From Cellulomonas sp. NS3 (GTDB lineage Bacteria; Actinomycetota; Actinomycetes; Actinomycetales; Cellulomonadaceae), in the NCBI RefSeq assembly GCF_024757985.1, contig NZ_CP103289.1, forward strand, positions 4,526,001 to 4,590,000: 64,000 bases of DNA. The letters run 5' to 3'. Shown here piece after piece: positions 1 through 64,000 of this stretch; within the stretch, counting starts at the first letter, position 1; each line of letters opens with the position of its first letter. The position numbers and the translations under genes were made by a program. The notes below the pieces were generated by a model. That model was not told where the DNA came from, searched no databases, and worked only from the letters and a program-made list of their open reading frames with translations.

Positions 1-516
1 ATCCGCGGCTACGCGGACACGGCGACGGTCACGGGCTCCGTGGTCGACGGCGCGGTCAACGTGCGGGCGAAGGACCTGACGGTCGAGCTCTCGGCGGTCG
101 GCGGCTGGGCGAACCTCAACGCGTCGCAGCAGGCGTCGGTCGCCTGGTCGACGTTCGGGCGCGGCCTCACGTCGAAGGGCACGGGCGAGCTGTGGCTGTG
201 CGGCTCCGACGTCGCGACCGACGTCGCGGTGCGCGGCCTGACCAGCACCGGGCGCGTGGGCGCGACGACGACCGCCGCGGGCAACGCGTGCTCGACGGCG
301 TCGCTGCCGGCCGACCACGCGCGCGCCGGGCTCGCGGACGCCGAGCGCGACGCCGTGAACGTCGGTGGGTGGCTCGTCGTCGAGCACAACCTGGGCGCGG
401 TGACGCTCGCGAGCGCCACGGTCGCCGGCAACCTCTCGTGCGCGAGCAACTGGGGTGCCGTCGACTTCGCCGGGGCCACGGTCTCGGGGCTCAGCACGGG
501 TCAGTGCAAGGCCTGA
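1..516 (+). CDS. C-terminal part of a secreted-type hypothetical protein (5' end outside window)
   Basis: The reading frame is open from base 1 and ends at TGA 514-516, so only the last 171 residues are visible. They are rich in Ala, Gly, Val, Ser and Thr and have two internal Cys pairs. The end, with a LSC motif, then a VSG turn and GQCKA, resembles the C-terminal module of large secreted actinobacterial proteins with repeated beta-strand structure. No catalytic motif is visible. A strong hairpin follows at 583-624. The function is unknown, and the extracellular assignment rests only on composition and the Cys pattern. Confidence 0.6.
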   Translation: MRGYADTATVTGSVVDGAVNVRAKDLTVELSAVGGWANLNASQQASVAWSTFGRGLTSKGTGELWLCGSDVATDVAVRGLTSTGRVGATTTAAGNACSTASLPADHARAGLADAERDAVNVGGWLVVEHNLGAVTLASATVAGNLSCASNWGAVDFAGATVSGLSTGQCKA

Positions 517-582
517 CGGCCTGACCCGCGCGGCGCCGGGTCGCGTGCGCACGGCGGACCCGACCCGGACCGGGTACGACTG

Positions 583-624
583 CGGCGGGGCGGGATCCGG
601 GGAGACCCGGGTCCCGCCCCGCCG
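583..624. terminator. Bidirectional terminator hairpin
   Basis: A perfect 13-bp stem (CGGCGGGGCGGGA at 583-595 with its complement at 612-624) encloses a small inner stem. It lies between the ends of two convergent genes, the partial secreted protein (+) and the VOC protein (-). There is no U-tract, as is usual in high-GC actinobacteria. Confidence 0.7.
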
Positions 625-683
625 TCGTCCCGGCGCCCGGGTCCGGGGCTCCCGGCTGCGGGATCAGGGCGCCGGCTCGGGGC

Positions 684-1217
684 TCAGCCCTGCGACGCGA
701 GCCACTCGTTCACGCGGCGCTCGGCCTCCTCGGGCGAGACGTCCTCGACGCGCGTGAGGATCGCCCAGCGGTGGCCGAAGGGGTCGTGCACCGCACCGAA
801 GCGGTCGCCCGTGACGAACGTCGACGGCTCCTCGAACGGCGTCGCGCCCGCCTCGACGGCCGCCTTCCACACCGCGTCGACGTCGGCGCAATACAGGACG
901 TAGGAGTGGTCACGGCCGTCGCCACCCCGCGGCGCGACGAGCCCGGCGTCCGGGCTGGGGTCGCTGAGCTGGAGCCGGCCGTTCCCGAGGTCGAGCTCGG
1001 CGTGCGCGACCGTGCCGTCCGCGTTGTCGTTGCGCGAGACCAGCGTCGCGCCGAACACGCGCGTGTAGAAGTCGATCGCCCGCTCGGCCCCGTCGACGAC
1101 GAGGAACGGCGTGAGCGAGGTGTACCCGGGCGGGACGGGTGCGACGGCGGGCTGCCCGGTCGACCCGGTGCCCGCGGCGGAGGTGGTGCTCTCGGTGGTC
1201 TGGGCGCTCTCGGTCAT
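684..1217 (-). CDS. VOC family (glyoxalase/PhnB-like) protein
   Basis: The protein has 177 residues. After a disordered Thr/Ser/Ala-rich N-terminus of about 30 residues comes a PhnB-type vicinal oxygen chelate fold. It shows the start 'YTSLTPFLVVDGAERAIDFY', a central AHAELDLGNGRLQLSDPSP strand and the final 'DPFGHRWAILTRVEDV' strand typical of this family. Such proteins are metal-dependent dioxygenases, glyoxalases or resistance proteins; the substrate cannot be told. The ATG start is divergent from the AraC-type gene with only 27 bp between them, and CAGGAT lies 7 bp before the ATG, so the two promoters overlap. Confidence 0.85.
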   Translation of the reverse strand: MTESAQTTESTTSAAGTGSTGQPAVAPVPPGYTSLTPFLVVDGAERAIDFYTRVFGATLVSRNDNADGTVAHAELDLGNGRLQLSDPSPDAGLVAPRGGDGRDHSYVLYCADVDAVWKAAVEAGATPFEEPSTFVTGDRFGAVHDPFGHRWAILTRVEDVSPEEAERRVNEWLASQG

Positions 1218-1232
1218 GTCCCCGATCCTGCC

Positions 1233-1238
1233 TACGGT
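1233..1238 (+). promoter_or_regulatory. Leaderless -10 box TACGGT
   Basis: TACGGT ends exactly 6 bp before ATG 1245, so transcription would start at or next to the start codon. No ribosome binding site is present. Confidence 0.6.
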
Positions 1239-1244
1239 GGCGGC

Positions 1245-2132
1245 ATGGCGTCTTGGACGGAGGCGACACCCGACGAGGTCGCTGAGGCACGCGTGCCCCC
1301 GGCCCGCGGCATCCTGCACCCCGAGCTCGTCGGCCCGGTGTTCCGCCTCGGCCGCTACCCGGCGGCACCGGGGGTCGACGAGCACGTCGAGCACTACTGG
1401 GCGGTCGAGTGGGACCTGCCGACCGAGCGCACGCAGCCGTCCGACGTGCTTTCCCACCCGGCGCTGCACCTCACCGTCGAGGACGCCGACTCCCCGCAGC
1501 ACGGCGTCGCGATGCCCGCCGCCCTCGTGCACGGCGTCCTGACGCGCCGCTTCGAGATCACGCTGCGCGGCAGCGGCCGGGTGATCGGCGCGAAGCTCCG
1601 CCCCGGCGCCCTCACGGCGCTCACCGGCGTCCCGGCGCACCGGCTGTCGGACCGGGTCGTGCCCGCGCGCGAGCTCTGGCCGGACGCGGACGCGCTGCGC
1701 GACGAGATCCTCGTGACCCCGCGCGACGAGGACCGGTGCGCCGTGCTCGACGCGTTCCTCGCCGCCCGCCTGCCCGCCGCGCCGGACCCGCGCTGCGCGA
1801 CCGCCCGGGAGGTCGTCGCGCACGTCATGGGCGACCGGTCGCTCACGCGCGTCCACCAGGTCGCGGCCGCGCACGGGCTCACGGTCCGCACGCTCCAGCG
1901 CCTCGCGCGCGAGCACGTCGGCGTGAGCGCCACGTGGCTGATCCGCCGCGGCCGCCTGCAGGACGCCGTCGCCGACCTCCAGGCCGACCCCGGCACGGAC
2001 CTCGGCGCGCTCGCGGTGCGGCTCGGGTGGTACGACCAGGCGCACCTGACGCGCGACTTCACCGCGGCGGTGGGCGTGAGCCCGGCCCGGTACGCGCGCA
2101 GCCTGCGCCCCGGGACGCCGCCCGCAGGGTGA
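1245..2132 (+). CDS. AraC-family transcriptional regulator
   Basis: The protein has 295 residues. The N-terminal ~170 residues resemble the DUF6597/AraC N-terminal sensor domain (HYWAVEWDL, then HGVLTRRFEITLRGSGRVIG). The C-terminal ~100 residues are a double helix-turn-helix: the first helix pair is around VHQVAAAHGLTVRTLQRLAR, and the second ends with GWYDQAHLTRDFTAAVGVSP, the AraC signature with FxxxxGxSP. ATG 1245 is chosen because a leaderless -10 box lies 6 bp before it. The divergent VOC gene is the likely target together with self-regulation. A hairpin follows at 2181-2205. Confidence 0.88.
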   Translation: MASWTEATPDEVAEARVPPARGILHPELVGPVFRLGRYPAAPGVDEHVEHYWAVEWDLPTERTQPSDVLSHPALHLTVEDADSPQHGVAMPAALVHGVLTRRFEITLRGSGRVIGAKLRPGALTALTGVPAHRLSDRVVPARELWPDADALRDEILVTPRDEDRCAVLDAFLAARLPAAPDPRCATAREVVAHVMGDRSLTRVHQVAAAHGLTVRTLQRLAREHVGVSATWLIRRGRLQDAVADLQADPGTDLGALAVRLGWYDQAHLTRDFTAAVGVSPARYARSLRPGTPPAG

Positions 2133-2180
2133 CGCAGCCCGCGGGGTGACTGTCGTCCGCGCACCCCGCGGCCCGAGGGC

Positions 2181-2205
2181 GGCGCAGCGCGGACAGCGCT
2201 GCGCC
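2181..2205. terminator. Terminator hairpin between convergent genes
   Basis: GGCGCAGCGC and GCGCTGCGCC form a perfect 10-bp stem around the loop GGACA. It lies between the end of the AraC-type gene and the end of the phosphoesterase gene. Confidence 0.65.
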
Positions 2206-2238
2206 CACGGGCGACGGCCCGCCCCACCGGTCCGAGGT

Positions 2239-3219
2239 TCAGGCCCCCGAGGGCGGCCCTGCCGCCGCAGCGATCCGGTCGACGACGCCCGCGTCGTAGA
2301 AGAAGACCTCCGCGCCGTCCTGCGGGTCGGGCGCCACGTGAAACGTCGCGTGCAGGGACCCGTCGGGGCCGAGCTCGACGAGCGCCGCACCCGAGCCCCG
2401 CACCGCGCGCTCGGCACCCGGCGCCACGAGGGTGTCCGTCCGGTTCGCGACCCCGGGCGCGACGACCACCGGCCGCCCGGCGAACATCCCGGTCGTCGCG
2501 TGGTGGTAGTGCCCGGAGAGCACGACGCGCACGTCGCTGCCCGCGAGCGCCGCGGCGAGCCCGTCCAGCCCGCGCAGCCGGAGCACGTGGTGCAGGCGCG
2601 TGACCGGGGGCAGCGGCGGGTGGTGGACGACAAGCACCGTGCCGCCCGGCGCCGGCGTCCGCAGCTCCTCGCGCAACCGGTCGAGCTGCGCCGCGTCCAG
2701 CCTCCCGTAGCCCGCACCGGGCACCGAGCTGTCGAGCGTGACCAGGCGGTGCGCGCCGACCCACGACACGGCGTCGATCCGCTCCCCGGCGGCCGATCCC
2801 TCCGCGGCCGTTCCCTCGGCGGTCGCCCCGCCCGGGGCCGCGGCCTCGTCGCCCGCGGCCGACGCCTCCCCGGCGCGCCCGTCCCCCGCCCGACCGTCCC
2901 CGAGGTGCCCGTCCCCGAGCACCGCACGGAACGGGTCGCGCTGGTCGTGGTTGCCCGCCGCGAGGACGACCCGCGCCCCGCGGGCGTGCGCCCAGCCGCC
3001 GACGACGTCCCGGGCCGCCGCGTACGACTCGGGGCTGCCGTCGTCGGACACGTCGCCCGAGACCACCACCACGTCCGGCGCGGGGAGCACCGCGCACGCG
3101 GCCAGCACCCGGCGGGTGGCCTCGAGCGTGTCGACCGCCCCGTGGTGCAGCACGCCCGGGGCGGAGAGGTGGGTGTCCGACAGGTGCAGGATGCGCAGGG
3201 GCCGCTCGGTGGAGGTCAT
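2239..3219 (-). CDS. Metallophosphoesterase, CpdA/3',5'-cyclic nucleotide phosphodiesterase-like
   Basis: The protein has 326 residues and the five metallophosphoesterase motifs in order: DTHL near residue 15, GDVSDD near 55, GNHDQ near 90, VHHPPLPP near 200 and GHYHH near 235. These bind two metal ions and hydrolyse phosphodiesters; the layout is that of the IcfG/CpdA type. Unusually, a low-complexity insert of about 40 residues (repeated GDGRAG and Ala/Glu/Gly runs) follows the GNHD motif, making it longer than the usual 250-300. It probably forms a surface loop. The natural substrate (cAMP, phospholipid or other) is not shown by the sequence. Confidence 0.85.
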   Translation of the reverse strand: MTSTERPLRILHLSDTHLSAPGVLHHGAVDTLEATRRVLAACAVLPAPDVVVVSGDVSDDGSPESYAAARDVVGGWAHARGARVVLAAGNHDQRDPFRAVLGDGHLGDGRAGDGRAGEASAAGDEAAAPGGATAEGTAAEGSAAGERIDAVSWVGAHRLVTLDSSVPGAGYGRLDAAQLDRLREELRTPAPGGTVLVVHHPPLPPVTRLHHVLRLRGLDGLAAALAGSDVRVVLSGHYHHATTGMFAGRPVVVAPGVANRTDTLVAPGAERAVRGSGAALVELGPDGSLHATFHVAPDPQDGAEVFFYDAGVVDRIAAAAGPPSGA

Positions 3220-3338
3220 GCTCGATTCTCCCGGGTGGCGCGACGCGCACGGGACCCTGGACGCCCGGTCCCCCGCTCCGTAGCGTGCGTCGTGAGGCGC
3301 CGGACGGCGCGTCGTCCCCCGAGAGAGCGAGGTGGGTC

Positions 3339-3794
3339 GTGGAGCTCCGCACCGAGGTCCTGGCCACGGGGGGCAGCACCGCGGGCATCCTCGTCCCCGA
3401 CGACGTCGTCGCCGCGCTCGGGGGCGGCCGGCGGCCCAAGGTCGTGGTGACCGTGAACGGCTTCACGTACCGGACGAGCGTCGCCCCGGTGGACGGGCGC
3501 TTCCTCGTCCCGCTCAGCGCGGAGCGCCGCGCCGCCGCGGGGGTCGCGGCCGGCGACGCGGTCGACGTCGTCCTCGAGCTCGACACCGCGCCGCGCGAGG
3601 TCTCGGTGCCCGAGGACCTCGCCGCGGCGCTCGACGCGCAGCCCGGTGCCCGCGCGCGGTTCGACGCGCTGCCGTTCAGCAACCGCCAGCGGCACGTGCT
3701 CGCGGTCGAGGGCGCCAAGGCCGCCGAGACGCGCGCACGCCGGGTCGAGAAGGTCGTCGCGACGCTGACGGACGAGCCGGCGGCGGGCGGCTGA
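3339..3794 (+). CDS. DUF1905 / YdeI-OmpD-associated family protein
   Basis: The protein has 151 residues. The N-terminal half is a DUF1905 beta-barrel (AGILVPDDVVAALGGGRRP, then VTVNGFTYRTSV and the GRFLVPLSAERR turn). The C-terminal half is a YdeI-like helical segment (VPEDLAAALDAQPGARARFD, then LPFSNRQRHVL and a Lys/Arg-rich end). Family members are of unknown biochemical role; some were named bacteriocin protection proteins. GTG 3339 is preferred because GAGAGAGCGAGG lies upstream and TAGCGT at 3281-3286 would give a leader of about 45 nt. An in-frame GTG at 3285 overlaps that -10 box and is unlikely. Confidence 0.82.
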   Translation: MELRTEVLATGGSTAGILVPDDVVAALGGGRRPKVVVTVNGFTYRTSVAPVDGRFLVPLSAERRAAAGVAAGDAVDVVLELDTAPREVSVPEDLAAALDAQPGARARFDALPFSNRQRHVLAVEGAKAAETRARRVEKVVATLTDEPAAGG

Positions 3795-3823
3795 GCTCGG
3801 TCCGTCCCTCGGCTCAGGTCGTC

Positions 3824-3847
3824 CGCATGCGGGCGACCCCGCATGCG
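3824..3847. terminator. Terminator hairpin
   Basis: CGCATGCGGG and CCCGCATGCG form a perfect 10-bp stem with a 4-nt loop, between the YdeI-like gene (+) and the small membrane ORF (-). Confidence 0.65.
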
Positions 3848-3853
3848 CGACGG

Positions 3854-4051
3854 CTATCCGAGCGTCGTGAGCGTCTCCGGCGACGCGAGCGTCACGACGA
3901 GGATCAGCGCGGCGATGACGCCGAACAGTGCCAGCCCGACGACCCACGTCTTGACGGCCGGGCGGTCGTCGGCCCCGCCGTCGCGCCACCCGAGGTGGCG
4001 CCCTCCCGAGCGGTCCCGAGGGTCGGGGTGCGCACGCGGGGGCGACCCCAC
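3854..4051 (-). CDS. Small single-span membrane protein
   Basis: This is a short reading frame of about 65 residues. Its C-terminal 35 residues form a clear membrane helix (VVGLALFGVIAALILVVTLA) preceded by a charged DDRP/K segment. Codon use fits the host, and the frame ends beside a hairpin shared with the convergent neighbour, which supports a real gene. The start is uncertain: GTG 4051 is the best in-frame candidate, but no good ribosome binding site was seen. The 5' part would overlap the control region of uxaC. No function can be assigned. Confidence 0.5.
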   Translation of the reverse strand: MGSPPRAHPDPRDRSGGRHLGWRDGGADDRPAVKTWVVGLALFGVIAALILVVTLASPETLTTLG

Positions 4052-4078
4052 CGCGCACGACCCCGCGGCAACAGCCGA

Positions 4079-4088
4079 CAACCGATTG
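4079..4088 (+). promoter_or_regulatory. Possible LacI/GntR-type operator before uxaC
   Basis: CAACCGATTG is a near-palindrome with a central CG, like many LacI-family sites, inside a larger GGCAA...TTGCC inverted repeat. It lies about 35 bp before uxaC. The support is weak. Confidence 0.25.
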
Positions 4089-4121
4089 CCGGTCCCCGTC
4101 GGACGTCCTGACGATGAGGTC

Positions 4122-5531
4122 ATGGCACAGCTCACCCTCGGCCCCGACCGCCTCCTGCCGGCGGACCCCGCAATCCGTCCGGTCGCGCGCGAGCTCTACG
4201 ACGCCGTGCGGGAGCTGCCGATCATCTCCCCGCACGGCCACGTCCCGCCGCAGTGGCTGGCCGACGACGTGCCGTTCGCCGACCCGACGTCGCTCCTGAT
4301 CACCCCGGACCACTACGTGACCCGGATGCTGCACGCGCACGGGGTCTCGCTCGCCGACCTGGGTGTCGGCCAGGGCACGCTCACCCCGGAGCGGTCGCGT
4401 GCGGCGTTCCGCCTGCTGTGCGCGCACTGGGCCGCCTACCGCGGGACCCCGGTGAAGTTCTGGTTCGAGTCCGAGCTCGTCGACGTGTTCGGCCTCGACC
4501 TCGCGCCCTCGGCGGAGACGGCCGACGCGCTCTACGACGCGATCGCCGAGAGGATCGCGACGCCCGACTTCCGCCCCCGCGCGCTGTACGAGCGGTTCGG
4601 CATCGAGGTGCTGGCCACGACCGACGACCCGGCCGACGACCTGCGTCACCACCAGAAGCTTGCGGCGGACCCCACGTGGCACGGGCGGGTCGCGCCGACG
4701 TTCCGCCCCGACAAGTACCTCGAGCCCGCCACCCCGGCGTGGAACGGCCTGGTCGACCGGCTCGGCGAGGTCGCCGGCGTCGACACCGGGACGCACGCCG
4801 GCTGGGTCCGGGCGATGGAGGAGCGCCGCGCGTTCTTCGCGGCGCACGGTGCGACGTCGAGCGACCACTCGCACCGCGACGCGCGCATGGAGCCGCTGCC
4901 CGTCGCGGAGGCCGAGCGCCTGTACGGACGCGCGCGCGCCGGGCAGGTCACGCGCGAGGAGGGCGACACCCTGCGCCGCGACCTCATGTTCCAGATGGCC
5001 CGCATGGCGTCCGAGGACGGGCTCGTGATGACGCTGCACCCGGCGGTGCACCGCAACCACCACGCCCCGACGTTCGACCGGTACGGCGCGGACGTCGGCG
5101 CCGACATCCCGCTCGCGGTCGAGTTCACGGACGCCCTGCAGCCCGTGCTGAGCGCGTTCGGGACGTCGCCCCGCTTCCAGCTCGTGCTGTTCACGATCGA
5201 CGAGACGGTGTACTCGCGCGAGCTCGCGCCGCTCGCCGGCTTCTACCCGTCGGTGTACGTGGGTGCGCCGTGGTGGTTCATCGACGCCCCGGAGGCCATG
5301 GGCCGGTTCCGCGGTGCGGTCACCGAGTCGGCCGGGTTCACCAAGACGTCGGGGTTCATCGACGACACGCGCGCGTTCCTGTCGATCCCGGCACGGCACG
5401 ACGTCAACCGGCGGATGGACTCCGCCTTCCTCGCCAGGCTCGTCGCCGACCACCGGCTGACGCTCGACGAGGCGCTCGACACGGCGGTCGACCTCGTCGT
5501 GACCAACCCCAGGAAGGCCTTCCGGCTGTGA
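4122..5531 (+). CDS. uxaC: Glucuronate isomerase
   Basis: The protein has 469 residues, the normal length of UxaC. It interconverts D-glucuronate and D-fructuronate (or galacturonate and tagaturonate) in the cytoplasm as the first step of hexuronate catabolism. The family start LPIISPHGHVPP carries the metal-binding HxH, and further hallmarks are HYVTRMLHAHG, FWFESEL, LATTDDPADDLRHH, FRPDKYL, MTLHPAVHRNHH and the C-terminal VTNPRKAF. It is the first gene of a pair; its TGA overlaps the GTG of the next gene by four bases. No mannonate dehydratase gene is adjacent, so the rest of the pathway must lie elsewhere. Confidence 0.95.
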   Translation: MAQLTLGPDRLLPADPAIRPVARELYDAVRELPIISPHGHVPPQWLADDVPFADPTSLLITPDHYVTRMLHAHGVSLADLGVGQGTLTPERSRAAFRLLCAHWAAYRGTPVKFWFESELVDVFGLDLAPSAETADALYDAIAERIATPDFRPRALYERFGIEVLATTDDPADDLRHHQKLAADPTWHGRVAPTFRPDKYLEPATPAWNGLVDRLGEVAGVDTGTHAGWVRAMEERRAFFAAHGATSSDHSHRDARMEPLPVAEAERLYGRARAGQVTREEGDTLRRDLMFQMARMASEDGLVMTLHPAVHRNHHAPTFDRYGADVGADIPLAVEFTDALQPVLSAFGTSPRFQLVLFTIDETVYSRELAPLAGFYPSVYVGAPWWFIDAPEAMGRFRGAVTESAGFTKTSGFIDDTRAFLSIPARHDVNRRMDSAFLARLVADHRLTLDEALDTAVDLVVTNPRKAFRL

Positions 5532-6943
5532 GCACCACGACCCCGACCGGCACCGTCCCCCTCCTGTCGCGCTCCGGGGGCCACGGCCGCCCCGCCGCGC
5601 CCGTCCGCATCGTGCACCTCGGCCTCGGCAACTTCTTCCGCGCGCACCAGGCCTGGTACACCGAGCACGCACCCGACGCCGGCGCGTGGGGCATCGCCGC
5701 CTTCACGGGCCGGTCGGCGGCGGCGGCGGAGGTGCTCGCACCGCAGGACGGCCTCTACACGCTGGTCACCCGCGCGGCGGACGGCGACGCGTTCGAGGTG
5801 GTGTCGTCGGTCTCGGCGGTCCACGCCGCGACCGACCACGAGGCGTGGCTCGGCTGCTGGGCGGCGCCCGAGACCGCCGTCGTGACGCTCACGGTCACGG
5901 AGGCGGGCTACCTGCGGGACGACGACGGCGGGCTCGACGTCACGCGGGACGACGTGCGCGCCGACATCTCGGCGCTCGGCAGCGACCCCCGGGCCGCGGT
6001 GGCGACGACGCCCGGCCGGGTCGTCGCCGGGTACCTCGCGCGCCGCGCCGCCGGCGCTGGGCCGGTCGCCGTCCTGCCGTGCGACAACCTCCCCGACAAC
6101 GGTCCGGCGCTGCAGCGCGTCGTCGACGACCTCATCGACGCCGTCGACCCCTCGCTCGCGGCGTGGGCGCGGGAGAACGTCGCGTTCGGCACGACGATGG
6201 TCGACCGGATCACGCCCGCGACCACGGACGAGCACCGGGACGCGGTGCGTGCGGCGCTCGGCGTCGAGGACGCGTCCCCGGTCCCGACCGAGCCGTTCTC
6301 CGAGTGGGTCGTCGCCGGCCGGTTCCCGAACGGCCGCCCCGCGTGGGAGGCGGCGGGCGTGACGATGGTCGACGACGTGCTCCCGTTCGAGCAGCGCAAG
6401 CTCTGGCTGCTCAACGGCTCGCACTCGTTGCTCGCGTACGCCGGCTCGGCACGCGGCCACGTGACGGTCGCCGACGCGGTCGCCGACCCGGTGCTGCGGC
6501 AGTGGGTCGAGGACTGGTGGGACGAGGCCGCGCGGCACCTCACGCTCCCCGCCGAGGACGTCGCGTCCTACCGGCGCGCGCTGGTCGAGCGGTTCGAGAA
6601 CCCCCGGATCAAGCACGTGCTGGCCCAGATCGCGGGCGACGGGTCGCAGAAGCTGCCGGTGCGCATCGTCCCGACGCTGCGCACCGAGCTCGCCGCGGGC
6701 CGGGTGCCGACCGGCGGGGCGCGGGTCGTCGCCGCGTGGACCTGCCACCTGCGCGGGCTCGGGGCCCCGGTCAAGGACGCCCGCGCCGACCACGTGCGTG
6801 CCCTGGGCCACGGCTCGCTCGCGGGGTCGGTCGACGCGGTGCTCGGCTTCCTCGGGCCCGACCTCGCCGCCGACGACGGCCTGCGCGGTGCGGTCCTCGC
6901 GGCCGCCGAGGAGCTCACGTCCGGGGCGGGCGCCCCGCGCTGA
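5528..6943 (+). CDS. uxuB: Mannitol dehydrogenase family oxidoreductase, probable fructuronate reductase
   Basis: The protein has 471 residues. An N-terminal Rossmann segment (VRIVHLGLGNFFRAHQAWYT) binds NAD, followed by the family markers VTEAGY, LPCDNLPDNG and DRITPATT. The catalytic Lys region is EQRKLWLLNGSHSLLAYAG, followed by KLPVRIVPT. The family contains mannitol dehydrogenase, altronate oxidoreductase and fructuronate reductase. The GTGA overlap with uxaC points to reduction of D-fructuronate to D-mannonate, which is inference from context. The stop codon lies in the stem of the shared terminator at 6939-6957. Confidence 0.88.
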   Translation: MSTTTPTGTVPLLSRSGGHGRPAAPVRIVHLGLGNFFRAHQAWYTEHAPDAGAWGIAAFTGRSAAAAEVLAPQDGLYTLVTRAADGDAFEVVSSVSAVHAATDHEAWLGCWAAPETAVVTLTVTEAGYLRDDDGGLDVTRDDVRADISALGSDPRAAVATTPGRVVAGYLARRAAGAGPVAVLPCDNLPDNGPALQRVVDDLIDAVDPSLAAWARENVAFGTTMVDRITPATTDEHRDAVRAALGVEDASPVPTEPFSEWVVAGRFPNGRPAWEAAGVTMVDDVLPFEQRKLWLLNGSHSLLAYAGSARGHVTVADAVADPVLRQWVEDWWDEAARHLTLPAEDVASYRRALVERFENPRIKHVLAQIAGDGSQKLPVRIVPTLRTELAAGRVPTGGARVVAAWTCHLRGLGAPVKDARADHVRALGHGSLAGSVDAVLGFLGPDLAADDGLRGAVLAAAEELTSGAGAPR

Positions 6944-6957
6944 CCGCCGCGGTCAGC
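6939..6957. terminator. Bidirectional hairpin containing both stop codons
   Basis: GCTGACCG and CGGTCAGC form a perfect 8-bp stem with a CCG loop. TGA 6941-6943 of uxuB and the reverse-strand stop at 6953-6955 of the RibD-like gene lie opposite each other in the stem. Confidence 0.65.
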
Positions 6958-7567
6958 CCGCGTCGTACGTGAGGTGCACCGCGTTCGACGTCGGGACGAC
7001 CCGGCGCTGCACGAGCGCGCGGGGCGCCCCGCCGGAGAACAGCGGGGTCCCGCCGCCGAGCACCACCGGCGCGAGGTGCAGGGTCAGCGCGTCGAGCAGC
7101 CCGGCCCCGAGCGCCGAGGCGACGGTCGCGCCGCCGCCCATGAGGACGACGTCGAGGTCCGTCCCGCGGTCCGCCGAGGCGGCCTCCGCGCGCTCGCGCG
7201 CCACCCGGACGGCGTCCGGCAGGCCCGTGGTCACGAACGTCCAGTCGAGGTCGGCGAGCCGCACGGCCTCCGGCTCGGAGCTCGTCACGACGACGAACGC
7301 CGGTGTCGCGGCCTCGCCGGCGCCGTAGCCCGTCGCGTCGTCCCAGCCGCCCGGCCCGTCGACCACGTCGAACAGCCGGCGCCCCAGTACGACGGCACCG
7401 GACCGCCCCGTGGCCTCGCGCAGCACCCGGCGGTCCACGGGGTCGTCGGAGAACGCCCACGTGTGCAGGGCCTCGCCGCCCGTGCCGAGGCCGTTGTCCG
7501 GCCCGGGGTCAGGCCCGGTGACGAAGCCGTCCAGGGAGACCGAGATGTCGCCGACGACGCGTGTCAT
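6953..7567 (-). CDS. Dihydrofolate reductase-like protein (RibD C-terminal domain)
   Basis: The protein has 204 residues and the RibD-C/DHFR-like fold: VVGDISVSLDGFVTGPD at the start, VVLGRRLFDVVDG in the middle, LMGGGATVASALGAGLLDAL and LGGGTPLF near the end. Such stand-alone domains are NADPH-dependent reductases of unknown substrate, common in actinobacteria. ATG 7567 is the only start that keeps the first beta strand. It is a monocistronic gene convergent to uxuB with only 9 bp between the stop codons. Confidence 0.88.
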   Translation of the reverse strand: MTRVVGDISVSLDGFVTGPDPGPDNGLGTGGEALHTWAFSDDPVDRRVLREATGRSGAVVLGRRLFDVVDGPGGWDDATGYGAGEAATPAFVVVTSSEPEAVRLADLDWTFVTTGLPDAVRVARERAEAASADRGTDLDVVLMGGGATVASALGAGLLDALTLHLAPVVLGGGTPLFSGGAPRALVQRRVVPTSNAVHLTYDAG

Positions 7568-7657
7568 ACGAGGGCAGACCCGGTCCGAGGCCCGATCTCA
7601 TCGCGGGCACCGGCCGCGCGTCGTCCTGCGCGCCCGTGCTCGGCCCCCGCGCCGCCG

Positions 7658-8326
7658 TCAGACCAGGCCCGCCTCGTGCACGCAGATCGCGATCTGCACC
7701 CGGTTCTCGACGCCCAGCTTCGCGAACAGCCGCCCGACGTGGGACTTCACCGTCGCGACGCTCATGTAGAGCTCGGCGGCGATCTCGGCGTTCGACAGCC
7801 CCCGGCCGATGCCCACGGCCACCTCGCGCTCGCGCTCGCTCAGCACCTCGAGCCGGCCCGCGGCCTCGCGGTTGCGGCCGGGCGGGCTCTCCGCCCGGAC
7901 CGTCGCGATGAGCTGCGCGGTGACGCTCGGCGAGAGGATCGGCCGGCCGGCGGCGACCGCGCGCACCGCGCCGACGAGCTCCTCGGGCGGGGTGTCCTTG
8001 AGCAGGAACCCGACGGCCCCGAGGCGCAGCGCGCTCACCACCATGTCGTCGGTGTCGAACGTCGTGAGGACGACGACGCGCGCGTCGGGGTCGGCGGCGA
8101 GCAGGCGCTCGGTCGCGGCGAGCCCGTCGAGCCGCGGCATCCGGATGTCCATGAGCACGACGTCGGGCCGCTCGGTGCGCGCGAGCTCGACCGCCTGGAG
8201 CCCGTCGGCCGCCTCCCCGACGATGACCAGCCCGGGGTCGCCGCCGAGGATGAGGCGGAGCCCGGCCCGCACGAGGGCGTCGTCGTCGACCACGAGCAGC
8301 CGAACCACCGGCAGCGCCGCGCTCAT
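7658..8326 (-). CDS. NarL/LuxR-type response regulator
   Basis: The protein has 222 residues. A receiver domain (residues 8-125) has the acidic pair VVDDD near 13-16, the phospho-acceptor D60 in VVLMDIRMP, T in VVLTTFDTDD and K in FLLKDTPPEEL. A LuxR-type helix-turn-helix (about 155-220) shows LSEREREV, LSNAEIAAELYMSVATVKSHVGRLFAKLGVENR. The ATG overlaps the TGA of the kinase gene by four bases, so the pair is translationally coupled and forms one two-component system. The target is unknown. Confidence 0.93.
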   Translation of the reverse strand: MSAALPVVRLLVVDDDALVRAGLRLILGGDPGLVIVGEAADGLQAVELARTERPDVVLMDIRMPRLDGLAATERLLAADPDARVVVLTTFDTDDMVVSALRLGAVGFLLKDTPPEELVGAVRAVAAGRPILSPSVTAQLIATVRAESPPGRNREAAGRLEVLSEREREVAVGIGRGLSNAEIAAELYMSVATVKSHVGRLFAKLGVENRVQIAICVHEAGLV

Positions 8327-9513
8327 GCCGGCCACGGCAGCCAGGCCTGCACCGCGAACTGCCCGCGCTCGACCGCGGTCGTGAGCTCGCCGCCCGCGAG
8401 CTTCGCGCGCTCGGAGAGGCCCGCGAGCCCGACCCCGGGCGGCGGACCGCCGGTGGCGTGCGCCGCGAGCGGCACGGGGTTGCGGGCGCTCAGCACGAGG
8501 CGCTCCCCGGGGCGGCCGCCGATCTCGAGCCGCACCGGGAGCCCGGGGGCGTGCTTGCGCGCGTTCGTGAGGGCCTCCTGGAGGATGCGGTAGGCGCTGC
8601 GGCTCGTGCTCTCGGGCAGCGCGCCGAGGTCGCCCTCGGACGCGCCGCGGCTCGACAGGGTCAGCGAGCAGGTCACGGGGTTGCCGGCGGCGCGCGCCTC
8701 GTCGATGAGCTCCGGCAGCGCCGCGAGCGTGGGCTGGGGGCGCTCGGGCGGCGCGCCGGGCTCGCCGTCGCGCAGGACGCCGAGCACCTCCCGCAGCTCG
8801 GCGAGCGCGAGCTGCGCGTTGTCGCGGATCACCTCGGCCGTCTCGACCGTCTGCTCGCGGGTCAGGTCGTCGCGGTACACGAGGCCGCCCGAGTGCATCG
8901 CGACCAGCGAGATCCGGTGCGCGAGCACGTCGTGCATCTCGCGCGCGATCCGACCGCGCTCCGCGGTGCGGGCCTGGTCGACGCGGGCCGCCTGCTCGCG
9001 CTCCGCCGTCATCGCCCGGGCCTCGAGCGTCGCGAGCAGCTCGCGCTGGCCGCCGATGTAGAAGCCGATCGCGACGCACAGCACGAAGACGAACCCCGCG
9101 ACGAGCAACGAGGCCCACCACGGCACGGGCTGCGCGGGCACGTACACGCGGTCGTACACGTACCCGGCGGCGACCCAGACGACCGCGACCGGCAGCAGCT
9201 CGCGCAGCCAGCGCCGGCGGGTCGCGAGCGAGACGAGGATGACCAGGACCGCACCGGCGCTGAACGCCGAGACGCTGCCGACCAGCGTCGCGAGCAGCGC
9301 CACCGCGAGCGGGGCGCGACGCCGGAACAGCATCAGGACCAGGCACACGACGCCGGCGCCGAGGTCGAGCAGCACGAGGCGCTCGCTCTCCGTCGGGAGC
9401 TCCTCGAGCGCGAACCCGAGGAAGACGAACCCGGTGAGCACGGCGAGGACGAGACGCCAGGTCGTCCCCCACACGCTCAGGGGCGGCGGCGCGAAGGGCG
9501 GCGTCGGAGGCAT
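8323..9513 (-). CDS. Membrane sensor histidine kinase, HisKA_3 (NarX/DesK) type
   Basis: The protein has 396 residues. The N-terminal ~155 residues contain four to five membrane segments without a large extracellular loop. A DHp helix follows with RGRIAREMHDVLAHR, the phospho-acceptor being H194. The C-terminal HATPase_c domain (about 285-390) has RILQEALTNARKHAP (N box) and GVGLAGLSERAKLAGG (G box). It phosphorylates the response regulator encoded immediately downstream. The ATG is preceded by TACGCT at exactly 6 bp, so the operon mRNA is probably leaderless. Confidence 0.93.
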   Translation of the reverse strand: MPPTPPFAPPPLSVWGTTWRLVLAVLTGFVFLGFALEELPTESERLVLLDLGAGVVCLVLMLFRRRAPLAVALLATLVGSVSAFSAGAVLVILVSLATRRRWLRELLPVAVVWVAAGYVYDRVYVPAQPVPWWASLLVAGFVFVLCVAIGFYIGGQRELLATLEARAMTAEREQAARVDQARTAERGRIAREMHDVLAHRISLVAMHSGGLVYRDDLTREQTVETAEVIRDNAQLALAELREVLGVLRDGEPGAPPERPQPTLAALPELIDEARAAGNPVTCSLTLSSRGASEGDLGALPESTSRSAYRILQEALTNARKHAPGLPVRLEIGGRPGERLVLSARNPVPLAAHATGGPPPGVGLAGLSERAKLAGGELTTAVERGQFAVQAWLPWPA

Positions 9514-9519
9514 GCTCGC

Positions 9520-9525
9520 AGCGTA
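9520..9525 (-). promoter_or_regulatory. Leaderless -10 box TACGCT of the two-component operon
   Basis: Read on the minus strand, TACGCT is followed by 6 bp and then ATG 9513. There is no ribosome binding site. Confidence 0.6.
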
Positions 9526-9612
9526 GGTCGCGGGCGCCGGAGCGGGTATCAGCCCCAGGTCGAGACCGGGCCCACCGACCTGCTACCTCGGTCGACCGCG
9601 CGGCCGCGCAGG

Positions 9613-9981
9613 TCAGCCGTCGATACCGGCGATGGCTCGCAGCGCCGCGACGTGCCGGGCGTACGCCGCGGCCCCGTCGGGCGACAGCGCGAGCCAGGTG
9701 CAGGGACGGCGTCCGACGCGCCCCTTCTCGACCTCGACGTAGCCGGCCCTCTCGAGCAGCGCGACCTGCTTGGAGAGCATCGGGGTCGTCACCTCGACGC
9801 TGTCGCGCACCGCGCCGAACTCGGCCTTGAGGACCCCGGCCAGTGCCGCGACGACCGAGAACCGGACCGCGTGGGTCAGCAGGTCGTCGAGGTCGCGGCG
9901 CGGGTGGGTGAGGCCCGGAGCGGCGTCCGGGGGCTCGACGGCCGACGGTGCGGCGGCGGCGGCCGGCTCGGCCGGGCTCAT
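9613..9981 (-). CDS. Small winged-helix transcriptional regulator (ArsR/MarR-like)
   Basis: The protein has 122 residues: a disordered Ala/Pro-rich N-terminus of about 35 residues, then a winged helix (FSVVAALAGVLKAEFGAVRD, recognition region TTPMLSKQVALLERAGYVEVEKG and a wing with RRPCTWLALSPDG). This matches the 'transcriptional regulator, winged helix DNA-binding' family found next to small membrane proteins. Its ATG overlaps the stop of the upstream membrane protein gene by four bases. The GGCAA/TTGCC palindromes before the operon are its likely operator, making it self-regulating. Confidence 0.82.
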   Translation of the reverse strand: MSPAEPAAAAAPSAVEPPDAAPGLTHPRRDLDDLLTHAVRFSVVAALAGVLKAEFGAVRDSVEVTTPMLSKQVALLERAGYVEVEKGRVGRRPCTWLALSPDGAAAYARHVAALRAIAGIDG

Positions 9982-10406
9982 GCCCGGCGCTCCCGCACGG
10001 CGCCCACGAGCATCGGCAGCGCGACGACAGCCGCCGCGGGCAGCCAGAACGCGGCGTCGCCGTCGGGCCGGGCCACCCCGCACGCGATCGCGACCGCGTA
10101 CAGCCCGAAGCTCAGCGCCCAGTACCGCGACGTGCGCTCGCGGGCGCCGGCGAGGTGCGCCGTGCGGCGCCGCTCCCACCACGCGGTCGCGGCGACGAGC
10201 ACGCCCCAGGCGGCGAACACCGTCGCGCCGAGGAGCTTGGACTCCGCGAGGCCGATGGTCGCGGTGACGACCCCGAGCCCGAGGCCGAGGACGGCGAGCT
10301 TGCTCGAGGCCCAGCGGGCGCGGGCCCGGAGCCGGTCGGACGTGCGGGCGGCGTCGGCGAGGGCGTGGCGGGCGGCCTCGGGGGTCATGTCGGTCATGGG
10401 TGCCAT
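9978..10406 (-). CDS. Four-helix membrane protein in operon with regulator
   Basis: The protein has 142 residues from ATG 10406; ATG 10397 and 10388 are also in frame. It has two pairs of membrane helices (LAVLGLGLGVVTATIGLAE, LLGATVFAAWGVLVAATAWW, then YWALSFGLYAVAIACGVA and FWLPAAAVVALPMLVGAV) joined by an Arg-rich cytoplasmic loop with ERRRTAHLAGARERTSRYW. Size and helix pairs recall small actinobacterial proteins always paired with a winged-helix regulator. No enzymatic motif is visible. The first gene of a two-gene unit, it starts within 10 bp of the putative operator. Confidence 0.72.
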   Translation of the reverse strand: MAPMTDMTPEAARHALADAARTSDRLRARARWASSKLAVLGLGLGVVTATIGLAESKLLGATVFAAWGVLVAATAWWERRRTAHLAGARERTSRYWALSFGLYAVAIACGVARPDGDAAFWLPAAAVVALPMLVGAVRERRA

Positions 10407-10413
10407 GTTGGCA

Positions 10414-10433
10414 GGCAATTGCCGATATGGCAA
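10414..10433. promoter_or_regulatory. Palindromic operator, three GGCAA/TTGCC half-sites
   Basis: GGCAATTGCC (10414-10423) is a perfect palindrome, and TTGCC-GATAT-GGCAA (10419-10433) is a second overlapping one. It lies 8-27 bp before the membrane protein gene, and CATATC within it may serve as the -10 box. The encoded winged-helix protein is the natural candidate to bind here. Confidence 0.55.
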
Positions 10434-10595
10434 CTGGTTGCTGGATCGGTTCGTCCCTACGGGTGAAACGTGGTCCGCGCACGGACGGACGGGACAAACC
10501 GGACGTCCCTGTCGGCGCGGACCCCTAGGGTGGGCGCGGCTTTCCGCCCCGGCCCCCCACAGGGCCGACCCGCACCGCGACACGACAGGGATCAC

Positions 10596-11570
10596 GTGAC
10601 CCACGACCAGCAGGGCTCCACGCCGGCGCACGAGCCGCAGGGGACCCCCTCCGCCGACACGACCGCGCCCAGCACGCTGAGCCTCGAGAAGACCCCCGCG
10701 GCCCCGGCGACCACCGAGGGGACCGCGGCGGCCACGACCGACGCCGCCGCCCCCGCGGCCACGGCCGACGCGCCGTACGCGCCCGCGGACACGACGGCCT
10801 ACCCGCCCGCCGGCTACGGCCAGCCCGGTGGGTACGGCCAGCCCGCCCCGGCGACCCGCGGGACCGACGGGATGTCGATCGCCGCGCTCGTCACCGGCAT
10901 CCTCGGCCTCGGCTTCGTCCCCGTCATCCTCGGCATCCTCGGGCTCAAGCGGACCAAGGCCAACGGGACGTCGGGCCGCGGCCTGTCGATCGCGGGCATC
11001 GTGCTCGGCATCCTGTCGTTCATCGCCTGGATCGTGATCGCCATCAGCCTCGTCGTCGCGAGCAACGCGATCGTCGACTCCGTCAACGAGGCCGGCGGCC
11101 TCGAGGAGCTCACCGAGCAGCTCGAGGAGCTCGAGACGCCCGCCGTCGAGGAGCCCGAGGCCACCACGGGCACCGACGACCTCGCCACCAGCGCGACGCC
11201 GCTCAAGGACATCGCCCCCCTCACGGCCGGCGCGTTTACCACGACGGGCCTGACGGACGAGGCGACGATCACCGGCGCCGGCGCGCTCGAGGCGTACGCC
11301 GCGTCCTACACCGACGGCGTGTCGACGGTCGAGACCGTGGTGTCCAACTGGACGACCGGCGAGGAGGCGATCGCGCACGCGAACGCGCAGACCGCGGCGC
11401 TCGCGCCCGAGAGCCTCATCGACTCCGGCGAGCTCAGCGAGGTGCAGCAGTACTGGCTCTACGACGTCGCCGGCGTCAGCACGCTCGTCGCGACGAACGA
11501 CACCGCGACGCTGACCTTCACCGGTCCGGCGGACGCCGTCACCGCGCTGTACAACGAGTACCCGCTGTGA
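10596..11570 (+). CDS. DUF4190 domain-containing membrane protein
   Basis: The protein has 324 residues. A long disordered N-terminus rich in Ala, Pro and Thr (about 1-85) ends in a GYGQPGGYGQP repeat. Then comes a DUF4190 pair of membrane helices (MSIAALVTGILGLGFVPVI, LGLKRTKANGTSGRGLSIAG, FIAWIVIAISLVVASNAIVD) and an extracellular C-terminal half of about 180 residues, acidic, with no known motif. GTG 10596 is chosen because ACAGGG precedes it and the upstream frame lacks coding character. The extracellular part may be a ligand-binding or protein-interaction domain. Confidence 0.82.
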   Translation: MTHDQQGSTPAHEPQGTPSADTTAPSTLSLEKTPAAPATTEGTAAATTDAAAPAATADAPYAPADTTAYPPAGYGQPGGYGQPAPATRGTDGMSIAALVTGILGLGFVPVILGILGLKRTKANGTSGRGLSIAGIVLGILSFIAWIVIAISLVVASNAIVDSVNEAGGLEELTEQLEELETPAVEEPEATTGTDDLATSATPLKDIAPLTAGAFTTTGLTDEATITGAGALEAYAASYTDGVSTVETVVSNWTTGEEAIAHANAQTAALAPESLIDSGELSEVQQYWLYDVAGVSTLVATNDTATLTFTGPADAVTALYNEYPL

Positions 11571-11612
11571 CCTGCTGACCGCACGGCAGCACAGCACCGA
11601 CGCAGCACCGAT

Positions 11613-11638
11613 GACCCGGTCCCCGTGGGGGCCGGGTC
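11613..11638 (+). terminator. Terminator hairpin after the DUF4190 gene
   Basis: GACCCGGTCCCC pairs with GGGGGCCGGGTC around GTG, a strong GC stem 43 bp after the stop codon. Confidence 0.65.
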
Positions 11639-11720
11639 GTCGTGCGTCCGGGTCAGGTCTCCCCCGGACCAGGACGGTGGTCGGCGCGAGGCCGGCGACC
11701 CCGGCCCGCCCGTGGGTGCC

Positions 11721-12452
11721 TCAGCCGGCGCCGAGGTGGCGGAGGTACCGCCGCGGGTCGTCGAGGTACGAGCGCCAGTGCCCGACGACCGCGAGGTCCT
11801 CCCACGCGGTGGGCGCGAACCCGTGCTCGTCGAGCTCGAGGATCGTCGCGCCGGGCAGGGCCGTGAGCAGCGGCGAGTGCGTCGCGCACAGCACCTGCGC
11901 CCCCGCCGCACGGAGGTCGCCGAGCGTCTCCACGAGCGCGAGGCACGACGTGAACGACAGCGCCGCCTCGGGCTCGTCGAGCACGTAGAACCCCGGCTTC
12001 GCGAAGTTGCGGGCGAGCACCTCCAGGAACGACTCGCCGTGGCTCATCTCGTGCAGCGGCGGCGCGGGGTCCCCGGACGCCTCGAGGTAGGTGTACAGGC
12101 CGTGCATGGTCTCGGCGCGCAGGAAGTAGCCCCACCGGGCGGCGCCGGCCGAGCGCACGACCTGCAGCGCGGAGTGCAGCGGCGACTCGCTCGCGCGCGT
12201 GGAGTGCCGGGCGTTCGGGCTGCCGCCCTCGGCGTTCAGCCCCGCGGCGGCGGCGACGGCCTCGACGACCGTGGACTTGCCCGCGCCGTTCTCCCCGACC
12301 AGGAACGTCACACCCGGCGGCAGGTCGAGCCCCTCGCGCAGGAGCTGGGCGACGGCCGGCACCGTGTACGGCCAGCGGTCGCCGTCGACCTGCGCCTCGG
12401 GGTGGCGCTGCACGCGGCGGACCGGGCGCTCGTCGAACAGGTCGCCCGTCAC
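11721..12452 (-). CDS. AAA/ABC-type ATPase (AAA_21/SMC-like)
   Basis: The protein has 243 residues. The Walker A motif is LVGENGAGKSTVVEAVAAA, the signature-like region is MSHGESFLEVL, Walker B is GFYVLDEPEAALS and the H loop is ATHSPLLTALPGA. There is no membrane segment. The order matches the single-domain 'AAA family ATPase' predicted to work in DNA or RNA metabolism (AAA_15/AAA_21), not in transport. GTG 12452 overlaps the TGA of the small membrane protein gene by four bases, so the two are coupled. The partner or substrate is unknown. Confidence 0.85.
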   Translation of the reverse strand: MTGDLFDERPVRRVQRHPEAQVDGDRWPYTVPAVAQLLREGLDLPPGVTFLVGENGAGKSTVVEAVAAAAGLNAEGGSPNARHSTRASESPLHSALQVVRSAGAARWGYFLRAETMHGLYTYLEASGDPAPPLHEMSHGESFLEVLARNFAKPGFYVLDEPEAALSFTSCLALVETLGDLRAAGAQVLCATHSPLLTALPGATILELDEHGFAPTAWEDLAVVGHWRSYLDDPRRYLRHLGAG

Positions 12453-12757
12453 GGCTGCGGGTTGGGGTGTCCTCCGCCGGGCCCGTACGGACCGGGCTCG
12501 GCGAACGCCTGGTCGGGTGCGACGGCGGGCGGCGCGAGCCTGCCCTCGAGCGCGCGGACACCCAGCGACACGGCGACGAGCGCGGCGCCGACGTACTGCA
12601 GCACCGAGAGCAGCTGCCAGACCCACTGGAAGAGGACCGTCCCGAACAGCGTGCCGCTGTCCATCAGCTGGTACGGCAGGACTCCGGCGAGCACGCCGGC
12701 GACGAGGAGGCCGACCCCCCACCAGAACATCCCGGCTGCGGTGACTCTCGACGGCAT
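12449..12757 (-). CDS. Two-span membrane protein upstream of the ATPase
   Basis: The protein has 102 residues with two membrane helices (MFWWGVGLLVAGVLAGVLPY and LLSVLQYVGAALVAVSLGV) and a Pro/Gly-rich cytoplasmic tail. It starts at ATG 12757 behind CCGGAGGACGGC, a good ribosome binding site. It is conserved in style among actinobacterial membrane proteins of unknown role; there is no motif. The four-base overlap with the ATPase gene suggests co-translation, although soluble AAA_21 ATPases do not usually need a membrane partner. Confidence 0.75.
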   Translation of the reverse strand: MPSRVTAAGMFWWGVGLLVAGVLAGVLPYQLMDSGTLFGTVLFQWVWQLLSVLQYVGAALVAVSLGVRALEGRLAPPAVAPDQAFAEPGPYGPGGGHPNPQP

Positions 12758-12910
12758 GCCGTCCTCCGGTTCGGTCGGACCGCGCCGGCGGTCGGCACGG
12801 TCCCGGGAGCGTAGCGCCGCGGACCCCCGGACCGGTGGCCGCGCACGCTCCCGGATGCGGGACGGGCCGGAGGCTACGGTGGCTCCGGTCGACGACGAGC
12901 TGGAGGACGC

Positions 12911-13396
12911 ATGTACGTGGAGATCCCGGTCACCGAGGTGCTGGCGCTGGCCGCCGCGCGCGAGCCGCTGCCCCCGATGGTCCGGGCGGTGCGCGCGGAG
13001 GGCTCGACGATCCACGCGGACATCGACCTCAACGCGATCCCGGACGCCCCGACGGCGCTGCGCTGGGCCGCGATGGCGCTCGGCACGGTCAGCGTGAGCG
13101 CGACGTTCACCGGCTACGCCGAGGGCGTCGCGAGCCTGCGCGTCACGGTGCACGCGCGCTCGCTCCCCGCGCACGTGTTCATCAACCCGCTCGTGGGCCC
13201 GATCAACGACGCCCTGAAGCAGCGCGGCCTGCCCGACGGCCTCGTGCAGCTGCGCCGCGGCGAGAGCGAGCCGGTCGTGCTCGTGGGCGTGCAGAGCGCG
13301 GTCGACGCGAAGGCCAAGGGCGTCACGATCACGGACGTCGACCTGCGCGACGCGACCGCCCGCGTCCGCGCGACGATCGGCGCCGTCGCCTTCTGA
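12911..13396 (+). CDS. Conserved hypothetical protein
   Basis: The protein has 161 residues with no signal or membrane segment. Alternating hydrophobic and charged residues suggest beta sheet (YVEIPVTEVLALAAARE, TIHADIDLNAIP, VSVSATFTGYAEGVASLRVT, VTITDVDLRDATARVRATIG). The shape recalls DUF2993-like lipid-binding folds, but I cannot assign a family. A good ribosome binding site (CTGGAGGACGC) precedes the ATG, and TACGGT further upstream could be the -10 box. The stop codon pairs with that of the convergent serine hydrolase in a hairpin. Confidence 0.72.
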   Translation: MYVEIPVTEVLALAAAREPLPPMVRAVRAEGSTIHADIDLNAIPDAPTALRWAAMALGTVSVSATFTGYAEGVASLRVTVHARSLPAHVFINPLVGPINDALKQRGLPDGLVQLRRGESEPVVLVGVQSAVDAKAKGVTITDVDLRDATARVRATIGAVAF

Positions 13397-13418
13397 CGCC
13401 CGGTTCCCGGCGGGCTCA
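13394..13418. terminator. Hairpin containing both stop codons
   Basis: TGA-C-GCCCG (13394-13402) faces CGGGC-TCA (13411-13418). The two stop codons of the convergent genes lie in the stem, with one bulged C. Confidence 0.5.
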
Positions 13419-15002
13419 GCGCGCGGTCGGCGCCTCTCCCCCGGTCGGCGCGTCCCCTGCGACCCGGGCGTCCGGTGACGGCTCCTCCGGGGCAGGGACG
13501 CCGGGCAGCGGGCGCTGCATGCTCAGCGGCACCGGCCCGAGCGGCTCCGTGTGCCACCGCGTGGTCAGCGTGCCCGCGCCGTCGCCGACGAGGGTCAGCC
13601 GGTGCGGCGTCTCCAGCAGCACGACGTCGACGTGCACCGCACCGGTCCCCGTCGCGGCGGCCGCGACGGCGAGCGCGTGCTGACGGTCGGTCGGCTCGGT
13701 CACCGCCCAGCGCCCGTCGCCCGCCTGCGCCACCCACGTCTGCCCGTCGACGTCGACCTCCACCTCCCAGTGCGCAGCGACGCGGCGCAGCTCGAGGCGC
13801 TCCGCGCGCCCCTGCCCCGCCCGGCCGGCCTGGAACGCGACCTCGGTGAGCGGCGCCCCACCCACGGGCAGCGGGAGGGTGAGCGCGGCCAGCCGGTCCG
13901 TGAGCGCCCGCGCCGCCGCCGAGCGTGCCCTGCCGCCGTCCGCCGTGCTGCCGCCCTCGGCCGCGCTGCCGTCGCGGCCCGCCGCGCCGCCGGCGGGCAC
14001 CTCCCCGAACGCCGGCAGGAGGTGGGCCCACGCCGCGTCGAGGATCCCCTGCATGTCCTCGGTGCCCGCCGTCGTCACGAGGACCGCGTCGTGCTCGGGC
14101 AGGACGACGCAGAACTGCCCGAACGCCCCGTCGCCGCGGTAGCCGTGTCGCGAGCGCCAGAGCTGGAAGCCGTAGCCCTGCGCCCAGTCGCCGCCGGACG
14201 CCCCGGCGGGCGTCTCGCCGCCTGACGCCGCCGTCGCGACGTGCACCCGGCTGGCGAGGTCGACCCAGCCCGCGGGGAGCACGCGGCGGCCGTCGAGCAT
14301 CCCGTCGTCGAGCAGCAGCCGGCCGAACCGCGCGACCGCCTCGGTGGTGAGGTGCAGCCCGCTGAAGCCGAGGTCCTGGCCGGGCGGCGCCTGCTGCCAG
14401 CCGCCGACGGTGATGCCCAGCGGGGCGAACAGGCGCGGACCCAGGTACTCGGTCAGCGTGACGCCCGCGCGACGCTGGAGGATCGCGGCGAGCGCGTAGG
14501 TGCACGGCTGGTTGTAGGCGAAGTGCGTGCCGGGCTCGTGCTGCGGCGGGATCAGCAGGAACCCGCGGACGAGGTCGTCGGGGCTGAGCTCCCAGGCGTC
14601 GTCGTGCGTCTCCTCCGCGTGCCCGCTGGCCATCGCGGCGACGTGACGCACGAGCACCGACCGGCTGCGCGGGTCGGTGACCTCCGCGTCGAGCTCGGGG
14701 AAGTACGAGAGCACCGTCGCATCGAGGTCGACGAGCCCCTCCGCCACGGCGAACCCCAGCGCCGCCGACGTGAACGTCTTGCTGAGCGAGTACAGCAGGT
14801 GCACGCGCTCGGGCCCGTACGGGTGCCACCAGCCCTCGGCGGCGACGCGCCCGTGCCGCACGAGCATCACCGAGTGCAGCTCGATGCCGTGGGCGTCCAC
14901 GTCGTCGAGGAAGGCGAGCACGCCTGCTGGGTCGACGCCCACGGCCTCGGGGGTGCTGCGCGGGAGCGGGCTCGTCCCGACGGACGTGGGCGTGGGCGTC
15001 AT
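13416..15002 (-). CDS. Serine hydrolase of the class C beta-lactamase/esterase family
   Basis: The protein has 528 residues with no signal peptide. The beta-lactamase-type domain covers about residues 15-350: the nucleophile motif SLSK (S72, K75), then FAYNQPCTY for the Tyr motif, and late HxG-like strands around 290-320. A C-terminal domain of about 150 residues, mostly beta, follows a low-complexity Ala/Gly/Ser linker with repeated GGSTADGG. Such cytoplasmic family members are mostly esterases or peptidases of unknown substrate and not antibiotic lactamases. ATG 15002 keeps the first conserved helix. Confidence 0.85.
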   Translation of the reverse strand: MTPTPTSVGTSPLPRSTPEAVGVDPAGVLAFLDDVDAHGIELHSVMLVRHGRVAAEGWWHPYGPERVHLLYSLSKTFTSAALGFAVAEGLVDLDATVLSYFPELDAEVTDPRSRSVLVRHVAAMASGHAEETHDDAWELSPDDLVRGFLLIPPQHEPGTHFAYNQPCTYALAAILQRRAGVTLTEYLGPRLFAPLGITVGGWQQAPPGQDLGFSGLHLTTEAVARFGRLLLDDGMLDGRRVLPAGWVDLASRVHVATAASGGETPAGASGGDWAQGYGFQLWRSRHGYRGDGAFGQFCVVLPEHDAVLVTTAGTEDMQGILDAAWAHLLPAFGEVPAGGAAGRDGSAAEGGSTADGGRARSAAARALTDRLAALTLPLPVGGAPLTEVAFQAGRAGQGRAERLELRRVAAHWEVEVDVDGQTWVAQAGDGRWAVTEPTDRQHALAVAAAATGTGAVHVDVVLLETPHRLTLVGDGAGTLTTRWHTEPLGPVPLSMQRPLPGVPAPEEPSPDARVAGDAPTGGEAPTAR

Positions 15003-15040
15003 GAGCGCATCGGATCACGTTTCGGCACCCGCGGCACGGG

Positions 15041-15799
15041 TCAGCGCCGCGACGGCTCCTCGCGCTCGACACTCTCCCAGCCGGGCCGGGCCGGACGCGC
15101 GCCGAGGCGGTCGGAGCGCGAGCGGTACACGACGTAGGGGCGCCAGAGGTAGCCGACGGGGGCGCTGAAGACGTGCACGAGCCGCGTGAACGGCCACAGC
15201 GCGAACAGCAGCATCGCGGCCATGCCGTGCAGCTGGAAGCCGAGCGGGGCGTCGGCCATGAGCTCCGGGTGCAGGTCGAACCGGAAGATCCCGCGGAACC
15301 ACACGGAGACGCCGTCGCGGTAGTCGTAGTGGCCGCCGAGGTTGAGGATCGACCCGATGATCGTGTTCCACATCCCGAGGAAGATCACGACCGCGAGGAC
15401 GAGGTACATGACCTTGTCCATGCGGGTCGTCGCCCGGAACACGGGGCCGACGGTGCGGCGACGGTAGATGAGCAGGACGAGGCCGACGACGGTGCTGAAC
15501 CCCGCGATCGCGCCGATCGTCACGGCGAGGACGTGGTAGAGCTCCTCGCTCATGCCGACCGCCTCGGTCCACGCCTTGGGGATGCCGAGGCCCATGACGT
15601 GCCCGAGGAACACCGCGAGGATCCCGAAGTGGAACAGCGGGCTGGCCCAGCGCAGCAGCCGGCGCTCGTAGAGCTGCGACGAGCGGGTCGTCCAGCCGAA
15701 CTTGTCGTAGCGGTACCGCCAGACGTGCCCGAGCACGAAGAACGCGAGGCACACGTAGGGGATGACGACCCACAGCAGGGTGTCGGCGGTCGTGGTCAT
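15041..15799 (-). CDS. narI: Respiratory nitrate reductase, gamma subunit (cytochrome b)
   Basis: The protein has 252 residues with five membrane helices. Haem-ligand His candidates lie in LGHVWRYRYDKFGW, LFHFGILAVFLGHVMG and in the last helix pair (FQLHGMAAMLL, FTRLVHVFS). NarI anchors NarGH in the membrane and passes electrons from quinol to NarH. Its ATG overlaps the TGA of narJ by four bases. It is the last gene of the nar operon; the tail is Arg-rich. Confidence 0.95.
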   Translation of the reverse strand: MTTTADTLLWVVIPYVCLAFFVLGHVWRYRYDKFGWTTRSSQLYERRLLRWASPLFHFGILAVFLGHVMGLGIPKAWTEAVGMSEELYHVLAVTIGAIAGFSTVVGLVLLIYRRRTVGPVFRATTRMDKVMYLVLAVVIFLGMWNTIIGSILNLGGHYDYRDGVSVWFRGIFRFDLHPELMADAPLGFQLHGMAAMLLFALWPFTRLVHVFSAPVGYLWRPYVVYRSRSDRLGARPARPGWESVEREEPSRR

Positions 15800-16473
15800 C
15801 GACGGGCTCCTGTCCCGGGCAGGTACGACGGCGGCGCGAACGGCTCGAGGCCGACCTCCTCGCCGGGCGGCCCCTCGGCGGCGAGCCGGGCGACGGCCTC
15901 GCGGTCGTCGCCGGCGAGCGGCGGCAGGGTCGCGCACACGGCGACGAGCGCGCCGGCGTACGGCGAGCCGAGGTCGAGCAGCGCGAGCCGGAGCAGCTCG
16001 AGCCCGGCGCGGTGGGCGAGCAGGAGCCGCAGGCCGGACTCCTGCGCGGCCTCGTCGCCGGTCGACGCGAACTCGAGCATCACCGCGAGGTGGTCGGGGA
16101 GCTCGTCGCCCGCGAGCTCGAAGCCCGCCGCGCGGTAGGCCTGCTTGAGCTCGACGAGGGCGACGCCGCGCTTCCGGGTGTCGCCGTACGCGTAGTACGT
16201 CAGGTAGGGCGAGCGGCGCCGGGCCAGGTCGAACGTCGTGACGTACTCGGCCGCGAGGGCGACCGGGCTGTGCGCGTCGAGATGGTCGAGGACCTGCTCG
16301 AGCGGGGCGCGGAGGTACCCGTCGAGCGTCGCGGCGGCGGTGCGCAGGTCGGGCAGCATCGCGAGCAGCTCGGGGCCCGGGTAGTCGAGCACGAGCGCGG
16401 CGATGCGGTGGACCAGCGCGGTCTCGCGGGTCGCCGCCTTCCGCGCGGCGTCCCGGCGCGCGAGCCGCCTCAC
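15796..16473 (-). CDS. narJ: Nitrate reductase molybdenum cofactor assembly chaperone
   Basis: The protein has 225 residues, the normal NarJ length. Family hallmarks are LVLDYPGPELLAMLPDLR at the start, YVTTFDLARRRSPYLTYYAYGDTRKRG in the middle, and DDREAVARLAAEGPPGEEVGLEPF near the end. NarJ binds apo-NarG and helps insert the molybdenum cofactor before membrane attachment. It starts with GTG 16473 in a GTGA overlap with narH and itself overlaps narI by four bases. Confidence 0.95.
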   Translation of the reverse strand: MRRLARRDAARKAATRETALVHRIAALVLDYPGPELLAMLPDLRTAAATLDGYLRAPLEQVLDHLDAHSPVALAAEYVTTFDLARRRSPYLTYYAYGDTRKRGVALVELKQAYRAAGFELAGDELPDHLAVMLEFASTGDEAAQESGLRLLLAHRAGLELLRLALLDLGSPYAGALVAVCATLPPLAGDDREAVARLAAEGPPGEEVGLEPFAPPSYLPGTGARR

Positions 16474-18389
16474 GGCCGGCTCCCGGGCGCGGACGGGCCG
16501 GCACCGGGCTGGTCCGGACCGCCCGGGCCGACGCCCGGTCCACTCGGTCCGCCCGGTCCACGGGGGTCACCACCGGCTCCACCCCGGCCGCCGCCCGGTC
16601 CGTCGTCGGTCCGTGCGGCCGGCTCGGTCCCGGAGCCCGTCGGCCCGGGCACGGCTCCCCCGGCCGGCAGCGGCTGGACCAGCGCCGCCGAGTCGTCGCC
16701 CTCGGGCTCGCGCAGGTTCGCGCCGCCGGGCCCGGGCCTCGGCGGGAACATCCCCGCGGGTGCGCTCTTGCCGTCCCAGTTGAGGAGGTTGACGCGCGCC
16801 TTCCTCGATGCGGGCTCGGCGACGGTGTCCGTCGTCTGGCGCTGCTGGAGCATGTGGAAGTTCTCGACGGCGATCGGGTCGTTCCGGAACGCGTCGCCCG
16901 AGCCCTCGCCGAACGGTCCCGACCCACCCATCCCGGGTCCGCCGTCGTAGTCGAGGCTGCACTCGGTCGCGAGCTCCTCGAGGCCGTGCGCCTGCTCGGC
17001 GTGGGCCGCGGGGACGACGTACCGCTCGTCGTACTTCGCGAGCGCGAGCAGGCGGTACATCTCGTACATCGTCGCCTCGTCCATCCCGACGGACTCCGGG
17101 ATGCGCGGGTTGCCGGGGCGGCCCATGTTCAGGTCGCGCATGTACGAGCGCATCGCCGCGAGCCGCTTGAGCACCGACGTGACCGGCGCCGTCTCGCCCG
17201 CGGTGAACAGCTCCGCGAGGTACTCCACCGGGATGCGGAGCGTGTCGATCGCCGCGAACAGGTTCGAGGTGTCCTCGCTGTCGACGCCGGTCTCCTGCAC
17301 CACGTCGACGACCGGCGACAGCGGCGGGATGTACCAGACCATCGGCATCGTCCGGTACTCGGGGTGCAGCGGCAGGGCGACCTCGTAGGTGCTGATCAGC
17401 GCCCAGATCGGCGAGCGCTGCGCCGCCTGGACCCAGTCGTGCGGGATCCCGGCCCGCTCGGCCTCGCGCTGCACCTCCGGGTCGTGCGGGTCGAGGAACA
17501 CCCCACGCTGCGCGGCGAGCAGGTCCTTCTCGTCGGTGACCGACGCCGCGGCGAGCACCCGGTCGGCGTCGTAGAGCACGAGCCCGATGTACCGCAGCCG
17601 CCCGACGCACGTCTCGGAGCACACTGTCGGCAGCCCCACCTCGATGCGCGGGAAGCAGAACGTGCACTTCTCGGCCTTGCCGGTCTTGTGGTTGAAGTAG
17701 ACCTTCTTGTACGGGCAGCCCGTGACGCACTTGCGCCAGCCGCGGCACGCGTCCTGGTCGACGAGCACGATGCCGTCCTCGGCGCGCTTGTAGATCGCCC
17801 CCGAGGGGCACGACGCCGCGCACGACGGGTTGAGGCAGTGCTCGCAGATGCGTGGGAGGTAGAACATGAACGTCTGCTCGAACTCGAGCCTGACCTTGTC
17901 CGAGACCTTCTTCAGCACGGGGTCGTGGACGGTGAGCTCCGGGGCGCCGCCGAGGTCGTCGTCCCAGTTCGCGCTCCACCCGACCTGCATGTCCTTGCCG
18001 CTCAGCAGCGACCTGGGGCGGGCGACCGGGACGTGGTCCTGCAGCGGGGCGTTCGTCAGGTTCTCGTAGTCGTACGTCCACGGCTCGTAGTACTCGTCGA
18101 TCGACGGCTGCTTCGGGCTCGCGAAGATCGTCAGGAGGTTCTTCAGCCTCCCGCCCGCCTTGAGCTGCAGGCGGCCCTTCTTGTTGAGGGTCCAGCCGCC
18201 CTCCCACCTCGCCTGGTCCTCGTAGGTCCGCGGGTAGCCCTGGCCGGGGCGGGTCTCGACGTTGTTGAACCAGACGTACTCGGTCCCCGTCCGGTTCGTC
18301 CACGCCTGCTTGCACGTGACCGAGCACGTGTGGCAGCCGATGCACTTGTCGAGGTTCATGACCATCGCCATCTGCGCCATGACCTTCAT
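16470..18389 (-). CDS. narH: Respiratory nitrate reductase, beta subunit (iron-sulfur protein)
   Basis: The protein has 639 residues. It carries four Cys clusters: CIGCHTCSVTC (C16 onward), CEHCLNPSCAASC, CRGWRKCVTGC and CTFCFPRIE...CSETC, binding one [3Fe-4S] and three [4Fe-4S] centres that link NarI haems to NarG. The core matches NarH, but the last ~100 residues are a low-complexity Gly/Pro/Arg tail (GPGGGRGGAGG and similar), longer than usual. ATG 18389 is preceded by GGAGTGTGACCCG. It overlaps narJ by GTGA; 96 bp with an imperfect repeat separate it from narG. Confidence 0.95.
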   Translation of the reverse strand: MKVMAQMAMVMNLDKCIGCHTCSVTCKQAWTNRTGTEYVWFNNVETRPGQGYPRTYEDQARWEGGWTLNKKGRLQLKAGGRLKNLLTIFASPKQPSIDEYYEPWTYDYENLTNAPLQDHVPVARPRSLLSGKDMQVGWSANWDDDLGGAPELTVHDPVLKKVSDKVRLEFEQTFMFYLPRICEHCLNPSCAASCPSGAIYKRAEDGIVLVDQDACRGWRKCVTGCPYKKVYFNHKTGKAEKCTFCFPRIEVGLPTVCSETCVGRLRYIGLVLYDADRVLAAASVTDEKDLLAAQRGVFLDPHDPEVQREAERAGIPHDWVQAAQRSPIWALISTYEVALPLHPEYRTMPMVWYIPPLSPVVDVVQETGVDSEDTSNLFAAIDTLRIPVEYLAELFTAGETAPVTSVLKRLAAMRSYMRDLNMGRPGNPRIPESVGMDEATMYEMYRLLALAKYDERYVVPAAHAEQAHGLEELATECSLDYDGGPGMGGSGPFGEGSGDAFRNDPIAVENFHMLQQRQTTDTVAEPASRKARVNLLNWDGKSAPAGMFPPRPGPGGANLREPEGDDSAALVQPLPAGGAVPGPTGSGTEPAARTDDGPGGGRGGAGGDPRGPGGPSGPGVGPGGPDQPGAGPSAPGSRP

Positions 18390-18485
18390 CGGGTCACACT
18401 CCGCACTGCGCTCGTTCCTCGCTCCGTACGTCGCCGTTCCAGCATTCGGGTCACGCTCCCCACCGCGCTCGTCCCGCACGCCATC
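18390..18485 (-). repeat. Imperfect direct repeat in the narG-narH gap
   Basis: Two copies of about 28 bp, starting GGGTCACACTCCGCACTGCG and GGGTCACGCTCCCCACCGCG on the plus strand, lie at about 18391 and 18449. In the narH frame they read as the similar peptides RDERGGERDPN and RNERSAECDPM. The second copy supplies the narH ribosome binding region. Confidence 0.55.
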
Positions 18486-21400
18486 TCAGTACTCCACGTC
18501 CTGCGAGCGGCGGCGGACGACCGTCACCTCGTCGCGCTGGTTGCCGGTCGGGCCGAGGTAGTTGAACGCGTAGGCGAGCTGCGCGTAGCCGCCGATGAGG
18601 TGGCTGGGCTTCACGAGCAGCCGGGTCAGGGAGTTGTGGATGCCGCCCCGCTTCCCGGTCGTCTCGGCCTTCGGCACGTCGATGAGCCGGTCCTGCGCGT
18701 GGTACATGTACACCGTCCCCTCGGGCATCCGGTGCGAGACGATCGCCCGCGCGACCACCACGCCGTTGCGGTTCACGGACTCGACCCAGTCGTTGTCGCG
18801 GATGCCGACCTTGGCCGCGTCGCGGTCGCTCATCCAGATCGCGGGGCCGCCGCGCGAGAGCGACAGCATGAAGAGGTTGTCCTGGTACTCGGAGTGGATC
18901 GACCACTTGTTGTGCGGGGTCAGGTAGCGGACGGTCACGCCGAGCTCGCCCCTCGGCCCCGCCGGACCCGTCGCGCCCACCGCTCCCTCGCTGAAGAGCG
19001 CCTGCATGTTCAGCGGCGGCCGGAACACCGGCAGCCCCTCCCCGAGCTCGGTGATCCAGTCGTGGTCGAGGTAGAAGTGCTGGCGACCGGTGAGCGTGTG
19101 CCAGGGCTTGAGCCGCTCGACGTTGACGGTGAAGGGCGAGTACCGCCGCCCGCCGTGCTCGGTCCCGGACCACTCGGGTGACGTGATGACGGTCGTCGGG
19201 GCGGCCTGGGTGTCGGCGAACGTGACCTGCTTGCCCTCGTGCTCGGCGGCCAGGTCGGCCATGCGCGTCCCGGTGCGCTTCTCGAGCGTGTGGAAGCCCT
19301 GCACCGCGAGCCGGCCGTTCGTCGTGCCGGACAGCGCGAGGATCGCCTCGCACGCGTGCACGTCCCTCGACAGCAGCGGACGCCCGTCGGCCACCGCGCC
19401 CGGCGCCCCGGCGGCGATCCGCGCGACGCCGTTCTTGCGCCGCAGGTACTCGATCTCCGGGCCGACGTCGAACGTCACGCCCTTGGTCGTCAGGCCCGCG
19501 GTGTCCGGGACCGGCCCGAGGGTCGCGAGCTTCGCGGCGACGGCCGGGTAGTCCCGCTCCACGACGACGAGCTTGGGCATCGTGCGGCCCGGCACCGCGT
19601 CGCACTCGCCGGCCTTCCAGTCCTGCACGCGGCCGTGCGGGTTCGCCATCGCGTCCGGCGTGTCGTGCGTGAGCGGGACGGCGACGACGTCCTGCCGGAC
19701 GCCCAGGTGCTTCACCGACTGCCGGGACAGCTCGCGGGCCAGGGTGTGGAAGATCTCGAAGTCCGTGCGGGTCTGCCACGGCGGCGCGATCGCCGGGCTG
19801 AACGAGTTCACGAACGGGTGCATGTCCGTGGTGTTGAGGTCGTGCTTCTCGTACCAGGTCGCCGCGGGCAGCACCACGTCGGAGTACACGGTCGTGCTCG
19901 TCATCCGGAAGTCGAGCGAGAGCAGCAGGTCGAGCTTGCCGCTGGGCGCCTCGTCGTGCCACGTGACGTCGCGGGGCCGGGAGCCGGGCGGCGCCTCCGT
20001 GGCGCGCAGGTTCGAGTCGGTCCCGAGCAGGTGGTGCAGGAAGTACTCGTTGCCCTTGCCCGACGAGCCGAGCAGGTTGGCCCGCCACACCGTCAGCACG
20101 CGCGGCCAGTTCTCGGGGGCGTCGGGGTCCTCCGCCGCGAACCGCAGGCGGCCCTCGGTGAGCTCGCGCGGCACGTACTCCCCGACCGGCAGCCCGGCGG
20201 CCTCGGCGTCGGCCGCGAGGTCGAGCGGGTTGCGGTCGAACGTCGGGTAGGACGGCATCCAGCCCATGCGCGCCGACTTCGCGATGACGTCGGCCGTCGT
20301 CATCCCGGCGAACGCGCCGCCCGTGCCCGGCGTCGCCGCCGAGAGCGTGTCGGCGCTGAACGGGTCGTAGCGGAACTGGTCCGTGTGCAGGTACCAGTAC
20401 GCGGTCTGGATCATCGTGCGTGGCGGGCGGGCCCAGTCGTTCGCGGTCGCGTACATCTGCTGGCCGGTGACCGGGCGGACCTTCTCCTGCCCGACGTAGT
20501 GCGCCCAGCCGCCGCCGTTGACGCCCTGGCAGCCCGTGAGCGTCGTGAGGGTGAGGAACGTGCGGTAGATCGTGTCCGAGTGGAACCAGTGGTTGGTCCC
20601 GGCGCCCATGAGGATCATCGACCGGCCGCGGGACTCCTCGGCGTTGGCCGCGAACTCCCGCCCGATCCGCTCGGCCTTGGCCGCGGGCACGCCCGTGAAC
20701 TGCTCCTGCCACGCGGGTGTCCCGGGCTGCGACGCGTCGTCGTACCCGGTGGGCCACTCCCCCGGCAGGCCGTCCCGCCCGACGCCGTACTGCGCGAGCA
20801 GCAGGTCCAGCACGGTCGTCACGACGTGCTCGCCGACCCGTCGCACGGGCACGCCGCGCCGCGAGGCCGCCGCCGACCCGTCGAGCGTGTCGAACCGCGG
20901 CAGCTCGACGACCACCGACTCCGCCGACCCCACGTCGCCGAGCACCGGGCCGCCCGCGCTGAGCAGCGGCTCGACGTCGCCGAGGTCGAGGTTCCAGCGC
21001 CCGACGCCCTGCTCGCCGTACCGGTGGCCCAGCGACCCGCCGGGCACCACCGGCCTGTCCGTCCGCGCGTCGAGCAGCACCGTCTTGAACGCCGCGTTCT
21101 CGCCCTGCGCCTCCTTCCCCGGCAGGTCCTCGGCGGTGAGGAACTTGCCCGGGACCCAGCGCCCGTCGCGCTCCTCGAGCCGCACGAGGAACGGCAGGTC
21201 GGTGAACCGCTGCACGTAGTCCGTGAAGTACGGGACCTGCCGGTCGACGAAGAACTCCTTCAGCGTCACGTGCCCCATCGCCATGGCGAGCGCGCCGTCC
21301 GTGCCGGGCTGCACCGCGAGCCACTCGTCGGCGAACTTCACGTTGTCCGCGTAGTCGGGCGAGACCGCGATCACCTTCTGCCCGCGGTAGCGCGCCTCCG

Positions 21401-22244
21401 CCATCCAGTGCGCGTCCGGGGTGCGGGTCACCGGGAGGTTCGAGCCCCACATGACCAGGTAGCCGGCGTCCCACCAGTCGCCGGACTCCGGGACGTCCGT
21501 CTGGTCGCCGAACACCTGGGGCGACGCCACCGGGAGGTCCGCGTACCAGTCGTAGAACGACAGCATCGGGGCGCCGATCAGCGCGTGGTACCGGGCGCCC
21601 GCGCCGTGCGACACCATCGACATCGCCGGGATCGGGGAGAACCCCGCGACGCGGTCCGGACCGTGCTCCTTGATGGTGTGGACCTGCGCCGCGGCGACCA
21701 GCTCGACCGCCTCGTCCCAGGTGGCGCGCACCAGCCCGCCCTTGCCGCGCGCCCGCTTGTACCGCCTCGCCTTCACGGGATCGTTCACGACGTCCGCCCA
21801 CGCGAGCACCGGGTCGCCGAGCCGCGCCTTCGCCTCGCGGTACAGCTCGAGCAGCACGCCGCGCACGTACGGGTACCGGACCCGGGTGGGTGAGTACGTG
21901 TACCAGCTGAACGCCGCGCCGCGCGGGCACCCCCGCGGCTCGTACTCCGGGGAGTCCGGGCCCACCGACGGGTAGTCCGTCTGCTGCGACTCCCACGTGA
22001 TGATGCCGTCCTTGACGTACACCTTCCACGAGCACGAGCCCGTGCAGTTGACCCCGTGCGTCGAGCGGACGACCTTGTCGTGGCTCCAGCGGTCCCGGTA
22101 GAAGGTGTCGGCGTCGCGCCCGCCGATCTGGTGCAGCGTCCGCAGGTCCTGCGACACGGAGCTCTTCGTGAGGAACCGCCGCGTCCGCAGCAGGGCCTCC
22201 GTCACGTCGCCGTCGAGCCGGGGCGGGTCGTTCTGCAGGGTCAC
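18486..22244 (-). CDS. narG: Respiratory nitrate reductase, alpha subunit (Mo-bisMGD)
   Basis: The protein has 1252 residues, the usual NarG size. The N-terminal FS0 motif is H63-x3-C67-x3-C71 with C106 (HGVNCTGSCSW, EPRGCPRG), with His in place of the first Cys as in all NarG. Further markers are SWYTYSPTRVRYPYVRG, WGSNLPVTRTPDAH, MGAGTNHWFHSD, NGGGWAHYVGQEK and the C-terminal HSEYQDNLFMLSLSRGGP. It reduces nitrate to nitrite at the cytoplasmic face. GTG 22244 follows GGAAGGACC, a strong ribosome binding site, 57 bp after narK. Confidence 0.97.
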   Translation of the reverse strand: MTLQNDPPRLDGDVTEALLRTRRFLTKSSVSQDLRTLHQIGGRDADTFYRDRWSHDKVVRSTHGVNCTGSCSWKVYVKDGIITWESQQTDYPSVGPDSPEYEPRGCPRGAAFSWYTYSPTRVRYPYVRGVLLELYREAKARLGDPVLAWADVVNDPVKARRYKRARGKGGLVRATWDEAVELVAAAQVHTIKEHGPDRVAGFSPIPAMSMVSHGAGARYHALIGAPMLSFYDWYADLPVASPQVFGDQTDVPESGDWWDAGYLVMWGSNLPVTRTPDAHWMAEARYRGQKVIAVSPDYADNVKFADEWLAVQPGTDGALAMAMGHVTLKEFFVDRQVPYFTDYVQRFTDLPFLVRLEERDGRWVPGKFLTAEDLPGKEAQGENAAFKTVLLDARTDRPVVPGGSLGHRYGEQGVGRWNLDLGDVEPLLSAGGPVLGDVGSAESVVVELPRFDTLDGSAAASRRGVPVRRVGEHVVTTVLDLLLAQYGVGRDGLPGEWPTGYDDASQPGTPAWQEQFTGVPAAKAERIGREFAANAEESRGRSMILMGAGTNHWFHSDTIYRTFLTLTTLTGCQGVNGGGWAHYVGQEKVRPVTGQQMYATANDWARPPRTMIQTAYWYLHTDQFRYDPFSADTLSAATPGTGGAFAGMTTADVIAKSARMGWMPSYPTFDRNPLDLAADAEAAGLPVGEYVPRELTEGRLRFAAEDPDAPENWPRVLTVWRANLLGSSGKGNEYFLHHLLGTDSNLRATEAPPGSRPRDVTWHDEAPSGKLDLLLSLDFRMTSTTVYSDVVLPAATWYEKHDLNTTDMHPFVNSFSPAIAPPWQTRTDFEIFHTLARELSRQSVKHLGVRQDVVAVPLTHDTPDAMANPHGRVQDWKAGECDAVPGRTMPKLVVVERDYPAVAAKLATLGPVPDTAGLTTKGVTFDVGPEIEYLRRKNGVARIAAGAPGAVADGRPLLSRDVHACEAILALSGTTNGRLAVQGFHTLEKRTGTRMADLAAEHEGKQVTFADTQAAPTTVITSPEWSGTEHGGRRYSPFTVNVERLKPWHTLTGRQHFYLDHDWITELGEGLPVFRPPLNMQALFSEGAVGATGPAGPRGELGVTVRYLTPHNKWSIHSEYQDNLFMLSLSRGGPAIWMSDRDAAKVGIRDNDWVESVNRNGVVVARAIVSHRMPEGTVYMYHAQDRLIDVPKAETTGKRGGIHNSLTRLLVKPSHLIGGYAQLAYAFNYLGPTGNQRDEVTVVRRRSQDVEY

Positions 22245-22301
22245 GGTGCGCGGTCCTTCCGGGTGGTCGGTTCCAGCGGGTCGTGCGGGTGCGGGGCGGC
22301 G

Positions 22302-23594
22302 TCAGGCGGGGGCGCGCTGCGCTCGGGCGTGGCGGCGGACGGGTCCGCGCGTGAACAGGGCCGTGAGCACGCAGACGACGGCAAGGAGCGCGAGACCCAG
22401 GCTGTAGTCGCCGACGACGTCGAACACCGCGCCCATGACGAGCGGCGGCACGAACCCCCCGAGCCCGCCCGCGGCACCGACGAGCCCGGTGACGGCGCCG
22501 ACCTTCTCGGGCGGCGCGAGGCTCGCGACCAGCCCGAAGGTGGCCCCCGAGGACGCCCCGAGCAGCGCCGCGAGGCCGAGGAACGCGATCGTGCCGACCG
22601 GGATGAGCGGCAGCTCGAGCGCCGCCACCCCGGCGAGCACGGCGGCGCCGACGAAGCACACGACGAGCACGGTCGTCGCGTCGTACCGGTCGGTCAGCGC
22701 TCCCCCCACCGGGCGCATGAGCACCGCGAGCACCACGAAGCCTGCGGTCCGCAGCGCGGCGTCCTCCTGCGTGAGGTCGAACGCGTTGATGAGGTACGTG
22801 GGCAGGTAGACGCTGAACGCGACGAACCCCCCGAAGCCCACGGCGTACAGCACGCTCAGCTGCCCCGTGGCCCGCAGCCGCGCGGTCGCCCACGTGCGCG
22901 CGAGGAACGAGCCCTGCGGCACGACCCGCCCCGGGGCGTCGCGCACGAGCAGGCCGGACACCACCGCGTACACCGTCAGCACGCCGGCGACGATGAGGAA
23001 CGGCGCCTCGGGACCGACCGCGTTCGTCAGCCGCACGGTCGTGAACGCCGAGATCGCCGTCCCGCCCATGCCGAGGCCGAAGATGCCGAGCGCCGTGCCG
23101 CGCCGCGCCGGTGGGTACCACGCGTTGACGAGCGGCACCCCGATCGCGAACGCCGTGCCGCCGAGACCCAGGAAGAACCCGCCGACGAGCATCGCCGCGA
23201 AGCTCTCCGCGACCAGGCCGACGAACAGCACCGGCAGCACCGTCAGGATGCTCACGGCCGGGAACATGACCCGCGCACCGACGCGGTCCGTGAGCGCGCC
23301 CACCGGGATCCGCCCGAGTGACCCGACCACGACGGGCACCGCGACGAGCACCGCCTGCTCGAACCCGGTCAGGTCGAGCCGCTCCCGGTAGGCCGCGCCG
23401 AGGGGGCTGATGAGCGCCCACGCCCAGAAGTTGACGAGGAACCCGAGCGTCGCGAGCACGAGGTTGCGGGTCGACCCGCTGGGTGTCGCGGGCGGCGCCG
23501 ACCGGGCCGTCGCTGCCGCCGTGCGACCCCCGGAGCCGCGCCCCGCAGGCGCCGTCCCGGCACGACCGTGCTGCTGTCCGCTGCGTCCCGACAC
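22302..23594 (-). CDS. narK: Nitrate/nitrite transporter, NNP family (MFS)
   Basis: The protein has 430 residues with twelve membrane helices. NNP signatures are GALTDRVGARVMFPAVSIL after helix 2, the Gly-rich GFFLGLGGTAFAIGVPLVNAWYPPARRGTALGIFGLGMGGT and, in the second half, ALLGASSGATFGLVASLAPPEKVGAVTGLVGAAGGLGG. It imports nitrate or exchanges it for nitrite. GTG 23594 is placed behind GAGGGGG. It is first in the operon narK-narG-narH-narJ-narI; a perfect inverted repeat lies 19-34 bp upstream. Confidence 0.93.
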   Translation of the reverse strand: MSGRSGQQHGRAGTAPAGRGSGGRTAAATARSAPPATPSGSTRNLVLATLGFLVNFWAWALISPLGAAYRERLDLTGFEQAVLVAVPVVVGSLGRIPVGALTDRVGARVMFPAVSILTVLPVLFVGLVAESFAAMLVGGFFLGLGGTAFAIGVPLVNAWYPPARRGTALGIFGLGMGGTAISAFTTVRLTNAVGPEAPFLIVAGVLTVYAVVSGLLVRDAPGRVVPQGSFLARTWATARLRATGQLSVLYAVGFGGFVAFSVYLPTYLINAFDLTQEDAALRTAGFVVLAVLMRPVGGALTDRYDATTVLVVCFVGAAVLAGVAALELPLIPVGTIAFLGLAALLGASSGATFGLVASLAPPEKVGAVTGLVGAAGGLGGFVPPLVMGAVFDVVGDYSLGLALLAVVCVLTALFTRGPVRRHARAQRAPA

Positions 23595-23612
23595 GGGGCC
23601 CCCTCGCAGTTC

Positions 23613-23628
23613 GTCACGTCGTCGTGAC
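23613..23628. promoter_or_regulatory. Inverted repeat before the nar operon
   Basis: GTCACG and CGTGAC are separated by TCGT, a perfect 6-bp dyad in front of narK. It does not look like an FNR box (TTGAT-N4-ATCAA); a CRP/FNR relative or a two-component regulator might bind. Confidence 0.45.
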
Positions 23629-23792
23629 TCCTCGGCAGGTCGTCTCGAACGTAGCACCGGGCGTCCGCGGGGGGCAGGACGTCGGGCCCTTGACCTGCGC
23701 GGGGGCGTGGCAATACAGGGGACGCACCCGCACCGGGACGCGCGGTGGCGCGGGACGCCGGAAAGCCGGGGACGTGGCGCGCTCGCGCGGCC

Positions 23793-23798
23793 TAGGGT
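23793..23798 (+). promoter_or_regulatory. Leaderless -10 box TAGGGT
   Basis: TAGGGT ends 6 bp before GTG 23805, supporting a start there and an active or recently active promoter for the interrupted gene. Confidence 0.5.
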
Positions 23799-23804
23799 GC
23801 CGCC

Positions 23805-24389
23805 GTGATGACCGCCGAGGAGATCCGTCGGCGTGCGGCGCGCATCGAGCACGCCTGCGCCGCGGCGCTCGCGCTCGTCCCGACGCACGACCGCTCCCTG
23901 CCGCGCGGCCGCCGGACCGCGGCGTAGCGCGCTCGCGACGACCGTCTGCGGGCGGCCGAGCGTGCCCACGCCGACGCGGGCGCGGTCGTGCGGGCGGAGC
24001 ACGCAGCGCTCTTCGTCCCGCTCGAGCGGGCGTGCGACGCACTGCCGAGCGGCGACCAGGCGGCCGTCGAGCAGCTGCTCGTGCTCCTCGAGGCGGACCC
24101 GTGGTGCTTCGGCTCGGGGTACCTCAAGGCCCGGGTCATGGAGGCGTTCGTGCGGCTCCCCGACCGGGACCCGCGGACCGTGCGCCGGCTCCAGGACGTC
24201 GTCGTGCACCGCGCAGCGTGGCCCCAGCGGTGGCTGCTGCGCCCGACCGCCCGCCTCGCGGTGACCGTGTGGGACGACACGCTGCGGGCGCGCATCGAGG
24301 CGGTCGCGACGGACGACGGCACCGCCGGCACGGCCGCGCGGATGCTGCTCGACGCCGTGGCACGGCGGCAGGTGCCGGTGCGCTCCTGA
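23805..24389 (+). pseudogene. Hypothetical gene interrupted by an in-frame amber codon
   Basis: One reading frame runs from GTG 23805/ATG 23808 to TGA 24387-24389 with host-like codon use, except for a single TAG at 23925-23927. The upstream piece (39 codons, MTAEEIRRRAARIEHAC...) and the downstream piece read on as one helical protein (RARDDRLRAAERAHADAG...). A C-to-T change of CAG to TAG explains it. The long part after the stop (from GTG 23988) has 133 residues with helical repeats like DPWCFGSGYLKARVMEAF and LPDRDPRTVRRLQDVV, recalling HEAT-like proteins. Either this is a nonsense mutation, a sequencing error, or translation restarts at 23988. Confidence 0.7.
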
Positions 24390-24406
24390 GCGGCGGGACG
24401 GCGGAC

Positions 24407-24448
24407 GCGCGACGGGTCCCGGCGTGTGCGGTGCGGGACCCGTCGCGC
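24407..24448. terminator. Bidirectional terminator hairpin
   Basis: A perfect 15-bp stem (GCGCGACGGGTCCCG with its complement at 24434-24448) and a 12-nt loop lie between the interrupted gene (+) and the small protein gene (-). Confidence 0.7.
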
Positions 24449-24466
24449 CCGTGAGGTGCGGTCCGG

Positions 24467-24700
24467 TCAGCGGGCGAGACGGCTCGCCAGGAGCTGCTTG
24501 CCCTGCTCGGCGCCCTTGCGGCTCTCGCCCTGCGCGCGTCGGAAGAACTCGGCGAGCTCGGTGTCGCCGTCGCGCTCCGCGTCCTGGACGTAGGTCTCCA
24601 GCCGCAGCGCGTTGTCGAGGCACGCCTGCGTGAACCAGAGGATGTTGTAGTCCTTGTCCTTGGTGCCGGTGACGCTTCCCGTCTCTCCTGTGCTGGTCAT
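24467..24700 (-). CDS. Small conserved hypothetical protein
   Basis: The protein has 77 residues and is acidic and soluble. A central part reads YNILWFTQACLDNALRLETY and is followed by an Asp/Glu-rich helix (AERDGDTELAEFFRRAQGESRKGAEQGK). The pattern of a small helical actinobacterial protein is familiar, but I can give no function. AAGGAG lies 6 bp before ATG 24700, an ideal ribosome binding site, so expression may be high. Confidence 0.75.
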   Translation of the reverse strand: MTSTGETGSVTGTKDKDYNILWFTQACLDNALRLETYVQDAERDGDTELAEFFRRAQGESRKGAEQGKQLLASRLAR

Positions 24701-24847
24701 CGTGGGCTCCTTCGCCCTCGTGCGTGGTGCTCGGGTCCCCGCCCGCAGGTGTGCGGACCGGTGGACCGCTGCGGCGGCGGGCTCGACCGCGAGCACCACC
24801 CACGCTTCTCGCATCCGGGCCGCCCCGCAACCCTCGCGGCGCCGCGG

Positions 24848-27010
24848 TCAGTCGCTCGCCAGCACGACGAGCCGCTGGGTCGCTCGGGTCATCGCGACGT
24901 AGCGGTCGACGGTGCCCGCGATCCCCGTGTCCCCCGCTCCCCACACCTCGGGGTCCACGAGCACGACCAGGTCGAACTCGAGCCCCTTGGTCAGCTCGGG
25001 GGGCAGCGAGCGCACCCGGTCCCGCGCACGGAAGCCCGGGTCGCCGACGACGACCGCGACGCCCTCGTCGTGCTGCGCGAGCCACGCGCCGAGGATCGCG
25101 TCACGCTCCGAGACGTGCGCGTGGAGCACGGGGACGCCGGACCGGCGCACTGCCGTCGGCACGTTCGCATCGGGCAGCACCGACCGGATGACCGGCTCCG
25201 CGGCCGCCATGACCTCCTCGGGCGTCCGGTACCCGATCGTCAGCGACGCGACCACGACGTGCGTGAGCCCGACGCGCGCGAGCCGCTCGGTCCACGGCTC
25301 GGTGAACCCGTGCCGGGCCTGCGCGCGGTCCCCGACGATCGTGAGGCTGCGCGACGGGCAGCGCGCGAGCAGCATCCGCCACTCGGCGTCGGTGAGCTCC
25401 TGCGCCTCGTCGACGACGACGTGCGCGAACGGCCCGGCGAGCAGGTCCGGGTCGGAGCGCCGCGGGGTCTCCGGGTCGACGAGCGCGTCCTGCAGGTCCT
25501 GCCCGCGCAGCATCGACATGAGCTGCAGCTCGGAGTCGTCGGTCTCGACGAGGTGCGCGACGACGTCGGCCATCCGCTCGCGCTCGGCGGCGACGGTCGC
25601 CTGGTGACGCGCACGTCGACGGGACGCCTCGGGGTCGCCGAGCCGCCGGCGCGCGGCGTCGAGGAGCGGGAGGTCGGCCACGGTCCACGCCTGGGCGTCC
25701 GGGCGCTGGAGCGCCGCGACCTCGTCCGGTTCGAGCCACGGCGCGCACAGCCGCAGGTATGCGGGCACCGACCACAGGTCGCCGACGACGTCGGTGGGCT
25801 CCAGCAGCGGCCAGGCGCGGCCGAACGCGCGCACGAGGTCCGGGTCTCGCGCGAGCGCCCGGCGCAGGAGCCCGGCGTCCACGTCGTCGTCGTCGCGGTG
25901 CTTGTCGACGAGGATCCCCAGCAGCGCGTCCCAGACCTCGTCGCGGGCCTCGTTGTGCGGGGTGCCCGGTTCCGCCGCGTCGAACGCCTCGGACCAGTCG
26001 TCGGGCCCGAGCCGCACGTCGGCCCAGTCGGTCTCGACGGTCGTGCCCGTGGTCGGCGGCCGCTCGTAGAACGCGACGGCCCGGTCGACCGCGTCGACCA
26101 TGCCCGCCGACGACTTCAGCCGCGCGACCTCCGGGTCCGCCTCCGGCCCGGCCGTCGCCCCCTCCGGGACGAGGTCGCGCAGCGTGCACGTCTGCACGCC
26201 CTCCTCCCCCAGGCTCGGCAGCACGTCGCCGACGTACGCGAGGTACCGCTCGTGCGGACCGACGAACAGCACGCCGCCACGCCGGTGCCCGAGCCGCGGG
26301 TCGGAGGACAGCAGGTACGCCGTCCGGTGCAGCGCGACGACCGTCTTGCCCGTGCCCGGACCGCCGTCGACCACGAGCGCGCCCCGAGACCCCGCCCTCA
26401 CGATCGCGTCCTGGTCGGCCTGGATCGTCGCGAGGACGTCGCGCATCCGCGGCGAGCGGCTCGCGCCGAGGCTCGCGACGAACGCCGACTGGTCGTCGAG
26501 CGCCGCGTGCCCCTCGAGCCCGTCCGGGGCGAAGACCTCGTCCCAGTAGTCGCTGATCCGCCCGCCCGTCCAGCGGTACCGCCGCCGGCTCGTGAGACCC
26601 ATCGGGTCGGCGTGCGTCGCCCCGAAGAACGGCTCGGCCGCCGAGGAGCGCCAGTCGACGAGCAGCCGGCGCCCGTCCGCGTCCGTGAGGCCCGCGCGTC
26701 CGACGTAGACCGGCTCGGACCCGTCGGCGGGGACGGTGCGCCCGAGGCAGAGGTCGAGCCCGAACCGCTGCAGCAGGCGCAGGCGCGCGGTCAGGCGATG
26801 GATCTCCTGGTCGCGCTCGAGCGCCGCCGTGCCGCTGACGCCGGGTGCCCGGCGGGCGTCGTCGAGCCGCCTCGAGAGCTCGGCGACCTGCTGCTCGAGG
26901 GCCGCGGCGACGGCCGTGAGGTGCTGCTCGTCGGCCGCCGTCAGGGCCGGGTCCGCCTTCGCGGTCAGGTGGTCGGGGAGGTCGAAGGCGCTGGTCGTCA
27001 CGGGGAGCAT
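24848..27010 (-). CDS. helR: HelR-type RNA polymerase recycling ATPase (rifamycin protection)
   Basis: The protein has 720 residues and belongs to the UvrD/HelD-like helicases. An N-terminal coiled coil (residues ~20-80, ALEQQVAELSRRLDDA) inserts into the RNA polymerase secondary channel in HelD-type proteins. Walker A is GGPGTGKT (216-223), and later motifs are VVDEAQELTDAEW (Walker B), IVGDRAQARHG and the C-terminal VAMTRATQRL. HelR removes stalled RNA polymerase and displaces rifamycins. ATG 27010 follows GGGCGGAC. The palindrome at 27064-27085 matches the rifamycin-associated element, which supports this identity over a repair helicase. Confidence 0.88.
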   Translation of the reverse strand: MLPVTTSAFDLPDHLTAKADPALTAADEQHLTAVAAALEQQVAELSRRLDDARRAPGVSGTAALERDQEIHRLTARLRLLQRFGLDLCLGRTVPADGSEPVYVGRAGLTDADGRRLLVDWRSSAAEPFFGATHADPMGLTSRRRYRWTGGRISDYWDEVFAPDGLEGHAALDDQSAFVASLGASRSPRMRDVLATIQADQDAIVRAGSRGALVVDGGPGTGKTVVALHRTAYLLSSDPRLGHRRGGVLFVGPHERYLAYVGDVLPSLGEEGVQTCTLRDLVPEGATAGPEADPEVARLKSSAGMVDAVDRAVAFYERPPTTGTTVETDWADVRLGPDDWSEAFDAAEPGTPHNEARDEVWDALLGILVDKHRDDDDVDAGLLRRALARDPDLVRAFGRAWPLLEPTDVVGDLWSVPAYLRLCAPWLEPDEVAALQRPDAQAWTVADLPLLDAARRRLGDPEASRRRARHQATVAAERERMADVVAHLVETDDSELQLMSMLRGQDLQDALVDPETPRRSDPDLLAGPFAHVVVDEAQELTDAEWRMLLARCPSRSLTIVGDRAQARHGFTEPWTERLARVGLTHVVVASLTIGYRTPEEVMAAAEPVIRSVLPDANVPTAVRRSGVPVLHAHVSERDAILGAWLAQHDEGVAVVVGDPGFRARDRVRSLPPELTKGLEFDLVVLVDPEVWGAGDTGIAGTVDRYVAMTRATQRLVVLASD

Positions 27011-27063
27011 GTGTCCGCCCATCTGCGTCGGGACTGCCTGGGCCGGCGATTCTGCGCCCCGAC

Positions 27064-27085
27064 GGGGGTCTTGCCACAAGCCCCC
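27064..27085 (-). promoter_or_regulatory. Rifamycin-associated element (RAE)-like palindrome
   Basis: On the minus strand the site reads GGGGG, CTTG, spacer TGG, CAAG, an unpaired A, then CCCCC. This is the layout I recall for the RAE found before rifamycin-inactivation genes and helR in actinobacteria (GGGG-CTTG, 3 nt, CAAG, 1 nt, CCCC). It lies 54 bp before helR. Confidence 0.75.
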
Positions 27086-27091
27086 GGGTGG

Positions 27092-27097
27092 TTTATA
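27092..27097 (-). promoter_or_regulatory. Probable -10 box TATAAA of helR
   Basis: TATAAA on the minus strand lies just upstream of the RAE, in an AT-rich patch rare in this window. The RAE would then cover the transcription start. A -35 box is not obvious. Confidence 0.45.
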
Positions 27098-27208
27098 GGT
27101 TGAGAGTGGCGGGAGGCGGCGGACGCCTGCGCCCCCGTCGATCCCGCCGAGGCGCAGCCCCACGGCGCCGGGTCCTGAGACCGTCCGTGGGCGTGATCGG
27201 ATGGACCC

Positions 27209-27574
27209 GTGACCGCACGCGATCAGACCCTCGCCCGCCGCGCCTTCACCACCGTCGCCGTCGTCGAGGCGGTGACCTGGACCGGCCTCCTCGTCGGGAT
27301 GTTCCTCAAGTACGTCACCGAGACGACCGAGGCCGGCGTGTGGCTCTTCGGCCGCCTGCACGGCGCCGCGTTCCTCGTCTACTGCGTGACGACGCTCGTC
27401 GCCGCGCGGGTGCTGCGGTGGTCGTGGCTCGTGACCCTGCTCGCGCTCGCCGCGAGCGTCCCGCCGCTGACGACGCTGCTGTTCGAGGTCGTCGCGCGCA
27501 GGCGAGGGCTGCTCGGCGCGCCGCGGCCGAGGACGGAGGACGCGCAGCCCGTACCCGCGCAGGTCGGACGGTGA
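27209..27574 (+). CDS. DUF3817 integral membrane protein
   Basis: The protein has 121 residues with three membrane helices: FTTVAVVEAVTWTGLLVGMFLKY, LHGAAFLVYCVTTLVAARVL and WLVTLLALAASVPPLTTLLFE. The conserved EAVTWTGLL, LHG and PPLTTLLFE motifs identify DUF3817 (YdzA-like), of unknown function. GTG 27209 gives a normal N-terminus. The Arg/Pro-rich tail is cytoplasmic. It is convergent to the hypothetical gene at 27608. Confidence 0.85.
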   Translation: MTARDQTLARRAFTTVAVVEAVTWTGLLVGMFLKYVTETTEAGVWLFGRLHGAAFLVYCVTTLVAARVLRWSWLVTLLALAASVPPLTTLLFEVVARRRGLLGAPRPRTEDAQPVPAQVGR

Positions 27575-27607
27575 GGCACGGGCCCCCCGCACCGAGGTGT
27601 GCTGAGA

Positions 27608-28102
27608 TCAGGCGCCGGGCCTGAACCAGCCGTCGACCGTCGCGGCGGACCAGGCGACGAGCTCGGCGCAGCACCTCACGGGGACTCCGGCGCTCTCCGC
27701 GCCCGCGGCGAGGCGGTCGACGGCGTCGTCCAGGTCACGCGTCCCTGGCGGCGGCCGCAGCAGCCAGAGCCGACCGGGCGGCCGTGCAGGGACGCCGGCG
27801 TCGGCCAGGAGCGAGGCGACGACACCCTCCACCTCCGCGTGGTCCCACGCCGACCAGGGGATCTCCGGGCCCGGAACTCCGTCGCACACCGTCCGGACGA
27901 CGCGCACGGACCGGTCGGGCACCCAGGCGCGCTGCCGCGCCGGCCACACCGCCGGGAGGAAGCACCACAGCGGCGCGTCGGGCGCCAGGTGCCAGCCCTG
28001 CGCGCGGGCGGCGGCGACCGACGGCAGGCGCTCGGGCGGCAGCGGCTCCGCCGGCCACGGGTCACGCAGCAGGCCGTCCTCGCCACCCCAGTCGCCGACC
28101 AC
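27608..28102 (-). CDS. Hypothetical protein, Trp- and Pro-rich
   Basis: The protein has 164 residues, soluble, without a known motif. It begins VVGDWGGEDGLLRDPWPAEPLPPERL and contains many Trp (WHLAPDAPLWCFLP, IPWSAWDHAEVEGVV) and a helical end (DLDDAVDRLAAGAESAG). Host codon use and the lack of a better frame on the other strand support coding. GTG 28102 is the likely start. No neighbour suggests a role. Confidence 0.6.
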   Translation of the reverse strand: MVGDWGGEDGLLRDPWPAEPLPPERLPSVAAARAQGWHLAPDAPLWCFLPAVWPARQRAWVPDRSVRVVRTVCDGVPGPEIPWSAWDHAEVEGVVASLLADAGVPARPPGRLWLLRPPPGTRDLDDAVDRLAAGAESAGVPVRCCAELVAWSAATVDGWFRPGA

Positions 28103-28315
28103 CCGACGAGTCTGACAGCGACGCCGTGCCCTCCGGCGGTGGACGCGGCGCGCGCCCCGGCCCGCGTCGGCCAGGTCCGGAGCGGGCGAGCCGAGCGGTG
28201 AGCCAGAGCGGCGAACAGGCGCAGCGGGCTGCGTCCGCGAGCGGACGCCCGGCTACGCTCGACCGACGAGCGGGCCGCTGACGGCAGCGGCCCGGTGACC
28301 CGGCGAGGAGGACAC

Positions 28316-28669
28316 GTGCGCGCGGCAGCCCCGGTGCAGGCCCGGCTCACGCGCGCCGCCGCGTCCCCGACGGTCCTGTGGGTTCTCGCCGTCGCCTCCG
28401 CGTTCGTCGCGACCGCGAGCGCGTCGCCGTCGCAGGTCTCGCTGACCGCCGCGCTGGGCCTGCTGGCTGCCGCGACGCTGGCCTCGATGGTGCCGCTGCT
28501 GCGAGCCGTCGTCGCCCGGGTGGCGGCCGTCGTCCTGCTCGTCCTGACCGCGCGGCACCGTCCGCCGCGCGCACCCCGGCCGGCGCCGCTGCGCCAGCAG
28601 GACCCGGCGACACCGGGCCGTCCGCGGCCGCGGGCACCGGGGGCGACGCTGCTCCCGCGGGCCGCCTGA
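28316..28669 (+). CDS. DUF6412-like small membrane protein before yidC
   Basis: The protein has 117 residues with two or three membrane helices (TVLWVLAVASAFVATASA, SLTAALGLLAAATLASMVPLLR, VVARVAAVVLLVLT) and an Arg/Pro-rich tail. The perfect ribosome binding site AGGAGG lies 5 bp before GTG 28316, and TACGCT upstream may be the -10 box. Similar small proteins precede a second yidC gene in related actinobacteria, so a shared role in membrane protein insertion is plausible; this is inferred from context only. Confidence 0.72.
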   Translation: MRAAAPVQARLTRAAASPTVLWVLAVASAFVATASASPSQVSLTAALGLLAAATLASMVPLLRAVVARVAAVVLLVLTARHRPPRAPRPAPLRQQDPATPGRPRPRAPGATLLPRAA

Positions 28670-28760
28670 CGTCACGCGCCGGACCTGAGGGTCCGCGCGG
28701 CGCACCGGGCGTGGTGCGGGAGCGATCGCCTCCCACCCCACCTCTCGCCTGGAGTCCCCC

Positions 28761-29624
28761 GTGCCCGTCGTCGATGCCGTCCTGTCCGCCTTCTCGACCC
28801 TCGTCCACCCGCTGCAGCTGCTCGTCGCGTGGCTGCTCGCGGGCTTCCACCACCTCGGCGCCGCCGCCGGGCTCGACCCCGCCGGGGGCCCCGCCTGGGC
28901 GCTGGCGATCGTGGGGCTCGTCGTGGTCGTGCGCCTCGCGCTCGTGCCCCTCGTCGTGGTGCAGGTCCGCGCCCTGCGCGGCGTGCAGGCGATCCAGCCC
29001 GAGCTGCGCCGGCTCCGCGACCGGTACGTGGGCCGGACCGACGCCGCGAGCCGTCAGGCGCTCCAGCGCGAGCAGGCCGAGCTGATGCGCACCTCGGGGG
29101 CGAACCCGCTGCTGGGCTGCCTGCCCGCGCTCGTCCAGGCGCCCGTGCTGTTCGCGCTGTTCGCGACCGTCCAGGGGCTGAGCCGGCACGAGCCGGTCGG
29201 TGCGCTGACGGGTGCGCTCGTGCGCCAGGCCGACGCCGCGACCGTGCTCGGCGCGCCGCTCTCGGGGGTCCTGTGGGGGTCGGGGCACGGGCCGACGATC
29301 GCCGTCACCGCGGCGATGATCGTCCTGATGGGGCTGACGCAGCTCGTCACGCAGCGGATCACCGCGACGAGGAACACCTCCCCGGCGTCGCTCGAGGGCA
29401 ACCCGCTCGCCCGGCAGCAGCAGACCGTCCTGCTGTGGGTCCTGCCGGTGCTCGTCGCGGTGCCCGGGCTGCACGTGCCGGTCGGCGTGCTCCTGTACTG
29501 GCTCACCAGCACGGTGTGGTCGCTCGGGCAGCAGCTCGTGGTCCTGCGCGTCCTGCCGAACCCGGGCTCCGCGGCCGACCGTGCGCGCACCGAGCGGCTC
29601 GCGCGGCGGGCGGCGCGCGGCTGA
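28761..29624 (+). CDS. YidC/Oxa1 family membrane protein insertase (second-type)
   Basis: The protein has 287 residues with five membrane helices. Oxa1 hallmarks are VVRLALVPLVVVQVRALRG after helix 1, then the cytoplasmic IQPELRRLRDRYVGR, NPLLGCLPALVQAPVLFALF, and PVGVLLYWLTSTVWSLGQQ near the end. It inserts membrane proteins with or without SecYEG. It is shorter than the main actinobacterial YidC next to rpmH/rnpA, and its context is different, so it is likely a paralogue. GTG 28761 starts 91 bp after the small membrane protein gene. Confidence 0.9.
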   Translation: MPVVDAVLSAFSTLVHPLQLLVAWLLAGFHHLGAAAGLDPAGGPAWALAIVGLVVVVRLALVPLVVVQVRALRGVQAIQPELRRLRDRYVGRTDAASRQALQREQAELMRTSGANPLLGCLPALVQAPVLFALFATVQGLSRHEPVGALTGALVRQADAATVLGAPLSGVLWGSGHGPTIAVTAAMIVLMGLTQLVTQRITATRNTSPASLEGNPLARQQQTVLLWVLPVLVAVPGLHVPVGVLLYWLTSTVWSLGQQLVVLRVLPNPGSAADRARTERLARRAARG

Positions 29625-29845
29625 GTCGCTCGGGGCGGTCCGTCGTCCCGGCGCGCGCACGGCACCGTCGGCCGTGCGGCCCGGGGCGGTGCGCGGCACC
29701 CGGCACGGCAGCACCGTCCTGGGGCCGTGGGCCGGGGTCGGCCCAGGCCTCGACACGACCGCGGCATCGTGGGCACGCTGGGGGGCGGCGGCGCCGGTGA
29801 ACGGCGAGGCCGGTGGGTGGTCGAGCCGCTGTCGGCCACATTTCC

Positions 29846-29890
29846 GCACGACCGTGCTGTTATTTTCGGACGATCGTGCTATTTTCGCGG
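29846..29890 (+). promoter_or_regulatory. Direct-repeat operator and leaderless promoter of the TetR gene
   Basis: Two copies of CGA(C/T)CGTGCT followed by an AT-rich ATTTTCG lie about 22 bp apart; the first contains the dyad GCACG-AC-CGTGC. TATTTT (29880-29885) ends 6 bp before ATG 29892, giving a leaderless mRNA with its operator over the promoter. Confidence 0.55.
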
Positions 29891-29891
29891 G

Positions 29892-30590
29892 ATGACGACG
29901 ACCGCCCTGCCCAAGGGACGCCGCACCCGGGACGCCGTGCTCACGCGCGGCGTCGAGCTCGCGTGCCGCGTCGGGCTCGGCGGGCTCACCATCGGCGGGC
30001 TGGCCGACGAGGTCGGGATGTCGAAGAGCGGGATGTACGCGCACTTCGGCTCGAAGCAGGCGCTGCAGCTCGCGGTGCTCGACGCGGCCGCCGAGGAGTT
30101 CGCGACGACCGTGATCGTGCCCGCGCTGCGGGCCCCGCGCGGCGTGCCGCGGGTCCGCGCGCTCGCCGAGCTGTGGATCCGGTGCGGGCTCGAGCGCCAG
30201 CCCGGCGGGTGCCTGTTCGTCAAGGCCAGCACCGAGCTCGACGAGCAGGACGGCCCGGTCCGCGACCGGCTGCGTGAGCAGCACCAGCAGCTCGCGCAGA
30301 GCATCGCGCGCATGGTCGCGGGCGGGGTGACCGAGGGGCAGCTGCGCCCCGACACGGACGCCGAGCAGTTCGCGACCGACCTGCACGGCGTGATGCTCGC
30401 GATGTACCACGGCTACCGGCTGCTCTCCGACCCCGCCGCCGAGCGCCACGCCCGCACCGCGATCGACCGCCTGCTCGACGCCGCGCGCGCGGAGTCGGCT
30501 CGCGGCAACGCCGACGCGTCGTCCGGAGCCCGCGGCGGGGGTGCTCCCGCAGCCGCCGCCGCGGATCCCGCGGTCACCGCCTCCGCATGA
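29892..30590 (+). CDS. TetR-family transcriptional regulator
   Basis: The protein has 232 residues. The N-terminal helix-turn-helix is GLGGLTIGGLADEVGMSKSGMYAHFGSKQALQLAVLD. The C-terminal domain (FVKASTELDEQDGPVRDRLREQ, FATDLHGVMLAMYHGYRLL) fits the TetR_C_33-like group that often controls hydrolase or transport genes. The last 30 residues are Ala/Gly-rich and disordered. The start has no ribosome binding site; it is leaderless. The next gene (alpha/beta hydrolase) follows after 37 bp and is probably co-transcribed and the main target. Confidence 0.92.
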   Translation: MTTTALPKGRRTRDAVLTRGVELACRVGLGGLTIGGLADEVGMSKSGMYAHFGSKQALQLAVLDAAAEEFATTVIVPALRAPRGVPRVRALAELWIRCGLERQPGGCLFVKASTELDEQDGPVRDRLREQHQQLAQSIARMVAGGVTEGQLRPDTDAEQFATDLHGVMLAMYHGYRLLSDPAAERHARTAIDRLLDAARAESARGNADASSGARGGGAPAAAAADPAVTASA

Positions 30591-30627
30591 CCTCCCGCAC
30601 CGTCCCCACCCGAGAGCAGGCCGCCGC

Positions 30628-31608
30628 ATGAGCGCCGTCGACACGTCCACCCGGACGACCTCCACCCCGGCCCCCGGGCCCCGCACGAGCACCGCCCGCG
30701 CGACCCGTCGCCGGCTCGCCGCCCGGGCCCGGCTCGCGTACGTCCGCGGCCGGCTGCGCGTGCTGGGCGTCGTCGCACCCCGCCGCGCCGGTGCCGAGGC
30801 GTTCGCGCTCTGGTGCACGCTCCCCGGCGGCACCGGACGCCGCAAGGACGTCCGGCCGTACGCCGGCGAGCTCGTCGAGCTGCCCGCCCCGCGCGGGGGC
30901 CGTGTCGTCGCCGAGTCGTGGGGGTCCGGGCCCGTCGTCTACCTGGTGCACGGCTGGGGCGGCTGGCGCGGGCAGCTCGGGGCGTTCGTCGCGCCGCTCG
31001 TCGACGCCGGCTACCGCGTCGTCGCCTTCGACGCACCGGGCCACGGCGACTCCGACCCGAGCGTGCTCGGCCCCCGGCGCGGGACGCTCGTCGAGGTCAT
31101 GGAGGCGCTCGAGGTCGTCGGCGCGCACTTCGGGGACTCGGTGGCGGTCGTCGCGCACTCGATGGGGACGACCGCTGCGTCGAAGGTGCTGAGCGCCGGT
31201 CCGCTGCGCACCGAGCGTCTCGTGCTGATCGCGCCCAACCACGACTTCGCCGAGATCCTCGCGGACTTCGACCGCATGCTCCGGCTCTCCCCGCGCGTCC
31301 AGGGTCTGCTGCGGGCGGCGCTCGAGGACTTCGTCGGGCACGCGCTCAGCGACTTCGACCTCGCACCGCTGGGCGCCGACGGGCAGCTCCCGCAGACCCT
31401 CGTCGTGCACGACCGGCGCGACAAGGAGACCCCGTTCGCGGTCGGTCACCGCGTCGCCGAGTCGTGGCCGACCGCGACGCTCGTCGCGACCGACGGGCTC
31501 GGCCACCAGCGGATCCTGCGGGACGAGGCGACGATCGGGCTCATCGTGCGCGACATCGCGGCGCGGCCGTCGACGACCTTGAGCCCGTCGGGCACGGGGC
31601 AGGCCTGA
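30628..31608 (+). CDS. Alpha/beta hydrolase
   Basis: The protein has 326 residues. The oxyanion-hole region is LVHGWGGWRGQLGAF, the nucleophile elbow is AHSMG (S178), the acid lies in LVVHDRRDKETPF and the His in GLGHQRILRD. A disordered Ser/Thr/Pro-rich N-terminus and an Arg-rich helix (about 1-45) precede the fold. Substrate unknown; the family includes esterases and lipases. It follows the TetR gene in the same direction. Confidence 0.88.
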   Translation: MSAVDTSTRTTSTPAPGPRTSTARATRRRLAARARLAYVRGRLRVLGVVAPRRAGAEAFALWCTLPGGTGRRKDVRPYAGELVELPAPRGGRVVAESWGSGPVVYLVHGWGGWRGQLGAFVAPLVDAGYRVVAFDAPGHGDSDPSVLGPRRGTLVEVMEALEVVGAHFGDSVAVVAHSMGTTAASKVLSAGPLRTERLVLIAPNHDFAEILADFDRMLRLSPRVQGLLRAALEDFVGHALSDFDLAPLGADGQLPQTLVVHDRRDKETPFAVGHRVAESWPTATLVATDGLGHQRILRDEATIGLIVRDIAARPSTTLSPSGTGQA

Positions 31609-31654
31609 GCACCTCCGCCTGACCCGAGCGGGCGCCACCACCACACCCGACGGC

Positions 31655-31691
31655 GGAGCCCGACCGCGGGTTCACCCGCCGGCCGGGCTCC
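31655..31691. terminator. Bidirectional terminator hairpin
   Basis: GGAGCCCG (31655-31662) pairs with CGGGCTCC (31684-31691), with an inner stem GCGGGT/ACCCGC, between the convergent hydrolase and zinc-finger genes. Confidence 0.55.
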
Positions 31692-31697
31692 CGTCCG

Positions 31698-32081
31698 TCA
31701 GCCGAAGTCGAGGATGTCCCCGAGCCAGGACTCCTTCTTCTTCTTGCGGTACGGCTGGTTCCGCGGGTCGCGGCGCGGGTCGTAGTCCCCGCGCTGCCGG
31801 TCGTCGCGGTACCGGTCGTCGCGGTAGCCCTCGCCGGAGGGCCGCGCGTAGCCACCGGACGGGTAGGGGTCGGCCGGGTAGGGCGCCGTCGGGTACGGCT
31901 GCGCGGGCGGTGCGGCCGGTGCCGACGCCGCCGCCGGGCTCGCGAGCTCGGCCGCGCGGTCCAGGATCTTGTCGAGCTCGCCGCGGTCGAGCCACACGCC
32001 GCGACACGACGGGCAGTAGTCGATCTCGACCCCCTGCCGCTCGGACATCACCAGGTCGGCACCGTCGATCGGGCACTTCAT
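31698..32081 (-). CDS. zf-TFIIB family zinc-ribbon protein
   Basis: The protein has 127 residues. The N-terminal 45 residues are a zf-TFIIB domain (MKCPIDGADLVMSERQ, then YCPSCRGVWLDRGELDKIL) binding zinc with Cys residues. A Pro/Tyr/Arg-rich disordered part follows (repeats of YRDDRYRDDR), ending in KKKKESWLGDILDFG. Actinobacterial members are of unknown function; the basic, Tyr-rich tail could bind nucleic acid. GAGGAG lies 7 bp before ATG 32081. Confidence 0.85.
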   Translation of the reverse strand: MKCPIDGADLVMSERQGVEIDYCPSCRGVWLDRGELDKILDRAAELASPAAASAPAAPPAQPYPTAPYPADPYPSGGYARPSGEGYRDDRYRDDRQRGDYDPRRDPRNQPYRKKKKESWLGDILDFG

Positions 32082-32213
32082 CGTGGGCTCCTCGCTCGGT
32101 GGGCGGCCGCTCCGCCTGCCGTCAGGGGGACAACGATCCCGTGGCGCCGATCGTGCCCGGCTCCGCGAGCCGCGCACCTGCGCCCGTCCCGCGCCCGTCC
32201 TGCGCCCGGTCGC

Positions 32214-32219
32214 TACCGT
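32214..32219 (+). promoter_or_regulatory. Leaderless -10 box TACCGT
   Basis: TACCGT ends 6 bp before ATG 32226, and no ribosome binding site is present. Confidence 0.6.
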
Positions 32220-32225
32220 GGCCCG

Positions 32226-33386
32226 ATGGGCCTCGACGTCGACGCCGTGCTCGCCGGGCCGCGCGGCCGGCGGCTGTGCTTCGAGCTCGCACGCGGCACG
32301 CGGCGCCCGGACGGGGTGCCCGAGGTCGACCGTCTGCGTCAGGCCGCGTTCTGGGCCGCGCACGCGCTCGATCCCGGCCGCGGGACGTCGCGCGCGCTCC
32401 TCACCTTGGGCACGGGACCGGTACCCGAGCCGCCCACGTCGACACCCGCGGACGTCGCCCGTCTCGTCGCCGCTCTGCCGCTCGCACCGCTCGGCAGCGA
32501 CGCGCTCCTGGACGCGCTCGCCGACGCGGTCGACAGCGCCCGCTACTGGCAGGAGCCGGACGGCGAGGACGTGCTCGCCGGCACCCCTGAGGTCCGGGCG
32601 GCGCTCCGGCGCGTCGCGGCCCGTGCCGTGACCCACCCCGCGGCCCGGTGGTGGACGACGCCCGTCGACCGGGCCTCCCAGTGGACCGTGACGCCCGAGG
32701 GCGACGCGGTGCCGGGCTCTCCCGCGGACGACGTCGTCCCCCGCCCGCCGGAGGACGTCGCGGTGCCGGGAGCGCCCGGGGGCTGCGCGGTCCGCCGGCT
32801 CGCCCGGTGGCGTGCCGAGACCGTCGAGGGCGAGGCCCGCGCGGCCCGCGAGCGCCCCGCGGACCAACGGGCGTCGTGGAGCGGGGAGTGGTGGTCGACA
32901 CCGCCGCGCGAGCTGACCCGGACCACACGCGCGCTCGATGCCGCCGGTCCCGTGGGTCTCCGGCTCGCGGAGGACGCCGACGGCGCGGACCGGGCCGCGA
33001 CGCAGCGGGTCGACCCTCCGGCGGACGCCGTGGTGCTCGAGCTCGACAGCCCGGAGGCGTGGCTCGACCTGTGCCGGCGCCACCCGCTCGACGTCACCGC
33101 GTCGCGACGCCACGACTGGTACCGGACGACCGGCACGAGCACGCGCTGGGTCCTGCCCGACTGGTCCGCTGTCGCGCGCGAGGTCGACGCCGTCCACCTC
33201 ACCGTCGGCGGTTACCTCTCCACCGCGGGCCGCGCTCTGCCGCTCGGCGACGGACGCGCCAGCACCCTCGCCGGGTGGGACCCCGACTGCACGTACTGGC
33301 TCGTGGACGTCCCCGACCGCGCGCTTCCGCCGGCAGAGGCGTGGGAACGGGACGGGTCAGGGGTCTGGTCGCGCGTGCGGCCGTGA
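32226..33386 (+). CDS. Hypothetical protein, 386 residues
   Basis: No family is recognised. The protein is soluble, rich in Ala, Arg, Pro and Trp. It begins MGLDVDAVLAGPRGRRLCFEL, has an alpha-helical first third (LDALADAVDSARYWQEPD), a variable Pro/Asp-rich middle and a C-terminal part with many Trp (EWWSTPPRELTRTTRAL, TYWLVDVPDRALPP). Repeats of the phrase VPG(S/A)P suggest a linker around 160-185. The leaderless promoter supports the start. It stands alone between divergent neighbours. Confidence 0.72.
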   Translation: MGLDVDAVLAGPRGRRLCFELARGTRRPDGVPEVDRLRQAAFWAAHALDPGRGTSRALLTLGTGPVPEPPTSTPADVARLVAALPLAPLGSDALLDALADAVDSARYWQEPDGEDVLAGTPEVRAALRRVAARAVTHPAARWWTTPVDRASQWTVTPEGDAVPGSPADDVVPRPPEDVAVPGAPGGCAVRRLARWRAETVEGEARAARERPADQRASWSGEWWSTPPRELTRTTRALDAAGPVGLRLAEDADGADRAATQRVDPPADAVVLELDSPEAWLDLCRRHPLDVTASRRHDWYRTTGTSTRWVLPDWSAVAREVDAVHLTVGGYLSTAGRALPLGDGRASTLAGWDPDCTYWLVDVPDRALPPAEAWERDGSGVWSRVRP

Positions 33387-33439
33387 CGTCGTCCGGCGTC
33401 CGGCGTCCGGCGGGTCGTCAGGCGTCCGGCATCCGGGCA

Positions 33440-33600
33440 GGGCGTCGGGCGTCAGGCGCGGCGCGTCAGCGTCCGCCAGCCGCGCGTGCACGTGCATGTC
33501 GTGCCAGCCGTCCGGGTGGCGGCCTTGGCGGCGCAGCGTCCCCTCGGGCAGGTAGCCCGCCTTCGTCGCGACGCGGAACGATCCAGCCGCAGCCGCCCCG
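33440..33600 (-). pseudogene. C-terminal remnant of a GNAT acetyltransferase
   Basis: On the minus strand a frame reads GSFRVATKAGYLPEG, then LRRQGRHPDGWHDMHVHARLAD, which matches the end of RimJ-type N-acetyltransferases (SxRVxEKxGFxxEGxLR...DMxxYxRL). Everything before this, including the acetyl-CoA loop, is missing, and the LysE gene starts only 60 bp away. Tandem GTCCGGC heptads lie on the other side (33388-33410). It is best read as a deletion remnant. Confidence 0.65.
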
Positions 33601-33644
33601 GTCCACGCGGGCCCCTCCGCCGGTGCGGGCGCCGCGGCCCTCGC

Positions 33645-33650
33645 TACCCT
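33645..33650 (+). promoter_or_regulatory. Near-leaderless -10 box TACCCT
   Basis: TACCCT ends 7 bp before ATG 33658 of the LysE-type gene. Confidence 0.5.
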
Positions 33651-33657
33651 GCCGAGC

Positions 33658-34320
33658 ATGACCGTGACGCAGGCCGTGCTCTCGTTCGCCCTGGTGGCGG
33701 GCCTCCTGACGATCGTCCCCGGGCTCGACACCGCGCTCGTGCTCCGCTCCGCGATCAGCCGCGGGCGGGCGCACGCCTTCGCCGCGGGCGCCGGGGTCAA
33801 CGCCGGCTGCTTCGCGTGGGGCGTCGCGGCGGCCGTCGGGGCGTCGGCCCTGCTCGCGGCGTCGCGCACGGCGTACACGGTGCTGACGCTCGCGGGTGCG
33901 GCGTACATGGTGGTGCTCGGCGCGCAGCTGCTGTGGTCGGGCCTGCGCCGACGCCCCGCCGCCGCCGGTGAACCGGGTGGCGCCGCGGCTGCGCCCGAGC
34001 CCCGCGGGTCGGTGTGGCGGGCGTTCCTGATGGGGCTCGGCACGAACCTGCTCAACCCGAAGGTCGGCGTCTTCTACCTCGCGACGATCCCGCAGTTCGT
34101 GCCCGACGGCGTCTCGCCGCTGCTCATGGGCGTGCTGCTCGCGGCGGTCCACAACGTGCTCGGCATGGCGTGGTTCGCCGCGATCATCCTCGCGACCGGG
34201 TTCGCGTCCCGGTGGCTGTCCGGCGAGGTCGTCGCGCGCGTGACGGACCGGGTGACCGGAGTCGTGCTCGTCGCCTTCGGCGTGCGGCTCGCAGCGACGG
34301 CCCGGGCGCTGCCCGCGTGA
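33658..34320 (+). CDS. LysE/RhtB family amino-acid exporter
   Basis: The protein has 220 residues with six membrane helices. The family motif is LLTIVPGLDTALVLRSAISRGR in the first loop, and GTNLLNPKVGVFYLATIPQFV is the conserved LysE segment with NPK. It exports amino acids or homoserine lactone-like compounds. A low-complexity loop (AAAGEPGGAAAAPEP) separates the halves. The stop overlaps the GTG of the SGNH gene by four bases. Confidence 0.92.
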   Translation: MTVTQAVLSFALVAGLLTIVPGLDTALVLRSAISRGRAHAFAAGAGVNAGCFAWGVAAAVGASALLAASRTAYTVLTLAGAAYMVVLGAQLLWSGLRRRPAAAGEPGGAAAAPEPRGSVWRAFLMGLGTNLLNPKVGVFYLATIPQFVPDGVSPLLMGVLLAAVHNVLGMAWFAAIILATGFASRWLSGEVVARVTDRVTGVVLVAFGVRLAATARALPA

Positions 34321-34970
34321 GCGGCACGGCGCCGACCGCCCCGGGAGCCGGCCCCGTCACCGTCCTCTTCTTCGGTGACTCGTTCGTCGCGGGCGTGGGC
34401 GACCCGACCGGTCTGGGCTGGACGACGCGCCTCGTCGCCGACGCCCGTGCCGCCGGCACCGACCTCACCGCGTACCCGCTCGGGGTGCGCCGCAACACCT
34501 CCGCCGACGTGCTGGCCCGGTGGGAGCGCGAGACGGCCGCACGGCTCCCCCGCGCCGGGCGCACCGGGCTCGTGGTGTCGTTCGGGGTCAACGACGCGAC
34601 GGACGGCGACGACGGCCGGTGCCGGGTCGCGCTCGACGAGACGGTGGCGAACCTGCGGACGCTGCTGGTCGGTGCCGCTTCGGCCGGGTTGGACGTGCTC
34701 GTCGTCGGGCCGCCCCCGATCGCCGACGAGCGGGTCGACGCGCGGATCGCCGAGGTCGACGCCCGGCTGCGCGCCGAGGCCGCAGCCCACGGGGTCAGGA
34801 CCGTGGAGGTGCTGGGCCCGCTGCGCGCAGAGACGCTGTGGACGGCGCAGGTGCGGGACGGCGACGGCGCGCACCCGGGCGCCGAGGGCTACGCCGCGCT
34901 CGCGGCGCTGGTCCGGCCCGCGTGGCGGTCGTGGCTCGCGGGGCTCGTCGCCCCGCACGCGGCGGTCTGA
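34317..34970 (+). CDS. SGNH/GDSL-type hydrolase
   Basis: The protein has 217 residues without a signal peptide. Block I is VTVLFFGDSFVAGVGD with Ser near residue 22, the Asn block is SFGVNDATDGDD, and block V is GDGAHPGAEGYAALA with the Asp-His pair. It should be a cytoplasmic esterase or lysophospholipase-like enzyme. GTG 34317 overlaps the TGA of the LysE gene, so the two are translated together. Confidence 0.88.
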   Translation: MSGTAPTAPGAGPVTVLFFGDSFVAGVGDPTGLGWTTRLVADARAAGTDLTAYPLGVRRNTSADVLARWERETAARLPRAGRTGLVVSFGVNDATDGDDGRCRVALDETVANLRTLLVGAASAGLDVLVVGPPPIADERVDARIAEVDARLRAEAAAHGVRTVEVLGPLRAETLWTAQVRDGDGAHPGAEGYAALAALVRPAWRSWLAGLVAPHAAV

Positions 34971-35128
34971 CGGTCGCTGCGCGACGGCGACCACCAGTCG
35001 GAGTCCGCCGAGGAGGTGGAGGACGGCCCGGTCGGGCACCGACTCGCGCGTGCGGGGCACGTGGTGGGACGGCAGCGGTGGTGGAGCCGGTGGCTGGTGC
35101 CAGGTGGCGGTGACCTGACGGCCGTCGC

Positions 35129-36163
35129 TCACACCGCCGGGCCGGCCCCCGGGTCGTCGTCCGCGACGGTCCCGGGGCCGGCGTCGTCGTGCACCGCCGC
35201 CGGCTCGTCGGCCGCGACCGCCGCGCTCAGCCGCCGCCCGAGCGCCCCGACGGTCGCGCGCAGCTCGGGACCGCCGAGCACCCGGAACGGCACCGGGAGC
35301 ACCGCGAGCTGCTCGGCGTACCAGTACGGGTTGCTCGTCGTCCCGGTCAGGCGCGTCGTCGCCTCGTCCAGCGCGTCGAGGCGGCCCAGCGCCCGAGGCA
35401 GCCGGCGCCGCACGCGGTCGACCGGCTCGTCGATGACGACCTCGGCCGCGTACTCCCAACCCGTCGCGAGGTGCTCGTCGAGCAGCGCGACCGGGTCGAG
35501 GTCCTCGGGCGGCGTGAACGTCCCGGGCAGCACCTCGACCGTGCCCACCCGGTCGACCCGGTACGCGCGCACGGCGCCGGCCCGGTGGGACCGGCACACG
35601 AGGTACCAGCGGCCGTGCCGGACCACGACGGCCCACGGGTCCACCTCGGTGTCCCACGCGTTCCCGGCCTCGGACCGGTAGCCGATCCGGACGGGCCGGC
35701 GGTCGGCGCACGCGTGCACGAGCGCGCTCGCCGTCGCCGGGTCGGGGCGGGCGGCGGCGCGGTCCGGCGCCGCGGCGGCGGTCCGGCGCACTGCCGTGGC
35801 CTGCGCGGCGGCGGGTCCGGGCAGCGCGCGCAGGATCTTGTCGAGCGCCCGGCCCACCGGGTCGGCCGGGTCGTCGGCGTCGTGGTGGCCGTCGAGCACC
35901 GCCATGACGAGCGCGAGCGCCTCCGCGTCCGTGAACCGCAGCGGAGCGGCGCGCAGCCCCCGGCCGATGCGGTAGCCGCCGTACGGGCCGCGGACCGACT
36001 CGACCGGAATGCCGGCCTCGCGCAGGATCCCGACGTAGCGGCGGGCGGCGCGCTCGCTGACGCCGAGCCGGGCGGCCAGGCCGTCGGCGGTCAGGCCCGG
36101 GGCGTCCTGCAGCAGCTCGAGGGCGAGCAGCGCGCGTGCGGTGGGGCTGTCGTCGGCCGTCAT
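35129..36163 (-). CDS. YafY/DeoR-like HTH-WYL transcriptional regulator
   Basis: The protein has 344 residues. The N-terminal HTH_11 (LLQDAPGLTADGLAARLGVSERAARRYVGILREAG) is followed by the PYGGYRIGRGLR wing. The WYL domain lies around 160-225 (PVRIGYRSEAGNAWDTEVDPWAVVVRHGRWYLVCRSH, RAYRVDRV) and the WCX domain at the end. WYL proteins sense small ligands or nucleic acid ends. The divergent DinB-like gene is a likely target. The paired TCCGGA site 16-37 bp upstream is the same as before the second WYL gene of this window. Confidence 0.92.
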   Translation of the reverse strand: MTADDSPTARALLALELLQDAPGLTADGLAARLGVSERAARRYVGILREAGIPVESVRGPYGGYRIGRGLRAAPLRFTDAEALALVMAVLDGHHDADDPADPVGRALDKILRALPGPAAAQATAVRRTAAAAPDRAAARPDPATASALVHACADRRPVRIGYRSEAGNAWDTEVDPWAVVVRHGRWYLVCRSHRAGAVRAYRVDRVGTVEVLPGTFTPPEDLDPVALLDEHLATGWEYAAEVVIDEPVDRVRRRLPRALGRLDALDEATTRLTGTTSNPYWYAEQLAVLPVPFRVLGGPELRATVGALGRRLSAAVAADEPAAVHDDAGPGTVADDDPGAGPAV

Positions 36164-36178
36164 GGCGCCGCGTCTCCG

Positions 36179-36200
36179 ATCCGGAAGCCGATCGTCCGGA
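36179..36200. promoter_or_regulatory. WYL operator candidate 1: ATCCGGA, 8 bp, GTCCGGA
   Basis: ATCCGGA at 36179-36185, spacer AGCCGATC, GTCCGGA at 36194-36200. The same heptamers with the same 8-bp spacing occur at 40416-40437 before another WYL gene. Confidence 0.6.
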
Positions 36201-36239
36201 ACCGACCCTAGCGTCGGTGACGTGGGCCGGGCAGAGGGC

Positions 36240-36275
36240 CGCTCACCGTTCGCCGCTCACCATTCGCCGCTCACC
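36240..36275 (+). repeat. 14-bp tandem repeat in the leader of the DinB-like gene
   Basis: Two full copies of CGCTCACC(G/A)TTCGC and the first 8 bp of a third lie directly before the ribosome binding site of the gene at 36289. Confidence 0.65.
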
Positions 36276-36288
36276 GAGGAGATGCCCC

Positions 36289-36873
36289 ATGACCGACACC
36301 GACGACCTGCTGCACGTCGAGGAGCCGTCGATGACGGCCGGCGAGGCCGAGATGCTGCTGTTCGCGCTCGACCGCTCCCGCGCGACGTTCGCGTGGAAGA
36401 CGGGCGGGCTCGACGCCGAGGCGCTGAACCGACGCCAGCCGCCGTCGACCATGACGCTCGGCGGCCTGCTCAAGCACCTGGCGCTGGTCGAGGACCACCG
36501 CACGGTGCTCGACGTCACCGGCCGGCCCAGCCGTACCGGCGAGGGGTTGCAGCGCCTCGGGCCGCCGTGGGACACCGCGGACCCCGACGACCCCGAGTGG
36601 GTCTGGACCTCGGCCGCCGACGACTCCCCCGAGGAGCTCTACGCGCTGTGGCGCGGTGCGGTGGCCCGCTCCCGCGCAGCCTGGGCGGCGACGCTCGCGG
36701 ACGGCGGTCTCGACCAGCACACGCGCTCACCGTTGTGGGACGGCGACGGGCCCAACCTGCGCCGGGTGCTCGTGGACCTGCACGACGAGTACGCCCGGCA
36801 CGTCGGGCACGCGGACCTGCTGCGCGAGGCGATCGACGGGCTCGTCGGCGAGGACCCGCCGCAGCGGGGCTGA
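36289..36873 (+). CDS. DinB family (DUF664) protein
   Basis: The protein has 194 residues. It shows the DUF664/MST start EAEMLLFALDRSRATFAWKTGGLD, the metal-ligand region LGGLLKHLALVEDHR and the late EYARHVGHADLLREAIDG with the second and third His. DinB-fold proteins in actinobacteria are often thiol (mycothiol)-dependent transferases or isomerases. GAGGAG precedes ATG 36289. The stop codon is in the shared hairpin at 36868-36884. Confidence 0.9.
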   Translation: MTDTDDLLHVEEPSMTAGEAEMLLFALDRSRATFAWKTGGLDAEALNRRQPPSTMTLGGLLKHLALVEDHRTVLDVTGRPSRTGEGLQRLGPPWDTADPDDPEWVWTSAADDSPEELYALWRGAVARSRAAWAATLADGGLDQHTRSPLWDGDGPNLRRVLVDLHDEYARHVGHADLLREAIDGLVGEDPPQRG

Positions 36874-36884
36874 GCGGCTCAGCC
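36868..36884. terminator. Hairpin containing both stop codons
   Basis: GGCTGAG-CGG-CTCAGCC is a perfect 7-bp stem. TGA 36871-36873 of the DinB-like gene and the minus-strand stop at 36879-36881 face each other. Confidence 0.6.
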
Positions 36885-37103
36885 GTCGTCGCGCAGCGAC
36901 ACCCCCTCCGCCGCGAGCGCCTCGCGCAGCAGCCGCACCGCCTTGGGGCCCACGCCGTGCAGCGCCAGGAGGTCGGCCTCGCTCATCCGGCCGACCTCCT
37001 CGAGCGTCGTGATGCCGACGTGCGCGAGGGCTCCCAGCGCGGGACGGCCGATGCGTGCGGGGAGGGGCACGCCGCCCGACGCGGCGCCGTCCGCCGTGCT
37101 CAT
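36879..37103 (-). CDS. Helix-hairpin-helix protein
   Basis: The protein has 74 residues. A single HhH unit resembling the C-terminal domain of RNA polymerase alpha (IGRPALGALAHVGITTLEEVGRMSEADLLALHGVGPKAVRLLREAL) likely binds nucleic acid non-specifically. Its ATG overlaps the stop of the methyltransferase gene by four bases, so it could deliver or support that enzyme on rRNA or tRNA; this is an inference from coupling. Confidence 0.85.
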   Translation of the reverse strand: MSTADGAASGGVPLPARIGRPALGALAHVGITTLEEVGRMSEADLLALHGVGPKAVRLLREALAAEGVSLRDDG

Positions 37104-38305
37104 GGGCTCTCCTGCGAGGGGTCCGTGTCCGCCCCGGGGCGGGCCCGGCCCGTCCGGGGTGCCCGCGCGTCCCGCCGGGTCGAGACCGTCACGGTGAACT
37201 TGGGGTCGCGCGCGACCTGACGGGTCGGCCCGACGACGCCCTCGAGCGCCGGGCGGTAGCGCAGGTGGGAGTTCCACACCGCCCACAGCTCGCCGCCCGG
37301 CCGCAGGACCCGCGCCGCGTCGGCGAACAGGGCACGGGCGACGCCGTCGTGCACCGCGGCGCCCACGTGGAACGGGGGGTTGAGCAGCACGAGGTCGACG
37401 GACGCGTCCGGCAGGGTGCCTGCGGCGTCGGCGCGGACGACGTCGACCCGGTCGGCGACGCCGTTCGCCTCGACGGTCGCGCGGGCCGAGGCGACCGCGG
37501 CCGCGGACTCGTCGGTCGCCGTGATGCGCAGCCCGGGCCGGAGGCGGGCCAGCGCGACCGCGAGGACGCCGGTGCCGCACCCGAGGTCGACCGCGGCCCC
37601 GTCCGCGAGCGGCACCGCGTCGAGCTGCGCGAGGAGCGCGCGGGTCCCGATGTCGATGCTCGTGCCCGCGAACGCCCCGCCGTGCGCGCACACCGTGATG
37701 CCCAGGTCGCGGTGCTCGGCGCGCTCGGGCCAGCGGCGGTGCGGGCGCTCGTCCGCCGGGCGCGGGTGCGACGCGACGAGGACGCGGGACTTCTGCCGCG
37801 CGAGCCGCGCCTCGACGGTGCCGAGGTGCCGCCCGAGCACGTCGTTCATCGCGGTCGTCATGTGCTTGAGTCGCCCGCCCGCGACCACGACGACCGACGG
37901 GTCGGCGTGCTCGGCGACCAGCGCGGCGATCTCGTCGAGCGCGTCGAGCGAGCGCGGGAGCTGGAGCAGCACGAGCCGGGCACCCGCGACCAGCGACAGG
38001 CCCAGCTCGTGCGTCGTGAACCCGCCGAGGCCGAGCCGCTCGGCGTTGGCGTGCAGGGCGCGCTCCCCCGTGAGCCGGTCCTGGTGCGTGCGGACCCCCG
38101 CGACGCCGTGCCGGGCGACCGCACCGAGGGTCAGCGCTCCATAGCGGTCGCCGATCACCACGACGCCGCCGTCGGGCGTGTCCGCGAGCGCCGCGAGCGC
38201 GGGCGCGGCCTCGTCGAGCACGAGCCGGTCGGTCGCGTCGACCGCGTGCAGGTTCGGCGCCTCCAGGTCGGGGTACCGCCGGAGGTCGTCGAGGACGTCG
38301 CTCAT
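37100..38305 (-). CDS. RsmC/RlmG-type rRNA guanine N2-methyltransferase
   Basis: The protein has 401 residues and two related halves, as in RsmC/RlmG. The N-terminal half (1-190) is a degenerate methyltransferase fold; the C-terminal half has the SAM motif VDLGCGTGVLAVALARL, then ATDESAAAVASA and the catalytic NPPFHVG. The NPPF signature indicates methylation of an exocyclic amino group, probably G in 16S or 23S rRNA. A leaderless mini-ORF (38302-38328) overlaps the ATG. The HhH gene follows with a four-base overlap. Confidence 0.88.
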   Translation of the reverse strand: MSDVLDDLRRYPDLEAPNLHAVDATDRLVLDEAAPALAALADTPDGGVVVIGDRYGALTLGAVARHGVAGVRTHQDRLTGERALHANAERLGLGGFTTHELGLSLVAGARLVLLQLPRSLDALDEIAALVAEHADPSVVVVAGGRLKHMTTAMNDVLGRHLGTVEARLARQKSRVLVASHPRPADERPHRRWPERAEHRDLGITVCAHGGAFAGTSIDIGTRALLAQLDAVPLADGAAVDLGCGTGVLAVALARLRPGLRITATDESAAAVASARATVEANGVADRVDVVRADAAGTLPDASVDLVLLNPPFHVGAAVHDGVARALFADAARVLRPGGELWAVWNSHLRYRPALEGVVGPTRQVARDPKFTVTVSTRRDARAPRTGRARPGADTDPSQESP

Positions 38306-38328
38306 CGCGCGCACCGGGCTCGGGTCAC
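38302..38328 (-). CDS. Leaderless mini-ORF coupled to the methyltransferase gene
   Basis: A GTG placed 6 bp after TAGCCT opens an 8-codon frame (MTRARCAR) whose TGA overlaps the ATG of the methyltransferase gene as ATGA. Sequence context supports translation starting at the 5' end of the mRNA and re-starting at the overlap. Too short for conservation evidence here. Confidence 0.45.
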   Translation of the reverse strand: MTRARCAR

Positions 38329-38334
38329 CGGGCG

Positions 38335-38340
38335 AGGCTA
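38335..38340 (-). promoter_or_regulatory. Leaderless -10 box TAGCCT
   Basis: On the minus strand TAGCCT is followed by 6 bp and the GTG of the mini-ORF at 38328. Confidence 0.5.
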
Positions 38341-38465
38341 ACAACGCCCGGGAGCCCGGCGACCCGCGCACCGGCACCGCCAGCGCGCGACGGCCGGGTA
38401 CCCCGTCACGCCGGCACACCGCGCGTGACCGACGAGTTCCGGCGCCGGACGTGGTCTCCTGCAGC

Positions 38466-39098
38466 GTGACCACGACGACCGCCCGCACCTGGGACCTCAT
38501 CCACGCCGAGCGCGCCGCACTGGCCGACGACCTGCGCGGCCTCGACGACGACCGCTGGGCCACGCCGTCGCTGTGCGCGGGCCTGACCGTCCGCGAGGTG
38601 CTCGCGCACCTGACCGCCGCGGCGAGCCTCGACGGCCTCCGGTGGTTCGCCGGGGTGGTGCGCTGCCGGTTCGACTTCGACGCGCAGGTCGCCATGCGCC
38701 TCGCCGAGCAGCTCGGGGACTCGCCCGCCGAGACGTTCGCCCGGTTCGAGCGTGTCGTCAGGAGCACCACGACGCCGCCGCTGCCCCGGCCGGCGATCCT
38801 GGGCGAGGCCGTCGTGCACGGCGAGGACATCCGGCGTCCGCTCGGGATCACGCGGGTGTACCCCGCGGAGGTCGTCGACGCGGTCGCGCGCTACTACGCG
38901 GGCACCGACCAGGTCGTGGTCGCACGACGCCGGGTGCGCGGCCTGCGGCTCGTCGCGACGGACGGCGGCTTCACGGCGGGCGCCGGTCCGGAGGTCTCGG
39001 GCCCGACGCTCGCGCTCGTCATGGCGATGACCGGCCGCTCGGTGTTCTGCGACGAGCTGACGGGCCCGGGCGTGGGGGTGCTGCGCGCCCGGTGCTGA
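38466..39098 (+). CDS. Maleylpyruvate isomerase family mycothiol-dependent enzyme
   Basis: The protein has 210 residues. The DinB/MDMPI N-terminal fold has WDLIHAERAALADDLRGLDDDRW, CAGLTVREVLAHLTAAAS with the first metal His, and VVHGEDIRRPLG with the later His. Family members transfer or use mycothiol, the actinobacterial thiol. The C-terminal half is beta-rich. GTG 38466 is taken as start since the frame further upstream is poor coding. Substrate unknown. Confidence 0.88.
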   Translation: MTTTTARTWDLIHAERAALADDLRGLDDDRWATPSLCAGLTVREVLAHLTAAASLDGLRWFAGVVRCRFDFDAQVAMRLAEQLGDSPAETFARFERVVRSTTTPPLPRPAILGEAVVHGEDIRRPLGITRVYPAEVVDAVARYYAGTDQVVVARRRVRGLRLVATDGGFTAGAGPEVSGPTLALVMAMTGRSVFCDELTGPGVGVLRARC

Positions 39099-39156
39099 CT
39101 GCGGGTGCCGGGACCGCTGCGGCGACGGGACGGGTCCCGGCGCCGCAGCGGCCGGG

Positions 39157-39813
39157 TCACGCGCGGCGACGCAGCAGCTGCTGGGTCTCCGGGGCACCGT
39201 CGTCGGCCGGGCTCACGATCACGAGCTCCTGCTCGGTGCACGTGTAGGTCTGCGTCCCGGTGAGGTCGATGCCCTGGTACTCGTCCGCGCCCGACTCCTC
39301 GGCCGGCATGTCGAACGGTGCGCCGTCCAGCGTGAACGACACGTCCTGCGTGACGCCGCTCGTGTCGACCGCGGGGACGGTGAGCTCGGTGTCGGTCGCG
39401 GTGTACGCGCCGGTCAGCGGGCCGGTGAACGCGAGCGTCGTGCCGAGGCGCTGCCCCTCGACGTCCATGGTGACGGTGAGCGACTGGCCCTCGTACGTCA
39501 GCGTGGCGCTGGTGCCGTCGAAGGCGATCCAGGTCGCGCCGGCCGTCTGCACCTCGGCGACGGTGCCGTCGGCCGCGACCGTCTGCTGGAGGCCGGCGCC
39601 CAGCGACGCCTGGTCCAGGTCCCAGCCGCCGACGAGGCACGCGGCTCCGGTCAGGGGCGTCGGCGTGGGCGTCGGGGTCGGCGTCTCCTCGACGGTGGCC
39701 TCGGGGGTCGGCGTGGGCGTCGCGGCGGTGTCGTCGCCGCCGGACGAGCACCCCGCGACGAGGAGCGCGAGGGCGACGAGGGTGGGGGCGACGAGGGGAC
39801 GGACGGCACGCAC
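39157..39813 (-). CDS. Secreted lipoprotein, hypothetical
   Basis: The protein has 218 residues. The signal peptide ends in the lipobox LLVAGC (Cys 22), so it is anchored outside the membrane. A Thr/Pro-rich linker (TPTPTPEATVEETPTPTPT) follows, then a beta-rich domain of about 150 residues (CLVGGWDLDQASLGAGLQ, TYTCTEQELVIV) with two Cys. The fold recalls lipocalin-like META/DUF4352 proteins, but no assignment is safe. AGGAG precedes GTG 39813. Confidence 0.82.
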   Translation of the reverse strand: MRAVRPLVAPTLVALALLVAGCSSGGDDTAATPTPTPEATVEETPTPTPTPTPLTGAACLVGGWDLDQASLGAGLQQTVAADGTVAEVQTAGATWIAFDGTSATLTYEGQSLTVTMDVEGQRLGTTLAFTGPLTGAYTATDTELTVPAVDTSGVTQDVSFTLDGAPFDMPAEESGADEYQGIDLTGTQTYTCTEQELVIVSPADDGAPETQQLLRRRA

Positions 39814-39918
39814 GAGGGCTCCTGAGCACGAACGGGGGCCCACCGGGCGCGGGCCGCCCGTCACGCTAGCGCCCCGTCACCCGTCCGGGAGCGTCCGTCC
39901 GGGTGACGGGGGCGCGGG

Positions 39919-40344
39919 TCAGGACGCGTCGTACGCGACCGCGACGTCGAGGACCCAGACCACCCCGAACGGGTCGCGCAGCATCCCGTACAGCGGGGCC
40001 CAGCCGGCCGGGGCGAGCGGCACGAGGACCGTGGACCGCACGCTCAGCCGCTCCCAGAGCCCGCTGATCTCGTCGGCGGACGCGCCGCGCACGGAGACGA
40101 AGTAGGGGTTCTCCCCCGGCGACCACGGCTGGGCGGCGGGGACGTCGTAGGCCATGACGTGGAAGCCGTCGGGCGAGACGACCTGCCCCCACATCACGTG
40201 GTCCGCCTCGGCGGGGTCCTGGGCGGCGTGCGCGTCGCCGTAGGTGACGACGGTCAGCTCGCCGCCGAACACGTCGCGGTAGAGCTCGAGCGCGGCGCGG
40301 GCGTCGCCGCGCAGGTTGATGTGGGTCGTGGTGGTGATCGACAT
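39919..40344 (-). CDS. VOC family protein (PhnB-like)
   Basis: The protein has 141 residues. It begins MSITTTTHINLRGDARAALELYRDVFGGELTV and ends with the DPFGVVWVLDVAV strand, both typical of PhnB-like glyoxalase-fold proteins; MWGQV and MAYD hold the metal-side strands. The substrate is unknown. AGGAG precedes the ATG. It is divergent from a WYL regulator gene with a perfect operator between them, so it is the likely regulated gene. Confidence 0.88.
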   Translation of the reverse strand: MSITTTTHINLRGDARAALELYRDVFGGELTVVTYGDAHAAQDPAEADHVMWGQVVSPDGFHVMAYDVPAAQPWSPGENPYFVSVRGASADEISGLWERLSVRSTVLVPLAPAGWAPLYGMLRDPFGVVWVLDVAVAYDAS

Positions 40345-40415
40345 TCCGGCTCCTGGTGGTGGTGCTGTCGTGGTGCGGCACCCGTCCGGGCGGCGCACGC
40401 ACACCCTCGCAAGTC

Positions 40416-40438
40416 ATCCGGACAGGATGGGTCCGGAT
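40416..40438. promoter_or_regulatory. WYL operator candidate 2: perfect inverted repeat
   Basis: ATCCGGAC and GTCCGGAT, 8-bp perfect inverted arms around AGGATGG, lie 21-43 bp before the WYL gene. The core matches the site at 36179-36200. Confidence 0.7.
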
Positions 40439-40458
40439 ATCCCGGCACACTGGGTCCC

Positions 40459-41529
40459 GTGCCCACGACGTCCTCGCGCCTCCTGTCGCTCCTGTCGCTG
40501 CTGCAGACCCGGCGCGACTGGCCGGCCTCGACCCTCGCGGACCGCCTCGACGTGACCGACCGCACCGTGCGGCGCGACGTCGACCGCCTGCGTGAGCTCG
40601 GCTACCCGATCACCAGCACGCGGGGGCGCGAGGGCGGGTACCGGCTCGACGCCGGGGCGTCGCTGCCGCCGCTCCTGTTCGACGACGAGCAGGCGGTCGC
40701 GCTCGCCGTCGCGCTGCAGACCGCCGCGGCGTCCGGGGCGGGCGTCGAGGAGGCCGCGGCGCGCGCGCTGCGCACGGTCCGCCAGCTGCTGCCGGTCCGG
40801 CTGCGGCACCGCGTGGACGCGCTGCACGTGCACGCCACCCCGGCCGGGCACCGCGACCCCGTCGACCCGGCGGTCCTGTCCGCGGTCAGCGCCGCGATCG
40901 GCGCACGCGAGGTCCTGCGCCTCGACCACCGCTCACCGGGTGCGCCCGACGACGCGGAGCCCGGACCGCCGCGGCGGGTCGAGCCGCACCACCTCGTGGC
41001 GCGCGCGGGCCGCTGGTACCTCGTCGCGTGGGACCTCGACCGCGACGACTGGCGCACGTTCCGCGTCGACCGCCTGAGCCCGCGCTCGCCCGGCGGTGCG
41101 CGGTTCACGCCGCGCGAGGTGCCCGGCGGGGACCTCGACCGGTACCTGACCGGCCGGTTCCGTGGCCTGCCGGAGCCGGGCGCGGCGGGCGGGCGCGGAG
41201 GTGTCACCGGGGACGACCGTGGGACCGGCGACGGGGCGGCAGCCGACGCGACGACGGGCGGCGCCGGCGCGGACTGGCCCTGCCAGGGGGAGGTCGTCGT
41301 GCACGCGCCCGCGGCGGAGGTCGCGCCCTACCTCGCCGACGGCGTCGTGCAGGACCTCGGGACCGGTCGCTGCCGGGTGGTCCTCGGCGCGTGGTCCTGG
41401 GTCGGGCTCGCAGCCTCGCTGGCCCGGTTCGACGCGGACGTCGACGTGGTGGGTCCGCCCGCGCTCGCGGAGGCGTTCGGGCGGCTCGCGGAGCGCTTCG
41501 CGCGGACGGCCGCGGGCGCCGCGCGGTAG
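40459..41529 (+). CDS. YafY-like HTH-WYL transcriptional regulator
   Basis: The protein has 356 residues. HTH_11 is LLSLLQTRRDWPASTLADRLDVTDRTVRRDVDRLRELGYPI, followed by GGYRLDAGASLPPLLFDDEQAVALAV. The WYL domain is around 150-215 (VEPHHLVARAGRWYLVAWDLDRDDWRTFRVDRL) and a WCX-like domain follows a low-complexity Gly/Asp linker. GTG 40459 is the start; CACACT 7 bp upstream may be the -10 box. It probably controls itself and the divergent VOC gene from the inverted repeat at 40416. Confidence 0.92.
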   Translation: MPTTSSRLLSLLSLLQTRRDWPASTLADRLDVTDRTVRRDVDRLRELGYPITSTRGREGGYRLDAGASLPPLLFDDEQAVALAVALQTAAASGAGVEEAAARALRTVRQLLPVRLRHRVDALHVHATPAGHRDPVDPAVLSAVSAAIGAREVLRLDHRSPGAPDDAEPGPPRRVEPHHLVARAGRWYLVAWDLDRDDWRTFRVDRLSPRSPGGARFTPREVPGGDLDRYLTGRFRGLPEPGAAGGRGGVTGDDRGTGDGAAADATTGGAGADWPCQGEVVVHAPAAEVAPYLADGVVQDLGTGRCRVVLGAWSWVGLAASLARFDADVDVVGPPALAEAFGRLAERFARTAAGAAR

Positions 41530-41621
41530 GCGAGCGCCCTCGGTCGACAGGTGCACGCACGCCGGGGCGCGACGGTGCCGACGGACGAGCGGCGGGCGCG
41601 CGGCACCCGTGCGGCAGCGCG

Positions 41622-42401
41622 TCAGTCGGCGGCGCCGCCACCGGCGCCCGTCGTGCCCGGCCCGGTCGGTCGCACGCCCGCCAGCTCCGCCGCCAGCACG
41701 CTCGCGCGCGCGATCACGTCGAGCTGGGCACCGTTGTAGAGCTCGGTGACGGTCTCGAGAAACGTCTCCTGCGTGACGCGCGGTCCCTTCGAGAGGTGCT
41801 CGTCCGGGTGCAGCAGCCACGGGTAGTCGGTGAGGTTCCGGGCGATCTCCGGGGCGAGGGCCTCGGCGATCCGCCGGCGGGTGGCGTCGTCCGCGTCGGG
41901 CGGCAGGGCGTCGAGCTCGGCGCCCACGCCGTCGTTGGGCTCGGACTCGACCATCTGCTTGAGGTCGGACATCGCCGACTCGTCGTAGAGCTGCTCGTAG
42001 ACCAGCATCAGGCTCCGCTCGGTGCCGGTCAGCCGGCCGGCGACGTCCTCGAAGCCGGCGGGGACGTCGGTCGTGGTCGAGCCCTCGAGGATCGCGCGGA
42101 TCTCGGCACGCGCCCGCTGCAGCCGCTCGATGCTCTCGGCGAGGCCGGCGTCGATCGCGAGCAGCGCCTGCGCCGGGCTCGCACCGCCGCCGGCCCCGAC
42201 CGCCTCGATCTGCGTGAGGGGGACGCCCAGGTCACGCAGTCGCCGGATCTGCAGCAGCCGCACGAGATGCCGCGCCCGGTACTGCTTGTACCCGTTCGAC
42301 ATCCGCTCCGGCTCCTCGAGCAGCCCCGAGCGGTGGTAGTGCCGGACCGTGTTCACGGTCGTGCCCGCGAGCTCGGCCACCTCGCGCGTGCTCCACGCCA
42401 T
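41622..42401 (-). CDS. MerR-family transcriptional regulator
   Basis: The protein has 259 residues. The N-terminal MerR domain is WSTREVAELAGTTVNTVRHYHRSGLLEEPERMSNGYKQYRARHLVRLLQIRRLRDLGVPL. The remaining 170 residues are helical and lack the Cys of metal sensors, fitting a drug or stress sensor. It is transcribed from a promoter with a 19-bp spacer and a dyad, and the divergent exporter gene has the same kind of promoter, so both should be activated by this protein. Confidence 0.92.
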   Translation of the reverse strand: MAWSTREVAELAGTTVNTVRHYHRSGLLEEPERMSNGYKQYRARHLVRLLQIRRLRDLGVPLTQIEAVGAGGGASPAQALLAIDAGLAESIERLQRARAEIRAILEGSTTTDVPAGFEDVAGRLTGTERSLMLVYEQLYDESAMSDLKQMVESEPNDGVGAELDALPPDADDATRRRIAEALAPEIARNLTDYPWLLHPDEHLSKGPRVTQETFLETVTELYNGAQLDVIARASVLAAELAGVRPTGPGTTGAGGGAAD

Positions 42402-42462
42402 CGTCGCCCCGCCCTTCCCGCCGTCGCGGCGACGGGAACCTCCCGTCCGCGACACCGCACCC

Positions 42463-42493
42463 ATTCAAGACCGTGTTCCCGGAACAGGGTCAA
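42463..42493 (-). promoter_or_regulatory. MerR-type promoter of the merR gene
   Basis: On the minus strand: -35 TTGACC (42488-42493), 19-bp spacer 42469-42487, -10 TTGAAT (42463-42468). The dyad GACC-GTGTTCC...GGAACA-GGGTC spans the spacer. The long spacer is the hallmark of promoters activated by MerR proteins through DNA twisting. Confidence 0.75.
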
Positions 42494-42531
42494 CGGGCGC
42501 CCGCCCGTCGCGGGACCGGTGCGGGCGGGGC

Positions 42532-42562
42532 TTGACCCTGTGGTGGGAACACGGTCTGGACT
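42532..42562 (+). promoter_or_regulatory. MerR-type promoter of the exporter gene
   Basis: -35 TTGACC (42532-42537), 19-bp spacer starting CTGT and ending GGGAACACGGTC, -10 TGGACT (42557-42562). The spacer's ends copy those of the merR promoter. Confidence 0.72.
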
Positions 42563-42624
42563 GCAGCCCTCACCACCCCAGGACGTCCCACCAGCGCGAC
42601 GCCCGCCACCGGAGAAGAGCCGAC

Positions 42625-43254
42625 ATGGACCACCCGTACCCCTGGCTGCAGGACCTCATCGACCAGGTCCCCGACCTCGTCCAGCCGCTGATCGTCGCCG
42701 GCGCCGCCGCCGTCCCCTACGTGGAGGGCGAGGGAGCGGCGGTGCTCGGCATCCTCGCCGGGATCGACCCGGTCGTCGCCGGCCTCGCCGCCGCGGCGGG
42801 GAACATCCTGTGCGTCGTCGCCGTGGTCCTCCTCGGGTCACGGATCCGCGGTGGGGTCGGCGCACGCCGCGCGGCGCGGGCAGGACGGACCCGCGAGACG
42901 TCGTCGCCCGCCGGTCCGCTCGGCGGGTCGACTGTCGCGCCTTCCGCTGCGACCGCTCTCGCGGAGGCACCCGCGGTGACCGCGGTCGACGCGTCCGCGG
43001 CCGACCCCGCGTCGGGCCGGAGCCACCGGTCGAAGGGCCACGCGCGGCTCCGGCGCTGGATGGTGCGGTTCGGCGTCCCCGGGGCCAGCCTCCTCGCGCC
43101 GATCGCGCTCCCCACGATGCTGACCGCGGCGTTCTTCGTCGCGTCGGGCGTCCGCAAGGAGTGGGTCATCCTCTGGCAGGTCGTCGCGATCGTGCTCTGG
43201 ACCGGTCTCGTCGTGGTCGCCGCCACGGGCCTCGTCGCAGCGCTCGGCTGGTGA
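42625..43254 (+). CDS. Small multidrug export protein (Sm_multidrug_ex family)
   Basis: The protein has 209 residues. Membrane segments are LIVAGAAAVPYVEGEGAAVLGILAG, VVAGLAAAAGNILCVVAVVLL, then, after a long variable Ser/Ala/Arg loop of about 60 residues, FGVPGASLLAPIALPTMLTAAFFVASG and WVILWQVVAIVLWTGLVVVAATGL. The PYVEGEGAA motif and the split layout are those of family PF06695, proposed small exporters. The MerR-type promoter suggests induction by the exported compound. Confidence 0.82.
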   Translation: MDHPYPWLQDLIDQVPDLVQPLIVAGAAAVPYVEGEGAAVLGILAGIDPVVAGLAAAAGNILCVVAVVLLGSRIRGGVGARRAARAGRTRETSSPAGPLGGSTVAPSAATALAEAPAVTAVDASAADPASGRSHRSKGHARLRRWMVRFGVPGASLLAPIALPTMLTAAFFVASGVRKEWVILWQVVAIVLWTGLVVVAATGLVAALGW

Positions 43255-43369
43255 CGGTCGCGACTGCTCGCCGCGCGGCGTCGGCCGGGAGGGACGCAGC
43301 CCTGGCGGGCGCCGCGCCGGGAGCCGACCCACCGTCGGAGGACTGACCGACGGACCGACGGAGGCAGCC

Positions 43370-44095
43370 ATGGTGCGATCGATCGCCGACCAGAGCGTCA
43401 CCGAGCTCGGCGGGCGCGTGAGCGTCCTGACCCGGCAGAAGAAGGACCACGTCACGCTCGACCGCCTGCTGCACGACCTGGGCCGGACGAGCGGCGAGGA
43501 GCAGGACGCGGTGCTCCAGCGGCTCTACCGCCTCGTCTTCCCGCACGCGTTCGCCGAGGAGGCCGTGCTGTGGCCGACGCTGCGGCGCGTGCTGCCCGAC
43601 GGCCACGAGCTGAGCCTCGAGGTCGAGCAGGAGCACCAGGAGGTCAACGAGCTGGTGACCCGGCTCGAGGGCATGGGCCACGACCATCCCGAGCGGGGCG
43701 CGGTGCTCGACCGGCTCACGGAGGTGCTCCGCGAGGACGTGCGCGACGAGGAGGACGTGCTGCTCCCCCGCCTGCAGCAGGCCGTGAGCACGCGCGACGT
43801 CCGCCGCCTGGGTGTGCTGTGGGAGGTCGTCCGGCGCGTGGCCCCGACCCGCGCGCACCCGGTCGTCGCGCGGCGGCCGCCGGGCAACGTCCTCTCCGCC
43901 GTCCCGCTGTCCGTGCTCGACCGGCTCCGCGACCTGCTCGACGCCGGCGCCCGTCGCGGCCCGGAGCGCGTGGTCCCCGCGCTGCGCACCGCGAGCCGGC
44001 GGCTGACGTGGGCGGCGCACCGCGTCGAGCACCTGCCGCTCCTGCGGGTCGGCGAGGACCCGAGCACCCGCAGCGACGGGCCGGCCGCCGCCTGA
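43370..44095 (+). CDS. Hemerythrin HHE domain protein
   Basis: The protein has 241 residues. The iron ligands follow the HHE pattern: KKDHVTLDRLLHDL, FPHAFAEEAVLWP, LEVEQEHQEVNELV and REDVRDEEDVLLPRL. The second half is Arg-rich and helical (LSVLDRLRDLLDAGARRG), of unknown role. Such proteins bind oxygen or nitric oxide or store iron. GGAGGCAGCC precedes ATG 43370. It may respond to nitrosative stress linked to the nar operon, but that is only a guess. Confidence 0.88.
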   Translation: MVRSIADQSVTELGGRVSVLTRQKKDHVTLDRLLHDLGRTSGEEQDAVLQRLYRLVFPHAFAEEAVLWPTLRRVLPDGHELSLEVEQEHQEVNELVTRLEGMGHDHPERGAVLDRLTEVLREDVRDEEDVLLPRLQQAVSTRDVRRLGVLWEVVRRVAPTRAHPVVARRPPGNVLSAVPLSVLDRLRDLLDAGARRGPERVVPALRTASRRLTWAAHRVEHLPLLRVGEDPSTRSDGPAAA

Positions 44096-44097
44096 CC

Positions 44098-44180
44098 GGG
44101 AGCTCCCGGCCCGACCGGGCGCTCCCTGCCCGACTCGCACTCCCGGCCCGCCCGAGCACTCCCGGCCCGACCGGGCCGGG
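44098..44180 (+). repeat. GC-rich imperfect tandem repeats
   Basis: About four copies of an 18-21 bp unit with core CTCCCGGCCCGACCGGGC lie just after the hemerythrin gene. They can form several hairpins and may add to termination. Confidence 0.5.
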
Positions 44181-44222
44181 TGCGGCGACACCGCTCGGCG
44201 AGGTTCCAGCCGGACGGACGAC

Positions 44223-44263
44223 GGCAGGGCGGGTGCGGCCGCGTGCGCCGCACCCGCCCTGCC
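44223..44263. terminator. Strong bidirectional terminator hairpin
   Basis: A perfect 17-bp stem (GGCAGGGCGGGTGCGGC and its complement) with a 7-nt loop lies between the hemerythrin gene (+) and the end of the GH30 gene (-). Confidence 0.75.
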
Positions 44264-44279
44264 GGGACAGACCCCCCGG

Positions 44280-47200
44280 TCAGCGCCGGGTCGTCACCGT
44301 GTACGTCGTCGTCGCCGAGCCGTCCTCGCTCGTGACGGTGACGCGCGCCGTGGGGTCGCGGCGCGTCGGCTGCCGGATCTCGACGGTCGCGTACGGGTCG
44401 GCGGCGACGGCGGTGACCGTCGCGACCCCCCGGACGCCGCCGACCACGTGGTCCGTGACCGCCGGGTCGAAGCCCGGGACGGGCGTGCCGTCGACCGCGA
44501 GCGCCGTCAGCGTCGCGTCCGACCCGACGCCCGGTGCGTGCGCGAGCAGCTCGACCTCGCTGACCGTCATGTGCTGCGACGGGCGCGCGGCGAGGACGAC
44601 CCGGACGGCGTCGGTGTCGACCGGCGGGACCGGCACCGTGGCGACCGGAGCGGTCGGCGTGCCGGTCGGCACCGTGACCGGGTCCCCGGCGTCGACCCAC
44701 GTGCCGTCCGCCGCACGCGTCTGCACGGTGACGGTCTGCGCGTGGCTGTCGCCGCCGTCGCGGTAGAAGTGCACCGCGACCCCGGAGACCGTGAGGCTCG
44801 CCGGGAGGGTCACCGTGAGGGTGTCGGCCGCGTTGGCCCGGCCCGACTGCCAGTTGGACCACGCCTTGTCGGTGAGGTCGCCGTTCACGGTCCCCGCCGC
44901 GGAGTACCCGGGCTCGGTGAACGTGGCGGCCGCGACGGTGCCGGGCGTGAGCGCGGCGTTGGCCGCACCGGGCTCGGTGACCTGGACCCGCACGGTCGCG
45001 GGCAGGGTGTCGCCGTCGCCGGCGTCGGCCGTGCCGGTGAGCTCGACGGTGCCGACCGCGTCGAACACCGCGCCGTCCGCGTCCCACGTCACGGGGCGCT
45101 CGACGTGCGCGCCGGTCGTCCGGCCGACCGCGACGACCGTCGCGGGCAGCTCGGGGACGCCGCCGACGTACGTCTTGGCGCGTGCAGGCTCGGTGCGGAG
45201 GAGCGTGTCGACCGTGACGACGACCTCAGCGCGGTGGGTGCTGCCGAGCGCGTCGGTCGCGGTGCCGCTGAGCGTGACCGTGCCGGAGCGGTCCCACCGC
45301 TGGTACGGCGAGAGCTTCCACGTCACCGGGAGCGTGCCGCGGGCGCCGTCGCGGAACACCGGGACGACCGTCGCCGGCAGCTCGGGTGCGGTGCCCGGCG
45401 TGGTGAACGCCGTGGCCTGCTGCACGTCGAGCACCGTCTCGTCGACGACGCGCCAGAGCTGGTTCGCCCCCGAGTTCGGCAGCCAGGTCGAGACCGGGGA
45501 GCCGTCGGCGGTGGCCTGGCCGAGCACCTCGAGGTTCCGGCCCGTCGCGACGTCGACCAGCGTGAACGTGCCGTTCCCCGTCGTGGACAGGATCCAGCGC
45601 GCGCCCTCGTCGGGCTCCCCGGAGGCCGGGACGAGCACGACCGCGCCGTCGACCACCGCGAGGCGCCGCCCGTCGGCCGCGGACGTGACCGCGTACTGCG
45701 CGCGGTTGGTGCCGCTCGTCCGCTCGTTCTCCCCCGTGCCGTCGTCGACCTGCGTGAGCGCCCAGAGCTGGTCCGGCGCCGCGGCGTCGGTGGTGCGGAT
45801 CACCGCACCGGTCGCGTCGTCGCCCGCCGTCGCGAGCGAGAGCCCGCTCTGCACGCCCTGCAGCCGGTAGGTGTGCCCGTTTTGCACGAGCGCCGCGTCG
45901 TCGGCGACCCCGCGCACCCCGTCGACCACGAACGTCGTGACCGACTGCGCCGGGACCTCGAGCGTGGCCCGGGCGTCCTGCACGCGCACCGGGGCACCCT
46001 CGACGAGCGCCCCCTGCGCGCTCGTCACCACGGGCGTGACGGTCGCGCGCCTGGAGACCTTCCCGAACGCCGAGAGGTCCAGCGTCACGGCGCGGGCCTC
46101 GGTGGTCTCGTTGAGATGCACGACCGTCGCGCCCTCGTCGTCGACCGCCGCGACGCTCGCCGGGTCGTCGACCGCGACGAGACGGTCACCGGGCTCGATG
46201 AAGTGCGTGAAGTTCCGGACCGTGTCGAACTTCGTGTTCGTGTAGATGGGGCAGGTCTCGAGGGTGTCCTCGGCGGTGCAGTCGAACGGGAGCTGGATGC
46301 TCCCCCAGTTCGCGCCCGCCGCGCTCTCGCCGCCCGGCTTCATGTTGTCGTAGTCCTCGACGGGCTGCCAGAACACCCAGGCCGTCGGCTCGAGCTCGCG
46401 CAGGTCGTCGACGATCCGGTCGGCCATCCCCAGCCCGGGAACCATGGACTCGAAGTCCTGGCCGTTGCCCCAGGAGCCCTCGACCTCGCTCATCCACAGC
46501 GGCTTGTCCTCCGCCTTGGCGATGTCCCGGACCGTCGTGCGCTGGCCCGTGCCGTAGGTGTGGACGTTGAGCTGCGCGACGAGGTCCCGCACCTCGGGGG
46601 TGTACGCGTTCCAGTTGGTCGCGAACGTGCCCGGGTTCGTCTCGTCCATCGCCGAGATCGCCGCGCCGGTGCTCGACCCCTCGAGGGCCTGGGCCAGCGC
46701 CGTGAGGATCTCCTGCTGGCGCTCGGGGCCGACGTGCGCGCCCTCCTGCCGCCCGCCCGTCGGGTTCCCGTCGGGGCCGAGCGTGGTCCGCCAGTAGCTC
46801 GTGTTCGGCTCGTTGAGCGGGTCGACCGTGTCGACGGTGATGCCGTGCGCGTCCTCGAGCCGCTCGGTCACGCCGACGACGTACTCCGCGAAGTCGGTCA
46901 CCCGGTCGGCGCGGACCTGCTCGGCGCTCGCGTCGAAGCCGCCCGAGACGTAACCGCTCACGGTCTGGAACCACGGCGGGGAGTTGCTGAACGTCTCCCA
47001 GTGGGTGACGTCGTCCTTGATCCGGTCGACCCACCACCGCTGCGTCTGGTCCGCATCCTCGTTCCAGTCGGCCGGGTCGTCGGCGCTCCACCAGTCGGTG
47101 TCGGTGCGCGTCGTGCCCTCGGGCGCGGCCCACCAGCCCTCGACCGCACCGCCGGGGCGCAGGTAGTCCGGCACGTCCGGGGCGTTGCCGCCGCCGATGT

Positions 47201-47519
47201 TGTAGCGCGCGATGTTGAGGTTGAGGCCCTCGTCGCCGAACACGAGGTCCGCGAGCGCGTCCCGCACCTCGTCGGGGTAGTCGCCGGTGGCGTTGGCGAA
47301 CCACACGAGGCTCGTCCCCCAGCCCTCGAACGGTGCGCCCTGGTAGGTGGGGTCGGGCCGGACGGTGACCCCGGGCGTGCCCGGTGCCGGTGCTGCGGGT
47401 GCCGGTGCCGCGGCCGGTGGTGCGGCGGCCGCGGGTGCGGTGCCGGTCAGCCCGGCCACCACGGCGGCGGCCCCGAGGGCCGCGACGGCCCCCCGGGCTC
47501 GTGGGTGCGTGCTCGTCAT
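44280..47519 (-). CDS. Secreted GH30 glycosidase, beta-1,6-galactanase type, with ricin-like domain
   Basis: The protein has 1079 residues: signal peptide (1-33), Ala/Pro linker, GH30 catalytic domain (about 50-440), a ricin-type beta-trefoil (about 545-690), two bacterial Ig-like domains (about 700-860), a discoidin-like domain with VHFYRDGGDSHAQTV, and an Ig-like C-terminus. The acid/base is E237 in DPLNEPNTSYW; the nucleophile is in LWMSEVEGSWG (E345 or E347). The sequence style is that of beta-1,6-galactanases (GH30_5) acting on arabinogalactan side chains. It is the last gene of the LacI-controlled operon. Confidence 0.88.
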   Translation of the reverse strand: MTSTHPRARGAVAALGAAAVVAGLTGTAPAAAAPPAAAPAPAAPAPGTPGVTVRPDPTYQGAPFEGWGTSLVWFANATGDYPDEVRDALADLVFGDEGLNLNIARYNIGGGNAPDVPDYLRPGGAVEGWWAAPEGTTRTDTDWWSADDPADWNEDADQTQRWWVDRIKDDVTHWETFSNSPPWFQTVSGYVSGGFDASAEQVRADRVTDFAEYVVGVTERLEDAHGITVDTVDPLNEPNTSYWRTTLGPDGNPTGGRQEGAHVGPERQQEILTALAQALEGSSTGAAISAMDETNPGTFATNWNAYTPEVRDLVAQLNVHTYGTGQRTTVRDIAKAEDKPLWMSEVEGSWGNGQDFESMVPGLGMADRIVDDLRELEPTAWVFWQPVEDYDNMKPGGESAAGANWGSIQLPFDCTAEDTLETCPIYTNTKFDTVRNFTHFIEPGDRLVAVDDPASVAAVDDEGATVVHLNETTEARAVTLDLSAFGKVSRRATVTPVVTSAQGALVEGAPVRVQDARATLEVPAQSVTTFVVDGVRGVADDAALVQNGHTYRLQGVQSGLSLATAGDDATGAVIRTTDAAAPDQLWALTQVDDGTGENERTSGTNRAQYAVTSAADGRRLAVVDGAVVLVPASGEPDEGARWILSTTGNGTFTLVDVATGRNLEVLGQATADGSPVSTWLPNSGANQLWRVVDETVLDVQQATAFTTPGTAPELPATVVPVFRDGARGTLPVTWKLSPYQRWDRSGTVTLSGTATDALGSTHRAEVVVTVDTLLRTEPARAKTYVGGVPELPATVVAVGRTTGAHVERPVTWDADGAVFDAVGTVELTGTADAGDGDTLPATVRVQVTEPGAANAALTPGTVAAATFTEPGYSAAGTVNGDLTDKAWSNWQSGRANAADTLTVTLPASLTVSGVAVHFYRDGGDSHAQTVTVQTRAADGTWVDAGDPVTVPTGTPTAPVATVPVPPVDTDAVRVVLAARPSQHMTVSEVELLAHAPGVGSDATLTALAVDGTPVPGFDPAVTDHVVGGVRGVATVTAVAADPYATVEIRQPTRRDPTARVTVTSEDGSATTTYTVTTRR

Positions 47520-47595
47520 CGAACAGCTCTCCTTCGTCTCGTACGTCGTCGTACGTCGTCGTCTCCTCCCGGGCTGCGGCGCGGCAGCTCCGGCG

Positions 47596-47617
47596 GGCGG
47601 ACCCTGCCCGGTCCGCC
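47596..47617 (-). terminator. Intercistronic hairpin between GH42 and GH30 genes
   Basis: GGCGGACC and GGTCCGCC form an 8-bp stem with a 6-nt loop, 28-49 bp after the GH42 stop. It may reduce read-through or protect the upstream mRNA. Confidence 0.45.
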
Positions 47618-47644
47618 GCCGCGCCGCCCGTGCCCGGGCGTCCT

Positions 47645-49735
47645 CTACCGGGCCGCGCGCCGGAGCACCGCGACACCGCGCGGGCCCAGCACGAGCGGAC
47701 CCGTCGCCCCCTGCCCCCTCTCCCCCAGCAGCACGTCACCGTCGACCGCGACCTCGACGGCCTCGGCGGTCCGGTTGACCAGGAACCAGAACGCGTCCGC
47801 CTCGGTCGCGCGCACGGCGAGCTCGACGCGGCCGCGCACCTCCTGGGGCAGCTCGCTCGTGACGCCCGCGCCGTCGAGCACCGCCGTCAGCACCGGGCGC
47901 AGGCCGTCGACCCCGAGGCGCGTCGAGACGTAGGTCGCGGACCCGCCGGACCCGCCGCCGTCGACCCCGGCGTCCCCACCGGCCGCGGACCCGACGCGTC
48001 GCCGCGTCACCGCCGCGCGCCCGTCGAGGTCGCCCCCGGCGTACCGCGCGAGCACCTCCACCGCGTCGTCCGTCACGTCGACCCGCTCGCTCCAGAGCGT
48101 CCCCACGGTGCCGTCGTCGAGCGTCACCGTCTCGTCGTCCAGGAGCGGCTCGAGCTCCTCGACGCGGATGCCGAGCAGGTCCCGCAGGGGGCCCGGGTAG
48201 CCGCCGAGCCACGCGTGGTCGTGCTCGTCGACGACCCCCGAGAAGTACGTGGTGACGAGGTGCCCGCCACCCGCGACGTACGCGGTGAGCTCGTCGGCGA
48301 GCGCCTGCGGCACGACGTGCAGCACGGGCGCGACGACCACGGCGTACCCGGTCAGCGGCGCGCCGGTCGGGACCACGTCGGCCCGGACGCCCGCGGCCAG
48401 CAGCGCCGAGTACCAGTCGAGCGCCTCCGCCCGGTAGCGCAGGCGGTCGGACGGGTGGGAGTCCTGCTCGCTCGCCCACCACGACGTCCAGTCGAACAGG
48501 ACCGCGACGCGCGCGGGGGCCCGGTGCGCGCCGACGACGGGCGCGAGGTCCCGCAGCTCGCCGCCGAGCCGCACGACCTCCCGGAACACGCTGCTGTCGC
48601 GACCCGCGTGCGGCACCATCCCCGAGTGGTACTTCTCGGCACCGGCCGAGGACTGCCGCCACTGGAAGAAGCAGACGGCGTCGGCCCCGTGCGCGACGTG
48701 CGTGAGCGAGTCCCGCACGAGCGCGCCCGGCTTCTTCGCGACGTTGACCGGCTGCCAGTTGACGGCGCTCGTCGCGTGCTCCATGAGGAACCACGGGCGC
48801 CCGCCCGCGAGGTTGCCGGTGAGGTTCGCGGAGAACGACAGCTCGTCGTGGGACTGCGGCCCGGGGTGCGTGTAGTGGTCGTTCGAGACGAAGTCGACCT
48901 CGGGCGCCCACTCCGCGTAGTTCATGCCCCTCGTCTCACCCATGACCATGAAGTTGGTGGTCACCGGGACGCCGGGGGTCAGGCGGCGGAGCACCTCGCG
49001 CTCGGCGCGCAGGTGGTCGCGCAGCGCGTCCGACGAGAAGCGCTTGAAGTCGAGCTGCTGCGTGGGGTTCGGGTGCGACGCGGCGACGCGCGGCGGCAGC
49101 ACCTCGTCGAGGGCGCCGTACCGCTGCGACCAGAACGCGGTGCCCCACGCGTCGTTGAGCGCGTCGACCGTGCCGTACCGGGCCTCGAGCCACGTGCGGA
49201 ACGCCCGCGCGGCGTCGTCGGAGTAGTCGTAGACGTTGTGGCAGCCGAGCTCGTTGTTCACGTGCCACGCGACGAGCGCCGGGTGCTCCGCGTACCGCGT
49301 CGCGACCGCCTCGACGAGGCGCAGCGCGTGCTCGCGGAACACCGGCGACGTCGGGCGCCAGTGCTGGCGCGCGCCGGGCCACAGCGTCTCGCCGGTGCGC
49401 GTCACCGGCAGCACCTCGGGGTGCGCGGTCGTGAGCCACGGCGGCGGGGACGCGGTCGCGGTCGCGAGGTCGACGCCGATGCCGTTGCGGTGCAGCAGGT
49501 CCATCGCGTCGTCGAGCCACGCCCAGTCCCACGTGCCCGCGGACGGCTGGATCCGGGCCCAGGAGAAGATGGCGAGCGACACGACGTTCACGCCGGCCTC
49601 GCGCATGAGCGCGACGTCCTCGTCCCAGACCTCGCGCGGCCACTGGTCCGGGTTGTAGTCGGCGCCGTACGCCAGGGGGTTCCCGGCGGTCTCGGGCCAG
49701 CGCAGCCAGGTCCGGGCGCTGTCGGGGCGGGGCAT
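47645..49735 (-). CDS. Beta-galactosidase, GH42 family
   Basis: The protein has 696 residues with no signal peptide, so it acts in the cytoplasm. GH42 hallmarks are YGADYNPDQWPREVWDEDVALMREAGVN at the start, the acid/base E162 in AWHVNNELGCH, the nucleophile E319 in PWFLMEHATSAVNW and CFFQWRQSSAGAEKYHSGMVPHAG. It hydrolyses imported beta-galacto-oligosaccharides. A Gly-rich insert (GGDAGVDGGGSGGS) lies near 620. GAGGAG precedes ATG 49735. It lies between the solute-binding protein gene and the GH30 gene. Confidence 0.95.
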   Translation of the reverse strand: MPRPDSARTWLRWPETAGNPLAYGADYNPDQWPREVWDEDVALMREAGVNVVSLAIFSWARIQPSAGTWDWAWLDDAMDLLHRNGIGVDLATATASPPPWLTTAHPEVLPVTRTGETLWPGARQHWRPTSPVFREHALRLVEAVATRYAEHPALVAWHVNNELGCHNVYDYSDDAARAFRTWLEARYGTVDALNDAWGTAFWSQRYGALDEVLPPRVAASHPNPTQQLDFKRFSSDALRDHLRAEREVLRRLTPGVPVTTNFMVMGETRGMNYAEWAPEVDFVSNDHYTHPGPQSHDELSFSANLTGNLAGGRPWFLMEHATSAVNWQPVNVAKKPGALVRDSLTHVAHGADAVCFFQWRQSSAGAEKYHSGMVPHAGRDSSVFREVVRLGGELRDLAPVVGAHRAPARVAVLFDWTSWWASEQDSHPSDRLRYRAEALDWYSALLAAGVRADVVPTGAPLTGYAVVVAPVLHVVPQALADELTAYVAGGGHLVTTYFSGVVDEHDHAWLGGYPGPLRDLLGIRVEELEPLLDDETVTLDDGTVGTLWSERVDVTDDAVEVLARYAGGDLDGRAAVTRRRVGSAAGGDAGVDGGGSGGSATYVSTRLGVDGLRPVLTAVLDGAGVTSELPQEVRGRVELAVRATEADAFWFLVNRTAEAVEVAVDGDVLLGERGQGATGPLVLGPRGVAVLRRAAR

Positions 49736-49777
49736 GGAGGTCTCCTCGGGGCAGGGTCGAGCGAGGCGGGGCGGGAT

Positions 49778-49816
49778 CACCGGCGGGTCGGGTGCACACG
49801 ACCCGGCCCGCCGGTG
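49778..49816 (-). terminator. Intercistronic hairpin after the solute-binding protein gene
   Basis: Arms of 16 bp starting CACCGGCGGG (49778-49793 and 49801-49816, one mismatch) with a 7-nt loop lie between the binding protein and GH42 genes. Such hairpins often keep binding-protein mRNA at higher level than its neighbours. Confidence 0.6.
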
Positions 49817-49841
49817 CGCGGGGGACGGCGGAGGGCGTCGG

Positions 49842-51179
49842 CTACTCGCCGATCGTGAAGCCCTGCTCCTCGCCGTAGGAGGCCGAGGCCTCCTCCCAGT
49901 CCGTCAGCCCGTCGAGCAGCGTCGTGCCGCCGACGTAGGCCTGGCCCGCGGTGTCGTTGAAGATGCTGTTCGCGTAGACCTGGAACGGGAGGTACGACCA
50001 GCCCTCACGGACGTTCGCGGCGGACTCGGCGAGCACCTCGTTGACCTTCTGCCCGCCGAAGTACGGGAACTCCTTGCCGATGAACTCCTCGGACTCGAGC
50101 TCCGCCGTCGTCGCGGGGAACGCGCCGCCGTCGACGCGGGTCTGCACGCCGTCGCCCGCGTTGGCGTACTCGAGGAACGCGTACGCGAGCTCCTTGTTCT
50201 CGCTGGCCTCCATGACGGAGAGCGCGCTGCCGCCGTTCTCGGCGGTCGCCTCCTCGCCGGCCTCCCACTGCGGCATCGGGGCCACGCGCCACTTGCCGGC
50301 GCCCGCCTCGACGCCCGACTCGAGGTTCGCGGGCATCCACGCGCCGATCGTCAGCGTCGCGATCGAGCCGTCACCGAGGCCCTGGTACCACTCGTCGCTC
50401 CACGAGCTGATGGGGGCGACGAGGTCCTCGTCGAGGAGCTGCTGCCACGTCTCCGCGAACCGCGTCGAGCCCTCGTCGGCGAGGTCGAGCGTCACGTCGG
50501 TCCCGTCGACCTGGAACGGCTGACCGCCCGCCTGCCAGATCATGCTCGTCGCGAAGCCCGCGTCGCCGGTGTCGTTGGTGATGTAGACGTTCGGGTCGGC
50601 GGCGTGCAGCGCCTTCGCCGCCGCCACGTACTCGTCCCACGTCGTCGGCACCGTGATGCCGTGCTTCGTGAAGACCTCCTCGTTGTAGAAGAGGGCCATC
50701 GGGCCGGAGTCCATCGGCAGGCCGTAGATCCCCTCGCCGACGGTCACGGACGACCACGGGCCGGGCGTGAAGGTGCCGTCGAGCTCGCCCGCACCGAGAT
50801 CCGTCAGGTCGGCGACCGACTCGCCGAGCGCGAACTGCGGCAGCGCGTAGTACTCGACCTGCGCGACGTCGGGCACGCCCGAGCCGGCCGCGACGGCGTT
50901 CTGCAGCGCGGTGTACTGGTCGTTGCCGGTGCCGGCGTTGACCAGCTCGATCTCGACGCCCTCGTTCGCGGCCTCGAAGTCCTCGACGACCTGCTCGAGG
51001 GTGGGCTCCCAGGCCCAGACCGTGAGCGTGCCGCCCTCCTCGGCGGCGGCCGACGGGTCGGCGGCGTCGCCCGAGCCGCCCGAGCAGGCGGCCAGGGCCA
51101 GGGCGGTGACGCCGGCGAGCGCGGCGGCGCGCACGGCGGGGCTCGTCGCGCGCCCGGCGCGTCGGGTGCGGTTCCTCAT
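49842..51179 (-). CDS. ABC transporter sugar-binding lipoprotein
   Basis: The protein has 445 residues. The lipobox is LALAACSGG with Cys 32. The family 1 extracellular binding fold (SBP_bac_1/8) follows: GGTLTVWAWEPTLEQVVEDFEAAN, GSGVPDVAQVEYYALPQFA, GLPMDSGPMALFYNEEVF and later AYAFLEYANAGDGVQTRV. It captures oligosaccharides for the two permeases encoded upstream. No ATPase gene is in the operon, so a shared MsiK-type ATPase elsewhere is likely, as is usual in actinobacteria. Confidence 0.93.
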   Translation of the reverse strand: MRNRTRRAGRATSPAVRAAALAGVTALALAACSGGSGDAADPSAAAEEGGTLTVWAWEPTLEQVVEDFEAANEGVEIELVNAGTGNDQYTALQNAVAAGSGVPDVAQVEYYALPQFALGESVADLTDLGAGELDGTFTPGPWSSVTVGEGIYGLPMDSGPMALFYNEEVFTKHGITVPTTWDEYVAAAKALHAADPNVYITNDTGDAGFATSMIWQAGGQPFQVDGTDVTLDLADEGSTRFAETWQQLLDEDLVAPISSWSDEWYQGLGDGSIATLTIGAWMPANLESGVEAGAGKWRVAPMPQWEAGEEATAENGGSALSVMEASENKELAYAFLEYANAGDGVQTRVDGGAFPATTAELESEEFIGKEFPYFGGQKVNEVLAESAANVREGWSYLPFQVYANSIFNDTAGQAYVGGTTLLDGLTDWEEASASYGEEQGFTIGE

Positions 51180-51212
51180 GGTGGGTCCTCTCACTTCGTT
51201 GTCGAGGTCGAC

Positions 51213-51233
51213 CCGGTCGCGGGGAGCGACCGG
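51213..51233 (-). terminator. Intercistronic hairpin between permease and binding-protein genes
   Basis: CCGGTCGC-GGGGA-GCGACCGG is a perfect 8-bp stem 34 bp before the binding protein gene. Confidence 0.4.
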
Positions 51234-51315
51234 CGGGGGGTGGTGGGGTGGGTCGGTGCGGCGGCGGCGGCGGCGAGGGCGTGCGGGCGCTGCCCGGCGA
51301 GGCGGGTGGCGGCGC

Positions 51316-52305
51316 TCACTCCTTGACGCTCCCGGCGGCCAGGCCGGACTGCCAGTACCGCTGGAGCAGCAGGAACGCGGCGACGAGCGGCAGGATCGTG
51401 AGCAGCGAACCGGTGATGACGAGGTGGAAGATCGCCTCGCCGCCGGCCGTGGCGGCCTGTGCGTTCCAGGCGTTGAGCCCGAGGGTCAGCGGGAACCAGT
51501 CGGGGTCCTTGAGCATGATCAGCGGCAGGAAGTAGTTGTTCCACGTCGCGACCATCGTGAAGAGCAGCACCGTGACGATGCCCGGCGCGAGCAGCGGCAG
51601 GCAGACCTGCCAGAACGTGCGCCACTCGCTCGCGCCGTCGACCCGCGCGGCCTCCATGAGCTCGGTCGGGATCGCCTCGGCCGCGAACGTCCACATGAGG
51701 TACAGCCCGAACGGCGAGATGAGCGACGGGATGATGACCGACCACGGCGTGTTCGTCAGGCCCATCTGGCTGAACATGAGGAACGTCGGGACGGCGAGCG
51801 CGGTGCCGGGCACGGCGACGGCCCCGATGACGGTCGCGAACACCCCGCGCTTGCCGGGGAAGTCGAACTTGGCCAGCGCGTACCCGCCGAGCACCGCGAG
51901 CGCCGTCGCACCGCCCGCACCCGCGACGACGTAGAGCAGCGTGTTCGCGAGCCAGCGCACGAAGATGCCGTCGTCGTAGGTCAGCGTCGTGGTGACGTTG
52001 TCGACGAGGGCGAAGTCGCCCGCGAACCACAGCCCGAACGAGGACAGCAGGCCGGGCTGCGTCTTGGTCGCGTTGATCACGAGCCAGACGAGCGGGACGA
52101 GGCTGTACACGAGCACGATGCCGGCGAGGACCGTGAGCGTGACGCTGCGGCGGGGGCGGGCGCTGCGGACGCGGGCGGCGCGGGCCGGTCGGCGGCTCCC
52201 GCGCCCAGGGGCGTCGTCGCGGGCGGACGGGCGGATCCGGGGTGCCGGGCGGGCGGGACGCGGCCGGTCGGACGAGGAGGTGCCGGACTGGGCGGTCACG
52301 GTCAT
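51316..52305 (-). CDS. Carbohydrate ABC transporter permease (MalG type)
   Basis: The protein has 329 residues: an Arg/Pro/Ser-rich N-terminus of about 50 residues, then six membrane helices. The EAA loop that contacts the ATPase reads ELMEAARVDGASEWRTFWQVCLPLLAPG. The end LQRYWQSGLAAGSVKE is typical of MalG-type proteins. Its ATG overlaps the TGA of the other permease gene by one base. Confidence 0.94.
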   Translation of the reverse strand: MTVTAQSGTSSSDRPRPARPAPRIRPSARDDAPGRGSRRPARAARVRSARPRRSVTLTVLAGIVLVYSLVPLVWLVINATKTQPGLLSSFGLWFAGDFALVDNVTTTLTYDDGIFVRWLANTLLYVVAGAGGATALAVLGGYALAKFDFPGKRGVFATVIGAVAVPGTALAVPTFLMFSQMGLTNTPWSVIIPSLISPFGLYLMWTFAAEAIPTELMEAARVDGASEWRTFWQVCLPLLAPGIVTVLLFTMVATWNNYFLPLIMLKDPDWFPLTLGLNAWNAQAATAGGEAIFHLVITGSLLTILPLVAAFLLLQRYWQSGLAAGSVKE

Positions 52306-53228
52306 CAGCTCGCCTTCCGCATGCCGCGCAGCTGCACGGCGTAGGCGACCGCCATCGTGACGAGCCCCATGAGGATCGCGACGGTGGCCGAGTAGTTGTA
52401 CTGCTGGCCCGAGAAGGACAGCGAGTAGGCGTAGAGGTTGGGCGTGAAGTACGTCGTGATCGCGTTGGGCGCGAGGCTCTGCAGGATGCTCGGCTCGTTG
52501 AAGAGCTGGAAGCTGCCGATGATCGAGAAGATCGTCGCGATGACGAGCGCGCCCCGGATCGCCGGGAGCTTGATCGCGGTGATGACGCGGAGCTGGCCGG
52601 CGCCGTCGAGCTCGGCGGCCTCGTAGAGCGACGTCGGGATGACGCGCAGCGCCGAGTAGAAGATCAGCATGTTGTAGCCGACGAACTCCCAGGTCACGAT
52701 GTTGCCGATCGAGGCGAGCACGAGGTCCGGCGACAGCGGGTTGGGCAGCGACGTGCCGAGCGCGTCGTTGAGGTTGCCGACGAGCCCGAACCGCGTGCCG
52801 TACATGAACCCCCACATGAGGGTCGCGACGACGGCCGGGACGGCGTACGGCAGGAAGATCGAGATCCGGAAGAACCCCGCCCCGTAGAGGCGGCCGCTGT
52901 CGATCGCGAGCGCGACGACGAGGGCGATCGCGAGCATCACCGGGACCTGCACGAGCAGGAACAGCCCGACCCGCCCGAGCGCCTCCCAGAACTGGCTGTC
53001 GGCGAGCGCCCGCTGGTAGTTCGCGAGCCCGACGAACGCGTTGCCGCCGACGAGCTGGTTGCGGAACAGGCTCAGGTAGAGCGAGTACGCGATCGGCGCG
53101 AGGAACACGAGGGCGAACACGGCCATGAAGGGGCCGATGAAGGCCCAGCCGGTGAGCGACCGGCGCGTGCGGCCGGCCTGTCGGGGTCGCCGGACCGTGG
53201 GGACCGGTGGAGCGGACGTCGTCGTCAT
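52305..53228 (-). CDS. Carbohydrate ABC transporter permease (MalF type)
   Basis: The protein has 307 residues with six membrane helices. The EAA loop is SLYEAAELDGAGQLRVITAIKLPAIRG. It begins with an Arg/Pro tail and GWAFIGPFMAVFALVFLAPIAYSLYLSLF. First gene of the operon; the ATG is 50-100 bp behind two LacI-type operators. Substrate is inferred from the GH42/GH30 genes: galactan-derived oligosaccharides. Confidence 0.94.
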   Translation of the reverse strand: MTTTSAPPVPTVRRPRQAGRTRRSLTGWAFIGPFMAVFALVFLAPIAYSLYLSLFRNQLVGGNAFVGLANYQRALADSQFWEALGRVGLFLLVQVPVMLAIALVVALAIDSGRLYGAGFFRISIFLPYAVPAVVATLMWGFMYGTRFGLVGNLNDALGTSLPNPLSPDLVLASIGNIVTWEFVGYNMLIFYSALRVIPTSLYEAAELDGAGQLRVITAIKLPAIRGALVIATIFSIIGSFQLFNEPSILQSLAPNAITTYFTPNLYAYSLSFSGQQYNYSATVAILMGLVTMAVAYAVQLRGMRKAS

Positions 53229-53277
53229 CGCGGTTCTCGTGCCTTCTGGTGGCCCGGTGCGCGCCCGGTGGGTGTCC

Positions 53278-53297
53278 GATGTTTGCGCAACCATAGG
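53278..53297. promoter_or_regulatory. LacI-type operator, copy 1
   Basis: GATGTTTGCGCAACCATAGG contains the palindrome ATG-n-TTGCGCAA-n-CAT. On the minus strand its edge gives the -10-like TATGGT for the transport operon. Confidence 0.75.
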
Positions 53298-53309
53298 AGC
53301 ACGCTGGAT

Positions 53310-53329
53310 GATGTTTGCGCAACCATAGG
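53310..53329. promoter_or_regulatory. LacI-type operator, copy 2
   Basis: Identical 20 bp, 32 bp (about three helix turns) from copy 1. TTGCGC within it, 16 bp before TAGGCT, can serve as -35 of the lacI gene, so binding would also repress the regulator. Confidence 0.75.
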
Positions 53330-53336
53330 GGTGGCC

Positions 53337-53342
53337 TAGGCT
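53337..53342 (+). promoter_or_regulatory. -10 box TAGGCT of the lacI gene
   Basis: TAGGCT lies 16 bp after TTGCGC and about 62 bp before ATG 53405. Confidence 0.5.
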
Positions 53343-53404
53343 GTCCGCGACGAGCCCGGCACGGGCCCGCGCAGGGGATCTCAGGGGGTCTTCGAGGTGG
53401 AGCG

Positions 53405-54508
53405 ATGAGTCCGGACGACGGGACGGCGACGGCCGCCCGCGCCCCACGTCAGGCGCCCGCCGACACGCCCGGCGCCGCCCGCCCGGGCACCCGCCGGCGC
53501 GTGTCGATGGCCGACGTCGCCCGGCACGCCGGGGTCTCCGCGCAGACCGTCTCCCGCGTCGCCAACGGGTACGAGGGCGTCGTCGAGGAGACCCGCACGC
53601 TGGTGCTGGCGTCGATGCGCGAGCTCGGCTACCGGCCCAACAGCGCCGCCCGCGCGCTCAAGAGCGGCCAGTTCCGGACCATCGGCGTCATCGTCTTCAC
53701 GCTCTCCACCACGGGCAACATGCGCACGCTCGAGGCCATCGCGACCTCGGCCGCCGCCGCCGGCTACGCGATCACGCTCATCCCCGTCGCGGTGCCGACG
53801 CAGAGCGACGTTCGCGGGGCGTTCACGCGCCTCGGGGAGCTCGCGGTCGACGCCGTGATCGTCATCATGGAGGTCCACCTCCTGGACTCCTCGACCGTGA
53901 CGCTCCCCCCGGGCGTCGAGGTCGTCGTCGTCGACTCGGACGCGGGCGACCGGTACGCGGTCGTCGACACCGACCAGGCCGACGGTGCCCGGCAGGCCAC
54001 CGAGCACCTCCTCGACCTCGGCCACGGCACGGTGTGGCACGTCGCCGGACCCGAGGCGTCCTTCGCCGCGGAGCGCCGGGCGCAGGCGTGGCGCGCGACC
54101 CTGGAGGCGGCCGGTCGCCCGGTGCCCGAGGTCGTGCGCGGCGACTGGTCCGCCGAGTCGGGGTACCGCGCAGGCCTGACGCTCGCGACCGAGCCGACCT
54201 GCACGGCGGTCTTCGCCGCCAACGACCAGATGGCCCTCGGCCTGTACCGCGCGTTCGCCGAGAAGGGGCTGCGGGTGCCCGAGGACGTGAGCGTCGTCGG
54301 GTTCGACGACTACCCCGAGGCCGCGTCGTTCAGCCCGCCCCTGACGACCGTGCACCAGGACTTCTCGGAGGTCGGGCGGCGCTGCGTCGACCGCGCGCTG
54401 CACCAGCTCACCGCGGGCGAGCCCGACGTGGGCACGACGCTCGTGCCGACGCACCTCGTGGTGCGCGGGAGCACGGGGACGCCGCGGGCGGGGGCCGACG
54501 CGGGCTGA
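53405..54508 (+). CDS. LacI-family transcriptional regulator
   Basis: The protein has 367 residues. A disordered Ala/Pro tail of about 30 residues precedes the LacI HTH (RRVSMADVARHAGVSAQTVSRVANG, then YRPNSAARALKSG). The periplasmic-binding-like sensor domain ends with FDDYPEAASFSPPLTTVHQDFSEVGRRCVD. It probably represses the divergent permease-binding protein-GH42-GH30 operon from the two TTGCGCAA operators until a galactan-derived sugar binds. GGTGGAGCG precedes the ATG. Confidence 0.95.
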   Translation: MSPDDGTATAARAPRQAPADTPGAARPGTRRRVSMADVARHAGVSAQTVSRVANGYEGVVEETRTLVLASMRELGYRPNSAARALKSGQFRTIGVIVFTLSTTGNMRTLEAIATSAAAAGYAITLIPVAVPTQSDVRGAFTRLGELAVDAVIVIMEVHLLDSSTVTLPPGVEVVVVDSDAGDRYAVVDTDQADGARQATEHLLDLGHGTVWHVAGPEASFAAERRAQAWRATLEAAGRPVPEVVRGDWSAESGYRAGLTLATEPTCTAVFAANDQMALGLYRAFAEKGLRVPEDVSVVGFDDYPEAASFSPPLTTVHQDFSEVGRRCVDRALHQLTAGEPDVGTTLVPTHLVVRGSTGTPRAGADAG

Positions 54509-54557
54509 CGGACGGGCCCGACGAGCCCGGACGGGCGCCGAGGCCGCCCGCGGACGG

Positions 54558-55037
54558 TCACTCGCGGAGGTCGATCTCACCGAAGCGCTCGTCGTCGCGG
54601 ATCGGCTCGGTCAGGCACGGCGAGTCGACCATCCGCACCGGCGGGTCCGCGTCGCGGGTCACCGTGACGTCCACGCACAGCACCGCCTCGGCCATCTCGG
54701 AGAACATGCCGCTGCCCACCGACTCGCTGCCGACGATCTGGACCCGCCACGCGGCGCCGGTCCCCCCGGGGCCGAGGGGCTCGTAGGCCCCGATCCAGGG
54801 CGTGCGGCTGAACGCCACCTCGAACGCCTCCGGGAGCGTCTCCGAGGTCCCGTCGTCGACGTCGTCGATCGCCTCGGTCAGCCCGGCGTCGAGGATCCGC
54901 GCAGCGTGGCGCGCGTTGCTCGTCGCGGCCGCCGTCAGCGGGTCCCGCACCGGGGCGACGAACGTGCGGGCCGCGGCGGCGAGCGCGACCAGGACGAGGA
55001 CGAGAGCGCCGACGAGGGCCCACCCGCGGCGGTTCAC
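54558..55037 (-). CDS. Hypothetical single-span membrane/secreted protein
   Basis: The protein has 159 residues. One N-terminal membrane helix (WALVGALVLVLVALAAAARTF) leads to an acidic extracellular part with two Cys (VLCVDVTV, DSPCLTEP) and ends in DDERFGEIDLRE. No family is recognised. GTG 55037 overlaps the stop of a leaderless mini-ORF as GTGA. Convergent to the lacI gene. Confidence 0.72.
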   Translation of the reverse strand: MNRRGWALVGALVLVLVALAAAARTFVAPVRDPLTAAATSNARHAARILDAGLTEAIDDVDDGTSETLPEAFEVAFSRTPWIGAYEPLGPGGTGAAWRVQIVGSESVGSGMFSEMAEAVLCVDVTVTRDADPPVRMVDSPCLTEPIRDDERFGEIDLRE

Positions 55038-55069
55038 GGGCTCGTGGCGGGGGCCGGCGCGCTCGTCAT
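55034..55069 (-). CDS. Leaderless mini-ORF coupled to the gene at 54558
   Basis: An ATG placed 6 bp after TACCCT opens an 11-codon frame (MTSAPAPATSP) whose TGA overlaps the GTG of the following gene. Same arrangement as at 38302-38328. Confidence 0.45.
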   Translation of the reverse strand: MTSAPAPATSP

Positions 55070-55075
55070 CGCGTC

Positions 55076-55081
55076 AGGGTA
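55076..55081 (-). promoter_or_regulatory. Leaderless -10 box TACCCT
   Basis: On the minus strand TACCCT is followed by 6 bp and ATG 55069. Confidence 0.5.
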
Positions 55082-55230
55082 GCGACGGATGGAACCACGG
55101 GGGGCCGATCGGCGCGCGCGGGGTGACGGTCTCCGACCAGCCTGGCCGGGGCGTCGTGCACGCGGCACCGCACCACAGCCAGCCCTCTCGCAGGCGTCCC
55201 TCGCCGGTGGAGGAACCGCGGTCCACACGG

Positions 55231-55241
55231 CGAAACTTTCG
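55231..55241. promoter_or_regulatory. Palindrome CGAAA-C-TTTCG before the PL11 gene
   Basis: A perfect palindrome in an AT-richer patch. The same type of element (CGAAnTTCG-like) is known before xylanase genes of Streptomyces, where LacI-family repressors bind. The region between 55082 and 55230 shows nothing else. Confidence 0.55.
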
Positions 55242-55280
55242 ACTTGAAAGGATTCAGAGGTGTCTCGTCCGTTCCTCAGC

Positions 55281-55294
55281 GGCGAGCGCTTACC
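55281..55294. promoter_or_regulatory. Possible CelR/LacI-type box before the PL11 gene
   Basis: GGCGAGCGCTTACC has the central AGCGCT and outer GG/CC of the cellulose-type box TGGGAGCGCTCCCA. TACCTT just after it may be the -10 box; a GC-rich leader of about 95 nt follows. Confidence 0.35.
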
Positions 55295-55396
55295 TACCTT
55301 GGGGCGCGGACGCAGTCCCGGGGCGATGGCGCCCGGGTAGGGGTCCTGCAGCGCCGCGGCGACCGGCCGGCGGCGCCACGTCGCGAGGGAGACGTC

Positions 55397-57622
55397 ATGA
55401 GAGCACGAGGTATTGCGGCGGGGCTTCTCGCCGCCGCGACGGCGGTCGGCGCAGGGGTCGTCGCCGCGGAGAGCGCCCACGCGGCGATCGGCTGCCGCGT
55501 CACGTACGCGGTGTCGAACGAGTGGTCGACGGGGTTCGGCGCCGCCGTCACCGTCGAGAACCTGGGGGACGCGGTCAACGGCTGGACGCTGGCCTGGGAC
55601 TTTCCCGCCGGGCAGACCGTGACGCAGGCGTGGAACGGCGTCGCGAGCCAGTCCGGCACGACCGTGAGCGTCAAGGACGCCGGCTACAACGCGCAGGTCC
55701 CGTCGGGCGGCACGGTCGCGTTCGGGTTCAACGGGACGTGGAACGGATCCGCGAACACCGCCCCGACGGCCTTCCGGCTGAACGGCACCGCGTGCACCGG
55801 GACGGTCACCCCGACCCCGACGGCGACCCCGACGTCCACGGCGACCCCCACTCCCACCCCGACCGTCACGACCACCCCCACGACGACCACCCCGCCCGCG
55901 GGTGCGTGGCAGGCCGAGGACCTCGACCGCGGCCTCATCAGCGTCCGGTCGGGCTCGGGCAACCTCGTGCAGTGGCGCCTGCTCGGCACCGAGGCCGCCT
56001 CGACGGGCTTCCACGTGTACCGCGGCGGCACGCGCGTGACGTCCTCGCCGGTCACGGGCTCGACGAACTACGTCGACGCGGGCGCGTCCGCGAGCGCGAG
56101 CTACACCGTGCGCGCGGTCGTGAACGGCACCGAGCAGGCGCCGTCGGCCCCGTCGCTGACCTTCGGCAACGGCTACCTCGACGTGCCGATCTCGAAGCCG
56201 GGCTCGGGCTACGTCGCCAACGACGGGTCCGTCGGCGACCTCGACGGCGACGGCCGGCTCGAGATCGTCCTCAAGTGGGACCCGACGAACGCCAAGGACA
56301 ACTCGCAGGCCGGGGTCACCGGCAACGTGTACCTCGACGCGTACCAGCTCGACGGCACCCGCATGTGGCGCATCGACCTGGGCCGCAACATCCGCGCGGG
56401 CGCTCACTACACGCAGTTCCAGGTGTACGACTACGACGGCGACGGCAAGGCCGAGGTCGCCGTCAAGACGGCCGACGGCACCCGCTCGGGCACCGGCCAG
56501 GTCATCGGCAGCGCGAGCGCCGACCACCGCAACGGCGACGGGTACGTGCTCAGCGGCCCGGAGTACTTCACGGTCTTCCAGGGCCAGACCGGCGCGATCG
56601 GCGCCACGACCGACTACGTGCCCGCACGCGGCACCGTGTCGAGCTGGGGCGACTCCTACGGCAACCGCGTCGACCGCTTCCTCGCCGGGACGGCCTACCT
56701 CGACGGCGTGCGGCCGTCGATCATCATGGCGCGCGGCTACTACACGCGGGCCGTCGTGGTGGCCTGGGACTACCGCGACGGGAGGCTCACCCGCCGCTGG
56801 ACGTTCGACTCGAACGCGTCGGGCAACAGCACCTACGCCGGCCAGGGCAACCACTCGCTGACCGTCGGGGACGTCGACGGCGACGGCCGCCAGGAGATCC
56901 TCTACGGCGCCGCCGCCATCGACGACGACGGCCGGGGGCTCTGGAACACCCGCTACGGGCACGGCGACGCGGGCCACCTGGGCGACCTCATCCCGAGCCG
57001 CCCGGGCCTCGAGTACTACAAGGTCACCGAGACCGCGTCGCAGCCCGACTCCTGGATGGCCGACGCGCGCACCGGGGCGATCCTGTGGCGCACGCCGGGC
57101 ACGACGGACAACGGCCGCGGCGTCTCGGCCGACATCTGGGCCGGGAGCCCGGGCGCGGAGTCGTGGTCCTCGTCGGACTCCCAGCTCCGCAACACCTCTG
57201 GCACGGCGGTCGCCCGCAAGCCCTCGTCGGCGAACTTCCTGGCCTGGTGGGACGGCGACCCGGTCCGGGAGCTGCTCGACGGCACCCGCATCGACAAGTA
57301 CGGCACGGGCGGCGACACCCGGCTGCTCACCGGCGCGGGCGTGCACAGCAACAACGGCACGAAGTCGACGCCCACGCTGTCGGGCGACATCCTCGGCGAC
57401 TGGCGCGAGGAGGTCGTCTGGGCGACGTCGGACGACAGCGCGCTGCGCATCTACGCGACGCCGATCGCGACCGACACCCGCGTGTGGACGCTGCTGCACG
57501 ACCAGCAGTACCGCACCGCGATCGCGTGGCAGAACACGGCGTACAACCAGCCGCCGCACCCCTCGTTCTTCCTGGGGGCACCGTTCACGCTCCCGGCGCA
57601 GCCGCGGGTGTACGTGCGCTGA
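55397..57622 (+). CDS. Secreted CBM2-rhamnogalacturonan lyase (PL11)
   Basis: The protein has 741 residues: signal peptide (1-29), CBM2 cellulose-binding module (about 31-135, CRVTYAVSNEWSTGFGAAVTVEN, WTLAWDFPAGQTVTQAWN), Thr/Pro linker (about 137-170), then a PL11 eight-bladed propeller (about 172-741). PL11 shows the DxDGDG calcium loops (DLDGDGRLEIVLKWD, DYDGDGKAEVAVKT, DVDGDGRQEIL) and WAGSPGAESWSS. It cuts the rhamnogalacturonan I backbone of pectin by beta-elimination. GAGGGAGACGTC precedes the ATG. Confidence 0.95.
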   Translation: MRARGIAAGLLAAATAVGAGVVAAESAHAAIGCRVTYAVSNEWSTGFGAAVTVENLGDAVNGWTLAWDFPAGQTVTQAWNGVASQSGTTVSVKDAGYNAQVPSGGTVAFGFNGTWNGSANTAPTAFRLNGTACTGTVTPTPTATPTSTATPTPTPTVTTTPTTTTPPAGAWQAEDLDRGLISVRSGSGNLVQWRLLGTEAASTGFHVYRGGTRVTSSPVTGSTNYVDAGASASASYTVRAVVNGTEQAPSAPSLTFGNGYLDVPISKPGSGYVANDGSVGDLDGDGRLEIVLKWDPTNAKDNSQAGVTGNVYLDAYQLDGTRMWRIDLGRNIRAGAHYTQFQVYDYDGDGKAEVAVKTADGTRSGTGQVIGSASADHRNGDGYVLSGPEYFTVFQGQTGAIGATTDYVPARGTVSSWGDSYGNRVDRFLAGTAYLDGVRPSIIMARGYYTRAVVVAWDYRDGRLTRRWTFDSNASGNSTYAGQGNHSLTVGDVDGDGRQEILYGAAAIDDDGRGLWNTRYGHGDAGHLGDLIPSRPGLEYYKVTETASQPDSWMADARTGAILWRTPGTTDNGRGVSADIWAGSPGAESWSSSDSQLRNTSGTAVARKPSSANFLAWWDGDPVRELLDGTRIDKYGTGGDTRLLTGAGVHSNNGTKSTPTLSGDILGDWREEVVWATSDDSALRIYATPIATDTRVWTLLHDQQYRTAIAWQNTAYNQPPHPSFFLGAPFTLPAQPRVYVR

Positions 57623-57626
57623 CGGC

Positions 57627-57663
57627 GTGCGGGTCGGCCGGGGTGACACCGGCCGACCCGCAC
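57627..57663 (+). terminator. Terminator hairpin after the PL11 gene
   Basis: A perfect 15-bp stem starting GTGCGGGTCGGCCGG with a 7-nt loop, 5 bp after the stop codon. Confidence 0.75.
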
Positions 57664-57834
57664 GGGCGTGGGCGGCCGCCCACCGGCTCGACCGACGCGC
57701 GGCCCCTCGTCCGGCCAGGCGCTGCGGTGCGCGGGCTCGGCGGCCACGGGTCCGACGGCACCAACGGGCAGGCTGCCGCGCGGGGCGCCCGGCGTAGCGT
57801 GGAACGCGTCACGCAGGGGTCGAGGGGGATCGCC

Positions 57835-58854
57835 GTGAAGCGCTCGTGGGCGTTCCTGGCCGTCACCGTCGCCCTGCTCGCCGGGCCGGGCGCCGCGAGC
57901 GCGCTCGCCGGTCCCGCGGACGCCGCGTCGGCCGCGACGGCGGTCGGCGCGGCCCGGGCGGACCTCGCCGACCAGGGCGCGCAGCCCGACGGCGGGCGTC
58001 ACCACCCGCGGCCCGGCCGCCCGCTGCACGTCGCGATCGGCGACTCGCTCCCGGCCGGCCAGCAGTCGGTGCCCCCCGCGGTCGACTTCCCCACGACGGC
58101 CGCGCTGTGGAAGGCCAACGGGTTCGTGGCCCGGTTCCACGCCGTGCTCCCGCGCCGGCTGGACTGCGCTCCGGGGCGCGGCCGGCACGGCGAGGACCTC
58201 GACCACCGCGGGCGCGGCTGCCGCGGGATCGCGCTCGTGAACCTGTCCCGGACCGGGATCCCGGGCGTGGCCGGCGGCGTCACGACCGAGACGGTGCTGG
58301 CGCCCGGGGACCAGCTGGACCAGGCCGTCGCGCTGCTCGACGCCCGCAACCACGACCGCTCGCGCCGCAACGACGTCGAGGTCGTCACGGTCTCGGTCGG
58401 CGGCAACGACCTCTACGGGCCGGCCGTCGCGGCGTGCGTGCTGGCGACGACGCCCGCGTGCCTGCCGACGCTCGAGACGACGTTCGCGGGCTTCGTGACC
58501 CGGTACGACGAGATCCTGCGCACGCTCCGGGAGCACGCCGGACCCCGGACGCTCATCCTCGGGATGACGTACTACAACCCCCTCCCGTTCTGCGACCTCG
58601 GCGCGACCGACCCGGAGCGCGTGCGGCTGCTCGGCGACGCGATCCTCGAGGGCGGGACGCTCGGCGGCGCGACCCTGCCGGCCGGCTCCAACGACCGGCT
58701 CCGCGAGGTCGCCGCGCGCCACGACGTGACCGTCGTCGACGCGTTCGGGCTCCTGGGGGCCGGGGACTTCGTCGGCGGGTCCGACTGCGTGCACCCCGAC
58801 GGCGACGGCCACGAGCGTCTGGCCCGCGCGTTCGCGGCGGCCCTCCCCCGCTGA
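57835..58854 (+). CDS. Secreted SGNH/GDSL hydrolase
   Basis: The protein has 339 residues. A signal peptide (KRSWAFLAVTVALLAGPGAASALA) is followed by a Gly/His/Arg-rich stretch and an SGNH domain: block I VAIGDSLPAGQQS, Gly block NLSRTGIPG, VSVGGNDLYGP with Asn, and DCVHPDGDGHERLARAF with the Asp-His pair. Four to six Cys suggest disulfides. It may be a pectin or xylan acetyl esterase or a lipase; the PL11 neighbour favours a polysaccharide esterase. GAGGGGG precedes GTG 57835; TAGCGT further upstream may be the -10 box. Confidence 0.88.
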   Translation: MKRSWAFLAVTVALLAGPGAASALAGPADAASAATAVGAARADLADQGAQPDGGRHHPRPGRPLHVAIGDSLPAGQQSVPPAVDFPTTAALWKANGFVARFHAVLPRRLDCAPGRGRHGEDLDHRGRGCRGIALVNLSRTGIPGVAGGVTTETVLAPGDQLDQAVALLDARNHDRSRRNDVEVVTVSVGGNDLYGPAVAACVLATTPACLPTLETTFAGFVTRYDEILRTLREHAGPRTLILGMTYYNPLPFCDLGATDPERVRLLGDAILEGGTLGGATLPAGSNDRLREVAARHDVTVVDAFGLLGAGDFVGGSDCVHPDGDGHERLARAFAAALPR

Positions 58855-59053
58855 GTCGCAGGTGCGACGACGGCTGCCCTCGCCTCACTCGTGCGGGCAC
58901 GCCGCCGGCGTCGACGCGTCGGTCCGCCGACGGGCGGGGCTGACCCGCTGACCCGCCGACGCGCCGACGACGACACCGCCGGTGCTCGCCGCACGTCCCG
59001 GAGCCGCCATCCGGCGTTCACCGCGCCGACCGGCGGCCGTCGGCGGGCGAGGT

Positions 59054-59059
59054 TAGCCT
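59054..59059 (+). promoter_or_regulatory. Leaderless -10 box TAGCCT
   Basis: TAGCCT ends 6 bp before GTG 59066. The 200 bp before it (58855-59053) hold nothing else recognisable. Confidence 0.6.
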
Positions 59060-59065
59060 CGCGAG

Positions 59066-59557
59066 GTGACCGAGCTGACCTCCCTGACGACCGAGCCGGT
59101 CGAGCTGCCCGGCGTGCGCCCCGCGGACCCGCCGACCGAGATGCTGCCGGGCCGGCTGTGGCACGGCGGCTGCCCGGTCGACTTCGACTGGGTCACGGCG
59201 ACCGGGATCCGCGCGGTGATCGACATCGCCGACGCCGACGCGCACCCGCCGGCGGGCGCGACGGACGGGCTGCTCTACCTCAAGGCCCCGCTCGTCGACG
59301 GCGACGACCTGCCCGACCCGGCGCTGACCCTGCGGCTCGCGACCCTCGTCGCCGGGCTGCTCGACGACGGGTACCGCGTCCTCGTGCACTGCACGTTCGG
59401 TCGGAACCGCTCCGGGCTGGTGGTGTCGCTCGTCGTCCGCGAGGCGCTCGGCCTCACGGGCGCCGAGGCCCTCGCGCACGTGCAGCAGCACCGCGAGGGC
59501 ACCGTCAACAACGCGCGCTTCGCGGAGTGGCTGCGCACCCTGCCGGCGCCGCGCTGA
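59066..59557 (+). CDS. Dual-specificity/tyrosine protein phosphatase-like protein
   Basis: The protein has 163 residues. The active site HC-TFGRN-R-S (C109, R115) follows LLDDGYRVLV, and the general acid Asp is probably in APLVDGDDLPD. The C-terminal helix has GAEALAHVQQHREGTVNN. It removes phosphate from proteins or small molecules in the cytoplasm. The GTG start is leaderless. Confidence 0.88.
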   Translation: MTELTSLTTEPVELPGVRPADPPTEMLPGRLWHGGCPVDFDWVTATGIRAVIDIADADAHPPAGATDGLLYLKAPLVDGDDLPDPALTLRLATLVAGLLDDGYRVLVHCTFGRNRSGLVVSLVVREALGLTGAEALAHVQQHREGTVNNARFAEWLRTLPAPR

Positions 59558-59590
59558 CGCCGGGCACGCCACCGTCACGTCACAGCGGCG
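59547..59590. terminator. Hairpin spanning both stop codons
   Basis: Arms of 13 bp (59547-59559 and 59578-59590, 11 of 13 pairs) enclose TGA 59555-59557 of the phosphatase gene and the minus-strand stop at 59580-59582. Confidence 0.5.
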
Positions 59591-59861
59591 TGCGCCACTC
59601 CCGCACCGCGTCGTCGAGCCAGTCGTGCGTGCGCCCGTGGTGCACGTCGTCCCACAGCCGGAACGCGACCCCGCCGAGCTCCGCGACGCGGTCGAGCACC
59701 GGGCGTCCGTCCCACGTGAGCACGTCGAACCCGTAGGCGTCGCGGAACCCCCGGTACGCGGCGGCGTCGATCTCGCCGGCGACGAACCGCCGTGCCGCGC
59801 TCGTCAGGTCGTACTCGCGGGGCGCACGGGCGATCCGCGGGTCGCTCGGCGGCGATGTCAC
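59580..59861 (-). CDS. Hypothetical protein
   Basis: The protein has 93 residues, acidic and soluble. It begins MTSPPSDPRIARAPREYDLTSAARRFVAGEIDAAAYRGFRDAYGFDVLTW, helical, and ends FRLWDDVHHGRTHDWLDDAVREW. It resembles small proteins of unknown function in actinobacteria. GTG 59861 is 10 bp from the divergent channel remnant start, so the two promoters overlapped when both were active. Confidence 0.65.
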   Translation of the reverse strand: MTSPPSDPRIARAPREYDLTSAARRFVAGEIDAAAYRGFRDAYGFDVLTWDGRPVLDRVAELGGVAFRLWDDVHHGRTHDWLDDAVREWRTPL

Positions 59862-59871
59862 GAGGAGCGGC

Positions 59872-60462
59872 GTGACCCGACTCGACCGTTGGGAGCAGCG
59901 CGCCGAGGTGCCCCTGTCCGTGGCCGCGCTCGTCTTCCTCGCCGCCTACGCCGTGCCGATCGCCGCACCGGACGTCTCGGAGAGCACGCGAGCCGTGTGC
60001 GAGACAGTGCTCACCGCGACCTGGATCGCCTTCGCCGTGGACTACGCCATCCGGCTGAAGCTCGCTGAAGCGCGCCGCGCGTTCATCCGGCACAACCTCT
60101 CTGACCTCGCCGTGATCGCACTGCCGATCCTGCGTCCCTTGCGGCTCCTGCGACTGGTCGCGCTGATCGGCGTGCTCAAGCCAGGTGCGCCGCGTTCGGC
60201 GCGGTGATCGCGAGTGCGCCACAGGTAAGGAGCAGCGCAGTGCCGGCGGTCACGTAGGTGACGACCCGTCCTCGCAGGGAGCGAGCGCCGGCGCGGTTGG
60301 CTCGTCGAGCGCGTCGCCGACGCCGCCGAACAGCAAGAGGCCGTGACACGAGACCAGCTCGACGACCTCATAGCAGAGGTCCGCCAACGACGAGCCGAAC
60401 TCGCCAACCGCCGCCGCGCCGACGACGAAGGCGCGCCTGAGGCAGGCGTGACACGTACGTAG
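59872..60462 (+). pseudogene. Voltage-gated potassium channel, broken by inversion and deletion
   Basis: The N-terminal part (59872-60180) reads as helices S1-S4 of an ion_trans channel, ending LRPLRLLRLVALIGVL. The next part of the protein (S5, RSLRGRVVTYVTAG then TALLLTCGALAI) is found on the opposite strand at about 60185-60289. The C-terminal coiled coil (WLVERVADAAEQQEAVTRDQ) is again on the plus strand at about 60298-60462, with stop TAG. The pore loop with TVGYGD and S6 are missing. A stop at 60205 ends the plus frame. The gene cannot encode a channel. Confidence 0.85.
60179..60302. repeat. 13-bp inverted repeat at the edges of the inverted channel segment
   Basis: AGCCA-GGT-GCGCC (60179-60191) and its inverse GGCGC-GGT-TGGCT (60290-60302) share the 5+5 outer and inner bases. 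They lie at the two borders of the inverted S5 segment and probably took part in its inversion. Confidence 0.65.
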
Positions 60463-60478
60463 ACGATCGTTTGAGTGC
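60455..60478. repeat. P element 1 (11-2-11 palindrome)
   Basis: Arms GTACGTAGACG and CGTTTGAGTGC around core AT. Left arm overlaps the TAG stop of the channel remnant. Confidence 0.6.
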
Positions 60479-60893
60479 ATGGATGCGCACGCACGGCCCG
60501 TGTGCGCACGGTCGTCAGCGCCGCACGGCCGGCGACCCGGCCCTCCGGTTCGACCGCGCAGCGGCATGAGCGCGCGTAGGAGTGCGCTCGGAGCATGTGA
60601 CAGGTCTCGGTCCCTCTCGCCTCAGTCGCTCAGCGCCCCGGAAGCGGCGGCAAGCGCCGACAGGCATCCGAGAACCACGGCCCACACGAGAGCCTCCGAA
60701 CGAAGGACTGCGGCGGCACGGCTACGAAAGCAATGGCGAGCGTCGTGAACCATGCGTGGACCGTAGGCCCGGCACAACGCGCACGGAAGCGCCGGCGGCC
60801 CAGCGTTCCCGGTGGACCCCGCAACGGCATGACCGTGCGCTGCGCGCACAGCGGGACCTCACAGCGCACTCGCTGGCCTCCCGCCGAGCGCAT
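60479..60893. other. Stretch without a credible gene
   Basis: Open frames here lack host codon bias. A minus-strand frame ends in a membrane-like LVWAVVLGCLSALAAASG (about 60622-60690) and may be another gene tail, but this is too weak to call. Confidence 0.4.
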
Positions 60894-60917
60894 GCACCTG
60901 AACGGAGGTTTGTGTAC
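60894..60917. repeat. P element 2
   Basis: Arms GCACCTGAACG and GGTTTGTGTAC around core GA; preceded by CAT as in other copies. Confidence 0.7.
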
Positions 60918-60976
60918 ACGCAGTGGCGAGACGCCGCGGGGGCCGCCCTGCGGCGTCCCCAACGCACCAACCAGCT

Positions 60977-61000
60977 GTACTCAAGCCTTCGGTCAGGTGC
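60977..61000. repeat. P element 2b (degenerate)
   Basis: Arms GTACTCAAGCC and CGGTCAGGTGC around core TT. The right arm matches the consensus in 10 of 11 positions, the left in about 6. Confidence 0.35.
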
Positions 61001-61130
61001 AGTGTCCCGTGTGATGAGCCGTCAGTCGCCGCCGCCTGACGCGTGCAGCGTTGGGGCAAGCGTTGTTGCGGTGACGCGTACCGGGTGCCGAGAGTGATCG
61101 ACGCTGCGGGCGGCGCGCCTCGGCCCTCGC

Positions 61131-61158
61131 TTGACAGACCTCAGAGGTTCTCTAGCGT
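61131..61158 (+). promoter_or_regulatory. Promoter of the SDR gene
   Basis: -35 TTGACA (61131-61136), 16-bp spacer, -10 TAGCGT (61153-61158), then 7 bp to ATG 61166. This is the best consensus-like promoter in the window, and the mRNA is nearly leaderless. Confidence 0.75.
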
Positions 61159-61165
61159 CGAGACC

Positions 61166-61903
61166 ATGACCCTCATGCAGTTGCGTGACCTGACTGGGAC
61201 CGTCGTGGCGGTCACCGGTGCCTCCGCCGGCATCGGCCGTGCCATCACCGAGGCGCTGGTTGCCGCGGGCGCCAACGTCGTGGTCGGAGCTCGCCGGCTC
61301 GAGCGTCTCACCGAGCTGGCCGGGCAACTGGGAACCGACCGGGTCGTGCCCGTGCAAATGGACGTGCGCGCGCCCGCCGACAACGCCCGCCTCGTGCAGG
61401 CGGCCCTAGACACCTGGGGCCGACTGGACTCCGTGGTCGCCAACACAGGCGTCGGTCTCTACGGCTCGGTCCTGGACGGCAGCGACGAGGACATTCGAAC
61501 CATGATCGACACCAACTTCACCGGCACCGTCTTCACCGTGCGTGCCGCGCTGCCACCGATGCTCGAGGCCGGTGCAGGCGACATCGTCATCGTCGCCTCC
61601 GTGGCGAGCTTCCGCGGCGGGCCGGACGAGGCCGTGTACGCCGGAACCAAGTTCGCCCAGCAAGGCTTCGCGGGCTCCATCGATCGTGAGCTCCGCGAGA
61701 AGGGGATCCGTGTGACGACGATCAACCCCGCCGGGGTCGAGACGGAGTTCGCGATCGGCAAAGGCCGCACCCAGGGTGACCCCTCGCTCGCGGAGTACCT
61801 GCGCCCGGAGATGGTCGCCCACGCCGTCGTCACCACGCTGCAGCAGCCGCGCGAGATGCGGACACAGCACTGGGCGATGTGGAGCATGCGCCAGGGCAGC
61901 TGA
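61166..61903 (+). CDS. Short-chain dehydrogenase/reductase (SDR)
   Basis: The protein has 245 residues. The NADP/NAD motif is TGASAGIG (17-24), the NAG variant is NTG, the catalytic residues are Ser in VASVASFRGG, Y158 and K162 in YAGTK. C-terminal parts follow the classical SDR pattern (INPAGVETEF). The substrate is unknown; close style is that of serine/3-hydroxy acid dehydrogenase-like YdfG enzymes. Codon use is less GC-biased than in the rest of the window, suggesting transfer. The HAD gene follows after 82 bp. Confidence 0.93.
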   Translation: MTLMQLRDLTGTVVAVTGASAGIGRAITEALVAAGANVVVGARRLERLTELAGQLGTDRVVPVQMDVRAPADNARLVQAALDTWGRLDSVVANTGVGLYGSVLDGSDEDIRTMIDTNFTGTVFTVRAALPPMLEAGAGDIVIVASVASFRGGPDEAVYAGTKFAQQGFAGSIDRELREKGIRVTTINPAGVETEFAIGKGRTQGDPSLAEYLRPEMVAHAVVTTLQQPREMRTQHWAMWSMRQGS

Positions 61904-61985
61904 AGGAGCCGTGGCTCGGCAGACGGAGCCGCGGCGCTGGGCGAGGTTCGGTCGCGGAATCGACAGACCGAAGGAGCACAGACCC

Positions 61986-62687
61986 ATGGAGAACACAGGC
62001 AGCACGGTCCGTGGCGAGCGGGTCCCGAAGGTTGTCGTCTTCGACGTGAACGAGACGCTGAGCGACATGTCGCCGATGTCGGCCCGTTGGAAGAGTGTCG
62101 GCGCGCCGGCCTACCTCGCGCGGCAGTGGTTCGTCGAGGTGCTTCGTGACGGCTTCGCTCTGGCCGCCGCGGGTGCGTCGCAACCCTTCGCAGAGATCGC
62201 CGCTGCCACCGCCGAGCGGCTCCTCATGCCCGTCGGAATCGAGGACGTGCCGGCGGCGGTGAAGCACGTGATGGCGGGTTTCGGTGACCTCGACGTCCAC
62301 CCGGACGTGCCGGACGGCGTGCGCGGCCTTCGCGCCGCCGGGATCCGGTTGGTCACGCTCTCAAACGGTAGTGCCAAGGTGGCAGATGGCCTGCTGACGC
62401 GGGCGGGCCTGCGGGGCGACCTCGAGGCTCTCCTCAGCGTCGACGACGCGCCACGGTGGAAGCCTGCGCCTGAGGCGTACGCGCACGCGGTCCGCTGGGG
62501 CGGGGTGGCGGCGGCCGAGATGCTACTCGTCGCGGTGCACCCCTGGGACATCGACGGCGCAGGACGGGTCGGGATGCGCACCGCCTGGATCAACCGGGAC
62601 GCAGCCCACTACCCCGCATTCTTCCGGCAGCCGGATATCGCAGTGGCGTCACTGACGGACCTCGCAGCGCGGTGGTCCCGGCGATGA
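61986..62687 (+). CDS. Haloacid dehalogenase type II (HAD family)
   Basis: The protein has 233 residues. The nucleophile is D20 in VVVFDVNETLSDM, motif II is TLSNGSAK, the Lys is in DDAPRWKPAPEAYAHA and motif III is AVHPWDIDGAGRVGMRTAWINR. This layout fits L-2-haloacid dehalogenases, which release halide from 2-haloacids, though many family members have other substrates. AAGGAG lies 10 bp before the ATG. With the SDR gene it forms a two-gene unit between P elements 2 and 3. Confidence 0.9.
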   Translation: MENTGSTVRGERVPKVVVFDVNETLSDMSPMSARWKSVGAPAYLARQWFVEVLRDGFALAAAGASQPFAEIAAATAERLLMPVGIEDVPAAVKHVMAGFGDLDVHPDVPDGVRGLRAAGIRLVTLSNGSAKVADGLLTRAGLRGDLEALLSVDDAPRWKPAPEAYAHAVRWGGVAAAEMLLVAVHPWDIDGAGRVGMRTAWINRDAAHYPAFFRQPDIAVASLTDLAARWSRR

Positions 62688-62702
62688 AGCCGCTGCTGGC
62701 CC

Positions 62703-62726
62703 GTACCTGAACGGACGTTTAGGTGC
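62703..62726. repeat. P element 3
   Basis: Arms GTACCTGAACG and CGTTTAGGTGC around core GA, the same core as element 2. It starts 15 bp after the HAD stop codon. Confidence 0.7.
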
Positions 62727-62742
62727 ACCGTCATACGACGCC

Positions 62743-62998
62743 TCAGGTGCTCGGCGGGGTCTCCGAAAACCCTGCGCGGGCGATCGGCTCGCGGAGCCAA
62801 GGCCAGTCGTCCTCGGCCCAGATCGTGAAGCGGTCTACAGCGCCACCCTCGCCCAAAGACAGCTCGACCAGCCACTCGACGTCGGAGTGCTGAACCACCT
62901 CCACCGGGACGAGGTCTGGTGGTGGATGTGGGCCGCGAGGGCGCGCGCCCGCGGCTCGCTCATCACGGGCGCCCCCGCGCGTCGTCGTTCACCCGGAC
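62743..62998 (-). pseudogene. C-terminal gene fragment between P elements
   Basis: A minus-strand frame, open from about 62998 to TGA 62743-62745, contains a protein-like end: VEVVQHSDVEWLVELSLGEG, then FTIWAEDDWPWLREPIARAG. It has no ATG or GTG before the in-frame GTG 62904 and a Pro-rich junk-like lead. It looks like the tail of a soluble protein whose front is lost. The stop lies 16 bp from element 3. Confidence 0.6.
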
Positions 62999-63006
62999 AC
63001 TGTGCG

Positions 63007-63049
63007 TCACGGCCGCTTCTCGCGGAAGTAGCCGGCGCCTTCGCAGGTG
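63007..63049 (-). pseudogene. Very short gene tail next to P element 4
   Basis: A minus-strand frame reads TCEGAGYFREKRP and stop directly beside element 4. It resembles a genuine protein C-terminus cut by the element, but 13 residues are not enough to name it. Confidence 0.3.
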
Positions 63050-63052
63050 CAT

Positions 63053-63076
63053 GTAATCAAACGATCGTTTAGGTAC
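63053..63076. repeat. P element 4
   Basis: Arms GTAATCAAACG and CGTTTAGGTAC around core AT, flanked by CAT and ATG so the dyad extends to 30 bp. Confidence 0.7.
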
Positions 63077-63079
63077 ATG

Positions 63080-63395
63080 TCACGCTGTCGTGCGTTGATC
63101 ATGGCGTCGCAGCGGCTTGGTCAGCCATCGCCGCCACCGGGGCACGATCAGCACCGTCAGCGCCGGTGTGGCGTAGGCGAGGGCTGCCCAGGGGTGCGAT
63201 CGACCCGCGGCGAGGGCTGCCCGGGCATCGCGAACGGCCATCACGACGCCCGGATCGGCCGGGTCGTGCACTAGCTCGAGTGGAGCGGTGTACCGGGAGT
63301 CGGCCGGGGCTTGCTCCCAGTACTGGTACGGGCCCCGCGTGGTCCACCCTGCTTCACGTACAACCGAGCGGAGGTTGGTCGACGCTCCATGCCAT
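63080..63395 (-). pseudogene. Membrane protein fragment lacking a start, between P elements 4 and 5
   Basis: A minus-strand frame is open across element 5 and reads WHGASTNLRSVVREAGW, TTRGPYQYWEQAPADSRY, APLELVHDPADP and then a membrane segment (HPWAALAYATPALTVLIVP) with a basic tail, ending at TGA 63080-63082 against element 4. The sequence is clearly protein-like over about 100 residues but has no start codon before a weak GTG at 63271. The N-terminal part is missing at element 5. Confidence 0.65.
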
Positions 63396-63397
63396 GT

Positions 63398-63421
63398 GCA
63401 CTTGAACGAACGTTCGAGTAC
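63398..63421. repeat. P element 5
   Basis: Arms GCACTTGAACG and CGTTCGAGTAC around core AA, flanked by CATGT and ATG. Confidence 0.7.
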
Positions 63422-63491
63422 ATGTACCGGCGTCCGCGCTCACGGGGTCACTCCGGCGTCGCCGAGGGTTGAGGGATCGAGCGTGGAGCGT

Positions 63492-63842
63492 TCAGCGGCG
63501 GGGATCGACCGGAACGTACCCGCCCTCGGCATCTCGGACGAGCAGCGTCGCGACGTCGCCCGCGACGCGGACGAGGCCTTCGCGCCAGACGCCGTCGACG
63601 AGCATCCGAACCTGGCCCTGACCGTCGCCCGTGGGGAGGGTGTACTCGTCGAGCAGCACGTCGGCGTGTTGCGCCTGCTGCTCGACCTGCCGGGCCAGGC
63701 CCGGATCTGTGCGCGCATCGACGACGAACCAGGCTCCGATGCCCACCGCCGCCACGGTCAGCACGACCAGCAGGGGGACCCACAGCCGCTCGAGCGAGTC
63801 GCTGCGCCCGCGAGGCATGTCTTTCGCCATTTCGAGGAACAC
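63492..63842 (-). CDS. Hypothetical single-span membrane protein
   Basis: The protein has 116 residues. A charged N-terminus (MAKDMPRGRSDSLERLW) leads to one membrane helix (VPLLVVLTVAAVGIGAWFVV) and a C-terminal extracellular domain of about 65 residues (VRMLVDGVWREGLVRVAGD, LVRDAEGGYVPVDPRR). GTG 63842 is chosen because GGAAGGAG lies 6 bp before it; ATG 63830 is also possible. No family recognised. The 158 bp to the right edge contain nothing I can name. Confidence 0.72.
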   Translation of the reverse strand: MFLEMAKDMPRGRSDSLERLWVPLLVVLTVAAVGIGAWFVVDARTDPGLARQVEQQAQHADVLLDEYTLPTGDGQGQVRMLVDGVWREGLVRVAGDVATLLVRDAEGGYVPVDPRR

Positions 63843-64000
63843 GTCCGCTCCTTCCCGCCGGCCGGGCCGGCTGCCCAACACCGGCGTCTGGTGCGCCGCC
63901 GCGACGCGGAACGCGCAAGCCAGGGTTCATGCCATCGTCACACGACGGTCAAGCCAGCACCAGGCCACGCTCGTTTGAGCCAAACCGTCGAGACTGCCTC

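Follow-up and report, generated by a model that had tools for sequence, protein, structure and literature searches.

The 24-bp palindromes at the end of the window (the whole stretch of DNA analysed, 64,000 nucleotides of Cellulomonas sp. NS3, contig NZ_CP103289.1, positions 4,526,001 to 4,590,000) probably serve, judging from their sequence, as crossover sites for a small serine recombinase of the resolvase/invertase type and as the boundaries of mobile gene cassettes. The initial annotation had proposed a system that forms cassettes through sites like those of serine recombinases, and both parts of that proposal are supported: whole cassettes recur across arrays and end at sites, the central dinucleotide follows the pattern of a serine-recombinase overlap, and the inner motif of the sites lies upstream of some small serine recombinases.

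The window holds the left part of one array, here array 5, with the following features.

60455–60478 (genome 4586455), plus strand: 24-bp site with centre AT, left end of array 5; 33.9 bits; right flank ATG
60894–60917, minus strand: 24-bp site with centre GA on the plus strand; 25.9 bits
60977–61000, unstranded: degenerate 24-bp site with centre TT; 22.9 bits
61166–61903, plus strand: SDR oxidoreductase gene of the SDR-HAD cassette (PF00106, E 2.4e-50)
61986–62687, plus strand: HAD hydrolase gene of the SDR-HAD cassette (PF00702, E 3.9e-12, a value from a longer reading frame; start codon 61986 picked by eye)
62703–62726, unstranded: 24-bp site with centre GA, right end of the SDR-HAD cassette; 32.3 bits
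62703–63076, unstranded: 350-bp cassette with its two sites; second copy at genome 2764047–2764422, 78%
63053–63076, unstranded: 24-bp site with centre AT; 41.3 bits
63398–63421, plus strand: 24-bp site with centre AA; 37.3 bits
63492–63881, minus strand: 129-aa ORF without a Pfam match, in the cassette running past the window end

All six sites had been placed correctly in the initial annotation, as had their geometry (11-bp arms around a 2-bp centre) and the GA centre common to 60894 and 62703. The degenerate site, whose centre differs, sits just inside the SDR-HAD unit, for which the initial annotation had proposed excision as a circle, and the 80 bp at 60839–60918 are 91% identical to a cassette end at genome 2537275–2537354. 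Homology between the two copies of the 350-bp cassette ends no more than 4 bp from the sites, on both sides and in both copies. Array 5 extends past the window end with three further sites (genome 4590035, 4591626 and 4592451); the claim that the sites occur only in a 3-kb tail holds within the window and fails beyond it, where these three and five further clusters are found.

A weight matrix built from the genome's own sites recovered 62 sites scoring 10 bits or more across the 420 kb examined, in six clusters of one chromosome. The same 420 kb read backwards gave no score above 10 bits, and one shuffle of 355 kb gave none above 4 bits. Over the whole chromosome, the 24-letter pattern with at most three mismatches had 61 forward matches and one in the backward control. 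In a single polarity, the genome-wide consensus is close to (GGT)GYACYTAAACGAWSGTTTGAGTRC(ATGTAC), with AAACGAWSGTTT as the inner motif; the arm consensus GYACYTGAACG proposed earlier stands as a local variant and not as the consensus of the genome. The CAT/ATG flanks described earlier are present; in 42 of 58 sites just one side carries them, which gives the sites a polarity. This one-sided ATGTAC flank could be a putative accessory site or enhancer that sets the outcome of recombination. Within a site, the two arms differ at 2.36 of 10 positions, compared with 2.31 of 10 for shuffled arms. Arms as unlike as shuffled ones could also arise by independent drift.

Seven cassettes are present twice, at 78–99.6% identity, and their homology ends at sites on both sides: each end falls inside a site or at most 36 bp from one in both copies. 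Three more have two site-bounded ends (at most 31 bp) in one copy and one such end in the other; one of these is a pair between Cellulomonas sp. NS3 and C. cellasea (91%). Site 833122 is the scar of a 1718-bp AA/AA cassette (840865–842583) carried by the sister copy: its left half is that of 840865 and its right half that of 842583, the two ends of this cassette. Clusters are arrays of cassettes of 0.1–2.1 kb, with 51 inter-site intervals of median 803 bp.

It is highly improbable that the palindromes are REP-like repeats or operators of a single regulator, the alternatives named in the initial annotation. They do lie between short genes, but among the matches listed their copies are clustered rather than genome-wide, they are tied to rearrangements, homologous DNA stops at them, and arm complementarity is not kept. 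The cassette proteins scanned (25, with 49 cassette ORFs called) bear no relation to one another, which also speaks against a regulon.

A typical cassette has one R half-site at one end and one L half-site at the other. It bears CGTTTRRGTRC inverted at both ends, with a 2-bp spacer between neighbours. IS30-like elements have abutting terminal inverted repeats and insert into each other's ends, and the cassettes might likewise be transposon-like units with 11-bp terminal inverted repeats and a 2-bp spacer that insert into one another's ends. We consider this very unlikely: none of the 25 scanned proteins is transposase-like, and there is no evident reason why transposition would make 2-bp spacers alternate.

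Such alternation is a feature of the arrays. Two types of centre exist: AT, which is palindromic, and a second type that is mostly AA, or TT in the reverse orientation. Neighbouring sites differ in AT versus non-AT class in 41 of 54 cases, compared with 28.5 expected (P = 8e-5). When both sites score at least 30 bits, 34 of 40 neighbours differ, a value reached by none of 50,000 shuffles. The nine other positions show no alternation (lowest P 0.086), and array 5 taken alone shows none that is significant (P 0.22). The AT or non-AT class is kept in both copies at all 14 ends of the seven two-ended pairs; between copies, the centre changes from AA to AT at cassette end 828803/939258 and from AA to TT at 938454/2537276.

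For phiC31 integrase, a large serine integrase, one report states that centres must match and that symmetric ones join either way (PMC3936721). Carried over from that enzyme to sites that we read as being of the small-serine-recombinase type, this core-matching rule leaves unpredicted the non-palindromic centres of three of seven R|R sites and six of nine L|L sites, the L|L calls resting partly on worn flanks. We also considered that the centre might be strictly coupled to the R half-site, an idea dropped on mixed evidence.

From these patterns we infer the class of enzyme acting here, the core-matching rule and cassette pairs as a unit of movement. Two half-sites and the 2-bp centre would make one site. 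By analogy with the chemistry of the family, two sites, each occupied by a recombinase dimer, would be cut in both strands around the centre and rejoined, and where centres match, the DNA between the sites would be excised, inserted or inverted. Because two centre types alternate, neighbouring sites would mostly be incompatible and single cassettes would stay locked, so that movement would be left to cassette pairs and to the less common cassettes whose two centres are alike. It is reasonable to ask whether this amounts to a natural counterpart of integrons that relies on small serine recombinases, with an array made self-locking by alternating incompatible centres and a content that changes through pairs, like-centred cassettes and inversion at AT; we regard the case for and against this fuller picture as evenly balanced.

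The inner 12 positions of the site, at a threshold of 18 bits or more, occur within 300 bp upstream at four of 38 small serine recombinase loci (−128, −137, −146 and −170 from the gene or match start), and two of these four score at least 25 bits. At this threshold the motif is absent from 34 of the 38 loci, from 1,340,763 background bases and from all of 4000 random windows. At the same loci it is also found on the downstream side of the gene start region, in three of 162 windows, and relative to these the upstream excess is modest.

The initial annotation had suggested looking for a serine recombinase near the array. Cellulomonas sp. NS3 has four PF00239 genes (845054, 855030, 128275 and 857429), none with an array-type site upstream (top inner-motif score 13.0). 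Recombinases 855030 and 128275 are close relatives, the former being nearest to Tn3-type resolvases. A distance of 1.7 kb separates recombinase 845054 from the final site of array 1, and the C. cellasea copy of 845054, which looks frameshift-broken, lies 0.7 kb from a site. Relatives at 78–81% occur in three genomes (G087, G302 and G075), where the array pattern gives only scattered matches with two or three mismatches; no palindrome family was seen near these relatives by a detector that recovered the array in two of three of the arrays' own loci. Six genes of this type have a common upstream block, and several carry a separate 24-bp GTCTCA-type palindrome upstream. Recombinase 845054 itself has a different palindrome upstream, and we do not take it for the array enzyme. 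Among the genes of this genome, the best candidate is recombinase 857429–857989, which is 14 kb away from where the largest array ends and has no array-type site within 420 bp. Loss of the enzyme is roughly as probable.

In integrons and in Xer/dif modules, gene cassettes are collected by tyrosine recombinases, and a tyrosine recombinase (an integron-type integrase or Xer) might move the present cassettes at a 24-bp simple site with 9–11 bp arms and a multi-base spacer. Inverted integrase core sites do resemble the array-site arms, and the genome has seven PF00589 matches. One of these, a 387-aa protein, has a 90% copy only in C. cellasea among 39 genomes searched (its own included); the next-best match reaches 45% across a portion of its length and the rest are XerC/XerD-like. 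However, this protein, at the terminus, adjoins its own dif-like palindrome in both species, in syntenic DNA, and because of that site it was rejected as the array enzyme. Among 80 loci with its relatives, no palindrome array was seen except one that is CRISPR-like, using a detector that found the array in one of four of its own loci. The host dif, GCCGATAATGCACATTATGACAT, near 2,388,060 (found by eye and missed by the pattern search), is unlike the array site. Judged from the site matches listed, none of the seven PF00589 matches lies within 30 kb of an array, the nearest being at about 35 kb, and the alternation is restricted to the central dinucleotide. Altogether, we find a tyrosine recombinase unlikely.

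A reading that is compatible with serine-recombinase sites, and partly overlaps with it, is that the arrays are fossils: the site class is right, the enzyme is lost and nothing moves at present. No matching recombinase gene was found beside any array, the cluster at 3140 kb (20–27 bits) and some sites of the window are worn, and the C. cellasea sites are scattered, one at 41.3 bits and five at 10.9–27.8. On the other hand, two cassette pairs at 98.6% identity and one at 99.6% point to recent movement or duplication, and in nine of 58 sites the two arms match perfectly. We hold this to be a serious possibility, at a little under an even chance.

Arrays were found in one of 221 family genomes, that of Cellulomonas sp. 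NS3, with scattered sites in C. cellasea. Strict site patterns had no match in 84,980 species genomes (a set from which the own genome is perhaps absent) or in viral contigs, searches that arrays with other outer arms would escape. The 33-letter site consensus had only weak matches among plasmids and phages, with no E-value better than 0.9. In 1.78 Mb of loci from other genomes, C. cellasea sites aside, the top matrix score was 21.6 bits, for one lone site in G335 at a locus chosen for fitting a pattern. A record-level literature search, in which subscription journals were thinly covered, found no serine-recombinase cassette array.

Small serine recombinase crossover sites (res site I, hix) likewise have two inverted arms around a 2-bp centre, and the inner AAACG-AW-CGTTT is as found upstream of some plasmid recombinases; here, however, tens of copies bound genes, instead of one beside a recombinase gene. 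Integrons combine an IntI integrase, attC cassettes and arrays of small genes. As in integrons, short cassettes of small, mostly unknown genes with one site family form arrays at several places, and different arrays have cassettes in common, with exchange bounded by the sites. In contrast, array sites are short double-strand palindromes whose centres alternate; no tyrosine integrase lies beside an array, and no attC-type hairpin is kept, as judged from arms that match no better than shuffled ones. The shufflon and Min of p15B are multi-site DNA inversion systems that also have several crossover sites with inverted segments between them, but copies of the present cassettes also stand in arrays separated by megabases, and one cassette is found in one copy and missing from another. 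In Acinetobacter, dif (pdif) modules moved by XerCD are gene modules between short recombination sites (PMC6449649); array sites, in contrast, are not dif-like, the chromosome keeps a separate dif, and the modules here form long chromosomal arrays. SIRA is an engineered serine-integrase array with orthogonal 2-bp overlaps, in which gene cassettes are similarly separated by sites whose differing overlaps do not recombine, but it is man-made and uses a large serine integrase and attL sites (PMC3936721).

If the serine-recombinase version is true, the cassette strategy would have arisen independently of tyrosine recombinases. The alternating centres, if true, would represent a naturally occurring version of the orthogonal-overlap trick that orders engineered serine-integrase arrays, and the array sites may serve as a probe for similar systems with other outer arm sequences.

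The six 24-bp palindromes that the initial annotation had placed at 60455-63421 of the window, each made of two 11-bp arms around a 2-bp centre, were all recovered and score 22.9 to 41.3 bits with a weight matrix trained on the sites of the Cellulomonas sp. NS3 genome itself. Across the chromosome, a single contig of 4,776,279 bp in which the window spans 4526001-4590000, the 24-letter pattern with at most three mismatches gave 61 forward matches versus 1 in a backward control, and those among the matches listed are grouped in clusters. The weight-matrix search proposed earlier bore the sites out: in the 420 kb examined it returned 62 that score 10 bits or more, and none when that DNA was reversed; a half-like match at 2784503 (8.6 bits) was excluded from the site counts.

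Site clusters in the genome
810.8-843.3 kb, site cluster (array 1, the largest)
938.5-947.8 kb, site cluster
2537-2538 kb, site cluster
2762.7-2771.8 kb, site cluster
3140-3145 kb, site cluster
4586.5-4592.5 kb, site cluster (the window's own array)

Neighbouring sites delimit cassettes. The 51 inter-site intervals below 4 kb (3140-kb cluster left out) measure 83 to 2105 bp, with a median of 803, and have a G+C content of 70% vs 75% at 870-930 kb. A simple ORF caller found 49 ORFs in 42 of them, and a Pfam scan placed 7 of 25 cassette proteins above the cut-off (DUF6368, DUF7660, SUFU, PQQ, DUF4232, SDR and HAD).

When arrays and flanks were compared by BLAST with the examined DNA, seven cassettes were found twice, both ends lying in sites or at most 36 bp away. 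Identities are 78.4, 83.1, 87.5, 92.9, 97.8, 98.0 and 98.5% with flanks, and 78.3 to 99.6% when trimmed at the sites. The copies lie in different arrays in five of the seven pairs, four of these five being inverted, and neighbours differ on at least one side in all seven. For three further cassettes, one copy has a site at each end and the other at a single end.

One-ended pairs
828412-828803 with 939258-939617, 87% identity
810810-811636 with 3139340-3140153, 96% identity
2769896-2770480 with C. cellasea C7:74548-75123, 91% identity

The same search also gave shorter fragments of 60-165 bp that reach a site at one end at most, together with unrelated gene families and an insertion-sequence-like repeat. 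A 1.49-kb repeat near two arrays (809002-810492 and 2528687-2530178, 99.8% identical) holds a transposase-like ORF, IS5-like by eye. Three related HATPase genes, RsbW-like by eye (C. cellasea C9:338684-339135; 2784218-2784503 and 3138899-3139340 in the genome), all stop 18-31 bp short of an array site, a cassette edge or a weak site of 8.6 bits; this may be a preferred place of first landing.

One pair locates the exchange within the site. Two cassettes adjoin at 832491-833825; in their copy at 840234-843286 they are separated by a third cassette of 1718 bp. The joint site 833122 matches 840865 in its left half and 842583 in its right half, which places the exchange between positions 5 and 13 of the 24 (counted from 0). 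Within sites the arms differ at 2.36 of 10 positions vs 2.31 for shuffled sites, 67% of shuffles being as low or lower. Reassortment of half-sites gives such divergence and independent drift could also do so, while a hairpin under selection would not leave it at the shuffled level. ATGTAC or ATGTCTCA adjoins one arm only, the R flank of most sites (e.g., 830748 +24), which gives each site a polarity; this flank may be an accessory binding site. Of the 49 cassette ORFs, 34 could be assigned a direction relative to the site halves and 15 could not; 27 of the 34 are read from the L end towards the R end.

Of the 62 sites, 28 have AT as their central dinucleotide and 30 have AA or TT. AT and non-AT classes alternate along the arrays: 41 of 54 neighbours differ where shuffles within arrays give 28.5 (P 8e-5). 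When each of the seven duplicated cassettes is counted once, 34 of 47 differ (expected 24.3, P 0.0016), and among pairs with both sites at 30 bits or above, 34 of 40 do (expected 21.7, reached by 0 of 50,000 shuffles). In the four arrays with nine or more sites P is 0.024, 0.045, 0.023 and, for the window's own, 0.22; none of nine other site positions alternates (lowest P 0.086). The class is kept at 14 of 14 ends of the two-ended pairs and at 938454/2537276, where AA became TT, and is changed in the one-ended pair 828803/939258 (AA vs AT). For phiC31 integrase, a passage of PMC3936721 states that efficient recombination needs matching 2-bp overlaps and that symmetric overlaps join in either orientation. 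Under a rule of this type, recombination between like sites would preserve the alternation, single cassettes would be locked and a cassette with like ends would be free to leave alone. The AA/AA cassette 840865-842583 has such like ends, and it is this cassette that one of the two copies has and the other lacks. Non-palindromic centres occur at 3 of the 7 R|R sites and at 6 of the 9 L|L sites, which speaks against a simple overlap rule.

Among known systems the arrays come closest to integrons, Xer/dif modules and resolvase crossover sites. Of the features that define integrons, two were tested and found absent here, as was one that defines dif modules. The initial annotation had the sites right and the mechanism nearly so. 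Judged from sequence, the system is best read as a variant of the gene-cassette array whose sites probably work like those of a serine recombinase.

A serine recombinase gene had been suggested as something to look for, and the genome has four PF00239 matches. That at 845054 has its own palindrome of a GTCTCA type upstream; the nearest relatives of 855030 are Tn3-type resolvases, and the DNA of 855030 closely resembles that of 128275. The protein at 857429, 14 kb beyond the last site of array 1, has 61-62% identity to three aligned Rhodococcus proteins, and the inner motif gave no array-type site upstream of it. Of the genes in the genome, 857429 is the best candidate for the array enzyme.

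A set of 38 small serine recombinase loci (9 on plasmids, 29 others) was scanned with the inner 12 positions of the matrix: four have a match of 18 bits or more within 300 bp upstream. At that threshold 4000 random windows gave no match, 162 windows placed further downstream at the same loci gave 3, and 1,340,763 bases of 79 tyrosine-recombinase loci gave none. Rhodococcus plasmid pRJH4 carries TTCCGTAAACG-AT-CGTTTTCGGAA upstream of its small serine recombinase, and Rhodococcus sp. USK10 has AAACG-AA-CGTTT at -128 of its own. From system to system the bases of the outer arms vary, which fits recombinases that each recognise arms of their own.

The GTCTCA-type palindrome belongs to a second 24-bp family, with GTCTCA outer arms, a 2-bp centre and the geometry of the array sites. 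It is also present in C. cellasea and in two other genomes of the comparison set (G075 and G087); in G075 and G087 several copies have a serine recombinase gene no more than 2 kb away.

GTCTCA-type palindromes in the genome (at most three mismatches, n = 5)
845751
132769
2511376
3135571
3142013

Among seven PF00589 matches is a 387-aa tyrosine recombinase at 2389483; a search of 39 genomes, Cellulomonas sp. NS3 among them, gave a close copy of it in C. cellasea alone. In both species the gene adjoins the host dif together with another palindrome of dif-like form, which makes it probable that this recombinase acts at a site other than the array site. The surroundings of the other tyrosine recombinases were scanned for array sites. 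At 2388055-2390643 (fetched locus L110, 8055-10643; C. cellasea counterpart L128, 7980-10050), the host dif is followed about 0.5 kb on by the nearly perfect dif-like palindrome, and beyond it by the Xer-like 387-aa gene and a convergent recombinase-like gene in which the catalytic motif was not seen; the whole arrangement resembles a third Xer system that has been set up at the terminus in this clade. In Saccharopolyspora endophytica, locus L178 holds an Xer-like gene and, from 2092 on, a CRISPR-like array in which 23 hairpin repeats of 22 bp were found at a spacing of about 72 bp.

Arrays were found in Cellulomonas sp. NS3 only (52 forward matches) among 221 family genomes; C. cellasea gave 1 forward and 2 reverse matches, and three other family genomes a single three-mismatch match each. 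The strict pattern had no match in 84,980 species genomes or in viral contigs, collections that may leave out the own genome. The fetched C. cellasea stretches hold one well-kept and five worn sites, and their retention there suggests that the array system is older than the species.
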